From: a virus
Length of the DNA stretch: 37,719 nt
IMG/VR virus record: IMGVR_UViG_3300027747_000008
Span: 1-37,719 of that record
Direction: 5' to 3' (one strand)
The notes beneath the pieces are model-generated. The model searched no databases, was not told where the DNA came from, and was given only the letters and a program-made list of their open reading frames with translations. Positions 1 through 37,719 of this stretch are shown one piece after another. Position 1 is the first letter of the stretch, and every line of letters starts with the position of its first letter. A program made the translations under genes and the position numbers.

Positions 1-112
1 AGAGCGCGCCGATCTGGTTGCAGCGTTTATCGGCGACGTTGATATAAGCCCGCTGCTGTCGTTCGATCAACTGTCCGAGCTGGAGGCCATGTGCTTGTCG
101 CGGTCTTATTAG
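1..112 (+). CDS. 3' part of a small hypothetical gene (duplicate of 37516-37704)
   Basis: The frame is open from base 1 and stops with TAG at 110-112. It is the same sequence as the end of the gene at 37516-37704, present twice only because the contig ends overlap. In the circular genome there is one complete 62-residue gene. See that entry for the protein. Confidence 0.85.
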   Translation, partial: ERADLVAAFIGDVDISPLLSFDQLSELEAMCLSRSY

Positions 113-127
113 CCGCGCTGCTGGCCA
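1..127. repeat. Left copy of the 127-bp terminal direct repeat
   Basis: These 127 bases are identical to the last 127 bases of the window (37593-37719). The repeat begins inside one gene and ends in the middle of a small reading frame, so it does not respect gene borders. That, and a length equal to a common assembler k-mer, points to overlap from assembling a circular or circularly permuted molecule. A true terminal redundancy is less likely. Confidence 0.95.
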
Positions 128-144
128 TATTGTTGGGGCTGTAA
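91..144 (+). CDS. Possible 17-residue hydrophobic peptide
   Basis: A GTG codon at 91 lies 4 nt after a GGAGG Shine-Dalgarno match (82-86), inside the end of the preceding gene. It opens a 17-codon frame made almost only of Leu, Ala, Val and Ile (VLVAVLLAALLAILLGL). The TAA at 142-144 overlaps the next ATG as TAATG. A peptide this short would just span a membrane. The ribosome site and stop-start coupling favour translation, but the short spacing and size keep this tentative. The rest of the genome also contains tiny membrane frames in overlapping gene chains. Confidence 0.35.
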   Translation: MLVAVLLAALLAILLGL

Positions 145-239
145 TGACTTGGCCATTCCCACCGCATCCCAACCCCAAGGACAAGGGCACGAAAGTGCCC
201 CGATTCAACCCTGACAATCACGAAGATGCACCCATGTAA
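144..239 (+). CDS. Possible 31-residue proline-rich peptide, last gene before the terminator
   Basis: The ATG at 144 overlaps the TAA of the hydrophobic frame (TAATG). Thirty-one codons follow, rich in Pro, Lys and Asp (starting MTWPFPPHPNPKDKG), with TAA at 237-239 directly against the terminator stem. The position fits a final gene of the rightward unit that begins at 36043. It has no cysteines, no membrane segment and no family I recognise. It could be chance, since there is no independent Shine-Dalgarno. Confidence 0.4.
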   Translation: MTWPFPPHPNPKDKGTKVPRFNPDNHEDAPM

Positions 240-265
240 AAAGGGCCCCATAATCGGGGCCCTTT
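240..265. terminator. Bidirectional terminator between convergent units
   Basis: A perfect 10-bp inverted repeat (AAAGGGCCCC at 240-249 and its complement at 256-265) encloses a 6-nt loop. The stem ends in T residues on the top strand and in A residues at its start, so it gives a U-tail in either direction. It lies between the last rightward stop (239) and the leftward primase-helicase stop (269-271), as expected for a shared terminator. Confidence 0.9.
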
Positions 266-268
266 CTG

Positions 269-2557
269 TTATGCGCTAACTTTCTCGCCCAGCCGCCGCA
301 GTTCTGACTTTGACAGACTGACCAACTCAGGCGCACAGTAAATGTGCTTTTTGGTGGTGTAATCCCGCGATGCCAGCCGCCCGCAGTCGTGCCAGCCAGC
401 CTCCTTGAGCGCGTGCATGAGCGCGGCGGGCACCAGCTTGACGCCTGGGGCCGCTTGGCCCTGCAAGCGGTCGCAGAGCGCGTAAAAAGGCGCAGCCACC
501 ACGCCCTCACTGAAGTCACTTAGACGGCGGTTAATGATGTCAACCAAATAAGACTCGCTCATTGAGCGGCCCTGTTCGACCATAATCATTTTGGCCTCGG
601 TCATAGGCGGCGCGGCGCCTGGGTTGAAGGCGGACACGTCACGAGCGTGCAGATAGGCAGACACAGCAGCAAAGCCCCCGCGGTTCTGATACCAATTCCA
701 CAGGGCCACGGCGTCAGCCTCGGGCATGCGCGACGCCTCAGCCCACAGGCAGAACCAGCGGCGATCGTCGGAGGGGATGCTAATCGCGGCCCGCTCGTTT
801 GAGAAGGCCAGCACCAGCACGCGGTTGAGGGCCATGTAAGGGTGCAGGCCCTTGCGTTGGATGCTGAGCAGCTCAGGCGGGGCGGCGATGATGGGTTTGA
901 GTGTGTTCTCAAGCGCCCTTCTATCCTTCGCCTCGGACTGGCGCAGCTCGGCGATCTCCATAACCTCGCACTCGAGCGCATAGCCCCATTGTTGGGTCAG
1001 TTCCTCGTTACGTACGAGCGAACAATTGGCCTTAGCGTTGCCACCGATGGCCCAGAAAAACGGCGCCATGAGCGTGTCCTTGCCCGAGCCTGGGTGGCCA
1101 CCGATGAGCACAGCGTGGTTGATCTTGTGGCTGGGGTACTGCACCTTATGGGCCATGACGTTGAGCAGGTGCTCGCGCTCGTACTCAATCGGCACCATGC
1201 GGTGCAGGTGCTCGAGCCACATAGTAACGTCTCCCGTGATGGGTGTCGGTCGAGCGTCACGCCAGCGGTTGCCGTAGACCAGACCATCACGGGCGACAAG
1301 CACGTCAGCCCCCGCAGCGTAGGTGATGCCCACCAGCGACTTGGCGCCCTTGGCTTGGCGGTTTTCGTCAAAGCAGATCGACGCCTCGATACGGCGAGGG
1401 GTCTTACCGCTATTGTGGACAGACGTGCACTTGATGTGCCGAAATAGCGCGTTAAAAGTCGAGCGAGATATCTCGCGGCGGTCTTCCATGTCGAAAAACG
1501 CTTCATCGTCTTGCAAATAGGCGAAGCGCTCATACCAGCCGTCACGCTCGATGCGGCCCAGTTCCTTGCGCTCGACTTCGGCGATCACTTCAGCAGCTCG
1601 GTCGGGGAACTCAGCAGTAGGCGCGAGCTTCGAAAGTGCCGATTCCATCGCAGTGGCCAACAGCTCCTCACGCAAGCCTGGCGTGTGTTTCGGCCCGCCG
1701 TTAGCTGCTACCCAGTCAAGAAAAGTCGCGCTGTCGAAGTCCACGCAGTGGCCATGCAGACAACAGAACGCACGGTTGACGGCCATGTAACGGCCCTCGG
1801 GGTTGCCGTCGCTGTGTTGGGCGTTGTTGGGGCAGATGATGCCGGCCCAGCCCTGCGGGTTAGGGCGGCTAAGCACCATGCCCTGATCGGACAGCCACGC
1901 CAGCACGTCATCAGCGCCATCGTCAGACAAGCGGATGGGCGAGAGAGTCATGCTGTCGGGCTCAGCGGGCGTGACGTCCAGAGCGGTGCAAATGTCGTCT
2001 AGCGTGTAGTCAATCTCGGGGTGGAACTCCACAAGGCGCGAGCGGAACAAATCGCGGCCAGGCTTCAAGTTAACCGAGCCAGGGATGCGGAAGTTGCGCA
2101 CGGCGTTGATGGCGCCAGGGTCGGTGTAGCCCGCGTCGGCAATGGCCTTGATGGCTGCGGTAAATTCTTTCTTGGTGGGCTGCTCGCTAAAGGCGTAGCC
2201 CCACTGATAGGACTTAGGCGACGTTTCCATGATCCAAGTAGGCGTCAGGTCGGGAATGTTCGGCGCCTTGTCGGTGCCCACGTCATCCAACACCATGACC
2301 AGCACATATTCACAGTTGGCAGCGCTGGCCGACGGGTGGCCGTCGATGAAGCGATCGATGATGAACGAGGCGGTGTTGCCGTATACGGCCCAATCGTCTT
2401 TGATGCGTGCGGTAGGCAACATAGCAGGCCAAGTGCACTTGAGCGCGCCATCGGCGTGGTAATCGTACTGTCCGTCTTTGAGTTTGGGTTTTTGACGAAC
2501 GATTAAGGGAGTCTCGCCTTCAGGCGCTAATTTTGATATAAAATCCAGAAATTCCAC
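269..2557 (-). CDS. Primase-helicase (AEP-type primase fused to SF3-like helicase)
   Basis: The 762-residue protein looks like a replication initiator and helicase. Residues about 80-166 resemble a RepB-type archaeo-eukaryotic primase, with a VLDD acidic motif (89-92), ETSPKSYQWGY (111-121) and FRIPGSVNLKP (156-166). Residues about 242-271 carry a Cys/His cluster (CPN, H248, CCLHGHC) like a primase zinc finger. The C-terminal half has a Walker A motif GGHPGSGKDT near 487-496 and a later SNE..DDRRW stretch, typical of the phage/plasmid SF3-like (VapE/DUF5906-type) ATPases. The start is GTG at 2557, preceded by AGGAG at a good distance. It is the last gene of the leftward replication unit and is followed by the 240-265 terminator. 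Domain names rest on motif recognition only. Confidence 0.88.
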   Translation of the reverse strand: MEFLDFISKLAPEGETPLIVRQKPKLKDGQYDYHADGALKCTWPAMLPTARIKDDWAVYGNTASFIIDRFIDGHPSASAANCEYVLVMVLDDVGTDKAPNIPDLTPTWIMETSPKSYQWGYAFSEQPTKKEFTAAIKAIADAGYTDPGAINAVRNFRIPGSVNLKPGRDLFRSRLVEFHPEIDYTLDDICTALDVTPAEPDSMTLSPIRLSDDGADDVLAWLSDQGMVLSRPNPQGWAGIICPNNAQHSDGNPEGRYMAVNRAFCCLHGHCVDFDSATFLDWVAANGGPKHTPGLREELLATAMESALSKLAPTAEFPDRAAEVIAEVERKELGRIERDGWYERFAYLQDDEAFFDMEDRREISRSTFNALFRHIKCTSVHNSGKTPRRIEASICFDENRQAKGAKSLVGITYAAGADVLVARDGLVYGNRWRDARPTPITGDVTMWLEHLHRMVPIEYEREHLLNVMAHKVQYPSHKINHAVLIGGHPGSGKDTLMAPFFWAIGGNAKANCSLVRNEELTQQWGYALECEVMEIAELRQSEAKDRRALENTLKPIIAAPPELLSIQRKGLHPYMALNRVLVLAFSNERAAISIPSDDRRWFCLWAEASRMPEADAVALWNWYQNRGGFAAVSAYLHARDVSAFNPGAAPPMTEAKMIMVEQGRSMSESYLVDIINRRLSDFSEGVVAAPFYALCDRLQGQAAPGVKLVPAALMHALKEAGWHDCGRLASRDYTTKKHIYCAPELVSLSKSELRRLGEKVSA

Positions 2558-2580
2558 GTCTTCTCCTGTTGTGGTTGTTG

Positions 2581-2603
2581 GCCCCCGTCTAACTCACGGG
2601 GGC
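2581..2603 (+). terminator. GC-rich hairpin with a T-tail on the top strand
   Basis: GCCCCCGT (2581-2588) pairs with ACGGGGGC (2596-2603) around a 7-nt loop, and TTTTCTTTT follows on the top strand. By shape it terminates rightward transcription, although both flanking genes run leftward. In the leftward RNA the hairpin has no U-tail. It may insulate against antisense transcripts or act as an RNA processing or stability element between the two genes. Confidence 0.55.
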
Positions 2604-2610
2604 TTTTCTT

Positions 2611-2862
2611 TTAGATGACGCGCATGTCGCGCAGCAGCTTTTCGGCTTTTTCAATGTACTGCTCAGAACCTGAGTGGTGCTTTTGAGAACAACCGACGCC
2701 TGCTACGCCGCTGGTCGTCTGATATTCGTAGAACACCCGAAGGCGTTCAAGGCTTGAGTCGAGATGGCTGTTCACCACTTCGTTCTCGGACATGTCTAGC
2801 AGAGCCTGCACATAAGCGCAAACCGCAGCCAGACATGTTACGTCTTTACCGCGCAGAACCAT
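2611..2862 (-). CDS. Conserved phage-type small protein, 5' end broken by a frameshift
   Basis: The intact frame encodes 83 residues from an internal ATG at 2862 with no convincing ribosome site. The true start is probably ATG at 2948, which overlaps the polymerase stop as ATGA. That frame reads MNDPKYKFGDTDRLYH up to a run of eight C (2892-2899), after which only a one-base shift continues into EYFISEDEPVMVLRGKD and the rest. With nine C, one unbroken protein of about 112 residues results. The DEPVMVLRGKD stretch resembles a motif I associate with small phage proteins of unknown function. It lies between DNA polymerase and primase-helicase. The break may be a homopolymer error or a real mutation. 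Confidence 0.75.
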   Translation of the reverse strand: MVLRGKDVTCLAAVCAYVQALLDMSENEVVNSHLDSSLERLRVFYEYQTTSGVAGVGCSQKHHSGSEQYIEKAEKLLRDMRVI

Positions 2863-2891
2863 GACCGGCTCGTCCTCGGAGATGAAATACT

Positions 2892-2899
2892 CCCCCCCC
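2892..2899. other. Poly-C tract at the frameshift site
   Basis: Eight consecutive C (G in the mRNA) sit at the exact point where the frame starting at 2948 must shift by one base to continue into the downstream frame. Nine would restore a single reading frame. The upstream continuation of the downstream frame has no ATG, GTG or TTG before its stop, which supports a break rather than a short native gene. Confidence 0.8.
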
Positions 2900-2944
2900 T
2901 GTGATAAAGACGATCTGTGTCGCCGAACTTGTACTTAGGGTCAT

Positions 2945-4858
2945 TCATTTTCCATACCTTTCCATGATTTGGGCTTCTACGTCAAGGGGCAGACCTTCAG
3001 CCCATGCAGGTGGGGTGCACATTATGCGCTCCATTTCTTGCATGGCTTCTTCGGGTCTGTCGGTCTCGATGACGATTTCATCGTGCACGTGCAGCACGAC
3101 GTCATCTAGATTTCTGAGGGAGTGGCGCAGCAGATCGTTGGCGGCGGCCTGCGTGATATTTTCGCATGCCAACCCTTTCCACAACCTTGCACGCGGCCAT
3201 TCTTTTGCATCAGCTGAGGGTTTCCACGCAGCCTTGGCGTACGTGACGTTACCCTCGTCGTCAAACTTAGCGAACGGATAGCACAGCACACGGCCAGAGG
3301 GTAGGGAATACCATAGGTGCACGCCGTCGTACAAATACGTCACACGTCCTGCCTTGAACTCACGGTTTTTGTTTCGCATTGCTCGCAAGTAGGCGGACTC
3401 CAACTGCTGCCAGTAAGTTGGAGCCCACGGATTTGCACGACGCCAAGCATCCACCATACGACGAGCGTCAGACTCAGGCAGAAGAACGCCATAAGCACGG
3501 CCCATAGCAGCGAAAGCCCCCACACCACCAGCAAAACCGCAGGCGAGCTCTTGAACTTTTCCGATTTGTCGCTGATCCTTAGTAACGGCATCAACGGCGC
3601 ATCCAAAGGTGGCGGCTGCGTTGACTTTGTAGACGTCTGCGCCTGTGCGGAAGAGGTCGAGCTTACCTCGGCCTGAGACTGAATCTGAGAGCCAAGGGGT
3701 GGCTCGGGCTTCGATTGCTGCCCAGTCGGCCACGACGAGTTGTTTACCAGCTGCTGGTACAAGCGCAGGTCGGAGCATGCCTTTGAGGACATCGGTGACG
3801 CGCTTGCCGTACTTGGGGACAACGCTGTGTCCTCGGACCATTGCTGCACGGACTGCGTCGGGCTCGGCAGCGCACTTGCGGGTAAAGTTGTGGACTTGGG
3901 CACCATAGCTAGAAGCTCGTCCAGTTGCTGAACCGCCTGCGAAGACAAAGGCCCCCCGTACGCGAAAGTCTTCAACGTCCGCGAGGTCTGCGAGGCGGCT
4001 GAACTTCGCAACCGACGACGCCCAAAGGTCATCGGCACATTGAATAACTTCGGCAACAGCGGGCGGTATTTCATCGGGGTTCTCCATGAGTAAAAGGTTG
4101 GCTCGGACGGTCTTGTCAATTGAATATTTCTCCCCGATGCGCATGAGCTCTTTGGCCTGCGAGCCAACACGCTCAAGCACCCACTGCTTCATCTTGGGCG
4201 AACGCACCGACAGAATGGCGCCTTCAGTCACCTCGGAGACAATCTGTTGTATTTCTACAACTTCGTCTGACGCGTACTCGATAGCTGCTCTGCACAGCGG
4301 CACGTCCACCAGCACGCCTCGGTCGTTGATGCGCTCGTTGACGTGGTAGTCGGCCAACTCTTCGGCTGACAGCGGGCGCATGGCTTGGCTAATCGCACGC
4401 ATGGCGCGCACGTCCTGCTCGCAGTACAAAATAAGTTCCTTCATCAAGGACTCATCGTTCTTGAACGGCGGCACGCACATCATGCGGATGAGCTGAGCAC
4501 CACGGTGGTCTTTCTTCATGCTGGCGCCGCTGAATCGCCCGACATCCTCAAGCGAGCCAGGCGCGCAATTGGCACGGGCTTGCGCGGCAGTGCAGACGAA
4601 CTGTTCGAGCTTGAACTCGATCTGAAGCACATACCAGAAGATCAACCGCTCAAACGTAGCGTTGTGGGCGTAGATGGGGCCAGTATGCTCACGCACATCT
4701 CGAGGGAATGGCTGGCCAAGCACCCACGTCTGCACCTCACCATCGCCGAAAGCGTAAGACATGCAAAGCACGTCGGTGCTGGCGTCCTGAGCGTAGTTGT
4801 ACACACCGTGTTTGCGCAAGTCACAAGCGCTGCGCGTCTCGAAGTCAAGCCAGAGCAT
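2945..4858 (-). CDS. DNA polymerase, family A, with 3'-5' exonuclease domain
   Basis: The 637-residue replicative polymerase shows the order expected of family A. The N-terminal exonuclease motif LDFETRS is at residues 4-10. Palm motif A is DWAAIEARATPWL near 376-388, in place of the commoner DYSQIELR. Motif B has DQRQIGK...FAGG..A..AYG near 424-455. Motif C is HVHDEIVIE near 588-596. The chosen ATG (4858) overlaps the upstream stop as TGATG. An ATG four codons earlier exists, but it lies deeper in the upstream gene. The stop overlaps the next start (ATGA at 2948-2945), so translation is coupled on both sides. No thioredoxin-binding insertion is apparent by eye. Confidence 0.93.
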   Translation of the reverse strand: MLWLDFETRSACDLRKHGVYNYAQDASTDVLCMSYAFGDGEVQTWVLGQPFPRDVREHTGPIYAHNATFERLIFWYVLQIEFKLEQFVCTAAQARANCAPGSLEDVGRFSGASMKKDHRGAQLIRMMCVPPFKNDESLMKELILYCEQDVRAMRAISQAMRPLSAEELADYHVNERINDRGVLVDVPLCRAAIEYASDEVVEIQQIVSEVTEGAILSVRSPKMKQWVLERVGSQAKELMRIGEKYSIDKTVRANLLLMENPDEIPPAVAEVIQCADDLWASSVAKFSRLADLADVEDFRVRGAFVFAGGSATGRASSYGAQVHNFTRKCAAEPDAVRAAMVRGHSVVPKYGKRVTDVLKGMLRPALVPAAGKQLVVADWAAIEARATPWLSDSVSGRGKLDLFRTGADVYKVNAAATFGCAVDAVTKDQRQIGKVQELACGFAGGVGAFAAMGRAYGVLLPESDARRMVDAWRRANPWAPTYWQQLESAYLRAMRNKNREFKAGRVTYLYDGVHLWYSLPSGRVLCYPFAKFDDEGNVTYAKAAWKPSADAKEWPRARLWKGLACENITQAAANDLLRHSLRNLDDVVLHVHDEIVIETDRPEEAMQEMERIMCTPPAWAEGLPLDVEAQIMERYGK

Positions 4859-5412
4859 CAAACACCCCACTGACTGGCCATTGCGTCAGCAATACCTTGA
4901 TAGGTTGTAGACCGCAACTTCCAGCGGTCAGGGCTAGGCGGCATCTTGTGGATGCGGTCTGATCTGCCTTCCACAATGTCAGTTGGCGTAAGCAACGGTA
5001 AGCCTTTAAGCCAAAGGCAAGTTGCCTTAGTTTCACCATGCCCAAATTGCCACGGTTGAATGATCTGATCAGGTTTACGAATACGGCTAGAAATAATGCT
5101 TACAGGATTTTCCAAAGCAATCTTAGGAATGTCGGCATCTAGCAACATACGCACAAAATCTAAGGCTTCATCTTGTACACCACTGGCTTTTTTGGCAGCA
5201 AAGTGGCGCGCTCCAGATACGGCAAGATGAGTGCACGGTGGGTGAGCGATCATCAAGTCCCAACCATCGTTGATGATGTCGCGTACATCGCCTTGGTAGT
5301 GCGGCCCCGACACGTCGGTAGGCAAGATGTCACATGACATGGCGTCATGACCAGCGGCTAGAAATGCGTCACGCACTCGACCGCTGTATTCACAAGCAAT
5401 TAAAACTCTCAT
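4858..5412 (-). CDS. Compact cytosine-C5-methyltransferase-like protein
   Basis: The 184-residue protein begins RVLIACEYSGRVRDAFLAAG, which resembles motif I of DNA cytosine-C5 methyltransferases (S-adenosylmethionine site). It then has AHPPCTHLAVSG (56-67), like the PC catalytic-cysteine motif, and ALENP (99-103), like the ENV motif. It is much shorter than a typical enzyme of more than 300 residues and no separate target-recognition domain is visible. It could be a small modification enzyme, a nucleotide-level enzyme or a degenerate relative. The start ATG at 5412 has AAGGAG 7 nt upstream. It lies between the polymerase and the probable single-strand-binding-type gene, so a role in phage DNA modification is plausible but inferred. 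Confidence 0.65.
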   Translation of the reverse strand: MRVLIACEYSGRVRDAFLAAGHDAMSCDILPTDVSGPHYQGDVRDIINDGWDLMIAHPPCTHLAVSGARHFAAKKASGVQDEALDFVRMLLDADIPKIALENPVSIISSRIRKPDQIIQPWQFGHGETKATCLWLKGLPLLTPTDIVEGRSDRIHKMPPSPDRWKLRSTTYQGIADAMASQWGV

Positions 5413-5429
5413 TTAGTGGCTCCTTTCCA

Positions 5430-5453
5430 ATGCCCACTGTCACCAATGGGCAT
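5430..5453 (-). other. Short intergenic hairpin upstream of the methyltransferase-like gene
   Basis: ATGCCCA (5430-5436) and TGGGCAT (5447-5453) can form a 7-bp stem between the stop at 5468 and the ribosome site near 5420. No U-run follows in the leftward RNA, so it is unlikely to terminate. It may affect mRNA stability or be chance. Confidence 0.3.
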
Positions 5454-5467
5454 CAGAAAAAAGCTAC

Positions 5468-6088
5468 TTAGGCAGTCACACGACGGCGACGGCCAGCGGG
5501 AGCTTCTTCGACCTTCTCTTCAAGCGTTTCACCATCCATGCCAACCCACTCGACAATCTCAAACACTGGCGTGTAGATTTTGCCGTAGGACTTGTGCGCG
5601 TAGTGGTCTTTCTTCAGACGCACGACAGGCACGGGCTTGGACTGATCAGCCTCGACTTGGTTTGCGATGGCCACAGCCAAGGTCTGGACTGCGCGCTTGC
5701 CGCCAACCGAAGTTGCCGAGAAGCGTGCTTCCATGTCCTTGTCTTCACCAGACAAACACTTGAGAGACATACCAACTTGAGTTTCCCAACCACGCTTGGC
5801 GCCAGCAGGAGCCGCGTCCATTTCTGGTAATGGTTGGCTTACGCTAACCATTTTCTCACCCAATACTTCACCATCACCCCAAGCGATATATCCGTGGATG
5901 AAAGAGAAAGGGTTAATGGCCCAAGTGGCGTCAGCTTCAGCTTCAGTCTGGTCAGCGCCGAACACCCAGTGGCCGGTCTTGTCCATCTTCAGAATCACAA
6001 CGCCAGCAGGACCTGCTTCGGCTTCGAGAGCGCGCAGAGCAGTTGAGAGGCTGGTAACGGGAGGGAGGTTTGCGAGAGCGAATGACAT
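5468..6088 (-). CDS. Conserved phage replication-module protein, possibly ssDNA-binding
   Basis: The 206-residue protein has motifs I recognise from proteins in many phage replication modules: WAINPFSFIHGYIAWGDGEV (about 76-95), VGGKRAVQTLAVA and HKSYGKIYTPVFEIVEW (near 168-184). It ends in a charged tail with RRRRVTA. There is no enzymatic motif or membrane segment. Its place between a Cas4-like nuclease and the polymerase, and its moderate size with a charged tail, fit a single-strand-binding or accessory replication role, but that is inference. The ATG at 6088 has AAGGA at 7-8 nt, and the gap to the upstream gene is 11 bp. Confidence 0.7.
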   Translation of the reverse strand: MSFALANLPPVTSLSTALRALEAEAGPAGVVILKMDKTGHWVFGADQTEAEADATWAINPFSFIHGYIAWGDGEVLGEKMVSVSQPLPEMDAAPAGAKRGWETQVGMSLKCLSGEDKDMEARFSATSVGGKRAVQTLAVAIANQVEADQSKPVPVVRLKKDHYAHKSYGKIYTPVFEIVEWVGMDGETLEEKVEEAPAGRRRRVTA

Positions 6089-6099
6089 TGAATTTTCCT

Positions 6100-7191
6100 T
6101 TACACGATTTTAGAAAGGGCCGCAGTAAGCTGCTGCCCGATGAGAACGACGCCAGGACGAGGATCATCCTCACTTGCCATCGTATTGCCCGAAGAGATGG
6201 AAACAACCAGCTCCGCAGGTAATTTGGTTTTGAGCAGTTTCTCAGCTTGCGCTGGAGATACTAACTCTTGCTTAAAAGCCTTGTCGCCAAGGAATTCAAC
6301 AGCGGCCTTCTCGTCGGCCCACTGACGTGTTGAGCGTTTAGCGACCAACTTGTAGCCTGGCACTTTACCACCCTTATCGAGCACATCATGCGCCAGTGCA
6401 CGAATATCTTTCAGCCACTGCTCAAGCAAGTCAGCGCTCTGTAACATCTGCGACATTGTGATCGTGTCAATGCCATCAAGTGTTGTTTTTAAGGCACGGT
6501 CGACAGCGCCGTTCATCACGGGGCAGATCGGTTTGGCGTTGCACCAACGGCAGTGATCGCCGGCCATTAGTTTGGCGTTGGGCATCTGCGCCTGCTTGAC
6601 TGCTGACACCAGCTCCAACTCAAACGCAGCGATGCGTTCCTTGGTTGTCACCCATCGACGGATCATGGGCGGCTGCACGATGATGCACTCGATCTCGTCA
6701 GCACCATCGAACGCCCACGCTGCTTCAGGTGTGCGCATGGCAGCAGCTGCGTAGAACATCAGCTGTGGGTTCTCGACAGCGTCAACAACAACGCCATCAC
6801 CAAACTTCCAATCAAGCACAACGGCACGATTCCCAACACGGCCAATAAGATCAGTACTTCCAAAGACATTAGGCAAGAGATCACCGAAGCCAACACGCGT
6901 CTCAACTTCATAAACCATGTTTTGAGTTGGGTCCACTTCGTCAAGAGCCTTGAGTGCTGGCGTGAGTTTTTCATCGACTAAATCCTGTGTAAGCACTTGG
7001 TCGTTGTACTTGACGCCTAGTGTGATCGGTTTGCCCTCAAGGTGTTCAGCGATGACGTTGTGCAGCAGCGTGCCACGGTCAGCGTGTTCGTTTGATGGCT
7101 TGGGTGGCATCTTCTGCACAAGTGCCACAGAGCCTGGGCAGTTGATAACGCGTTTGGCGGTCGACCCGCCGACGATATTTGAGTGAAGCAT
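6100..7191 (-). CDS. Cas4/RecB-like nuclease (DUF2800-type)
   Basis: The 363-residue protein matches the phage DUF2800 pattern of PD-(D/E)XK nucleases. It has GTLLH (40-44), GSTDLIG (111-117) and VVLDWKFGDG (124-133), which supply the acidic and lysine active-site residues. A likely iron-sulfur cluster is formed by Cys19 and Cys214, Cys217 and Cys223 (CRWCNAKPIC), the Cas4/AddB layout. It probably trims or recombines phage DNA ends with the helicase and VRR-NUC proteins. The ATG at 7191 is preferred because AAAGGA lies just upstream; an extension to 7227 would run through the promoter region. It is the first gene of the leftward replication unit. Confidence 0.85.
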   Translation of the reverse strand: MLHSNIVGGSTAKRVINCPGSVALVQKMPPKPSNEHADRGTLLHNVIAEHLEGKPITLGVKYNDQVLTQDLVDEKLTPALKALDEVDPTQNMVYEVETRVGFGDLLPNVFGSTDLIGRVGNRAVVLDWKFGDGVVVDAVENPQLMFYAAAAMRTPEAAWAFDGADEIECIIVQPPMIRRWVTTKERIAAFELELVSAVKQAQMPNAKLMAGDHCRWCNAKPICPVMNGAVDRALKTTLDGIDTITMSQMLQSADLLEQWLKDIRALAHDVLDKGGKVPGYKLVAKRSTRQWADEKAAVEFLGDKAFKQELVSPAQAEKLLKTKLPAELVVSISSGNTMASEDDPRPGVVLIGQQLTAALSKIV

Positions 7192-7218
7192 TACTGTCCT
7201 TTCGTTTAAAGAACTTGC

Positions 7219-7247
7219 AGTGTACACGAAAAATAAATGTTGTACAA
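7219..7247 (-). promoter_or_regulatory. Leftward early promoter for the replication unit
   Basis: On the bottom strand, TTGTAC (7247-7242) is followed after exactly 17 nt by TACACT (7224-7219), a sigma-70 type pair about 30 nt before the ATG at 7191. The eight bases TGTACACT around the -10 are identical to the -10 region of the rightward promoter at 35984-36011. Confidence 0.6.
7220..7247. promoter_or_regulatory. Candidate operator: two TGTACA palindromes 20 bp apart
   Basis: GTGTACAC (7220-7227) and TTGTACAA (7240-7247) are each perfect 8-bp palindromes with TGTACA cores spaced exactly 20 bp apart. One covers the leftward -10 and the other both -35 boxes. The spacing puts both on nearly the same helix face, as for a dimeric regulator binding twice. 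No regulator gene is identified in the window, so a host or unknown phage protein would be needed. Confidence 0.4.
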
Positions 7248-7267
7248 AACTTTTTTCATGATATTAT
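7240..7267 (+). promoter_or_regulatory. Rightward promoter ahead of the VRR-NUC gene
   Basis: TTGTAC (7240-7245) and TATTAT (7262-7267) are separated by 16 nt. The -10 ends 7 nt before the ATG at 7275, so the transcript would start at or next to the start codon. The -35 is a weak match. It shares its -35 palindrome with the leftward promoter. Confidence 0.45.
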
Positions 7268-7274
7268 TCTGGCC

Positions 7275-7562
7275 ATGAAAGAATCAGAAATAGAAAAACA
7301 CTTCTGCTGGGCTGTTGAGCGTGCAGGTGGCAAAGCCTACAAGTTCACTAGCCCAGGGCGCAAAGGCGTCGCTGACAGGATCGCGTGTTTGCCCGACGGC
7401 ACGACGTGGTTTGTGGAGCTAAAAACCAAGGGCGGACGGTTATCCGTTCTCCAGCTAATGTTTGCGCAAGAAGTGCAAGCACTTAATCAGAAATACGCGT
7501 GTTTATGGACCAAGGAACAAGTTGATGCTTTCGCTCAGACCCTATCAAGAGACAGCCGCTGA
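7275..7562 (+). CDS. VRR-NUC domain nuclease
   Basis: The 95-residue protein is almost exactly one VRR-NUC domain. E6 and H9 are in the first helix, followed by SPGRKGVADRI with Asp34, then FVELK with E48 and K50, then LSVLQ with Gln60. These are the catalytic residues of the PD-(D/E)XK-like VRR-NUC family, which cleave branched DNA such as Holliday junctions. No Shine-Dalgarno precedes the ATG at 7275 and the promoter -10 is only 7 nt away, so the mRNA may be leaderless. An upstream open extension to 7179 would overlap both promoters and lacks a ribosome site. Its 3' end overlaps the helicase gene by 38 nt, a pairing of VRR-NUC with an SNF2 helicase that recurs in phages. Confidence 0.85.
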   Translation: MKESEIEKHFCWAVERAGGKAYKFTSPGRKGVADRIACLPDGTTWFVELKTKGGRLSVLQLMFAQEVQALNQKYACLWTKEQVDAFAQTLSRDSR

Positions 7563-8841
7563 CTTCTTGTACGAGCACGACCGCGCCATGATCTTGGCGC
7601 CAGTCGGTGCGGGCAAGACAGCCATCACGCTGACAGCGATGAAGGATGCGTTGAAGGATGGCATCGTCAAGCGCTTTCTCGTCCTCGCACCCAAGCGCGT
7701 GTGCACCGACGTGTGGCCAGTCGAGGCACCCAAGTGGGCTCATGGCGTGAGCTTGGCTGTCGCCGTCGGTACACCCAAGCAACGCCAAGCAGCCTTTGAC
7801 TCAGACGCGCAGATCGTCGTAACCAACTACGACAACTTGCAGCGCCTGCCTGAGTGCGACTTCGATGGCGTTGTGTTTGACGAGCTCACCAAGCTGAAGA
7901 ACCCGTCAGGCGCGCGCTTCAAAGCGCTGGCCAAGATTTTGAAGGCACCCGTGCGCTGGGGCCTGACTGGTTCGTTTACATCAAACGGCCTTGAGGACGT
8001 GTTCGGTCAGTGCAAGATCGTTGACGAATCACTGCTGGGCCGCAGCAAGGGCGCGTTCATGCAGCAGTACTTCGTGCTGGTCAACAAAGACTTCGGCGAG
8101 TGGGCACCGCGTGCTTCATCGCTGCCGCTGATCATGGACCGCCTGAAGCCGGCCACTTTTGTGTTGGACGCTGGCGAGTACGCCGACAAGCTGCCGCCGT
8201 GCCACCACGTCGAGATGCGCTGCAAGTTCAGCGACCGCACGCCTTACGAGAAGATGAAGTCCGACTTTGTAGCGTTAGGCGTTACAGCCTTGAACGCTGC
8301 TGTCGTGACGGGCAAGCTGCAACAGATGGCCAGCGGCTTCGTGTACAACACGCAGACAACCGCCAGCGAACAGTATGGCAAGTTTGACACCGTACAGACG
8401 CCGATCTGGTTTAGCAGCCACAAGTTTGATTTATTAGATGACTTAATTGAGGAGAACCAACATGCCAATACGATCATTGCTTACAACTACAAGGAAGAGC
8501 TGGCTGAGCTTAAGCGACGCTACCCCTACGCCGTCACGCTTGACGACGACCGAGCCATCGAGCGATGGAACGCGGGAAAAGTTGAGCTTTTCTTGGTCCA
8601 TCCAAAGTCCGCCGGCCACGGGCTCAATCTCCAGCACGGCGGATGCCGCATGGTCTTCGTGTCCCTGCCCTGGTCGCTTGAATTGTTTGAGCAGACAGTC
8701 GGACGCTTGCATCGTAGCGGCCAGCGGCATGACGTGTGGGTCTACGTACTGATGACCGAGAAAACAGTAGACGAAAAAATTTGGGCGGCGTTGCACGACA
8801 AGCGCGCCATATCGGAGATTGCAATGGAAGAACTGAAATGA
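7525..8841 (+). CDS. SNF2/DEAD-like helicase
   Basis: The 438-residue SF2 helicase has a Q-like RPYQ at 5-8, Walker A APVGAGKT (25-32), Walker B-type FDELTKLKNP (118-127) and a TGS motif at 148-150. The second RecA lobe has SAGHGLNLQHGG and QTVGRLHRSGQ (near 389-399), the latter being the SNF2-family arginine motif. It probably remodels or unwinds phage DNA during replication or recombination. The start is ATG 7525, with AAGGA about 8 nt upstream; a longer frame from 7462 has no ribosome site. It overlaps the VRR-NUC gene (38 nt) and its stop overlaps the next start (ATGA at 8838), so translation is coupled. Confidence 0.9.
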   Translation: MLSLRPYQETAADFLYEHDRAMILAPVGAGKTAITLTAMKDALKDGIVKRFLVLAPKRVCTDVWPVEAPKWAHGVSLAVAVGTPKQRQAAFDSDAQIVVTNYDNLQRLPECDFDGVVFDELTKLKNPSGARFKALAKILKAPVRWGLTGSFTSNGLEDVFGQCKIVDESLLGRSKGAFMQQYFVLVNKDFGEWAPRASSLPLIMDRLKPATFVLDAGEYADKLPPCHHVEMRCKFSDRTPYEKMKSDFVALGVTALNAAVVTGKLQQMASGFVYNTQTTASEQYGKFDTVQTPIWFSSHKFDLLDDLIEENQHANTIIAYNYKEELAELKRRYPYAVTLDDDRAIERWNAGKVELFLVHPKSAGHGLNLQHGGCRMVFVSLPWSLELFEQTVGRLHRSGQRHDVWVYVLMTEKTVDEKIWAALHDKRAISEIAMEELK

Positions 8842-9038
8842 CAGCGAATGAGTACAAGATACAGACGGTCGGCGGTGTATGGAATGAATCCCCATATTGG
8901 GCAGTTTTGTATTGGGGCGCAGGTGTAGATGCAGGTATCAAGCGGCTTGAGTTGATAGCCGAAGACTGGACGTTTACGTTTAAAACAACAGAGCAGAAGT
9001 TTTCTGTGCTAACCCTTAACTTGCCCTACGGCCCTTAA
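8838..9038 (+). CDS. Small hypothetical protein (66 aa)
   Basis: The start overlaps the helicase stop as ATGA. The 66 residues are rich in aromatics (PYWAVLYWGAG) and lack a clear membrane segment, cysteines or known motif. I do not recognise the family. Tight coupling to the helicase suggests co-expression with the replication functions. Confidence 0.7.
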   Translation: MTANEYKIQTVGGVWNESPYWAVLYWGAGVDAGIKRLELIAEDWTFTFKTTEQKFSVLTLNLPYGP

Positions 9039-9052
9039 TTGAGGAAAAAAAA

Positions 9053-9211
9053 ATGACACGACTTGAACTGTATAAACAAAAACTAAAAATCGCGAAGGCT
9101 GAGCTACCGATGCGCAAGCGTCAGTACAACTCAGCTCAGCGGTACTTAGCGAAGACCTTAGAAACCATCAACATCTTGGAGAGAAAAATTGTCAACATGG
9201 CGAAGCATTAA
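9053..9211 (+). CDS. Small basic helical protein (52 aa)
   Basis: The ATG at 9053 follows GAGGAAAAAAAA, a usable ribosome site. The 52 residues are Lys/Arg/Leu-rich and would form charged helices (RLELYKQKLKIAKAEL, then MRKRQYNS), possibly a short coiled coil. It overlaps the next gene by 23 nt. I recognise no family. The upstream gene ends 14 bp before it. Confidence 0.6.
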   Translation: MTRLELYKQKLKIAKAELPMRKRQYNSAQRYLAKTLETINILERKIVNMAKH

Positions 9212-9374
9212 CCACACCCTGAGTAGCAAGACCGAAGCCGAAGTGCTTGATTTGCTAGACCAAGAACGCGCAGGACAAAAACGGATCACGATCCTTGCAC
9301 GCCTGCACCAACGCTACAACACACTGCGCGTCGCCCGCGAGCGTATCGAACTATTGAAGGAGGCAACCAAATGA
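9189..9374 (+). CDS. Small helical protein with TTG start (61 aa)
   Basis: No ATG is available in the open part of this frame. TTG at 9189 has GGAG 8 nt upstream and gives 61 residues starting MSTWRSINHTLSSKTEAEV. The protein is charged and helical, with LLDQERAGQKRITILARLHQ in the middle. It overlaps the preceding gene, and its stop overlaps the next ATG (ATGA at 9371). Function unknown. Confidence 0.6.
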   Translation: MSTWRSINHTLSSKTEAEVLDLLDQERAGQKRITILARLHQRYNTLRVARERIELLKEATK

Positions 9375-9556
9375 ATATCTTCAAACATTTCTTCACACTG
9401 CCCAACGCTGACCTGCTGGCCGCACGCGAGCTAGAGCAGGCCAAGCGCGAGCTGTTGCAGATGCAGACAGCGCAAGACTACGCCAAGTCGATGTGTGTCT
9501 ACCACGCCGAGCGTGTCAAGCGCCTCACTGCGTACGTGATGAAGGAGCAGTCATGA
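9371..9556 (+). CDS. Small coiled-coil protein (61 aa)
   Basis: AAGGAG precedes the ATG at 9371, which overlaps the upstream stop. A short hydrophobic N-terminus (MNIFKHFFTLPNADLL) is followed by a long amphipathic helix (AARELEQAKRELLQMQ). The layout resembles small phage proteins that bind a membrane or partner through a coiled coil, but I cannot assign a family. Its stop overlaps the next tiny gene. Confidence 0.65.
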   Translation: MNIFKHFFTLPNADLLAARELEQAKRELLQMQTAQDYAKSMCVYHAERVKRLTAYVMKEQS

Positions 9557-9615
9557 TGGACGATATGTTGGGCTTTGCGTTAATTTGTTTTTTACTTGCG
9601 GTGTATTTCAAATGA
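9553..9615 (+). CDS. Tiny membrane peptide (20 aa)
   Basis: ATG 9553 overlaps the upstream stop and follows GAAGGAG. Twenty residues (MMDDMLGFALICFLLAVYFK) form a short acidic head, one hydrophobic stretch and a terminal lysine. The stop overlaps the next ATG. It sits in an unbroken run of ATGA-coupled frames, which makes translation likely despite its size. Function unknown. Confidence 0.55.
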   Translation: MMDDMLGFALICFLLAVYFK

Positions 9616-9725
9616 CTGAAGACCTACCACTTTTAATCTCGCTGATCGTGACGTGCCTTGTCATGTTGCTGATCGTTGTAGTTGCTGTGCTGGCCATCAT
9701 GGCTGGCGGAAAGGATAAGAAATGA
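9612..9725 (+). CDS. Small single-pass membrane protein (37 aa)
   Basis: This 37-residue protein is coupled by ATGA at both ends (9612 and 9722). MTEDLPL leads into about 22 residues of Ile, Leu, Val and Ala ending at IMAGG, followed by a basic tail KDKK, so it is a typical single-pass peptide with a positive C-terminus. It follows the 20-residue membrane peptide directly. They might form a two-component membrane system, but nothing shows what they do. Confidence 0.65.
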   Translation: MTEDLPLLISLIVTCLVMLLIVVVAVLAIMAGGKDKK

Positions 9726-9964
9726 CACAAGATGAAATCATTGAGATGGCTAAACAAGCGCATCGCAAATTAGTGACTGAGGTTTATGTAGGTCATATGA
9801 AGCAGCTTGACCCTTGGACTATTGAGTTGCTTGAGATATTTGCCAAACTGGTAGCAGCTAAAGAGCGTGAGGCGTGTAGATTGATTGTCAATGATGATCG
9901 AGGGTTGAGCGATGATGATGCAATTCGTGTGTGTCGAGCAATCCGAGCAAGAGGTGAAGCATGA
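9722..9964 (+). CDS. Small helical hypothetical protein (80 aa)
   Basis: Start and stop both overlap neighbours as ATGA. The 80 residues are helical and acidic (MTQDEIIEMAKQAHRK), with AKLVAAKEREACRLI in the middle, a segment type I associate with phage early genes of proteobacteria. No catalytic motif is seen. Confidence 0.7.
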   Translation: MTQDEIIEMAKQAHRKLVTEVYVGHMKQLDPWTIELLEIFAKLVAAKEREACRLIVNDDRGLSDDDAIRVCRAIRARGEA

Positions 9965-10356
9965 GTACCGAAGTATTGAAGATGGCGCTTGAGAAGATTG
10001 CAAGAGTCAACGCTTGCGACTACGAGTATCAAGCATGGGCGCGAGAAGCATTAAACCATTGCGAGGACAACCTCCATATGGTCAAGCAAGAGCAAGGTGA
10101 GCCTGTGGCTGCTTATGGCTATTGCCCCAAATGCGGAGCGGAAGGCACAGCTCGTGAAAGGCGCCCAGATGGAAATGATATTTGTGCTAATGGGCACATT
10201 TATAAATCAAGAAACTCCATCACCACACCACAACAACGCAAGCCGTTGACGGATGAACAGATTTACGACATGTACAACGAGCCGAGAAGCGATGCCGAAA
10301 TGCTTGCCTTTGCCAGAGCAATCGAAGCCGCCCACGGCATAAAGGAGAACACATGA
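9961..10356 (+). CDS. Zinc-ribbon early protein with AIEAAHGI tail (131 aa)
   Basis: The protein has three parts. Residues 1-45 are helical and similar in style to the preceding gene. A CPKCGAEG ... C..GH cluster near 55-80 probably binds one zinc. The C-terminus reads LTDEQIYDMY ... MLAFARAIEAAHGI. This tail is a module I know from many early genes of betaproteobacterial and enterobacterial phages, usually of unknown function, and it is one reason to propose such a host. ATGA overlaps join it to both neighbours. Confidence 0.75.
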   Translation: MSTEVLKMALEKIARVNACDYEYQAWAREALNHCEDNLHMVKQEQGEPVAAYGYCPKCGAEGTARERRPDGNDICANGHIYKSRNSITTPQQRKPLTDEQIYDMYNEPRSDAEMLAFARAIEAAHGIKENT

Positions 10357-10703
10357 TTGACTACAGCAAAATTACTATGCCTCAAGCAGAGGCCGCGAAG
10401 TATTCGTTTCAAAATCCAGCAAACAGCATCGTCTTTCTCAACGATTTTGTCGATGATCGAGTGGAGGTGCTACGCATCACAAAGGAGGGCATCACAGCAA
10501 ACCCTGACGTGCCTGTAGATGAAGCTGCGGACGCTGTCCTCCGTGCGTTGGATGGGCACATTAAAAACTTGGTGAACCGACCTTGGGTTGGTCTGACGGA
10601 TGAGGACATTGATTTTCAAAAATCCAAAGAAGACATTCAGGCGGCTTATTTTGCTTTTGGTGCTTTATGGGCAGAAGCCGTATTAAAGGAAAAGAACACA
10701 TGA
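10353..10703 (+). CDS. Hypothetical early protein (116 aa)
   Basis: The ATG overlaps the upstream stop, with AAAGGAG before it. It is a mixed alpha/beta protein with SIVFLNDFVDDRVEVLRI near 25-43 and a Trp-rich middle. It ends LKEKNT, much like the IKENT end of the preceding gene, because both genes' last codons double as the next gene's ribosome site. No recognised domain. Confidence 0.7.
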   Translation: MIDYSKITMPQAEAAKYSFQNPANSIVFLNDFVDDRVEVLRITKEGITANPDVPVDEAADAVLRALDGHIKNLVNRPWVGLTDEDIDFQKSKEDIQAAYFAFGALWAEAVLKEKNT

Positions 10704-10855
10704 CTAAACAAGAAATGACAACACTCTTACGCAGCGTAGGCGTAAGCGAGAACACCATTACAGCGATGGAGAACGCTTACGAGATTGGCTATGAGCAGGG
10801 CGTAAAGCAAGGCAAAGCTGAGATCATTGAAGACTTGGCTGGAGGCGGATCATGA
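10700..10855 (+). CDS. Small hypothetical protein (51 aa)
   Basis: ATG 10700 overlaps the preceding stop and has AAAGGA upstream; an earlier in-frame ATG lies inside the upstream gene and lacks coupling. The 51 residues (MTKQEMTTLLRSVGVSENT...) form an acidic helical protein with a Gly-rich end. It is coupled to the next gene (ATGA at 10852). Function unknown. Confidence 0.6.
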   Translation: MTKQEMTTLLRSVGVSENTITAMENAYEIGYEQGVKQGKAEIIEDLAGGGS

Positions 10856-11097
10856 TCATCAACGTGTTCCACAAAGACTACATCAAAACGCACATGCCTC
10901 AGTTCTTGAGCAAGCTCAAGTCCGACTCTGAGAAGGAAGCCACGGGCTCGACCAGCGGCACGAAGTCAAGAGCTGTACGTGAGTCTGTACATGGTAAGAA
11001 CGTTGACTCAATCAACATGTTTCCTAAGACTAGAGTTGCACTGGCGCCGCGAGACTTTCACACGTTCACCAAAGCGGGCTATGCGAAAAAGAAGTAA
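10852..11097 (+). CDS. Small basic hypothetical protein (81 aa)
   Basis: ATG 10852 overlaps the upstream stop and follows GGAGG. The 81 residues are polar and basic, with a Ser/Thr/Lys-rich middle and a KKK end. No known fold is apparent, and it may be partly disordered. Its last 17 nt overlap the following gene. Confidence 0.65.
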   Translation: MIINVFHKDYIKTHMPQFLSKLKSDSEKEATGSTSGTKSRAVRESVHGKNVDSINMFPKTRVALAPRDFHTFTKAGYAKKK

Positions 11098-11527
11098 GTA
11101 CAAGCCCAAAGGCATACGGCCAGACGCATTGACGTATGTGCTGTCAGGCATCCGCCCGTTTGCCCAAGTGCCCTACGGCACAACCCTGCGCATTAAGAAC
11201 CACGACGCGCTGGACAAGCTGCGCAGGGGTGAGGCAGACCGCGAGACGATTGACGTGTTGATCGGCGCATACAACGTCACTGAGGGGCTTGTGCGTCAGG
11301 GTATAGGTACTGAGTACAGCGCTGAGATACGTGCCGGCCAAGACGCGCTGTTGGCTGTCGCCAGGCGCGAGCGGTTCATCTTGAAGCCAGAAGAATTGAA
11401 CGCATTGAATTTAGCAATGGAAGTGCACGACGCCCAATTGGACGTGTGCACAGTTGTGCAACTGGAGAGGGCGATGGACATCGTCCTAGAAGACGTTATT
11501 CACAAACGAGCAAGGAGTATCAAATGA
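11081..11527 (+). CDS. Conserved phage early protein of unknown function (148 aa)
   Basis: The start at ATG 11081 lies within the previous gene's end; a longer frame from 10979 would overlap that gene by over 100 nt. The 148 residues begin MRKRSKYKPKG, a basic N-terminal arm, and then form a helical domain (YGTTLRIKNHDALDKLRRGE, IDVLIGAYNVTEGLVRQGIG). It resembles proteins placed just before DUF3310 genes in other phages. DNA binding is possible from the basic arm, but there is no motif to prove it. It is coupled to the next gene by ATGA. Confidence 0.7.
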   Translation: MRKRSKYKPKGIRPDALTYVLSGIRPFAQVPYGTTLRIKNHDALDKLRRGEADRETIDVLIGAYNVTEGLVRQGIGTEYSAEIRAGQDALLAVARRERFILKPEELNALNLAMEVHDAQLDVCTVVQLERAMDIVLEDVIHKRARSIK

Positions 11528-11739
11528 CTGAGCAAGCACTCAATAAGCAGGTAGACGGCGACCACTACAAGAGCATGGCGATTCAGCCGGTGGAATTTAT
11601 TCATGCTAACGCTCTGGGTTATTTAGAAGGCAACGTGATCAAATACGTCAGCCGCTGGCGTAAGAAGAACGGCATCGCCGATCTACAAAAAGCCAAACAC
11701 TATGTCGAGCTACTGATTGAATTAGAGACTCGCGGCTGA
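11524..11739 (+). CDS. DUF3310-type nucleotide-kinase-like small protein
   Basis: ATG 11524 overlaps the upstream stop and follows AAGGAG. The 71 residues match the DUF3310 pattern: VDGDHYKSMAIQPVEFIHAN, then GYLEGNVIKYVSRWRKKNG, then LQKAKHYVELLIEL. The family is often labelled nucleotide kinase from a phage T7 relative, but its role is not well established. It is the last gene of the rightward unit and is followed at once by a terminator. Confidence 0.88.
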   Translation: MTEQALNKQVDGDHYKSMAIQPVEFIHANALGYLEGNVIKYVSRWRKKNGIADLQKAKHYVELLIELETRG

Positions 11740-11742
11740 AGT

Positions 11743-11760
11743 AAGGGGCCTAAGCCCCTT
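11743..11760. terminator. Terminator between convergent units
   Basis: AAGGGGC (11743-11749) pairs with GCCCCTT (11754-11760) around a CTAA loop, followed by TTTCTT on the top strand. The rightward stop is at 11739 and the leftward late-unit stop at 11765. In the leftward direction the stem is followed by TTACTTC, so weaker two-way function is possible. Confidence 0.85.
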
Positions 11761-11764
11761 TTTC

Positions 11765-11989
11765 TTATTCTTCAACAGTGATGACGTAAGTAGAGACAGT
11801 CGTTGGCTCGTCTTCGTCTTCTTCCATTTCGTCCAACTCAACAACGTGCTCATAGTCAGCAGCCCAGCCGTTTTCTTGTTGGAACTCAATGAACTTGCGG
11901 ATCAATTCGATCTTATCGAAGTCAGAAGTCTCGATAGTGACTACTTCGTCATCGCCCCAAGTCGAAATGTTAATTTCAATTTTGTACAT
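11765..11989 (-). CDS. Small acidic protein (74 aa)
   Basis: The start at ATG 11989 has AAGGAG 5-6 nt upstream; a longer frame from 12055 has no such signal. The 74 residues start MYKIEINISTWGDDEV and carry a very acidic run (ELDEMEEDEDE), so the charge is strongly negative. Small acidic phage proteins sometimes mimic DNA to block host nucleases, but nothing specific shows that here. It is the last gene of the long leftward unit. Confidence 0.7.
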   Translation of the reverse strand: MYKIEINISTWGDDEVVTIETSDFDKIELIRKFIEFQQENGWAADYEHVVELDEMEEDEDEPTTVSTYVITVEE

Positions 11990-12041
11990 ACTAGCTCCTT
12001 TGTAAACAGCACGATTGCTGCGAATAAATCTTGCCACAAGA

Positions 12042-13211
12042 CTATGACAATTCAAGCATCTCAGGCGTCACAGTGTTGCGCGCCACTTGACCATATTTGT
12101 CTGAGTAGGTAATGCTGGTGACGTTGCGCTCAGACATCCACCCACCGCGTGCTGCGTAAGCGTCTCGTGCCGCCAGCGTAGAGTGCTGGATGACCGTCAT
12201 GCCGCTGTGCTCTTTCTCTTCGACATGGTGGCGATGCCCGCAATGCGCGTAGCGCTTAGTAGTTGTGCCCCACATCTTGGGAAACTGCGACGCAAAAAGA
12301 ATCGGCAAAGCGTTGTTTTTAGCCAAGTGACCGTGGTGCCAGGCCAGCATCGTCTGCCCGTGTTGGTACACGTAGTAAGGCAGTTCGCTGTCAATCACTT
12401 CGATGCGCGGTTCGTTCTCGTACAAAGCCTGGAACATGGCGCGCAGCCAGACTGAGCTTGAGATGTCGTGGTTGCCTTCGGCCAGCAACAGTACAACTTT
12501 TTGATGTTTTTGTAGCGCAAGCGCGACAACTGTACGCAAGATTCGTACGGCTGTCTTGACCATCTTGGGCATACGCCCGTCAGCGTCCAAGGAGTGCCCG
12601 CTTGTAGGCGTTACAGCAGACAAGGCAGAGTCGTAGTGCAGGAAGTCGCCCAGCTGCGCTACAACGCCTGTGGAGGCGTTTGGTGAGCTTATGACCATTT
12701 GCTCAAAGCATCCTACTAGCGTACGCTCGGCGATGTTCAAATCCCAGTCTTCGCCGCCTTCTTTGTGCCACGCCAACATACCGACATGGCTGTCTGTTAA
12801 CGTGTAGACTGTGCAAAGGTTATCCGCTGTCCCAACCGGAGGCATAGTTACGTCCGCTTTTGGCATCTCTTGGCACATCGCCTCAATCGCTTCGCGGATG
12901 ATCTCTTGCTGGCGCTCTTCGTCAATGCCAGACTTGACCCACTGACCTACGGGTTTACCCTCGTTGTTGTAATAGGTAGAAACCCCACGAACTTTAAACC
13001 CGTCTGGCACTGGATGGGTCATGTCGTGTTCAGGGCTGTAGCCACCGATAGCTGCACGTTTTTTGACGCGATCAATTGACTTTTGAATTGCCCGTCTATT
13101 AATGTTTAGTTGTTTAGCAGCTTGAGTAATGCTGCCGTATTTTTCTACGGCGTCAAGATACTCAAGGTCACGAACTGTTGCATAACTCGCAAGGTTTGCG
13201 TCGAATTTCAT
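12042..13211 (-). CDS. HTH plus calcineurin-like metallophosphoesterase
   Basis: The 389-residue protein has an N-terminal helix-turn-helix (ITQAAKQLNINRRAIQKSID, 28-47), then a phosphoesterase domain. The metal-binding motifs appear in order: DSHVG (140-144), GDFLH (188-192), GNHD (246-249), WHHGH (291-295) and GHRHH (325-329). This is the full calcineurin/Mre11-like set, so catalysis is likely, on nucleic acid given the DNA-binding head. ATG 13211 follows GGAG and overlaps the acetyltransferase stop as ATGA; a TTG five codons earlier is the alternative. It lies after the lysis genes at the end of the late unit. Confidence 0.87.
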   Translation of the reverse strand: MKFDANLASYATVRDLEYLDAVEKYGSITQAAKQLNINRRAIQKSIDRVKKRAAIGGYSPEHDMTHPVPDGFKVRGVSTYYNNEGKPVGQWVKSGIDEERQQEIIREAIEAMCQEMPKADVTMPPVGTADNLCTVYTLTDSHVGMLAWHKEGGEDWDLNIAERTLVGCFEQMVISSPNASTGVVAQLGDFLHYDSALSAVTPTSGHSLDADGRMPKMVKTAVRILRTVVALALQKHQKVVLLLAEGNHDISSSVWLRAMFQALYENEPRIEVIDSELPYYVYQHGQTMLAWHHGHLAKNNALPILFASQFPKMWGTTTKRYAHCGHRHHVEEKEHSGMTVIQHSTLAARDAYAARGGWMSERNVTSITYSDKYGQVARNTVTPEMLELS

Positions 13212-13630
13212 AGCTTCAATCTCCAATACAAAGTGCCATCAGCACCCCAAGGTTTTGACGGCTCGAACAAAGTGAAACCTGTGGTTATCAGATTGTTTGA
13301 GGACACGGGGTTGTGATATGTATCAGTGATAAGCCAGTTCCAGCCTAGCGCTCTGGCTTGCCGAATACGTGCTCGAATAAGTCGTTTCTGAGCTCCTCGT
13401 CCACGATGACTAGGTAGCACACCTGCACGGCACAGATAGCCAGTATCAAGCCAGCGAACAGAACGAACAAGGCCCGCAAAAGCGCATGGCATATCGGATG
13501 AGTCATAGACAATCCACCAGTACCCGTAGTTGGTATCGTAAGGCGTATCAAACGGTAGGCACTTCTTCTGAAGTACAGACAGTTCCGTTTGTATTCGAGA
13601 ATGACGAATGTCTACACGTTTTAGTTTCAT
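13208..13630 (-). CDS. GNAT-family acetyltransferase
   Basis: This is a 140-residue GNAT protein. It shows strand-like CAFAGLVRSV, then YLCRAGVLPSHRGRGAQKRL, in which RGRGAQ (76-81) is the acetyl-CoA pyrophosphate loop. Next come ARALGWNWLITDT and NNLITTGFTLFEP, the usual C-terminal motif. The acceptor is unknown; phage GNATs may modify host or virion proteins. ATG 13630 was chosen; GTG 13645 is an alternative and neither has a strong ribosome site. It lies between the endolysin and the phosphoesterase. Confidence 0.82.
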   Translation of the reverse strand: MKLKRVDIRHSRIQTELSVLQKKCLPFDTPYDTNYGYWWIVYDSSDMPCAFAGLVRSVRWLDTGYLCRAGVLPSHRGRGAQKRLIRARIRQARALGWNWLITDTYHNPVSSNNLITTGFTLFEPSKPWGADGTLYWRLKL

Positions 13631-13661
13631 ATGCGGATTAGGCACCCGCAGTATGAACTAT

Positions 13662-14090
13662 TTATGAAAACAAACGTGTTCCAGATTTGTCAATGATCAA
13701 CGCTTGCTTCCGTGGTTTATCTGCAACAGTATTAGGCACAGAAATATGCGTCCAGCGGTCGAACTCGCGGATGACTTGGTCGTAGCCGATGCCAGACGCC
13801 ATCACGGTTTTGACGACTTGATCAGGCGTCATGCCTGGCACGCGGATGTCAGCCGCGCAACCAATTCTGTGCTGCGATGTGTCTTTTGAACCCACCGCAT
13901 CATTTACGGCTTTTGACCGAAATGCAGAATTCACCATAATTGGTTTGCCATTCAAAAGAGCTTTGACTTGTTCAAGAAAGTCAGCCAAACGCACCAAGTT
14001 AGCCAGTTCTGCATCGTTGGGCGTGTTGTCAAACTCACGATGGTCAGTGTGCGTGAGTTCTTCAAGGGTAAAGTTGGGTGTCAAGTTCAT
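13662..14090 (-). CDS. Endolysin, M15-type D-Ala-D-Ala peptidase
   Basis: The 142-residue protein matches the M15A peptidases. NSAFRSKAVNDAVG (54-67) is followed by SQHRIGCAADI (72-82), giving zinc ligands His74 and Asp81, with the third His115 in WTHIS. It cleaves peptide cross-links of the cell wall. The length is that of a bare catalytic domain, with no signal peptide, so it needs a holin. ATG 14090 sits one base after the holin stop (TAATATG) and is preferred over a TTG at 14114 inside the holin gene. Confidence 0.9.
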   Translation of the reverse strand: MNLTPNFTLEELTHTDHREFDNTPNDAELANLVRLADFLEQVKALLNGKPIMVNSAFRSKAVNDAVGSKDTSQHRIGCAADIRVPGMTPDQVVKTVMASGIGYDQVIREFDRWTHISVPNTVADKPRKQALIIDKSGTRLFS

Positions 14091-14091
14091 A

Positions 14092-14553
14092 TTAGTGTTT
14101 GTGTGAGTTGCCAAAATAGTAAGACAGGATCAGCATGGTAGCTGCGTCAAGGCTGCCGAGCATACGAATCACGATCTCACGCATAGCATCAGGTATGCTG
14201 CTATTCAATAACAAAACGTTCACTATTGACCATAATAAGAACATACCCATCGCCAAGAACGGTGTGACCATCTTGCTGTACCAAGGTGCTGTCGCACTGG
14301 TGGAAATTTCTGCCTCGCGCTTACGGGCCGAATCACGGTCAGCGGCGTCGAGTTTGGCGTACTCCAGCTCTAACTCTTGAAGTTTGGCTGCGGCTGCTGG
14401 GTCGCCTGCAATCGCTTTTGCCACTTCCTCCACAGTATCTCCGACGCCAAGGCGAGAGGCAATGGCACTAACAGCAGCACCGCCAAGAGGACCAGCAACA
14501 GCTGTTGCGAGAGTGGGCGCAATACCCCTGAGTAGATTGAGTAAATCATTCAT
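14092..14553 (-). CDS. Holin, GTA-type three-transmembrane family
   Basis: The 153-residue protein has a Gly/Ala-rich hydrophobic N-terminus (GIAPTLATAVAGPLGGAAVS). A charged helix with LQELELEYAKLDAADRDSAR follows, the hallmark of the GTA_holin_3TM family. Two strong membrane segments come next (MVTPFLAMGMFLLWSIV and MLGSLDAATMLILSYYFG). It would form the membrane pore for the endolysin. It lies one base after the upstream stop and directly before the endolysin. No separate spanin pair was found. Confidence 0.82.
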   Translation of the reverse strand: MNDLLNLLRGIAPTLATAVAGPLGGAAVSAIASRLGVGDTVEEVAKAIAGDPAAAAKLQELELEYAKLDAADRDSARKREAEISTSATAPWYSKMVTPFLAMGMFLLWSIVNVLLLNSSIPDAMREIVIRMLGSLDAATMLILSYYFGNSHKH

Positions 14554-14554
14554 T

Positions 14555-14761
14555 TCACAGCCCTATAAATTTCTTAAAGAACTCAGCAGCAGAACCTGGC
14601 CCAAGCAGCACGGCAGCCATGACCGCGTACAACAGGTACTCGATCTTGGTCATGCGCTGCGAACCCTTGTCGAGCGAATCGACGATGCCTTTGTAGCGCT
14701 CAGCGCACACGGCCTCATGGGACATTAACTTCGCCTCGGTGTTGGTGATCATATCGCTCAT
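14555..14761 (-). CDS. Small single-pass membrane protein, XhlA/holin-like
   Basis: The 68-residue protein has an N-terminal charged helix (EAKLMSHEAVCAERYKGIVD), then KIEYLLYAVMAAVLLGP as one membrane segment and a short basic amphipathic end. The shape resembles hemolysin XhlA-type phage proteins, which act with holins. It overlaps the ejection-protein stop as ATGA and precedes the holin. It may be a second holin, an antiholin or a lysis accessory. Confidence 0.65.
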   Translation of the reverse strand: MSDMITNTEAKLMSHEAVCAERYKGIVDSLDKGSQRMTKIEYLLYAVMAAVLLGPGSAAEFFKKFIGL

Positions 14762-17046
14762 GGTGCTAGTGCGTTTTGGTTTTGAGAAGAAGGGGCTAAG
14801 GCGTTTGTGGGCACAGTAGGCATAGCCGCAGCACGGGTTACAGCAGCGCCTTTAAGACCCAACATTGAAGGGTTGTTTAGCAGTTGAACTATTTTATTTC
14901 GTTCAGATGCAGGTATTGATTCCAACAAATTTGCCGCAGTTTGGGGATTCTGCATAGCGTCCGACAATGTTTTTGTTGTCTTAACCCCTATGCGTTTTTC
15001 CAACTCACTGATTGTCTTGTTGCCCGCAGCAGCCCACGCGTTTATAAGATTTGGAAAACGAAGCATTGATGTGTTTTGAGACACTAAAGTGGCCAATGCT
15101 TTTTGACCGTCAGTGGCTTGTTTGCTGGCAGCGACGCGGTCTAAATGACCAGCTGCTTGTTTTCGCAACACATCCATTGTGCTATCCGCAAGCTCTACTG
15201 CGATGTTGTAGCTGCCAGGACCAAGAATTTTTTCAACCGCCTCTGGCGATTCGTTCTGTACCAATCGCACAAATTCATTTTTGTTGTTTTTGAATAGCGC
15301 GAGGGCCTCACCTGTCAATTTCTTTTCCGCAATGTTACGCATACCTTTGGCGTGGGTTGCCAAATAGTCGCGCCAACCAGCGCCGCCTGCCGCCTCAATA
15401 GCATCATCAATCAAAGGTTTGATGTTTGACATTACGCCTGCTGCTAAATTGCGTTGGGCGGTAGCATCAGCACCAGGCCGCAATTTAGCAATTGCAGCAT
15501 TGACCGCATTTTTACGAATGGCCTCTAATGCCTTAGCGTCAATAACGCCACCTTGACCAGTCCATTTGGCTATGTCTTCCGCAACGCGTTGAACCGCGCC
15601 TTCCACCAAATCATTCCCTGCAAAAGATGGGTTTTTTGAAATAGCGGCAATTTGATTGGCAAGCGGAGCACCTTCCAAAGGTTTAATACCGACGGAGCGC
15701 AAAGCATCTGCCGCGGCTTGGGAAAAACGCGCGCCTTGCCCAAGATCAAGCGAAGCATTAGCAGCTTGAGATGCCCATTCATCGGACATTTGCGCTAATT
15801 TACCTGGATAAGTATAAGTAGCCGCCCATTGATCTGAAAAACCAGCTTGAGATTTAGCTGGAGCAAGACGGGAACTTGGGGGTAGCCCCGCTTTGATTAC
15901 ATCTAAACGTGCCGCCGCAGCCGCTACGTCGCCCAGATCAATCAAACGACGTACTTCTTGTACTTGGGCCGCGGCTTCTGCGCTTAGCTTACCTGCTTGC
16001 GCTTCATACTCAGCAACTGCTTTACCCAAGTTTGCGCGGTTTAATGAAGATTCGCGCATCGGCGTAGTGATAGCGTTGAGGTTTGATTTGGCCAGTTCAT
16101 TTGTGGCGCGGACATCCGCTGCTGTTGCCCCACCTGCAAGTTTTGCAAGCTCGTTAACGGCTTCTTTCTCAGTCATAGTGCCCAGCTTGCTCAAGTATTG
16201 AGCACCTTCGGGCGTAGACTCCAAAGAGTCTTTTACTAAGGCTTGAAGCGCGGGATTTTCAAAACGAGCAAGGACTTGGGCAACTCCAACGCTAGGCGGC
16301 GCGTTACGCAATGCGTTGACTACTTCTTTAAGATCAGCGCCAGCTGCTTGTTGGGCAAGGTTAGCCGCACGATTTTGCGGCATGGTTCGCATATTTGCAA
16401 TTTTGCCGCCGACATACCCAAATGCAGGGCCAGCAAATGGTACAGCGCCGCCAACAGCTGCGCCAAGCGCCGCGTCTTCTGGGTTGATTACGGCTGAAGA
16501 TGCACCGCCCAAAGTTGCGCCGCCAGCAGCGCGTGTAGCCGTGTTGCCTTTGGAAAATCCGCCAGTGCGAATGGCTTGTGCCAATGGCGCGGCGGCAGGG
16601 ATTGCTTTCAATGGCGCAGCGATTGCCATGCCTACAGGGCCTGTACCAAGAATCTCACCGCCCAACTCACCTGCGCCCGTAGAGATGGGAAACTCTTGTT
16701 TAAACGGTGCTGCTGCGGCTTGAGATTGCGCAAGTCGTCTAGCTGCATCTTGTTGTAAAAACGTGCCCGTATCTGTTGCGCCAGCCGCTTCAAGACCTTT
16801 ACCCAGCAATCGTTGCGCGCCAAACATGACGTTGCCGCCACCACTGATAATACCTTGAGAAACTGCCTCGATAGGCGCGCCAATAGTACTTAAAAACCCA
16901 CGCTCTTTAGGTTGTTCTGTTGGTGCAGCAGACGCGCCTTCTTGCTTTGCAAGTTGGTATGCTTGAGCTACGGTATCAAACTCGGGAGTACCTTTTTTAG
17001 CGGCGTTTTTAACAATCCATGCTGCGTATTCATCTGCGGTGGCCAT
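14758..17046 (-). CDS. Internal virion/DNA-ejection protein (gp16-like position)
   Basis: The 762-residue Ala/Gly-rich protein starts ADEYAAWIVKNAAKKGTPEF, followed by an AYQLAKQ helix; this N-terminal motif is frequent in phage ejection proteins. Long weakly hydrophobic Gly-rich stretches (about 50-85, 125-165 and 185-225) would allow membrane insertion, and the rest is helical. No lysozyme motif is visible. By position it is the third protein of the P22 gp7-gp20-gp16 set, ejected ahead of the DNA. Its C-terminus carries two NALAP motifs shared with the next upstream gene's repeat. The ATG is at 17046, directly after that gene's stop. Confidence 0.72.
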   Translation of the reverse strand: MATADEYAAWIVKNAAKKGTPEFDTVAQAYQLAKQEGASAAPTEQPKERGFLSTIGAPIEAVSQGIISGGGNVMFGAQRLLGKGLEAAGATDTGTFLQQDAARRLAQSQAAAAPFKQEFPISTGAGELGGEILGTGPVGMAIAAPLKAIPAAAPLAQAIRTGGFSKGNTATRAAGGATLGGASSAVINPEDAALGAAVGGAVPFAGPAFGYVGGKIANMRTMPQNRAANLAQQAAGADLKEVVNALRNAPPSVGVAQVLARFENPALQALVKDSLESTPEGAQYLSKLGTMTEKEAVNELAKLAGGATAADVRATNELAKSNLNAITTPMRESSLNRANLGKAVAEYEAQAGKLSAEAAAQVQEVRRLIDLGDVAAAAARLDVIKAGLPPSSRLAPAKSQAGFSDQWAATYTYPGKLAQMSDEWASQAANASLDLGQGARFSQAAADALRSVGIKPLEGAPLANQIAAISKNPSFAGNDLVEGAVQRVAEDIAKWTGQGGVIDAKALEAIRKNAVNAAIAKLRPGADATAQRNLAAGVMSNIKPLIDDAIEAAGGAGWRDYLATHAKGMRNIAEKKLTGEALALFKNNKNEFVRLVQNESPEAVEKILGPGSYNIAVELADSTMDVLRKQAAGHLDRVAASKQATDGQKALATLVSQNTSMLRFPNLINAWAAAGNKTISELEKRIGVKTTKTLSDAMQNPQTAANLLESIPASERNKIVQLLNNPSMLGLKGAAVTRAAAMPTVPTNALAPSSQNQNALAP

Positions 17047-18429
17047 TTATTTACCCCCGCTTAAAATCGCGTCGGCTTGCGAACGTATATCTACGCCAGT
17101 TTTTGGCGCGTTCTTTTTAGGCATCCCCGCGCCTTTGACGTACGCTTGCTCAATGTCGTCAATAATACGGATTGCAGACTGGTATGACTGACCAGGGTCA
17201 GAAATTGACTTTAGCATTGTCTGCAATTCGACGTTTGAGTTAAGTTGCTGAGCGGACATGCCGGTAGCATTTTTAATCGAGTTAACCAATCGGCTGCGCG
17301 CGCTGTTGATGACATCGCGCTCAACTTGTGCTTCAGTACCAATTGCTTGCCCTGTCAATTGCCCCACGCGAGAAGCCGCAACCGAAGACGCAATGTTTGA
17401 CGCTGCGTTGCGCTCTGTGTTTGGAATAGCGCGCATAGTATTGAGCGTGTCAAATGAAGCGCGCAAATTAGCCAAATCATCCGCAAGTTGCGTCTTGCCT
17501 TCTTCAGCTTTATTAGCCCGAACTGCAGCACCAGGTTCTTTACCACCTACGCCCAATACCCCAGCTGAGCCAATGCCGCCGCCTTGATATCGGCGCGCGT
17601 CAACCGTAATCATTTGACTTGGGTTGTTAGGGTCCACAATCTGTGCAATTGTTGGCGCGACAGGCTGAACAGGCGCGCGGCTTGCATTTGCTATGCGAAC
17701 TTTTTGCGCTTCTTCGGCAGGCGTAAGCATACGTTCTTGTCGTTGAGCATCGCGGTACTCTGCAAAACCAGCTTTTGTGAGCGGGTAGCCCAACGATTGC
17801 ATAGTTCTAACGTCTGAAGGCACTTTACTCATTTCGCCAAGTTGGGCTTTGAGTACATCTACTTCAGCTTTAGCGCGGGGGTCATTGCTGGCCGACAGCA
17901 TGCGAATCTTGTTTAGAATCGTCTGCTCATTGTTGGCAGGTTGAGGCGCCAACGCATTGACCGGCGCAACAGGTTGAGGCGCTAACGCATTTACTGGTGC
18001 AGCAGGTCGAGAGGCCATCGCGTTGATAGGTGCCGCGTCTATGTTCATGTCAGGTGCTGCACCCATAGATGGCGCAGGCGCTACGCCCATAGCGGGTGCT
18101 CCGCCGCCACTTTCTGACTTAAGGTAGTTTTCGTACAGCGATTGATCTTTCAGCTTTTGCTTTAGCTCAATGCCTGTCTTGAAGTTTTTAGGTGACTTCA
18201 TCAACATATCAGCGTACGCGTTTAAGTCTGGATTGCCGCCGCTGGCTGCAAGTTGTTGTTGAAACTGCTGCATCTCCATGCGGTCGTTTTTCAACTCCTC
18301 AAGTTGCATCTGGCTGACTTCAGCCTGACGTTGGTTAGCCTGAATCTGCTGCATTTGAGCATGCTGCGCCAGTTGATTAGGCAGCTCAAGGCCTTTAATT
18401 TGAAAAACAATGTTTGGGTCAAAAGGCAT
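17047..18429 (-). CDS. Internal virion/DNA-ejection protein (gp20-like position)
   Basis: The 460-residue protein has a Gln-rich helical N-terminus (LAQHAQMQQIQANQRQAEVS and following), a Pro/Ala linker with three 11-residue repeats around residues 131-164, and a helical C-terminal half. It is mostly alpha-helical with low-complexity segments, as in P22 gp20 and analogues. Assignment rests on order (between the gp7-like and gp16-like genes) and composition, not on a domain match. The stop is immediately followed by the next start. Confidence 0.65.
   Translation of the reverse strand: MPFDPNIVFQIKGLELPNQLAQHAQMQQIQANQRQAEVSQMQLEELKNDRMEMQQFQQQLAASGGNPDLNAYADMLMKSPKNFKTGIELKQKLKDQSLYENYLKSESGGGAPAMGVAPAPSMGAAPDMNIDAAPINAMASRPAAPVNALAPQPVAPVNALAPQPANNEQTILNKIRMLSASNDPRAKAEVDVLKAQLGEMSKVPSDVRTMQSLGYPLTKAGFAEYRDAQRQERMLTPAEEAQKVRIANASRAPVQPVAPTIAQIVDPNNPSQMITVDARRYQGGGIGSAGVLGVGGKEPGAAVRANKAEEGKTQLADDLANLRASFDTLNTMRAIPNTERNAASNIASSVAASRVGQLTGQAIGTEAQVERDVINSARSRLVNSIKNATGMSAQQLNSNVELQTMLKSISDPGQSYQSAIRIIDDIEQAYVKGAGMPKKNAPKTGVDIRSQADAILSGGK
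17939..18037 (-). repeat. Three tandem 33-bp repeats encoding 11-residue units
   Basis: Units lie at 17939-17971, 17972-18004 and 18005-18037. They encode APINAMASRPA, APVNALAPQPV and APVNALAPQPA. The first two DNA units are close copies and the third is diverged. The exact 33-bp spacing shows duplication without loss of frame. The NALAP core recurs at the C-terminus of the adjacent ejection protein. Confidence 0.85.
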
Positions 18430-18432
18430 ATC

Positions 18433-19467
18433 TTAGTCTCTGTATATTGACTTACTACGCGCCAACGCGTTCACCAAATCTTGGTTTGACGAATAATTTA
18501 AATAGGTGTTTAAGCCACCGGTCAAGTTATTTGCCGCGCCTACGTCGCCTGCCGCTTTAGCTGCTGCTGCGTTGGTGATGTTGTTACTAGCGTTAGCGCC
18601 GTAGTTGCCCGCAGCAGCGCCAGTATTAGCCGCCGCGTTTTGGCCGCTTGTGATCAAACTGCCCAAAGGCGCCAACTGGTTTGCGCGGTTGGTCTGATAG
18701 CGGTTAAACGCATTTTGGTATTCTTGCGAACCCATGTTTTGGCCGTAAGCTGTTGATGCTTTTAGCGCGTTACCTGAGATCAAACCACCGCGCGCGGCAG
18801 CTTGATTGTCCAACGCTTTTTGTCCTTCGCTCAGACGAAACGCATAGCCTGGGTCTGCTGTGAAATCAGTCATGGCAAAGTCTTTACCGTACTTGCCGTA
18901 GTCAGCGCCTGTTGTGTTGGAACTAAGGCCTAACAAATCCATCAGTTTATTTTGCGCAGTTACCCCAGCAGCGCGGTAAGGCTCTTGCAGCCCCTTTTGC
19001 TCTTGGTACATCTGGTACGCAACACGGTTTGCTTCAGCAGCAGCTTGTGCCCCTGTCGCAGCAACATTTTTAGCCGCGTTTGCCCCAATCAAGGAGCTGC
19101 CAAACAAAGCAGCAGGCACTAAATATTTTGACGCGCCTGCGCCGGCAGCAGCAGCGCCACCGCCACCGTTAAGCCAACTTGCAGGGCTACCGCCTGGACC
19201 GCCAAGATCAAGTCCAGTTAATGCTTCGCTAGTTGTTGGGACAGTACCTGCAGCTACTCCAGACTCCGTTCCTGCTAACGCCGCGCCGTCTGAATTAAGC
19301 CAAGCGCCAATTTCGGGTGCAAAGTAATAGCCGCCAGCAGCAAGTGCAGCAGCTTCAAGGGGATGGTCAAGTACAGACTGGCCAATTTTGCCAACAGTGT
19401 CTAGTGCACCGCCAATGGCATTTCCAACGCTGCTTCCAATTTTGCCAAGTTCGCTAAAAAATCCCAT
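18433..19467 (-). CDS. DNA-transfer protein, gp7-like
   Basis: The 344-residue Ala/Gly/Asn-rich protein opens with MGFFSELGKIGSSVGNAIGG, a Gly-rich amphipathic start. It has a hydrophobic segment near 114-130 (KYLVPAALFGSSLIGAN) and then FTADPGYAFRLSEGQKALDN and ARGGLISGNALKA (202-237). The ADPGYAFRLSEGQKAL motif is common to phage DNA-transfer or internal virion proteins in P22-like modules. It is first of the three ejection genes. Its ATG directly follows the upstream stop (TAAATG). Confidence 0.78.
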   Translation of the reverse strand: MGFFSELGKIGSSVGNAIGGALDTVGKIGQSVLDHPLEAAALAAGGYYFAPEIGAWLNSDGAALAGTESGVAAGTVPTTSEALTGLDLGGPGGSPASWLNGGGGAAAAGAGASKYLVPAALFGSSLIGANAAKNVAATGAQAAAEANRVAYQMYQEQKGLQEPYRAAGVTAQNKLMDLLGLSSNTTGADYGKYGKDFAMTDFTADPGYAFRLSEGQKALDNQAAARGGLISGNALKASTAYGQNMGSQEYQNAFNRYQTNRANQLAPLGSLITSGQNAAANTGAAAGNYGANASNNITNAAAAKAAGDVGAANNLTGGLNTYLNYSSNQDLVNALARSKSIYRD

Positions 19468-19803
19468 TTAAGTCACCTCACGACCGCTGACGCGGATGTT
19501 GATTGCACTTGCAGTTCCGGCAATTGTACTGATGAAATCGCCTGAGCCCAACACTTGGCCAACAAGCTCAGGAAAAGTGTAGACTTCAGACGGCTGCAAG
19601 GTCTTGGTCTTGGTGATCAAGTTGGTGTTGCCGGCCGAGCCAGCCACCGTTACCAAGTTTACGCTGATCGTGGCAGCAGAACCGCTGACGTTGGTAGCGG
19701 TAAACTTGTCGATGATGGCAGTCGCACCAGTTGAGGTGTACTGCGTTGTTTGAGTTGCTTCGGCGTATTTTGCCGGCACAAAGACTTTGACGGTCACTGT
19801 CAT
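19468..19803 (-). CDS. Small beta-rich virion-type protein (111 aa)
   Basis: The 111 residues form alternating Thr/Val-rich strands (MTVTVKVFVPAKYAEATQTT ... INIRVSGREVT), like a small beta-sandwich. There are no cysteines or membrane segment. It lies between the needle-like gene and the ejection genes, so a tail or adhesin accessory role is plausible. I do not recognise a named family. Confidence 0.65.
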   Translation of the reverse strand: MTVTVKVFVPAKYAEATQTTQYTSTGATAIIDKFTATNVSGSAATISVNLVTVAGSAGNTNLITKTKTLQPSEVYTFPELVGQVLGSGDFISTIAGTASAINIRVSGREVT

Positions 19804-19806
19804 GGT

Positions 19807-20502
19807 TTACTCCAATAGTAAGTTGTTGTTTGATGCGGCTTGCATAATGACCCAATTAGTGCCGTCAGACACCATTGTCGCCCAATTGCCAATTACATTC
19901 AAGAGAATTGCAGTGCCTGCTGTTAAGCTGTCAATTGGCACCACGTCACTCGACGCAGACACCAAAGTCTGAGCCTGCATATTTTTAAACGTCAGCGAAC
20001 GCCCCACCCATGCAGACGCTGTCGGCAGCGTCACTGTGCAGGTCGAGCCCGACTTGTTGTTGATGATCCAAGTCTCATTACTAGCTACCGTGAAGTCAGC
20101 CGTCTTAACCACAGGCGCCGTTGATCCAGCTGCAATCGCCGCGTTAATTGCGGCTACGTCAATTAAAGGCTGCACTTGCAAACCTTCAAGCTGCTTTTGC
20201 AGCTCAGCAACTGTGGACAGCAGACCAGTATCTACAAACCCAGCCGATTCAATCTGTTTGACCAACGTTGCGCTTGAATCAACAGGCGCTGGCTGTACAC
20301 CTACGTCTTGCGCTAATGCGCGCAACGCGGCGTCATAGCTGGCAAGTAAAGTCTCAGGGCTTGGGCCAACATCTGGGTTGTCAATGACTAACGCAGCGGT
20401 GTTGCTAAGCGACACAAAAAACATGTACCACGCACGATCAATAAGATTCGTGCGCGGGTCAATCAGCGGGACCCGTGGGGGCGTGACGGGTGTGTTAAGC
20501 AT
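19807..20502 (-). CDS. Tail-needle or tail-fibre-like virion protein
   Basis: The 231-residue protein has a conserved-looking N-terminus (PRVPLIDPRTNLIDRAWYMF), a central helical/coiled segment (LLSTVAELQKQLEGLQVQPL) and a beta-rich C-terminal domain (about 135-231). That plan, with a position directly after the gp10-like gene, is what P22 gp26, the tail needle that plugs the portal channel, would show. Sequence similarity to gp26 itself is not evident, so this is inference. It overlaps the gp10-like gene by 8 nt. Confidence 0.55.
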   Translation of the reverse strand: MLNTPVTPPRVPLIDPRTNLIDRAWYMFFVSLSNTAALVIDNPDVGPSPETLLASYDAALRALAQDVGVQPAPVDSSATLVKQIESAGFVDTGLLSTVAELQKQLEGLQVQPLIDVAAINAAIAAGSTAPVVKTADFTVASNETWIINNKSGSTCTVTLPTASAWVGRSLTFKNMQAQTLVSASSDVVPIDSLTAGTAILLNVIGNWATMVSDGTNWVIMQAASNNNLLLE

Positions 20503-22006
20503 TGGTTGGGCTTAGGATAAGTTCCGCGCCCATGATCGCAATCTTTACGGGGTCGGTCCCAGAAATTTCGTACACCCTGTCGCGCAGCTTCATGGTCATG
20601 CCAAGACGACGCCAAAACACACGTTTGCCGTATTGACCGGTCTGGCCCATAGTGGCCAAGTGGTAGTTTGAGTAGGTGTGACCGCCGTCATCAGACCAGC
20701 GCAGACTGACAAACGCGTCTGTGATTGGTGCGTCCAGCGCAATGTTGTCGCCTGATTCTGTCAGCAGTTTAAATCCGGTTTCAAGCAGCAACACACCCGC
20801 GTACAAGTCACCGCCCACGCCAGACTGGCAATCAAGTTGCAAGCTGTGGTGCGCTGTACGTTTAAGGTTGTTCGTATCTGTTGGCAGCGCGCGCCAAGAG
20901 CGCAGCCATTTTTGAACGTCGTTGTTATCTGCGTAAGTGTCTAAGTTAAAGCTATAGACGTTGCCGTTTTGATAGTCGCCTACAACCGTTAGGTTGTTGA
21001 ACGACATCTGACAATTGCTGCGATGGCGGACAAACTCGCCATCAACGTAGCCCGCGCGTTCGTGCCACGCCTGCGTCGCTGCGTCGTATACCCAAGTGGT
21101 GTTGGCCGTTGGGAAGATTAGCACGTAAAAACTATGGCCGTCTTGCTGGTAGGTGTAACCAATTGCGTCAGACAAATTGCCGTACTGTTGAATCTGCCAT
21201 TCGACAGCGTGCGTAGACACGCGCTGGCCTGTGTACCCGTTGGCTTTGAAGACAATACCTTGGCCGCGACGATCGCGTCCTAGCCAGAAGATGCTGTTGT
21301 CCATCTTGGCAACAGAGTAAGGCGCAGCGCAACCCAACTCGTTAAACGCGCCTTGGATGCGCTCTAATGGAAAGCCTGGATTGCCTGGGTCATACCAGAC
21401 TTCAATCGAATTGGTGCCAAACGCCCAAACTTCGCGAAAGTTGGATGCTACAGCAATCAAACCATCGGGCGAACCTTCAGTGCTGGCGAACGACAATGGA
21501 TCGATCGACGTGCCGTCTAGCAGCGCTGTCACCCACATCTTTTGGCTGTTGGGTTCGTTGAACACAAAATAGCCATCAAGATAGCAGACAGTGACTGCGC
21601 CAGGGAAGTCTGGGTCTGTGATCTGCGCAAAAGCGTTTGTTGTGTTGTTGTAGATGTAGCTAGGACCGTTACACGCGATGAACAGCTGCGTGCCGTTGTC
21701 AGCCAAACTGACGGGGCCTGTGCCACTCACGTCGCCAATTTTGGTGGCAAGGAACGAGTCGTCCATCTTGTACAGCTCTGTGCCTGAGATCACAAACGAC
21801 ACAGTGCTGCTGGATGAAAACGCCCACAATCCTCGGATCGGCCCAGCACCTATGTTCGCCAGCAAATTCAAGCCTGGCGCGCGCTGCAAGAACGCAGGCT
21901 CTTTACCTGCTTCCGGCACAACCTCGGGAAACAAGTTGACCATGCGGTTGTCGGCCGCGTTGACACTGCGGGCGACATAGCTGGAGCCAAGGATGGGCGA
22001 CTTCAT
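20495..22006 (-). CDS. Packaged-DNA stabilization protein, P22 gp10-like tail hub
   Basis: The 503-residue protein begins KSPILGSSYVARSVNAADNR then MVNLFPEVVP, the characteristic start of P22 gp10 relatives. A long beta-rich body follows (FGTNSIEVWYDPG, GCAAPYSVAKMDNSIFWLGR). In P22 this hexameric protein closes the tail tube below gp4 and holds the DNA in the head. It is slightly longer than the P22 protein. The ATG overlaps the gp4-like stop as TAATG. Confidence 0.85.
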   Translation of the reverse strand: MKSPILGSSYVARSVNAADNRMVNLFPEVVPEAGKEPAFLQRAPGLNLLANIGAGPIRGLWAFSSSSTVSFVISGTELYKMDDSFLATKIGDVSGTGPVSLADNGTQLFIACNGPSYIYNNTTNAFAQITDPDFPGAVTVCYLDGYFVFNEPNSQKMWVTALLDGTSIDPLSFASTEGSPDGLIAVASNFREVWAFGTNSIEVWYDPGNPGFPLERIQGAFNELGCAAPYSVAKMDNSIFWLGRDRRGQGIVFKANGYTGQRVSTHAVEWQIQQYGNLSDAIGYTYQQDGHSFYVLIFPTANTTWVYDAATQAWHERAGYVDGEFVRHRSNCQMSFNNLTVVGDYQNGNVYSFNLDTYADNNDVQKWLRSWRALPTDTNNLKRTAHHSLQLDCQSGVGGDLYAGVLLLETGFKLLTESGDNIALDAPITDAFVSLRWSDDGGHTYSNYHLATMGQTGQYGKRVFWRRLGMTMKLRDRVYEISGTDPVKIAIMGAELILSPTNA

Positions 22007-22731
22007 TAGAAGTTTCCAGAATAGATGTTGAAGCGTTGACGGCTGGCGACCAACGAGTACGGCAGCGCCATCACGTCATCTGGGTTGTTAATGCGCTTCA
22101 AATTGCGCTTAGAAGTCATGGCAATACGCGAGACTTGCTGGCTTGGCTCGACACCAAATTCAGGCGCAATTTCCATTGCCAAGTTGTACGTAAAAGCACG
22201 TAGATAACCTGGCGGGTAGTACAAAACGGTGGCCAAAGTAGCTGGCTGGTCCAACTCTTGTACGCTGATAAAGTGCCACTCCAAGTTCTGCGTAGGCTTG
22301 GGATACACCGTCATCTGAATGTTCGGGTACTCCATGTTGATCCACATCACTTGGGGATACGTAGAAGTCACTGTCTTAACCGCAATGCCGTCGTATTGCT
22401 GTTGGTTAATAAATTTGATGCCGTACGACACGCCGTTGGGCGCTACGTAGTACGTGGAGTCATCTAACAAGATTGGGCGGATGCCATCAAAACCGCCTAT
22501 GCTTGCACCACTAGGGCCAAGATGGCGCTGAATCTCACCAGCTGGCCAAGTGAAGGTTTGATCGATAGTGTTAAAGATCATCAACCGCTCGAGGTTCCAG
22601 CTGTCGATCATCTGGTTCAACGCCATCAACGCGTCGCTTGAGACTGAAGCACCTGGTGTTTCGTCTTCAGCTAGTACGCCCAGCAAGCGAAGCGCCCTGT
22701 TTATCTGGTCACCCGCCGTATAAGTTGTCAT
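22006..22731 (-). CDS. Head-to-tail connector, P22 gp4-like tail accessory factor
   Basis: The 241-residue protein begins YTAGDQINRALRLLGVLAED, then DALMALNQMIDSWNLERLMI, the signature of the P22 tail accessory factor gp4 family. The protein binds the portal and forms the upper tail tube. It is longer than P22 gp4 and lacks an obvious lysozyme active site. ATGA and TAATG overlaps couple it to both neighbours, and the gp4-gp10 order is as in P22. Confidence 0.87.
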   Translation of the reverse strand: MTTYTAGDQINRALRLLGVLAEDETPGASVSSDALMALNQMIDSWNLERLMIFNTIDQTFTWPAGEIQRHLGPSGASIGGFDGIRPILLDDSTYYVAPNGVSYGIKFINQQQYDGIAVKTVTSTYPQVMWINMEYPNIQMTVYPKPTQNLEWHFISVQELDQPATLATVLYYPPGYLRAFTYNLAMEIAPEFGVEPSQQVSRIAMTSKRNLKRINNPDDVMALPYSLVASRQRFNIYSGNF

Positions 22732-22922
22732 TTTTCAGCCTCTTCGGTGGTCACTTTACGACGGCGCTTAACTTCCAGCACGTTCACGGGAGCCGCTTCA
22801 GGTTCAGAAGGCGTGTCAGGATTGTAGCGTACCCAGCCATTCTCTTCGTCCGCAACAGCTTCGGCTTCTATATTTGCCACTTTAGCGCCGTGCACGTCAT
22901 GTTTCATGTAAATGACTGGCAT
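22728..22922 (-). CDS. Small phage protein of unknown function (64 aa)
   Basis: ATG 22922 has AAGGA upstream. The 64 residues begin MPVIYMKHDVHGAKVA, contain NGWVRYNPD and end in a basic/acidic tail (VKRRRKVTTEEAEK). Similar short proteins precede gp4-like genes in other phages, without known function. A terminator-like hairpin ends just before its ribosome site, so its level would be lower than that of the coat gene. Confidence 0.7.
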   Translation of the reverse strand: MPVIYMKHDVHGAKVANIEAEAVADEENGWVRYNPDTPSEPEAAPVNVLEVKRRRKVTTEEAEK

Positions 22923-22938
22923 TTATTTCCTTAAAAAC

Positions 22939-22954
22939 GGGGGCCGTAGCCCCC
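22939..22954 (-). terminator. Leftward intergenic terminator, UACG loop
   Basis: In the leftward RNA, GGGGGC pairs perfectly with GCCCCC around a UACG loop, followed by GUUUUU and then the AAGGA of the next gene. It is the third of three such hairpins after the coat gene. Confidence 0.8.
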
Positions 22955-22960
22955 ATTTAG

Positions 22961-23374
22961 TTAGCTTGCGCCGTGGATGATGGCGTAGTTGATGATGACA
23001 GCTTCAGAGTATGAAGTGGCACTCAAATTACGCAACGAAATCAAAGCAGAGCCAACCGTCATGTTAGAAACGTAAGTTGTATACGCTCCAGCAGTGCTGC
23101 CAGTAGTGGTACTGGATACACAAACAATGATTGTGTCGTTAGCAGAGATTAAGTTATTAGTCAACGTAAACGATGCTACTGCACCGCCAGCCAAAGCTGC
23201 GTTGTTCATTGTGATACGGCCAGCAGACTTGTTCAGAGTTACCCCTGTGGACTTGTCTGTCAATTGTGTCACAGTGCCTTGAGCTGCTGTGCTGTAGCCA
23301 ATCTCTTGGCTTGCGTAGCAGGTAGTAAACTCGGGGTCGCTATATGCGACGCCAGTTGCTTGTGTATTAGGCAT
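22961..23374 (-). CDS. Small beta-rich capsid-associated protein (137 aa)
   Basis: ATG 23374 has AAAGGA upstream; a longer frame from 23410 would begin inside the terminator hairpin. The 137 residues (MPNTQATGVAYSDPEFTTCY...) are Thr/Ser/Ala-rich and predicted mostly beta. Placed two genes after the coat and set apart by terminators on both sides, it fits a decoration or minor head protein. No family recognised. Confidence 0.65.
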   Translation of the reverse strand: MPNTQATGVAYSDPEFTTCYASQEIGYSTAAQGTVTQLTDKSTGVTLNKSAGRITMNNAALAGGAVASFTLTNNLISANDTIIVCVSSTTTGSTAGAYTTYVSNMTVGSALISLRNLSATSYSEAVIINYAIIHGAS

Positions 23375-23390
23375 GTTGTTTCCTTTAAAA

Positions 23391-23410
23391 ATGGGAGCCG
23401 AAGCCCCCAT
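23391..23410 (-). terminator. Leftward intergenic terminator, UUCG loop
   Basis: In the leftward RNA, AUGGGGGC pairs with GCUCCCAU (one mismatch) around a UUCG loop, followed by UUUUU and then AAAGGA of the next gene. It is the second hairpin of the series after the coat gene. Confidence 0.8.
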
Positions 23411-23415
23411 TTAGT

Positions 23416-23826
23416 TTAGGACAAGCGATACAAAGACCAAGTGCCGTCGCCGGTTTTAACTGCGCGGAAAGAACCAGTCGTGCCAGCAGTAGCTGCCACG
23501 GTGGCCAAGCCAACAACAGTCCAGCCTGTACCAGCGGTCATGGTGATGACGCCAGTAGAAGAGCCGTTCACGTTGCAAACGCTAAAGTCAAAAGAGCTGT
23601 TCACTTTGGCGCTAGACACAGTTGCTTCCAAAGTTGCCACGGCGGGCAAAGTGTAAGCAGATGCAGTAGTGCCAGGGCTGCCCAACAAGATGCCAGAAGT
23701 GATCTGAGCAACAGTCAAGGTAGCGCCAGTAGTGGCTGTGGGAGGGGTGGGCTGAACACCCAAAGTGACTTCGGTAATGTTGCCGTCACCAACTTGGTAA
23801 CCGCCAGCGCCGTTAGGGAGTGCCAT
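23416..23826 (-). CDS. Probable capsid decoration protein (136 aa)
   Basis: This is the first gene after the coat gene. The 136 residues begin MALPNGAGGYQVGDGNITEV and continue as a Thr/Val/Ala beta-rich protein ending TWSLYRLS. Its place right after the coat, between terminators and with a strong AAAGGA site, suggests an abundant head-surface or decoration protein. That is context, not homology. Confidence 0.65.
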   Translation of the reverse strand: MALPNGAGGYQVGDGNITEVTLGVQPTPPTATTGATLTVAQITSGILLGSPGTTASAYTLPAVATLEATVSSAKVNSSFDFSVCNVNGSSTGVITMTAGTGWTVVGLATVAATAGTTGSFRAVKTGDGTWSLYRLS

Positions 23827-23860
23827 GATAGATTTCCTTTAAAAAGATAAAACGATGAAA

Positions 23861-23874
23861 GGGGCCGAAGCCCC
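23861..23874 (-). terminator. Leftward terminator after the coat gene, UUCG loop
   Basis: In the leftward RNA, GGGGC pairs with GCCCC around a UUCG loop closed by C-G, an unusually stable tetraloop, and is followed by UUUCAUCGUUUUA. It lies 9 nt after the coat stop and should let only part of the transcripts continue. Confidence 0.78.
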
Positions 23875-23882
23875 GTTTCAGA

Positions 23883-25091
23883 TTAGCCCCACAGGCGGAC
23901 AGCCATTTGTGGGCGGATTGTGCTGTAGCCATACAACACGTCGATACGGCAAGGCATACGATCGTTGTTGATGTCGTACTGGCGGACAATACGCAAAGAG
24001 ATGCCGTTGTGCACAGCGCGGCTGGCCATGTCGACGCCTTGAGGCAACAACAAGTCAGCAGTCGCGAATGTGATCGCATCTTTGTGGTACACCAAGTTCT
24101 GAGCGTACTGAGTAGACGCAGCACCCACGAACACAACAGCTTTGCTGTTACCAGGGAAACTGTCCACGGTAGCCAAAGCGTTAGCAGAAGTGTAGATAGG
24201 AGCAACGGTGATGTTACCTGCGCCAGAGCTGTCCAAAGTTGTTGCAGCAGTAGCAACGAATTGGAACAACGAACCGGTAGACTCGCGAGTCTGTGGGTTC
24301 ACAGCGTAGCAATCAGCAACAGTGAACACGTCGCCGATCTTAACCACGCCAGCGTTACCAGCACCAGTGATGGCGATAGTAGTTGCGCCTTGTGCAGTCA
24401 CAGCAGCAGAAGTTGTGCCGCCAGTAGCAGTACGTGAGCCAGTGGTGAATTGCTTGATCGACTGAGACATGTTGATCTCTTCAAAGCCCAACACGCCAGT
24501 GCCCATCATGCCGTTCTTGAATTGTTTGCTGATAGTGTCTGTTGGGTTGAACAGACCTTTCATGCCTTCAACCAAGCCAGCGTTAGCAGCAGGGTTCACG
24601 GTAGCGTAACGTGGGGACATCACAGCAGCGTTCTCGTTCAGTTTCTGTTGGGCTTGCAACAAGACCAAAGAAGTCGAAGGAGTGGTGCCAGGTGTACCAA
24701 CGGTGTTACCAACGCTCAAATAGGCGTTAGCGACATCAGCGTCGATGGACGAAGCCAACTGGCTGATACGAGGCTTCAACACACGCTCAGCGAAGTCATC
24801 CAATTGCAAGGTCAATTCAGCAGATGTGAAGTTGATACCGATGTGCTTTTGGCTGGCCACAGTCAAAGTGGTGTACTGTTCATTGTCGTCTTGAACTTGC
24901 AAGGCGGCGCCGTCAGTCACCAGAGCGCGGTCGGGCAAACGGATACGCAGGGTCGAACCAATCTTGGCACCTTCAACAGCGAAGCTGTCGTCGTACTGAC
25001 GGTTCACGTTACGGGTGATCACAAGGTTGTTCTCGAGGATCTCCAAACTTTTTCTTGTGATCATGTCAATGGTGAGAATCGAATTACTCAT
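23883..25091 (-). CDS. Major capsid (coat) protein, P22 gp5-like
   Basis: The 402-residue protein has the N-terminal pattern of P22-type coat proteins: ITRKSLEILENNLVITRNVN, then FAVEGAKIGSTLRIRLPDR (near 37-55) and VASQKHIGINFTSAELTLQL. It is close to the P22 length (430). It would form the HK97-fold shell with the scaffold encoded just upstream. AAAGGA precedes the ATG. It is flanked upstream by an HNH gene and downstream by a stable terminator, matching a need for very high expression. Confidence 0.9.
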   Translation of the reverse strand: MSNSILTIDMITRKSLEILENNLVITRNVNRQYDDSFAVEGAKIGSTLRIRLPDRALVTDGAALQVQDDNEQYTTLTVASQKHIGINFTSAELTLQLDDFAERVLKPRISQLASSIDADVANAYLSVGNTVGTPGTTPSTSLVLLQAQQKLNENAAVMSPRYATVNPAANAGLVEGMKGLFNPTDTISKQFKNGMMGTGVLGFEEINMSQSIKQFTTGSRTATGGTTSAAVTAQGATTIAITGAGNAGVVKIGDVFTVADCYAVNPQTRESTGSLFQFVATAATTLDSSGAGNITVAPIYTSANALATVDSFPGNSKAVVFVGAASTQYAQNLVYHKDAITFATADLLLPQGVDMASRAVHNGISLRIVRQYDINNDRMPCRIDVLYGYSTIRPQMAVRLWG

Positions 25092-25101
25092 ATAAATTCC
25101 T

Positions 25102-25626
25102 TTAAGAAGTCAAAGTTGTTTGGTGAGGACAAACGCCGCCGTTTTTATGTTTTCCTACCTGACAGTTCATACAAAGAACTTGGTACCCCGAAGGAAACCC
25201 GTTCTTACGAAGCCACTGATAGAAACCTGTACCGCTTCCGCTATACAAGCCTGATTTTCGCTCAATTGCGCCGTTGTTGTCTATATGATCTATCGAAAGA
25301 AACATTGGTTCATTCTCGTTGCAACAGTTACATCTATAGCCGCCATAAGCGTCAAAAACTTGTTCTTTGCACCGGTCTTGATTGCGTTTGGTTTTCGCAG
25401 ATTCGGCAGCACGCAAAGCGGCGACTTCTTCTGGCGTTCCATTTGCAATCTTTCGGTTACGGTGTTCACGTTTATGCTCACGGTCTTTATCCCGATTTGC
25501 TTCACGCCAATCCCGCATACGTTGATTGAACTTTTCCCGATTGCGTTCTCTATATCTGGCAGATGCTTCTCTGTTGCGTTGCCGCTTCAGTTCTTCAGCC
25601 GTCAAATATAAATTGTCACTCCCCAT
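25102..25626 (-). CDS. HNH endonuclease (probable free-standing homing endonuclease)
   Basis: The 174-residue protein has a very basic helical N-terminal half (repeats like RYRERNREKFNQRMRDW), probably DNA-binding. An HNH domain follows: CNCCNENEPMFLSIDHIDNN (about 99-118) and YQVLCMNCQVGKHKNGG, with two CxxC zinc pairs and the DH of the active site. HNH enzymes of this kind spread by cutting a nearby gene in phages that lack them. It splits the otherwise adjacent scaffold and coat genes. Its ribosome site is inside a 10-bp inverted repeat (25631-25675). Confidence 0.87.
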   Translation of the reverse strand: MGSDNLYLTAEELKRQRNREASARYRERNREKFNQRMRDWREANRDKDREHKREHRNRKIANGTPEEVAALRAAESAKTKRNQDRCKEQVFDAYGGYRCNCCNENEPMFLSIDHIDNNGAIERKSGLYSGSGTGFYQWLRKNGFPSGYQVLCMNCQVGKHKNGGVCPHQTTLTS

Positions 25627-25630
25627 TATG

Positions 25631-25675
25631 ATTCTCCTAATTTCAAGTAATCATTCTACCTGATCTTAGGAGAAT
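25631..25675 (-). promoter_or_regulatory. Inverted repeat that can hide the HNH ribosome site
   Basis: ATTCTCCTAA (25631-25640) and TTAGGAGAAT (25666-25675) are perfect 10-bp complements 25 nt apart. In the leftward RNA the second arm, UUAGGAGAAU, contains the AGGAG of the HNH gene, and the first arm is its anti-Shine-Dalgarno next to the scaffold stop. Between them, TAGAAT (25658-25653, bottom strand) could be a -10 box. A transcript starting there would lack the first arm. Confidence 0.7.
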
Positions 25676-26463
25676 TAGCGGTTTTGTGCCTGCAACTTCT
25701 TAACCTGTCTTGCACGTTCGGCTTCAATCCACTGCGAGGTCGTCATGTTCTTGGTAGAACGTGGGTCCGTAGTGTCATAAGACGGCGCTCCAGTAGAGCG
25801 TGCGTTAACAGGAGAAATCGGCGCAGGCGCGGATGTAGTTCGTCTTACGGGAGGTTCAGCTGCCAACTTGGCTTCGATCTTCCCGATTTCCTTCGCCTGA
25901 CTGAGTGGCGACATGCGTGAGATGCGATCTGCGTCTTTGGGGTTGGAGCCGAGGTAGTAAGCTAACTCAGGGCCAATGTCCGAGGACTGGATCGTTTCTG
26001 CCATCACGTTTGTGATCGTCAACTTGGGGTTGTAGGCGACTTGTTCAAAGTCGTCGTACTTGTCCCGAGCTGCTTCTTCACGCTCTTGATAGCTTTCGAG
26101 TACGGCAGATTGCTGCTTGGCTGCTTCACGTTTGGCGATCAGTTCTTCGGCACGTTGATAGGCCAATGCTTCCGCATAGGCTTCAGGCGTCTCAAACTGG
26201 TCAACGGATGCAGTTGACGGAGCTCTCACGATCTGCGTTTCGGCAGCTCGCTGTTGCTGTTCTCGTTCCCACTTACGTTGCTCTCTTGCGAGGCGTTTGC
26301 CGATCATTGCATCGATTTCAGCCTGTGAGTACTTTTTTTCCTCTGGCTGTTCTTTGCTTTCATCAGCGACTTCCGGCGCATTTTCAATCGCTTCAGGAGT
26401 GGCCGTCACTTCTGGCGCAGGCGCGGAGTCAACTTCCGCTAAGGCTTGGACTTCTTCAGTCAT
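25675..26463 (-). CDS. Capsid scaffolding protein
   Basis: The 262-residue protein is typical of scaffolds: an acidic, Pro/Ala/Glu-rich N-terminus (EVDSAPAPEVTATPEAIENA), a highly charged helical middle (KRLAREQRKWEREQQQRAAE) and a basic C-terminus (SQWIEAERARQVKKLQAQNR), where P22 gp8 binds the coat. It lies upstream of the coat gene as in P22, where gp8 has 303 residues. No protease domain is present. The ribosome site is only moderate. Confidence 0.82.
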   Translation of the reverse strand: MTEEVQALAEVDSAPAPEVTATPEAIENAPEVADESKEQPEEKKYSQAEIDAMIGKRLAREQRKWEREQQQRAAETQIVRAPSTASVDQFETPEAYAEALAYQRAEELIAKREAAKQQSAVLESYQEREEAARDKYDDFEQVAYNPKLTITNVMAETIQSSDIGPELAYYLGSNPKDADRISRMSPLSQAKEIGKIEAKLAAEPPVRRTTSAPAPISPVNARSTGAPSYDTTDPRSTKNMTTSQWIEAERARQVKKLQAQNR

Positions 26464-26483
26464 ATCACGAATCCTAAGATTCC

Positions 26484-26500
26484 CCAGTGAGCCTCACTGG
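26484..26500 (-). other. Intergenic hairpin upstream of the scaffold gene
   Basis: CCAGTGA and TCACTGG form a 7-bp stem with a GCC loop between the stop at 26507 and the scaffold start. No U-run follows, so it is not an intrinsic terminator. It may be an RNA processing or stability site protecting the scaffold-coat message. Confidence 0.45.
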
Positions 26501-26506
26501 TACGGT

Positions 26507-26707
26507 TTATTTTACTTCAAGAGAATCTTTGAGCATAGATGCGAACGCATTGCGGCCAACTTGCAGCTGATCCACGTTGAACTTGGCACCTCCGAGCTTA
26601 CGGTCTAAGTCAGCCAAATGGTTGACCAGAGTTTGTTGCTCGGGTGTCAAGTCTTCAAATGCGTATTCAACGCCGTCGATCGTAATGGGTGTTTTTGTAT
26701 TTGCCAT
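26507..26707 (-). CDS. Small conserved phage protein (66 aa, DUF6447-like)
   Basis: The 66 residues begin MANTKTPITIDGVEYAFEDL, continue TPEQQTLVNHLADLDRKLGG and end with QLQVGRNAFASMLKDSL. I recognise the pattern from small structural-region proteins of many phages (DUF6447-like); no function is established. It lies between the metalloprotease-like gene and the scaffold. Confidence 0.7.
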   Translation of the reverse strand: MANTKTPITIDGVEYAFEDLTPEQQTLVNHLADLDRKLGGAKFNVDQLQVGRNAFASMLKDSLEVK

Positions 26708-26749
26708 TATTTTCTTTCAAAATTCCACCATCAAAGGCTGGTGGAGTAC

Positions 26750-27010
26750 CTATGCAATTTCAGCAGCTCGGGCTTCGACTTCCATTGGGTTGTCATGATA
26801 CCCGTACTTCGCTTGATAATACAGGTATTTTGCATAAAAGCCAACTAGCCCGTATTGTTCGTATTGTTTCCAATGCTGCCCTTCGTGCCTTGCCAAGCGT
26901 TCTTCATTGAGTCGTTCAGGCAGCGCGTAGATACCAAAAGGCGGCAAGGTGATAGCACCAAAGCCTTTGCTTTCAAGGTACTTGCGGATGAGGTACGGTG
27001 CGGGTTTCAT
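26750..27010 (-). CDS. HEGQH mini-metalloprotease-like protein (86 aa)
   Basis: The 86-residue protein contains RHEGQHWKQYEQYG (41-54), a full HExxH zinc-protease motif in a helix, followed 30 residues later by NPMEVEARA (75-83), where Glu77 or Glu79 could be the third ligand of a gluzincin. The N-terminus (LPPFGIYALPERL) resembles a substrate-edge strand. It may be a minimal peptidase, perhaps acting in virion assembly, or an inactive remnant. TAATG couples it to the tail fibre gene. It could instead be a small conserved phage protein without activity. Confidence 0.6.
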   Translation of the reverse strand: MKPAPYLIRKYLESKGFGAITLPPFGIYALPERLNEERLARHEGQHWKQYEQYGLVGFYAKYLYYQAKYGYHDNPMEVEARAAEIA

Positions 27011-30000
27011 TATTTAGATTCGAGGGCTGCAAGGCGTTTACGAAGGGATTGGACTTCTGCCCACAAAACAGGCACAAGAGCAGAGGCGTCCATCTGTTGA
27101 TACACAGGGTTTCCGTCAGCGTCTACAGCGTCTTTCTCGCCTGTGTGTGCGTAATCAGGTGTTTCGTGAGCAATGAACATTGGGCGTTCTTGTGTAGCGC
27201 CTTTCATTTTGCCCATGTAAACAGGAGTTGAATCAATCACAGAGCCGCTGTCGGTAATAGAGCCGTAAATGTCTTTGGCTCGGTAGTCCGATGTTGTGTT
27301 GTATACAGTTAATCCGCCAGCACGGTTATATGTAATTGAGCCGCGAGCTGTGTAAGTTCCTTCAGTACCAAATTCAAAGAAATAGTTGTTTCCAGACGTT
27401 GCTCCGTTCCACATGGAAACAGGCTGCTGTCCTGCGGTTCCAGAATAAAAAGTGCTTGCACTACCTGCTGCCGTATTAGTTCCGACCAGCAATCTACCGC
27501 TGGAGTCTATAGTGGCACGAATCGTGTTGTTAGTACCAAACTGAATTGGATAAGCGCCTGTATTTGAAAGAACTGTTGCGTATGGCGATGAACCAGATGC
27601 AAGGTATCCACCAGCACTATTGTCTGTCCCTACAACGGTTACTGTGCTGTTTACAAAACTTTGAAATGCGGCATATGTACCAGTTGATGCAGTCACCGCT
27701 ACTTTCATTGCCGCTGCATTTGGATTGTTAAATGTTACTTGCGCACCGCCAGATGTAGATGTTGTTCCAACCAGCAAAACGCCATTAGCATCAAGCGTCA
27801 TTGCTTGGGTAAAGGTTACTGGGTCGTTTGCGTTTGTTCCAACGCCCGAAAGATAAACAGTAAATGGATTACTTTCATTTGCTTCTATGCGAGTTGCACG
27901 AACGCCTGCATTTTGATACGCCCAAGTTGAGTTTCCTGTGCGATAGCAGTTAGCTGCAATCCCTGTATTCCAACCGTAAACAAGACCGTCAGCATAAACA
28001 GAGCCAGCCGAATTAACTGAAACTGCTTTTGCGCCAACCCATGCTTTAGGAGTAACACCCAAGCCTAGGTTGCCTGAGGAGTCGAGGCGCATGAGTTCAG
28101 ACCAAGAACCACCGTTTGGAAGTCTATTCCAAGCAAAATAATCACCTGAGTTTTGAATTCCTGTAGAGTTGTTTCCAAAAGTCCACTCAGAAGTTGTGTT
28201 AGCAGACAGAAACCTAAAACTTGTTGCATTTGTTCCTACACTGGTATTAATTGTTCCACCAGTACCAGTAACTTGCAACTTATAAGCAGGAGAACTCGCC
28301 CCAATACCCAAACCTGTGCTGGTAAACACTAGGTCAGTACCCGTAGTCAGTTGCTTAGAGCCGTTGAGATAGGCAACACCGTTTGCTGTGCCAGAAGTCA
28401 GGATAGGATTATTCGCAAGCGTCAACACGGCGCTGGAGTTGATCGTTCCGGCGCTGGTAGTGCCGACTACAAACTGCATGCCTGGTGTGTCACTGCTGTC
28501 CCAAAAGGTCAAGCCTGTGCTGCCAGTGCCAGCCGCATAAACCACTGCTTTGCCAGCCAAAGTAATGCCACTTGCTGCTGGGTAAGTACTAGAGTAAGCC
28601 TGCAACTGTGCAAGCTGTACATTACTCTGGGCCGTAACGGTTGAGTAAGCACTAGACCCAGCGCTTGCATTTACCGCGCGTATAAAACGAGCTGTGTTTG
28701 TTGTGTTGCCAGTTCCAACGTCAAAGTTGCCAGTGCTTGTAAACGTGGCAGCAACTGCGCTGTTGGTAGAAATACTGACGGTGTTGGCCGACGGCAAATA
28801 CATACCGTTTGTTGGCACAGAGCTGCCGTTGGGGATGAACGAATTAGCCGTCAATGCACCAATACCAGAGATTGTTTTGGTGTTGAAGTTCCAGTTGCCG
28901 CTTGAGTTAATTGTCCCCGCGAGTACCCCTGCGCCAACAACAAAATCAATTTGAGGTGTCGTAGAGTTGTCCCAAACCAAAAGTCCTGCGCCGCTACCTG
29001 AAGAATACAAGGCAGACTTACCTGCAACTGTAATTCCACTTACGGAGGGGTATGTGCTGGAATACGCTTGCAACTGTGCAATCTGCGTGTCGCTTTGAGA
29101 GTAGACCGACGCAAAAGCACTTGACCCAGTGTTTGTGTTTACGGCACGAACATAGCGAGATGTGTTTGCGTTGCTGCCTGTTCCAACGTCTAGGTTAAAA
29201 CCGTTAGAAAAAGTACCGACAACTTTTGTGCCAATAATAAAGTCAAGCTGCGGTGCTGCTGAGTTATCCCAGATTTGTAATCCAGAACTACCCGCACCGC
29301 CAGCTGCGTAAAAAACTGCTTTACCTGCAACTGTAATCCCACTTACGGCAGGATAGGTGCTAGAGTATGCTTGCAAACTGGCAATTTGCACATCACTTTG
29401 AGCAGTAGTGGTTGCATAAGCGCTTGACCCAGTGCTATCATTTTTTACTCGTATAAAACGAGCAGTATTTGCACTGTTACTACTACCAACGTCAAGATTG
29501 CCGGCAGTTGAAAAAGTGCTTATGATTTTTGTGCTGAGAATAAAATCAATTTGCGGTGTGGTAGATGCATCCCAGATTTGCAAACCAGAACTACCACTTC
29601 CGCCAGCTGCGTAAAGAAGTGCTTTGCCTGCTTGAGTAATACCGCTGATAGCAGCAGTGGTGCTTGAGTTTGCAGTTATTTGAAGAAGTTGAGCATCACT
29701 TTTAGCCGCAACACTAGCAGCTGCTAACGGGTCTGAGCTCGTATTTACAGCTTGAATAAATCGTTGTGCAGCGGCAGGGTTGTTTGTGCCAACATCAAAG
29801 TTATTTATGTTTGTAAACGTAGCTGTTCGGATGCCGTTTGTAGAAATAGAAAGCGTATTGGCTGACGGCAAATACATGCCATTGGTAGGTGCGGTAGAGC
29901 CAGTTGGCTCGTAACTTGACGCAGACACAGCGCGGCCAGCAGTCAAATTGGCAATAGAGACTTTAGAGGTCGCGCTGCTTTGCACAATAGGCAAAACCTC

Positions 30001-30057
30001 AGTGCCCACAACGGGCGTGGTTGCTGAGGGCAGTTGCGAGATTTTGGTATTGGCCAT
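27010..30057 (-). CDS. Tail fibre with repeats and C-terminal intramolecular chaperone
   Basis: The 1015-residue protein has a short N-terminal anchor (MANTKISQLPSATTPVVGTE), a common virion-binding start. A shaft of four modules of about 100 residues (98-541) follows, then a beta-rich section. The C-terminus has TSDYRAKDIYGSI, a P(M)FIAHE-type segment and an LRKRLAALESK coiled-coil tail, matching the self-cleaving S74 endosialidase chaperone. The chaperone folds the trimer and is then removed. It is the likely receptor-binding protein. It lies between portal and scaffold, unlike in P22, where the tailspike is at the end of the late genes. Confidence 0.85.
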   Translation of the reverse strand: MANTKISQLPSATTPVVGTEVLPIVQSSATSKVSIANLTAGRAVSASSYEPTGSTAPTNGMYLPSANTLSISTNGIRTATFTNINNFDVGTNNPAAAQRFIQAVNTSSDPLAAASVAAKSDAQLLQITANSSTTAAISGITQAGKALLYAAGGSGSSGLQIWDASTTPQIDFILSTKIISTFSTAGNLDVGSSNSANTARFIRVKNDSTGSSAYATTTAQSDVQIASLQAYSSTYPAVSGITVAGKAVFYAAGGAGSSGLQIWDNSAAPQLDFIIGTKVVGTFSNGFNLDVGTGSNANTSRYVRAVNTNTGSSAFASVYSQSDTQIAQLQAYSSTYPSVSGITVAGKSALYSSGSGAGLLVWDNSTTPQIDFVVGAGVLAGTINSSGNWNFNTKTISGIGALTANSFIPNGSSVPTNGMYLPSANTVSISTNSAVAATFTSTGNFDVGTGNTTNTARFIRAVNASAGSSAYSTVTAQSNVQLAQLQAYSSTYPAASGITLAGKAVVYAAGTGSTGLTFWDSSDTPGMQFVVGTTSAGTINSSAVLTLANNPILTSGTANGVAYLNGSKQLTTGTDLVFTSTGLGIGASSPAYKLQVTGTGGTINTSVGTNATSFRFLSANTTSEWTFGNNSTGIQNSGDYFAWNRLPNGGSWSELMRLDSSGNLGLGVTPKAWVGAKAVSVNSAGSVYADGLVYGWNTGIAANCYRTGNSTWAYQNAGVRATRIEANESNPFTVYLSGVGTNANDPVTFTQAMTLDANGVLLVGTTSTSGGAQVTFNNPNAAAMKVAVTASTGTYAAFQSFVNSTVTVVGTDNSAGGYLASGSSPYATVLSNTGAYPIQFGTNNTIRATIDSSGRLLVGTNTAAGSASTFYSGTAGQQPVSMWNGATSGNNYFFEFGTEGTYTARGSITYNRAGGLTVYNTTSDYRAKDIYGSITDSGSVIDSTPVYMGKMKGATQERPMFIAHETPDYAHTGEKDAVDADGNPVYQQMDASALVPVLWAEVQSLRKRLAALESK
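28435..29766 (-). repeat. Four diverged repeats of about 100 codons in the tail fibre
   Basis: Modules begin near residues 99, 200, 301 and 457 with RF/RYxRxxN. They share AQSDxQxAxLQAYSSTYP, SGITxAGKAxxYAAG, LQIWDxSxTPQxDF and GNLDVG. The first three are exactly 101 residues apart. The fourth is 156 away because a 55-residue block containing PTNGMYLPSANT (first copy at 57-68) is repeated in between (415-426). Confidence 0.85.
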
Positions 30058-30066
30058 TTCGGGTCC

Positions 30067-30336
30067 TTATTCGTAAGCGACGGTGAACGATGCAGAAGTG
30101 CCAGCCAAGACGATGTACAGACCCTTGTTGAAATACAAACCAGCCGGAATGTTTAGATAAGTTGTGCTTGCCGACACGCTAAAAGTATCCACAATCTTAG
30201 GGTCGCTTGTGCTGCCAGCGCCCGAATCATAAATAGTCAATGTACCGCTTGAAGAAGCTGACACAAAGATGCCGAACAGCTTGCCAGCGCCTACTTTGAC
30301 TTGGGTGGTTGCGGCAGCTTGGGTGTAATTAGCCAT
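30067..30336 (-). CDS. Small beta-rich virion-type protein (89 aa)
   Basis: The 89 residues begin MANYTQAAATTQVKVGAGKL and form Thr/Ser/Val strands (SGTLTIYDSGAGS, FTVAYE). It resembles small beta proteins found next to head and fibre genes, so a decoration or fibre-collar role is plausible. AAGGA of its ribosome site overlaps the preceding stop region. Confidence 0.65.
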   Translation of the reverse strand: MANYTQAAATTQVKVGAGKLFGIFVSASSSGTLTIYDSGAGSTSDPKIVDTFSVSASTTYLNIPAGLYFNKGLYIVLAGTSASFTVAYE

Positions 30337-30345
30337 GATGATTCC

Positions 30346-30708
30346 TTACGCTAAAAAGCGGAGTTTGTACAGAGTTCGCAAATAAACTTCGATGATGTTA
30401 TCGATCAATTGTTGCAACGACATATCAGTCCTGTCAACAACTTCATACCGACCTTTTTCGATCTCATCAAGTTGTTCTTGCAAGAACTCGATTATATTCG
30501 TTGTCTTCTTGGCCGCAGGGATGGCAATGGGTCCAATCAAGCCATGACGGCCTTGGTAGGCTTCAGCAAAATCATCCGCAGCGCCAATGATGCGCTCATA
30601 GAAGATGTTGAGGGCCACGTGCTTGGAATAGCTGCGGGTGTTTAAATGCACTGAATGGGCCACATTACGACCCAAAAACAGCAAGCCAATCAGTTGTGCG
30701 GCGGTCAT
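30346..30708 (-). CDS. Dps/ferritin-like helical protein (DUF5856-type)
   Basis: The 120-residue, wholly helical protein contains AHSVHLNTRSYSKHVALNIF (17-36) then IIGAADDFAEAYQG (40-53). The spacing of His18, His21, His30, Asp45/46 and Glu49 recalls the helical metal-binding pattern of Dps proteins, and the pattern matches a phage family known as DUF5856. A DNA-binding, metal-binding or merely structural role is possible. It is only half the length of a full ferritin, so it would have to oligomerise. It overlaps the portal stop by ATGA. Confidence 0.6.
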   Translation of the reverse strand: MTAAQLIGLLFLGRNVAHSVHLNTRSYSKHVALNIFYERIIGAADDFAEAYQGRHGLIGPIAIPAAKKTTNIIEFLQEQLDEIEKGRYEVVDRTDMSLQQLIDNIIEVYLRTLYKLRFLA

Positions 30709-32897
30709 TGTGGCATCCCTTGTGGCATAGGTTGTTGCTCTTGAGCTTCATTAGGCATCTCAGGTCCAACATCAACATCTTGGCCAGGCATCTCAGCAAT
30801 CAGGTCACCTGACGTGATCATGCCGTGCACTGTACCCAAAACAATGTCTTGAATTTGCTCAGGCGACATACTGGCTTGAACAGCTGAAATTCGTTGAGTT
30901 TCAGCTTGGTAAGCCTTGATCTCAGCCTCGTAGTCTTTGCGTTTCATGTCCTGCATTTCGATAGACTTGCCGACATTTTGGATCATCTTGTGCATTTGTT
31001 CCATCTCTTGGCCCATCGCCTGCATCTGCTGTTCAGCAGCTTGCAGCTCAGGCGATTTGTCGTCAGAAGCCAAGATTTTCGGATCAATGGTTTTCTTAAA
31101 ACGTGCGGACATTTCTTGCGCGCCTGGCCAATCCATGTTCTTGACGAACAAGTCGCCAGCCACAGACCACAGCTGCGGGTTGCCCTGCAACAATTGAGCC
31201 ATAGCTTCCAGCGCTGCTTGACGCTTGGTTGCGTAGCCTGGGCCAGTGGTAGCTACCACATCGTACTTACCAACGCTTGGATTGTAAACTTTTTCGATCA
31301 CAATGCCGTTTTCATCCATGATCTTATTGACTGGCATCGGCTGGTCAGGGTTGATCTTGGCCATTTTTGTGTCGCCATCTTCACCAATGACGCGTGCGAT
31401 GCGCTGTGTGTCGTAAATCTTGGGGATCAGGTCGATCAACTGACGCGCAATGTGACGCACGCCGCGAGCCAAGTTGTCACCGTAGTGGTATGTACCAACA
31501 TCACCCTCACGTTGGCGAGCCAAAATGGCTTTGCCGCTGCGTTCGTTTGAGCCCATGCCCAAACTGGCGTTGTACTGGCCGGTCGTTGCCTTAATGTCCT
31601 CAGCAGCGCCTGCCTTGGCTTGCAAAAGGCCGCTAGAAGCCATCGGAGGCTGTGCCCGCTGGGGTAGTGGCAACATAGTGCCTTGGCCGTCTGTAACGTC
31701 CGGATTGACCTCCAGATACGGCCAATTGTTGGTGTTAGCGGTCTTCCACTTGTCCTCGTAGCCTTCAAACTGACCGCCGTAGCCAATAAATGGCGCTTTT
31801 GGCGCCAAAGCCAGCATTTCTGCCTCTTGTGACACCCAGTAGTTGTACATCCGTTGGGCATCTTTGGCATTTCTGACAAGTCCACTTACGTACAAACGAC
31901 CGTCAACCTCAAATTCGTTGCCCACAATGCGAATCACAGGAATCCACTTGCCCGCCCACTCGCGTTCTTCAAGGATTTCGTACCCGTTGATCTTGCAATA
32001 CTTGACTTTAGGGCGTTCCGACACGCGGTTGCGCTTCGGTTTGCCGTAAATAGCACGCAATTCCTTGTCTTCGGGTGTGCCCTCGAACGCTGTAGCGTTG
32101 CCAGGGTACAAATTCAACGTGGTTTTGTCGTAGTCGATGTAATAGTAATCAGCGATGCGGATCGTGTCCTCGTTCAGCCAGTTGCTGATCGATTGATCGC
32201 CCACGCCAAGCGACTGCAAGGTCGAAACGGGCGACGCATCGGGGTACATGCGCTCGTATTCGGCCTTAGTCACGTCTTCCGTGATGAAACAATACTTAGC
32301 ATCCGCGCCAGTCGGGTCTTGGATCAGCGGGTCCATGTAAACCGAGAACGAATTGCGGATACGACCGATTTTAATGTCTTGATCGAACGTCTTGTCGTCG
32401 CAATACTCGGTCAGAAGGCGGATGTAGCCCTCCCCGTAAGCCACTTGATTCTCGCACGCTGTATCGTATGCGACATCAGCGTCAGAGATGTACTCAATGT
32501 GGCGAATCATGCCGTTGAAAATCTCTGCGACTTCCACGTCGGCGTTGTCATCGACTGGGATGACCTTGGCGCCTGGGCGATTCTGACGCTGGTCGTTCGT
32601 CACTTGACGCACGTGCTGTGGCAGCTTGTTGATCGTCAGCGTGGGCCGCGCGTTGATCGTTTGGCCCTGCACCGCGCCGCGAGTTGCCAGCACATCGGAT
32701 GGCCACTGCCATGAGTTGTCAGGCGAGCCAGCATAAAAGCGCAGGTCGTCGATTTCATCTTCGCGTGACTCCATCAGCGCAGACACCGCCATGTCCAGTC
32801 GCGCGCGGGCGACAGTCAGAATATCTGAGTCAGATTTTGCAGGTTTGCCGCCGGCAGCTACGTTTGCTGCGGCGACCATGCCGGTTGGATCAGCCAT
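30705..32897 (-). CDS. Portal protein, P22-like
   Basis: The 730-residue protein matches P22 portals (725 residues). It has DEIDDLRFYAGSPDNSWQWP near 46-65, NKLPQHVRQVTNDQRQNRPG near 89-108, a middle with ISDADVAYDTACENQVAYGE, and a long C-terminal helix and tail rich in Gln, Met and Glu (AEQQMQAMGQEMEQMHKMIQ). It forms the dodecameric DNA-entry ring, binding terminase and the gp4-like factor. Its ATG overlaps the GroES-like stop by 8 nt. Confidence 0.92.
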   Translation of the reverse strand: MADPTGMVAAANVAAGGKPAKSDSDILTVARARLDMAVSALMESREDEIDDLRFYAGSPDNSWQWPSDVLATRGAVQGQTINARPTLTINKLPQHVRQVTNDQRQNRPGAKVIPVDDNADVEVAEIFNGMIRHIEYISDADVAYDTACENQVAYGEGYIRLLTEYCDDKTFDQDIKIGRIRNSFSVYMDPLIQDPTGADAKYCFITEDVTKAEYERMYPDASPVSTLQSLGVGDQSISNWLNEDTIRIADYYYIDYDKTTLNLYPGNATAFEGTPEDKELRAIYGKPKRNRVSERPKVKYCKINGYEILEEREWAGKWIPVIRIVGNEFEVDGRLYVSGLVRNAKDAQRMYNYWVSQEAEMLALAPKAPFIGYGGQFEGYEDKWKTANTNNWPYLEVNPDVTDGQGTMLPLPQRAQPPMASSGLLQAKAGAAEDIKATTGQYNASLGMGSNERSGKAILARQREGDVGTYHYGDNLARGVRHIARQLIDLIPKIYDTQRIARVIGEDGDTKMAKINPDQPMPVNKIMDENGIVIEKVYNPSVGKYDVVATTGPGYATKRQAALEAMAQLLQGNPQLWSVAGDLFVKNMDWPGAQEMSARFKKTIDPKILASDDKSPELQAAEQQMQAMGQEMEQMHKMIQNVGKSIEMQDMKRKDYEAEIKAYQAETQRISAVQASMSPEQIQDIVLGTVHGMITSGDLIAEMPGQDVDVGPEMPNEAQEQQPMPQGMPQ

Positions 32898-33123
32898 TCA
32901 TGACTCCTAATACGTGGGGCTCGCGCATGACAACAAACTCTTTGCCGTATGAAAACTCTTGGCCCACGCCGTAGTATACGTGATCGCCCACTTTTATTTC
33001 TTTGCAGTCAGGCCCCACCGCAACCACAATGCCTGTCTCTGGCTTTTCAGTATGAGGTAGCACGAACAATTCGTGCTTCTCATAGTACGGCTCAATAATC
33101 AGGCAGTTTTGTAGCGCTTTCAT
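32890..33123 (-). CDS. GroES-like co-chaperonin (Cpn10 fold)
   Basis: The 77-residue protein has GIVVAVGPD (31-39), VGDHVYYGVGQEFSYG (45-60) and EFVVMREPHVLGVM (62-75), the strand order of the Cpn10 barrel. In residues 14-29 (YEKHELFVLPHTEKPE) a mobile-loop-like segment is present but atypical, lacking a clear hydrophobic tripeptide. Phage T4 gp31 is a known case where a phage co-chaperonin helps host GroEL fold the coat. Upstream of portal and head genes, the same role here is likely but inferred. Coupled by ATGA to the gene before it. Confidence 0.78.
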   Translation of the reverse strand: MKALQNCLIIEPYYEKHELFVLPHTEKPETGIVVAVGPDCKEIKVGDHVYYGVGQEFSYGKEFVVMREPHVLGVMNG

Positions 33124-33257
33124 TTTTTCTTCTTTTCGGCCGCACGCTTTTCGCTGTATGCGATCGCCACGCTTTGCTTAACAGGTTTGCCGGCTTTGAT
33201 TTCAGCTTTGACGTTTGATTTAAACGCTTCTTTGCTTGTGGATTTTTTGAGTGGCAT
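33120..33257 (-). CDS. Small basic protein (45 aa, DUF6496-like)
   Basis: The 45 residues begin MPLKKSTSKEAFKSNVKAEI and continue KAGKPVKQSVAIAYSEKRAA, ending in a lysine run. It matches the pattern of the small phage/bacterial DUF6496-like family (K.NI..L...G.P..QA.AIA). It is basic and probably nucleic-acid or capsid associated, function unknown. The stop overlaps the GroES-like ATG. Confidence 0.75.
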   Translation of the reverse strand: MPLKKSTSKEAFKSNVKAEIKAGKPVKQSVAIAYSEKRAAEKKKK

Positions 33258-33258
33258 G

Positions 33259-33420
33259 TTACTTCTTCTTCGCAGTTTTGGCAGAGTCTTTAAAATCTTT
33301 GGCAGTTGGAGCGCCTTTAGAACCTGGCGCGCGCATCTTCTCTACTGGCTTGCCAGCAGCTTTTTCAGCCTTGATGCGCTCTTGCTTTTTGTGAATGTTA
33401 GCGTACAGTCCAGGTTTCAT
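33259..33420 (-). CDS. Small basic conserved phage protein (53 aa)
   Basis: The ATG overlaps the terminase stop (ATGA). The 53 residues start MKPGLYANIHKKQERIKAEK, contain MRAPGSKGAPTAKDFKDSAK and end KKK. I know this MKPGLYANI...KGAPTA pattern from many phage structural regions, where function is unknown. Very basic. Confidence 0.75.
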   Translation of the reverse strand: MKPGLYANIHKKQERIKAEKAAGKPVEKMRAPGSKGAPTAKDFKDSAKTAKKK

Positions 33421-34940
33421 GATCCCATCCAACCAGTTGACACCATGCCACGGTCCGAGACTACGCGGCGTTTGGGTTCAGTATACTCCCTGTGAGCTAC
33501 AGGGAAAGCAAAAGTCACGCAGATCGCATCCGCCGCATCTGGCGACGCAAGTCCGCGTGCTTTCATGTCCTTTTTAGATTCTAGAAAAATAGTTCCACGT
33601 GAATCAGGCTTCATCATAGGCGAAATCAAATCTGTTTTCAAGAACCTATCTTTAGGGATGCTGGCCGTCTTGAGCCATTCCTTCATTTTGCCCCACATCT
33701 CAGCCCGTTTATTGCCGTACATGATCGGCTGCGCGGACTTATTGCCGAAGTTCACCCCTTTGACCTTGTAGCGCTGTTCCTTCAGCCGGTCCACGATGCC
33801 AGCACCCAGTCCACCCTCGTCGATCACCACCAGCGCCGGCTTGAACTCCTCAATTGCCTCAATGATGTGCCCCACCACGGTCATGGTGTCGTCGCCTCTG
33901 TGCCGGTCGATCCGTACAATGTCCCTGCCCTGCCTGATAGCGATCACCGTAGCATCCGCCCCGAACCGTGCGGGGTCCACGCCGATGATGATGGGCGCCG
34001 ACTGGTCCTTGTACTTCTCGCGTGCCATAGCGTCGTCCACCACGCCTGACGAAATGAATTGGTCATCTCCCGCGTTGGGAAACTCACCGTATACCTCGAC
34101 GTGCGCTTGCGCTGAGTCAGCGCCGTATTCGTCGATGATCTGCTGGTAGACCTGCTTGTCGGTCCCCTCAACCGTGCGGGCGTCCACGACCTTGGTCCGC
34201 CAGAACTCCCGCTTGCTGTGAAACGTTTCGTAGAAGTACCCCGTGTTGCGGCGCGGGTTGCTAAACGCCAACCAGAAACGGTTGGGCGTGTTCTCAGTAA
34301 AGAAGCCGCTTGTCACCGACCAGATGCCGTCGTCGATACCCGACGCTTCATCGAAGATCACCATCACACCGTCGTAGTTGTGCACACCCGCGTAAGCGTC
34401 AGGATTCTCAGCTGACCACAGCCGGCCTTCGACGCCCCAGTATCTGGTGCCCTTCTTCAAATCCCGCTCAACCAGTTCCGTCAACCACTTGGCCGGCATG
34501 AGTCGCGTCGCTGAAACTTCAAACCAGTGGCTGTTCAGCGACATCGCCAGCCACTTAGTAATCTCCGCCCATGTGACCGAGCGGAGCTGGGCCTCACTGT
34601 TAGCCGAGATGATGGTCGTCGAGCCGATGCGTGTCGTCAGCATCCAGATAGTCAGCCAGCTGACCAGTGCCGACTTGCCGATACCACGACCAGACGAGAT
34701 GGCTTCACGCAGTGTGTCGAAATCAATTTTTCCGCGATTAGTTTTAATGTGCTCCGCCAAATCTTGCAGTACTTCGCGCTGCCACTTGCGCGGTCCTGTG
34801 AAGTGTTCCAGTGGCGTTCCAGGCGTGCCCCAAGGAAACGCATAAAGTACAAACGCCAGCGGGTTGTCCTTGATCGCCGGCGCCCACAGTCGAGCCATCA
34901 GCTCTTGTTCGTCTTCAGCCGAGTAAATTGTTGTTTGCAT
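33417..34940 (-). CDS. Terminase large subunit
   Basis: The 507-residue packaging motor has Walker A SSGRGIGKS (82-90), Walker B VMVIFDEAS (192-200) and a RNase H-like nuclease domain with GVDPARFGADAT (320-331; Asp322), VVIDEGG (371-377; Asp374) and SPDAADA (466-472). It cuts and pumps DNA through the portal. Length and order match P22 gp2 (499 residues), a headful-packaging enzyme, and a circularly permuted contig fits that. It overlaps the small-subunit gene by 26 nt. Confidence 0.93.
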   Translation of the reverse strand: MQTTIYSAEDEQELMARLWAPAIKDNPLAFVLYAFPWGTPGTPLEHFTGPRKWQREVLQDLAEHIKTNRGKIDFDTLREAISSGRGIGKSALVSWLTIWMLTTRIGSTTIISANSEAQLRSVTWAEITKWLAMSLNSHWFEVSATRLMPAKWLTELVERDLKKGTRYWGVEGRLWSAENPDAYAGVHNYDGVMVIFDEASGIDDGIWSVTSGFFTENTPNRFWLAFSNPRRNTGYFYETFHSKREFWRTKVVDARTVEGTDKQVYQQIIDEYGADSAQAHVEVYGEFPNAGDDQFISSGVVDDAMAREKYKDQSAPIIIGVDPARFGADATVIAIRQGRDIVRIDRHRGDDTMTVVGHIIEAIEEFKPALVVIDEGGLGAGIVDRLKEQRYKVKGVNFGNKSAQPIMYGNKRAEMWGKMKEWLKTASIPKDRFLKTDLISPMMKPDSRGTIFLESKKDMKARGLASPDAADAICVTFAFPVAHREYTEPKRRVVSDRGMVSTGWMGS

Positions 34941-35361
34941 GCTGTGGCGCTGAACGCGCTGGTAGTGTCTCGGCTTCGATGAACTCTAAGGCGCGCTCAT
35001 TAGCGGCTTGCAGGGCGGACGTGATGGAGATGCGTTGGTCGACCTCGACGGAGATGGCTTGCTTGGCCACCCAGCCGTGTTGGTGCTTTAAGATTTCCAA
35101 GGCCGCTTTGGCGTCGCCTTCCAGCGCAGCTTTGTGCATTACTTCTGACAGCTGGCGCTCGCCGTCTGCGCGTCCTTTTTGTTCGGCCATCTCGGCGACA
35201 GGATCAAGGACGCACAGCTGACGGTATTCGGCAGGAAGCATGCCGGAAGCTAAAGCAAGGGTATCGCCCTTAAGCCCGAGCTTGGCGGCGTCGTAGATGG
35301 CGTTAAGTCGTGCCTCGGTGGCTTTGACTTCGCGGATGGTAAGCGGTAGCGATTGAAACAT
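34915..35361 (-). CDS. Terminase small subunit
   Basis: The 148-residue protein starts at ATG 35361 after GGGGAACAC; a longer frame to 35403 overlaps the promoter. An HTH-like segment (GDTLALASGMLPAEYRQL, about 45-62) is followed by an acidic helical oligomerisation part (MAEQKGRADGERQLSEVMHK) and IEVLKHQHGW-type sequence. It should recognise the packaging site. It is the first gene of the late unit, directly beside the repeat-rich non-coding region. Confidence 0.78.
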   Translation of the reverse strand: MFQSLPLTIREVKATEARLNAIYDAAKLGLKGDTLALASGMLPAEYRQLCVLDPVAEMAEQKGRADGERQLSEVMHKAALEGDAKAALEILKHQHGWVAKQAISVEVDQRISITSALQAANERALEFIEAETLPARSAPQHANNNLLG

Positions 35362-35392
35362 GTGTTCCCCGTGCCGGTGGCAAGTGGGGGTG

Positions 35393-35398
35393 AGTATA
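35393..35398 (-). promoter_or_regulatory. Candidate late promoter -10 box
   Basis: On the bottom strand TATACT lies about 30 nt before the small terminase ATG. Upstream are A/T tracts (35401-35425) but no good -35, so the promoter may depend on an activator or UP-like tract. It is the only candidate seen for the whole 23.6-kb leftward unit. Confidence 0.4.
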
Positions 35399-35488
35399 TA
35401 CAAAAAATTTAAAAAATAAAAATTTCTTGCAGACGCTCCGTAACCTTAGGCCCATTGCCGTCGGCCCTACCCACCCCCCTCAAAGGCA

Positions 35489-35508
35489 TAGGGTTTACCC
35501 TGTTGGCA
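35489..35508. repeat. 20-bp direct repeat, copy 1
   Basis: TAGGGTTTACCCTGTTGGCA occurs here and again at 35654-35673. It includes the near-palindrome GGGTTTACCC and its end overlaps the start of the 40-bp repeat. Confidence 0.9.
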
Positions 35509-35540
35509 ATGTAAGTCATGGTTTTTTGGCCGTAAGTTTC
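35501..35540. repeat. 40-bp direct repeat, copy 1
   Basis: The 40 bases from TGTTGGCAATG to GTAAGTTTC recur exactly at 35600-35639, 99 bp later. Each copy contains one GTAAGTCAT and one related GTAAGTTTC. Confidence 0.95.
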
Positions 35541-35599
35541 GTGTAAGGTGGTTGTTGGCTATTTGACCGCCAACATTCAGTTGGTTGCCGCGTGCTATT

Positions 35600-35639
35600 T
35601 GTTGGCAATGTAAGTCATGGTTTTTTGGCCGTAAGTTTC
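35600..35639. repeat. 40-bp direct repeat, copy 2
   Basis: Identical to 35501-35540. The flanks differ on both sides, so the unit is exactly 40 bp. Confidence 0.95.
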
Positions 35640-35653
35640 ACGTCAGTTTATAT

Positions 35654-35673
35654 TAGGGTTTACCCTGTTGGCA
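35654..35673. repeat. 20-bp direct repeat, copy 2
   Basis: Identical to 35489-35508. Here it is followed by CTTTGTG instead of the rest of the 40-bp unit, so the two repeats are partly nested. Confidence 0.9.
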
Positions 35674-35983
35674 CTTTGTGTAGGTCATCAAATGACTTAC
35701 GCGCTAGACCGCATGGGCATTGGGTTTGAGCCCTTTTTGGCTGATTTTGGACAAAAACTGAAATCGCTGGCTGCGTCCGTGCTACTTACACTAGGTGTGG
35801 TATATAAACAACACATTTATGAATTTTCTTTATGAACTATTTTTTAACTTACATGACTTACAAAACACCAAAAACCCAGTATTCATGCGGCTTCCCGCGT
35901 AAGTCATTTACGCCCGCGCTCATAGCCCACAATCCGCCAACATAGCCAACACACCTTAGGGTATGTCCTATGTAAAATAATAC

Positions 35984-36011
35984 TTGACAGTGTAAAAGAA
36001 TCATGTACACT
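35984..36011 (+). promoter_or_regulatory. Strong rightward sigma-70 promoter
   Basis: TTGACA (35984-35989, perfect) and TACACT (36006-36011) are 16 nt apart, with the first gene's ATG 31 nt after the -10. TGTACACT around the -10 is identical to the leftward replication promoter at 7219-7247, suggesting shared timing or control. Confidence 0.8.
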
Positions 36012-36042
36012 ACATACATCAACCAACCACTAGGAGTAAATT

Positions 36043-36237
36043 ATGAAGTTTGCATTTATCCCCAAAGCCCAATATCGCATTGGGCAAATTATCAAAGTGC
36101 ACGGGAAATCCATGCGCGTTGAAAGCTACACGCACACGGGTAAAAACGTAATTGTGCACACGCTTGAGGGCGCACCTAAGTTTCAGCGCATTGTGTGCGT
36201 GTGTACTGATTCAACAATTGAGGGAGTGACAGCATGA
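36043..36237 (+). CDS. Small basic beta protein, first early gene (64 aa)
   Basis: TAGGAG precedes the ATG. The 64 residues (MKFAFIPKAQYRIGQIIKVH, then GKSMRVESYTHTG) look like a small beta barrel. The next gene has a similar RxG...RV...G..I.V pattern, so the two may be distant paralogues. As first gene after a strong promoter it is a candidate host-takeover protein; no function can be read. Coupled by ATGA to the next gene. Confidence 0.75.
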   Translation: MKFAFIPKAQYRIGQIIKVHGKSMRVESYTHTGKNVIVHTLEGAPKFQRIVCVCTDSTIEGVTA

Positions 36238-36377
36238 AAATTGGTAACTACATCACAACCACTATCTATGGCCGCGCTGTCCGCGTATTGGTCTTGGCTA
36301 TCCATCGCGGTGGCGCGATTGACGTCCAACGCGCGGACGGTCGCTGCTTCCGCGTGTCGGGGGTGTCACATGTTTAA
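36234..36377 (+). CDS. Small beta protein (47 aa)
   Basis: ATG 36234 overlaps the upstream stop. The 47 residues (MKIGNYITTTIYGRAVRVLV, then GGAIDVQRADGRCFRVSGV) resemble the preceding protein in strand pattern. The last 8 nt overlap the following frame. Function unknown. Confidence 0.65.
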   Translation: MKIGNYITTTIYGRAVRVLVLAIHRGGAIDVQRADGRCFRVSGVSHV

Positions 36378-36474
36378 TTTTTTAGTTCTCGCCGCCCGCG
36401 CGGTTGCGTTTCTCACTTGTTGCGCTGTCGCTGTCGCGGCAATGCTTGATTACTTCGACGTTCTTGTTAAATAA
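36370..36474 (+). CDS. Small membrane protein (34 aa)
   Basis: ATG 36370 lies within the end of the preceding gene, after GGGGTGT. The 34 residues (MFNFLVLAARAVAFLTCCAV, then AVAAML) form one hydrophobic span with an acidic tail (DYFDVLVK). Plausible inner-membrane peptide; function unknown. Confidence 0.55.
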   Translation: MFNFLVLAARAVAFLTCCAVAVAAMLDYFDVLVK

Positions 36475-36485
36475 AGGAAAACATC

Positions 36486-36785
36486 ATGACAGACACAAAA
36501 TATAACGGTTGGACAAACTACTCCACTTGGCGCGTTCAGTTGGAAGTCATAGACGGGTTAGAGCCCGAATACTTTGACTTAGAAGAGGGCGAGGCCATGA
36601 CATTGGTTGACGTACACGAACTGGCGGACGCAATGCAAAGCTATGCGGAGGAAGTCATTTTCAGCGGCTTAGGGTATGACGAGCGCCGCCCGTCTAATCT
36701 TATGGAAGATTACGCGCGCGCTTTTCTGTCGGACGTGAATTGGTACGAAATCGCGCTTCACTTTGTAAACAACTTTAAGGGGTAA
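36486..36785 (+). CDS. DUF7249-like early protein (99 aa)
   Basis: AAAGGA precedes the ATG. The 99 residues contain YNGWTNYSTWRVQLEVIDGL (5-24), a signature I recognise from small early proteins of many phages and plasmids (DUF7249-like), then an acidic helical body with YDERRPSNLMEDYARAFL and a WYEIALHFV end. Function unknown. Confidence 0.78.
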   Translation: MTDTKYNGWTNYSTWRVQLEVIDGLEPEYFDLEEGEAMTLVDVHELADAMQSYAEEVIFSGLGYDERRPSNLMEDYARAFLSDVNWYEIALHFVNNFKG

Positions 36786-36788
36786 AAC

Positions 36789-37025
36789 ATGATTAACGAT
36801 AAATGGAAAATTTTTGCTTTACAACACGTCCTTAATGACTACACGGGAAGCGGCGTTGAGTTGTTTGACAAACTTGCCGCCGCTGAATATGGGGAATCTG
36901 ATGCCATATTTGAAGATTTCGCCGTCATTGTTTGGTCAGTTCTTGATTACCAAAGCGCTGATGATATTGCTGAATTTATTATCCAACTTGCAACTAAAGC
37001 CCAACAAACAGAGGAAACACCATGA
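36789..37025 (+). CDS. Small acidic hypothetical protein (78 aa)
   Basis: AAGGGG precedes the ATG. The protein is acidic and helical (MINDKWKIFALQHVLNDYTG, AIFEDFAVIVWSVLDYQSAD). No motif recognised. Its stop overlaps the next ATG. Confidence 0.7.
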   Translation: MINDKWKIFALQHVLNDYTGSGVELFDKLAAAEYGESDAIFEDFAVIVWSVLDYQSADDIAEFIIQLATKAQQTEETP

Positions 37026-37519
37026 TCGAATTCACACACGCCACAACTCTCTACACTGTCAAACCTGAAAACGCTCAGGTTTATCGCGACACACTCGCAA
37101 AGCCTAAAAAACACAAAATTGAAGCGTTAAGTAGCGTTAACCTTAAACGCGCGTATCCTGAGTTTTTTTCGGGCATGAGCACCGCTGAGTATGTTGCCGC
37201 GTTTGCGGGCTTAAATAGCCGCTTGATGCACCACGGCATTGAGCACAGCTGCCCGAACTATCACAACCCCGCGCCTATGCTTGACGCATCATTCCCTGAA
37301 TGTGTAGAGGATGAAAATCCCGATTACGTTTACGAACCTAAAAAAGTCAAAAAATCAACGGCTCAGCAGTTGGCAGACGCTGACAATAAACTCGACGCGG
37401 CTTACGCACGCATTGACGCATTAGACAATCAAGTCAAAACGTATCGCGCCGCGCTTATGGCTTTGGAGGCCGAGGTAAGCCCCGCCATGCGCGACTTCAT
37501 CCGCGAGGTGCTGGAATGA
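37022..37519 (+). CDS. Hypothetical early protein with C-terminal coiled coil (165 aa)
   Basis: ATG 37022 overlaps the upstream stop and follows GAGGAAACACC. The N-terminal part has STAEYVAAFAGLNSRLMHHG and ENPDYVYEPKK. From about residue 112 a long heptad-type helix runs (QQLADADNKLDAAYARIDAL), suggesting oligomerisation. Two cysteines (80 and 95) are too far apart for a zinc finger. Coupled to the next gene by ATGA. Confidence 0.75.
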   Translation: MIEFTHATTLYTVKPENAQVYRDTLAKPKKHKIEALSSVNLKRAYPEFFSGMSTAEYVAAFAGLNSRLMHHGIEHSCPNYHNPAPMLDASFPECVEDENPDYVYEPKKVKKSTAQQLADADNKLDAAYARIDALDNQVKTYRAALMALEAEVSPAMRDFIREVLE

Positions 37520-37704
37520 ACTTAAAACTTGAGGGCATAGAACTAGATTGCCATTTCGACTACACCGCGCCAGAGCCCGAGAACGGCATCCAAGAGCGCG
37601 CCGATCTGGTTGCAGCGTTTATCGGCGACGTTGATATAAGCCCGCTGCTGTCGTTCGATCAACTGTCCGAGCTGGAGGCCATGTGCTTGTCGCGGTCTTA
37701 TTAG
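37516..37704 (+). CDS. Small acidic hypothetical protein (62 aa)
   Basis: The ATG overlaps the preceding stop. The acidic 62 residues start MNLKLEGIELDCHFDYTAPE and contain DLVAAFIGDVDISPLLS. Its 3' end is duplicated at 1-112 because of the contig overlap. In the circular genome it continues into the tiny frames at 91-239. Confidence 0.75.
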   Translation: MNLKLEGIELDCHFDYTAPEPENGIQERADLVAAFIGDVDISPLLSFDQLSELEAMCLSRSY

Positions 37705-37719
37705 CCGCGCTGCTGGCCA
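37593..37719. repeat. Right copy of the 127-bp terminal direct repeat
   Basis: Identical to bases 1-127. Joining the ends here gives a 37,592-bp circle and an uninterrupted rightward unit from 36043 to the terminator at 240-265. Confidence 0.95.

Follow-up and report, generated by a model that had tools for sequence, protein, structure and literature searches.

A hairpin hiding the ribosome-binding site of a free-standing phage HNH gene as a candidate relic of the group I intron P4-P5 domain

A hairpin that hides the Shine-Dalgarno (SD) sequence of a free-standing HNH endonuclease gene was found between the scaffold and coat genes of a viral DNA, and the same 20-nt hairpin core forms the P4-P5 stem of a group I intron in sister phages, where the same HNH gene is located inside the intron at coat codon 18. 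The DNA studied, referred to below as the window, is a stretch of 37,719 nt (IMG/VR record IMGVR_UViG_3300027747_000008, positions 1 to 37,719), and its minus strand carries the scaffold, HNH and P22-type coat genes in this order (Table 1). In the view that we lean towards, the hairpin serves this mobile HNH gene as a two-way expression switch and was built from the P4-P5 of a group I intron. The logic of sequestering hairpins is already known; the intron-relic origin of the hairpin appears to be new, and no report of a hairpin hiding a ribosome-binding site (RBS) as a relic of intron P4-P5 was found in the open-licence literature.

Table 1. Features of the scaffold-HNH-coat region of the window
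Feature	Position	Strand	Remarks
Scaffolding protein gene	25675..26463	-	phrog_8865 head scaffolding, E 1.9e-31
Scaffold UAA stop	25675-25677	-	forms hairpin base
Whole hairpin, homologous to group I intron P4-P5 of sister phages	25631..25675	-	
Lower-stem 5' arm AUUCUCCUAA (anti-SD, P4 position)	25666..25675	-	
Lower-stem 3' arm UUAGGAGAAU	25640-25631	-	
SD AGGAG of HNH gene, in 3' arm (P4' position)	25634..25638	-	
Internal-loop AA (intron J5/4 position)	25641..25642	-	invariant in 38/38 sequences
Conserved core GTAGAATGATTAC (P5-L5-P5'), consensus GTANNATKATTAC	25647..25659	-	only exact copy in the window
TAGAAT (TANNNT box), candidate -10 element	25653..25658	-	comparative basis
Predicted transcript start	near 25646	-	from candidate -10 box, comparative basis
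HNH AUG	25626-25624	-	7-nt spacing from SD
Free-standing HNH endonuclease gene, 174 aa	25102..25626	-	phrog_2255 HNH, E 6.2e-7
Major capsid (P22 coat) gene, probable homing target	23883..25091	-	PF11651, E 7.3e-37
Position of sister-phage group I intron in coat gene, after nt 53, GAGAT^CC	25038..25039	-	
Coat nt 46 (codon 16, coding-strand T)	25046	-	T with free HNH, C in empty alleles

Structure of the hairpin in the window

The computed structure consists of a 10-bp lower stem that contains the anti-SD and the SD, followed by a 2x2 internal loop (GA/AA) and an upper stem of 8 bp (UCAGGUAG/UUACUUGA), which is closed by the 5-nt loop AAUGA. Its folding energy was -24.6 kcal/mol (z -4.38), and none of 200 shuffles folded equally well. 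The SD of the HNH gene had an unpaired probability of 0.000 versus a median of 0.44, the lowest of the 32 SD-bearing starts of the window. An earlier sequence-only reading had described a perfect 10-bp inverted repeat at this place, in which the AGGAG of the HNH gene pairs with an anti-SD beside the scaffold stop, and had proposed folding of the scaffold-HNH junction as a check; its coordinates and repeat proved exact, and the pairing was confirmed by coordinates and by this folding. The TAGAAT box, which it had placed in the loop, is only half there: given that the 8-bp upper stem forms after the internal loop, the box straddles stem and loop, and its other half is paired.

By itself, a perfect 10-bp inverted repeat is no rarity, since six overlapping matches (at four places) were found in the window versus about 1.75 expected. 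What lies beyond chance is the 18-bp structure, its placement on the SD and its covariation among relatives. The Rfam search of the window gave no match, and the window holds no complete group I catalytic core, the P4-P5-like hairpin being the sole remnant.

A mini-ORF in the loop (AUG AUU AC*) was considered and rejected, as it is not conserved (ATTATT variants in relatives). Elsewhere in the window, at 5412-5485 on the minus strand, a hairpin of about 21 bp (z -4.6) encloses the AAGGAG of a methyltransferase gene (4858-5412); it was rejected as a second case, because related methyltransferase genes do not keep the hairpin.

Relatives of the HNH gene and covariation of the hairpin

The HNH protein was recognized by its profile match (Table 1) and by conserved Cys, DH motif and N residues, of which Cys and the DH motif are invariant; no match was found in Pfam, and its AlphaFold model (pLDDT 84.8) gave no fold match in the PDB. 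When the protein (query P0001) was searched against viral contigs, 136 relatives were found and 80 of them were kept; none was found in bacterial genomes. In each of the 80 kept loci, the HNH gene is either a same-strand neighbour of the coat gene or located within the coat intron, and the scaffold gene was also found upstream in 79. Every core-bearing relative is an uncultured contig. Among distant HNH homologues in annotated phages, the core was absent by inspection of the sequence preceding the match, the start codons having been partly checked; a distant homologue (39%) directly precedes the major capsid gene of another podovirus (L359, MW202512.1, 1489-1941).

Among the 82 records nearest by coat protein or coat-region DNA, 79 (77 viral contigs and 2 named phages) have no HNH gene, and the scaffold-coat gap is about 14-33 nt in nearly all of these HNH-less records. 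The same gap carries a different HNH family in the opposite orientation in L111 (1850-2450) and L158 (1900-2450), both on the minus strand, and L131 (about 2430-2500) seems to contain a remnant. Within the loci scanned, the exact core GTANNATKATTAC was present in one copy per locus and was restricted to HNH-bearing loci, the empty alleles being without it; a broad scan for the loop pattern was discarded as too unspecific.

The HNH-bearing loci were assigned to types by the position of the gene and by what the hairpin hides. In the SD type, which is the state of the window, the HNH gene is free-standing and the hairpin hides AGGAG. In the ATG type (L041, L055, L066 and L202), the gene is also free-standing and its AUG is hidden by the hairpin. 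In the intron type (L043, L056, L061 and L078), the gene lies within an insertion after nt 53 of the coat gene, downstream of which coat residues 19-402 resume.

When 38 distinct SD-type junctions were compared, both arms were found to covary, and 86.3% of the cells pair. Double changes were observed at 11 of the 17 pairs, with 46 double-change cells versus 11.8 in shuffles (0/500), and all five covariation measures exceeded 500 shuffles, while slid controls fell to 25-49%. The anti-SD tracks the SD in relatives, so that AAGGG is accompanied by CTCTTGA and GGAGG by GCCGCC. Predicted accessibility of the SD averaged 0.08 when the RNA reads through and 0.81 when it begins 6 nt past the box, one row without a recognisable SD being scored 0 in both. 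Sequestration of the SD, the core idea of the sequence-only reading, is thereby strengthened and, as judged by covariation in both stems and by an anti-SD that changes with the SD, well supported.

Homology to the group I intron P4-P5 domain

RF00028 aligned the HNH-bearing insertion of the sister phages as a group I intron, with the hairpin at P4-P5. The bit scores were 27-37 for the HNH introns, which are interrupted by the ORF, and 64-75 for ORF-less introns (gathering 50). The exons join in frame at GAGAT^CC, and the sister-phage element was classed as a group I intron by its RF00028 match together with its insertion in an otherwise intact frame. P (AATTCGGTGGA), Q (AACACCGAGCC), J4/5 and P5 of the P4-P5 domain (RF00028) can be aligned in the intron copies; the window copy differs in that the other intron parts are missing and P4 is turned into SD/anti-SD. 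The internal-loop AA, invariant in the SD-type hairpins, matches the J5/4 position of the intron.

At the same coat codon, L378, L379 and L395 carry group I introns that are about 215 nt long and ORF-less. Their P5-L5 sequences are unrelated and the HNH core is absent from them, and the core therefore belongs to the HNH gene. CATGTAAGATGATTACATG is identical in the free-standing copy of L041 and the intron copy of L043, whose HNH fourfold-degenerate sites match at only 28%. When five pairs of free ATG-type and intron copies were compared, 20-21 of 22 core positions were identical in four pairs and 18/22 in the fifth, at a fourfold identity of 24-39%. Since the free copies have no splicing duty and the P5-L5 of ORF-less introns is unrelated, the core would be kept for the HNH gene. 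On these alignments, the best reading of the free-standing hairpin is that of a P4-P5 relic that may have been carried along when the HNH gene left the intron.

In an HNH protein tree of 88 rows, from which the long-branch row L330 was omitted, the 51 free-standing sequences formed one side of a branch (94/97) versus 37 intron sequences. Distant outgroups rooted the tree on the intron side with introns basal, a polarity that depends on these long-branch outgroups; the free-standing clade was not starred. From the HNH reading frame, which runs through intron P4' and P6, we infer that escape from the intron is the likely course and is favoured over invasion of it. The reverse course seems unlikely; in it, as in collaborative homing, a free-standing HNH gene would have entered an ORF-less intron of the coat gene and brought a hairpin that took the place of P5. 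This course would agree with the presence of ORF-less introns at the same coat site and with the published model, which leads from free-standing to intron-borne genes (PMC2988022, PMC3984707). However, the ORF-less introns possess P4, J4/5 and Q of their own, and for the invariant J4/5-like AA of the free hairpins there would otherwise be no obvious explanation; the frame crossing P4' and P6 and the basal introns under the outgroup also speak against invasion.

Candidate internal promoter

The TANNNT box was present in 42/42 distinct rows of the SD type, in 9/9 of the ATG type and at 25 of the 26 distinct intron sites. It lies exactly 6 nt before the AUG at 34 of 35 distinct intron and ATG-type sites, which fits a -10 element that would yield a leaderless mRNA with its start at the A of the AUG. 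Among introns of a diverged clade (63-66% HNH identity), positions -13, -10, -9 and -8 vary and L5 is altered, yet T-12, A-11, T-7 and the arrangement TANNNT + 6 nt + ATG are kept in 12 of 13 diverged introns, the exception (L237/L386) being outside the clade by HNH identity. T-12 was read in the diverged intron sequences as kept even opposite a mismatched stem-partner T.

Upstream of the box, no -35 match above shuffles was found, and an extended -10 (TG) was absent in the SD class; a promoter here would therefore be weak or need an activator. Moreover, the SD class has T-12 and A-11 engaged in base pairs, and part of the conservation of TANNNT is therefore structural. We infer an internal promoter at the box with somewhat more confidence than doubt. 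An internal transcript start is plausible, given the conservation of the box throughout the SD-type sequences and its fixed distance in the sisters. For the proposal of the earlier reading that a short transcript would start within the loop, the conserved box speaks in favour, and the lack of a -35 and of an extended -10 in the SD class against. Taken as a whole, the earlier interpretation is supported in part.

Proposed switch and alternative explanations

In the presumed ancestral state, still found in sister phages, the HNH gene would be located in the coat-gene intron, with its start codon in the P5 3' strand and, 6 nt ahead of the AUG, a -10-like box in P5/L5. Pre-mRNA transcribed from further upstream would fold P4-P5 and hide the HNH start, and RNA initiated at the internal box would begin at the AUG and be leaderless. 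The HNH gene would then have moved out of the intron to a place between scaffold and coat, bringing the hairpin with it. In the window lineage, an SD would have arisen at P4' together with a matching anti-SD, the hairpin would hide the SD instead of the AUG, and a transcript from the internal box would free the SD. Of this scheme, computation establishes the structure, its conservation and its homology. To the fuller account, that P4-P5 doubled as a promoter and translation switch, was carried off and was rebuilt around the SD when the endonuclease escaped, and is thus a molecular fossil, we give an even chance.

A ribosome terminating on the scaffold gene has to be considered in this scheme. 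The footprint of a terminating ribosome extends about 9 nt past the stop codon. At the scaffold UAA it would cover UUCUCCUAA, the whole arm, and with the stop at the hairpin base the ribosome should open the lower stem, so that HNH translation from read-through RNA is probably coupled to the scaffold rather than silent. Neither this opening of the stem nor the homology to P4-P5 had been foreseen in the earlier reading, and its claim that read-through mRNA would be translated poorly may have to be narrowed to translation only when coupled to the scaffold. It is possible, at a chance well short of even, that such coupling acts as a valve without any internal promoter: the HNH gene would be off until ribosomes finish the scaffold, and a ribosome at the UAA would free AGGAG for limited initiation. 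Such a valve is favoured by the missing -35 and by the scaffold stop, whose distance to the 5' arm is 0-3 nt in almost every SD-type relative; but intron copies have the same core without an adjacent stop (the exon frame ends about 60 nt upstream), and the conserved TANNNT and its fixed 6-nt distance to the ATG would be left unexplained.

We regard it as improbable that the HNH protein uses the core as a DNA operator or recognition site, in the manner of I-TevI-like autorepression, and that the core is neither a promoter nor an RNA element. The loop core ATGATTAC does resemble ATGATCAC in the coat 5' end, with a mean best 16-mer match of 11.1 versus 9.6 for other coat segments; however, this resemblance is modest and comes from loci that do not count as independent, the diverged introns keep only TANNNT and its spacing, and RNA pairing is favoured over a fixed DNA sequence because the stems covary. 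Very improbable, finally, is a passive relic or a generic processing or terminator hairpin of late mRNA without HNH control, to which the intergenic position in a late operon would lend itself: the arms show compensatory changes, the core is identical at 18-21 of 22 positions despite saturated fourfold sites, and alleles without HNH lack the hairpin core. A terminator was also rejected on its own terms, with no terminator call and no U-tract.

Comparison with known systems

Hairpins that hide an RBS and contain an internal promoter have been described for I-TevI, I-TevII, I-TevIII, segB and Aeh1 mobE (PMC2988022). The analogy with I-TevI drawn in the sequence-only reading was correct, and segB and Aeh1 mobE are added to it by this source. 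As in these T4-type systems, the gene of a homing endonuclease, here a putative one, lies within a longer transcription unit, and its SD is buried on read-through RNA (here by folding and covariation); the candidate promoter in the hairpin would add a short RNA in which the SD is free (PMC2988022). In contrast, the phage of the window is not T4-type, and its box resembles a sigma70 -10 and not a T4 late promoter. Judged by its genes (scaffold-coat), the host operon is a late one itself, and therefore the timing would be reversed relative to the T4-type systems. Further differences are the homology of the hairpin to intron P4-P5 and the hiding of the AUG, with leaderless spacing, in the intron and ATG-type copies.

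Collaborative homing (cyanophage F-CphI and the psbA intron) is similar in that a free-standing endonuclease lies beside a possible intron-site target gene and ORF-less introns exist at the same site (PMC6083498, PMC3984707). It differs in that the intron-borne and free-standing HNH genes here belong to the same family in separate genomes and that the hairpin argues for the opposite direction, from intron to free-standing gene; cleavage is putative here.

There is still debate on how the HNH genes of phage introns are translated (PMC11855218), and it has long been asked whether free-standing endonucleases are the source of mobile introns or emerge from them (PMC3984707). At the coat locus described here, four natural alleles (empty, ORF-less intron, HNH intron and free-standing HNH) are linked by one traceable RNA module, so that both questions can be tested with short constructs. 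If the proposed history is true, the module would record the conversion of an intron-borne into a free-standing gene.

The coat gene as putative homing target

The scaffold-coat junction is an insertion hotspot. In the coat gene, nt 46 was T in 44/46 distinct free-HNH genomes and C in 73/76 empty alleles, and among 46 nearest coat pairs, 43 combined T in the free member with C in the empty one. The C-to-T change is synonymous and lies 7 bp before the intron site. HNH-associated coat sites numbered 7 in the first 90 nt versus 1, 1, 1 and 3 in the four 90-nt segments that follow, and C at nt 46 is mostly retained in the intron exons (18/22 distinct exon strings). This pattern would fit a homing target there whose carriers are recoded and immune; alternatively, it may reflect co-conversion or shared ancestry.

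A perfect 10-bp inverted repeat (TGATCACAAG/CTTGTGATCA) was also observed in the coat gene of the window at 25016-25063, its centre lying within 1 bp of the intron site; many of the relatives differ in its second arm.
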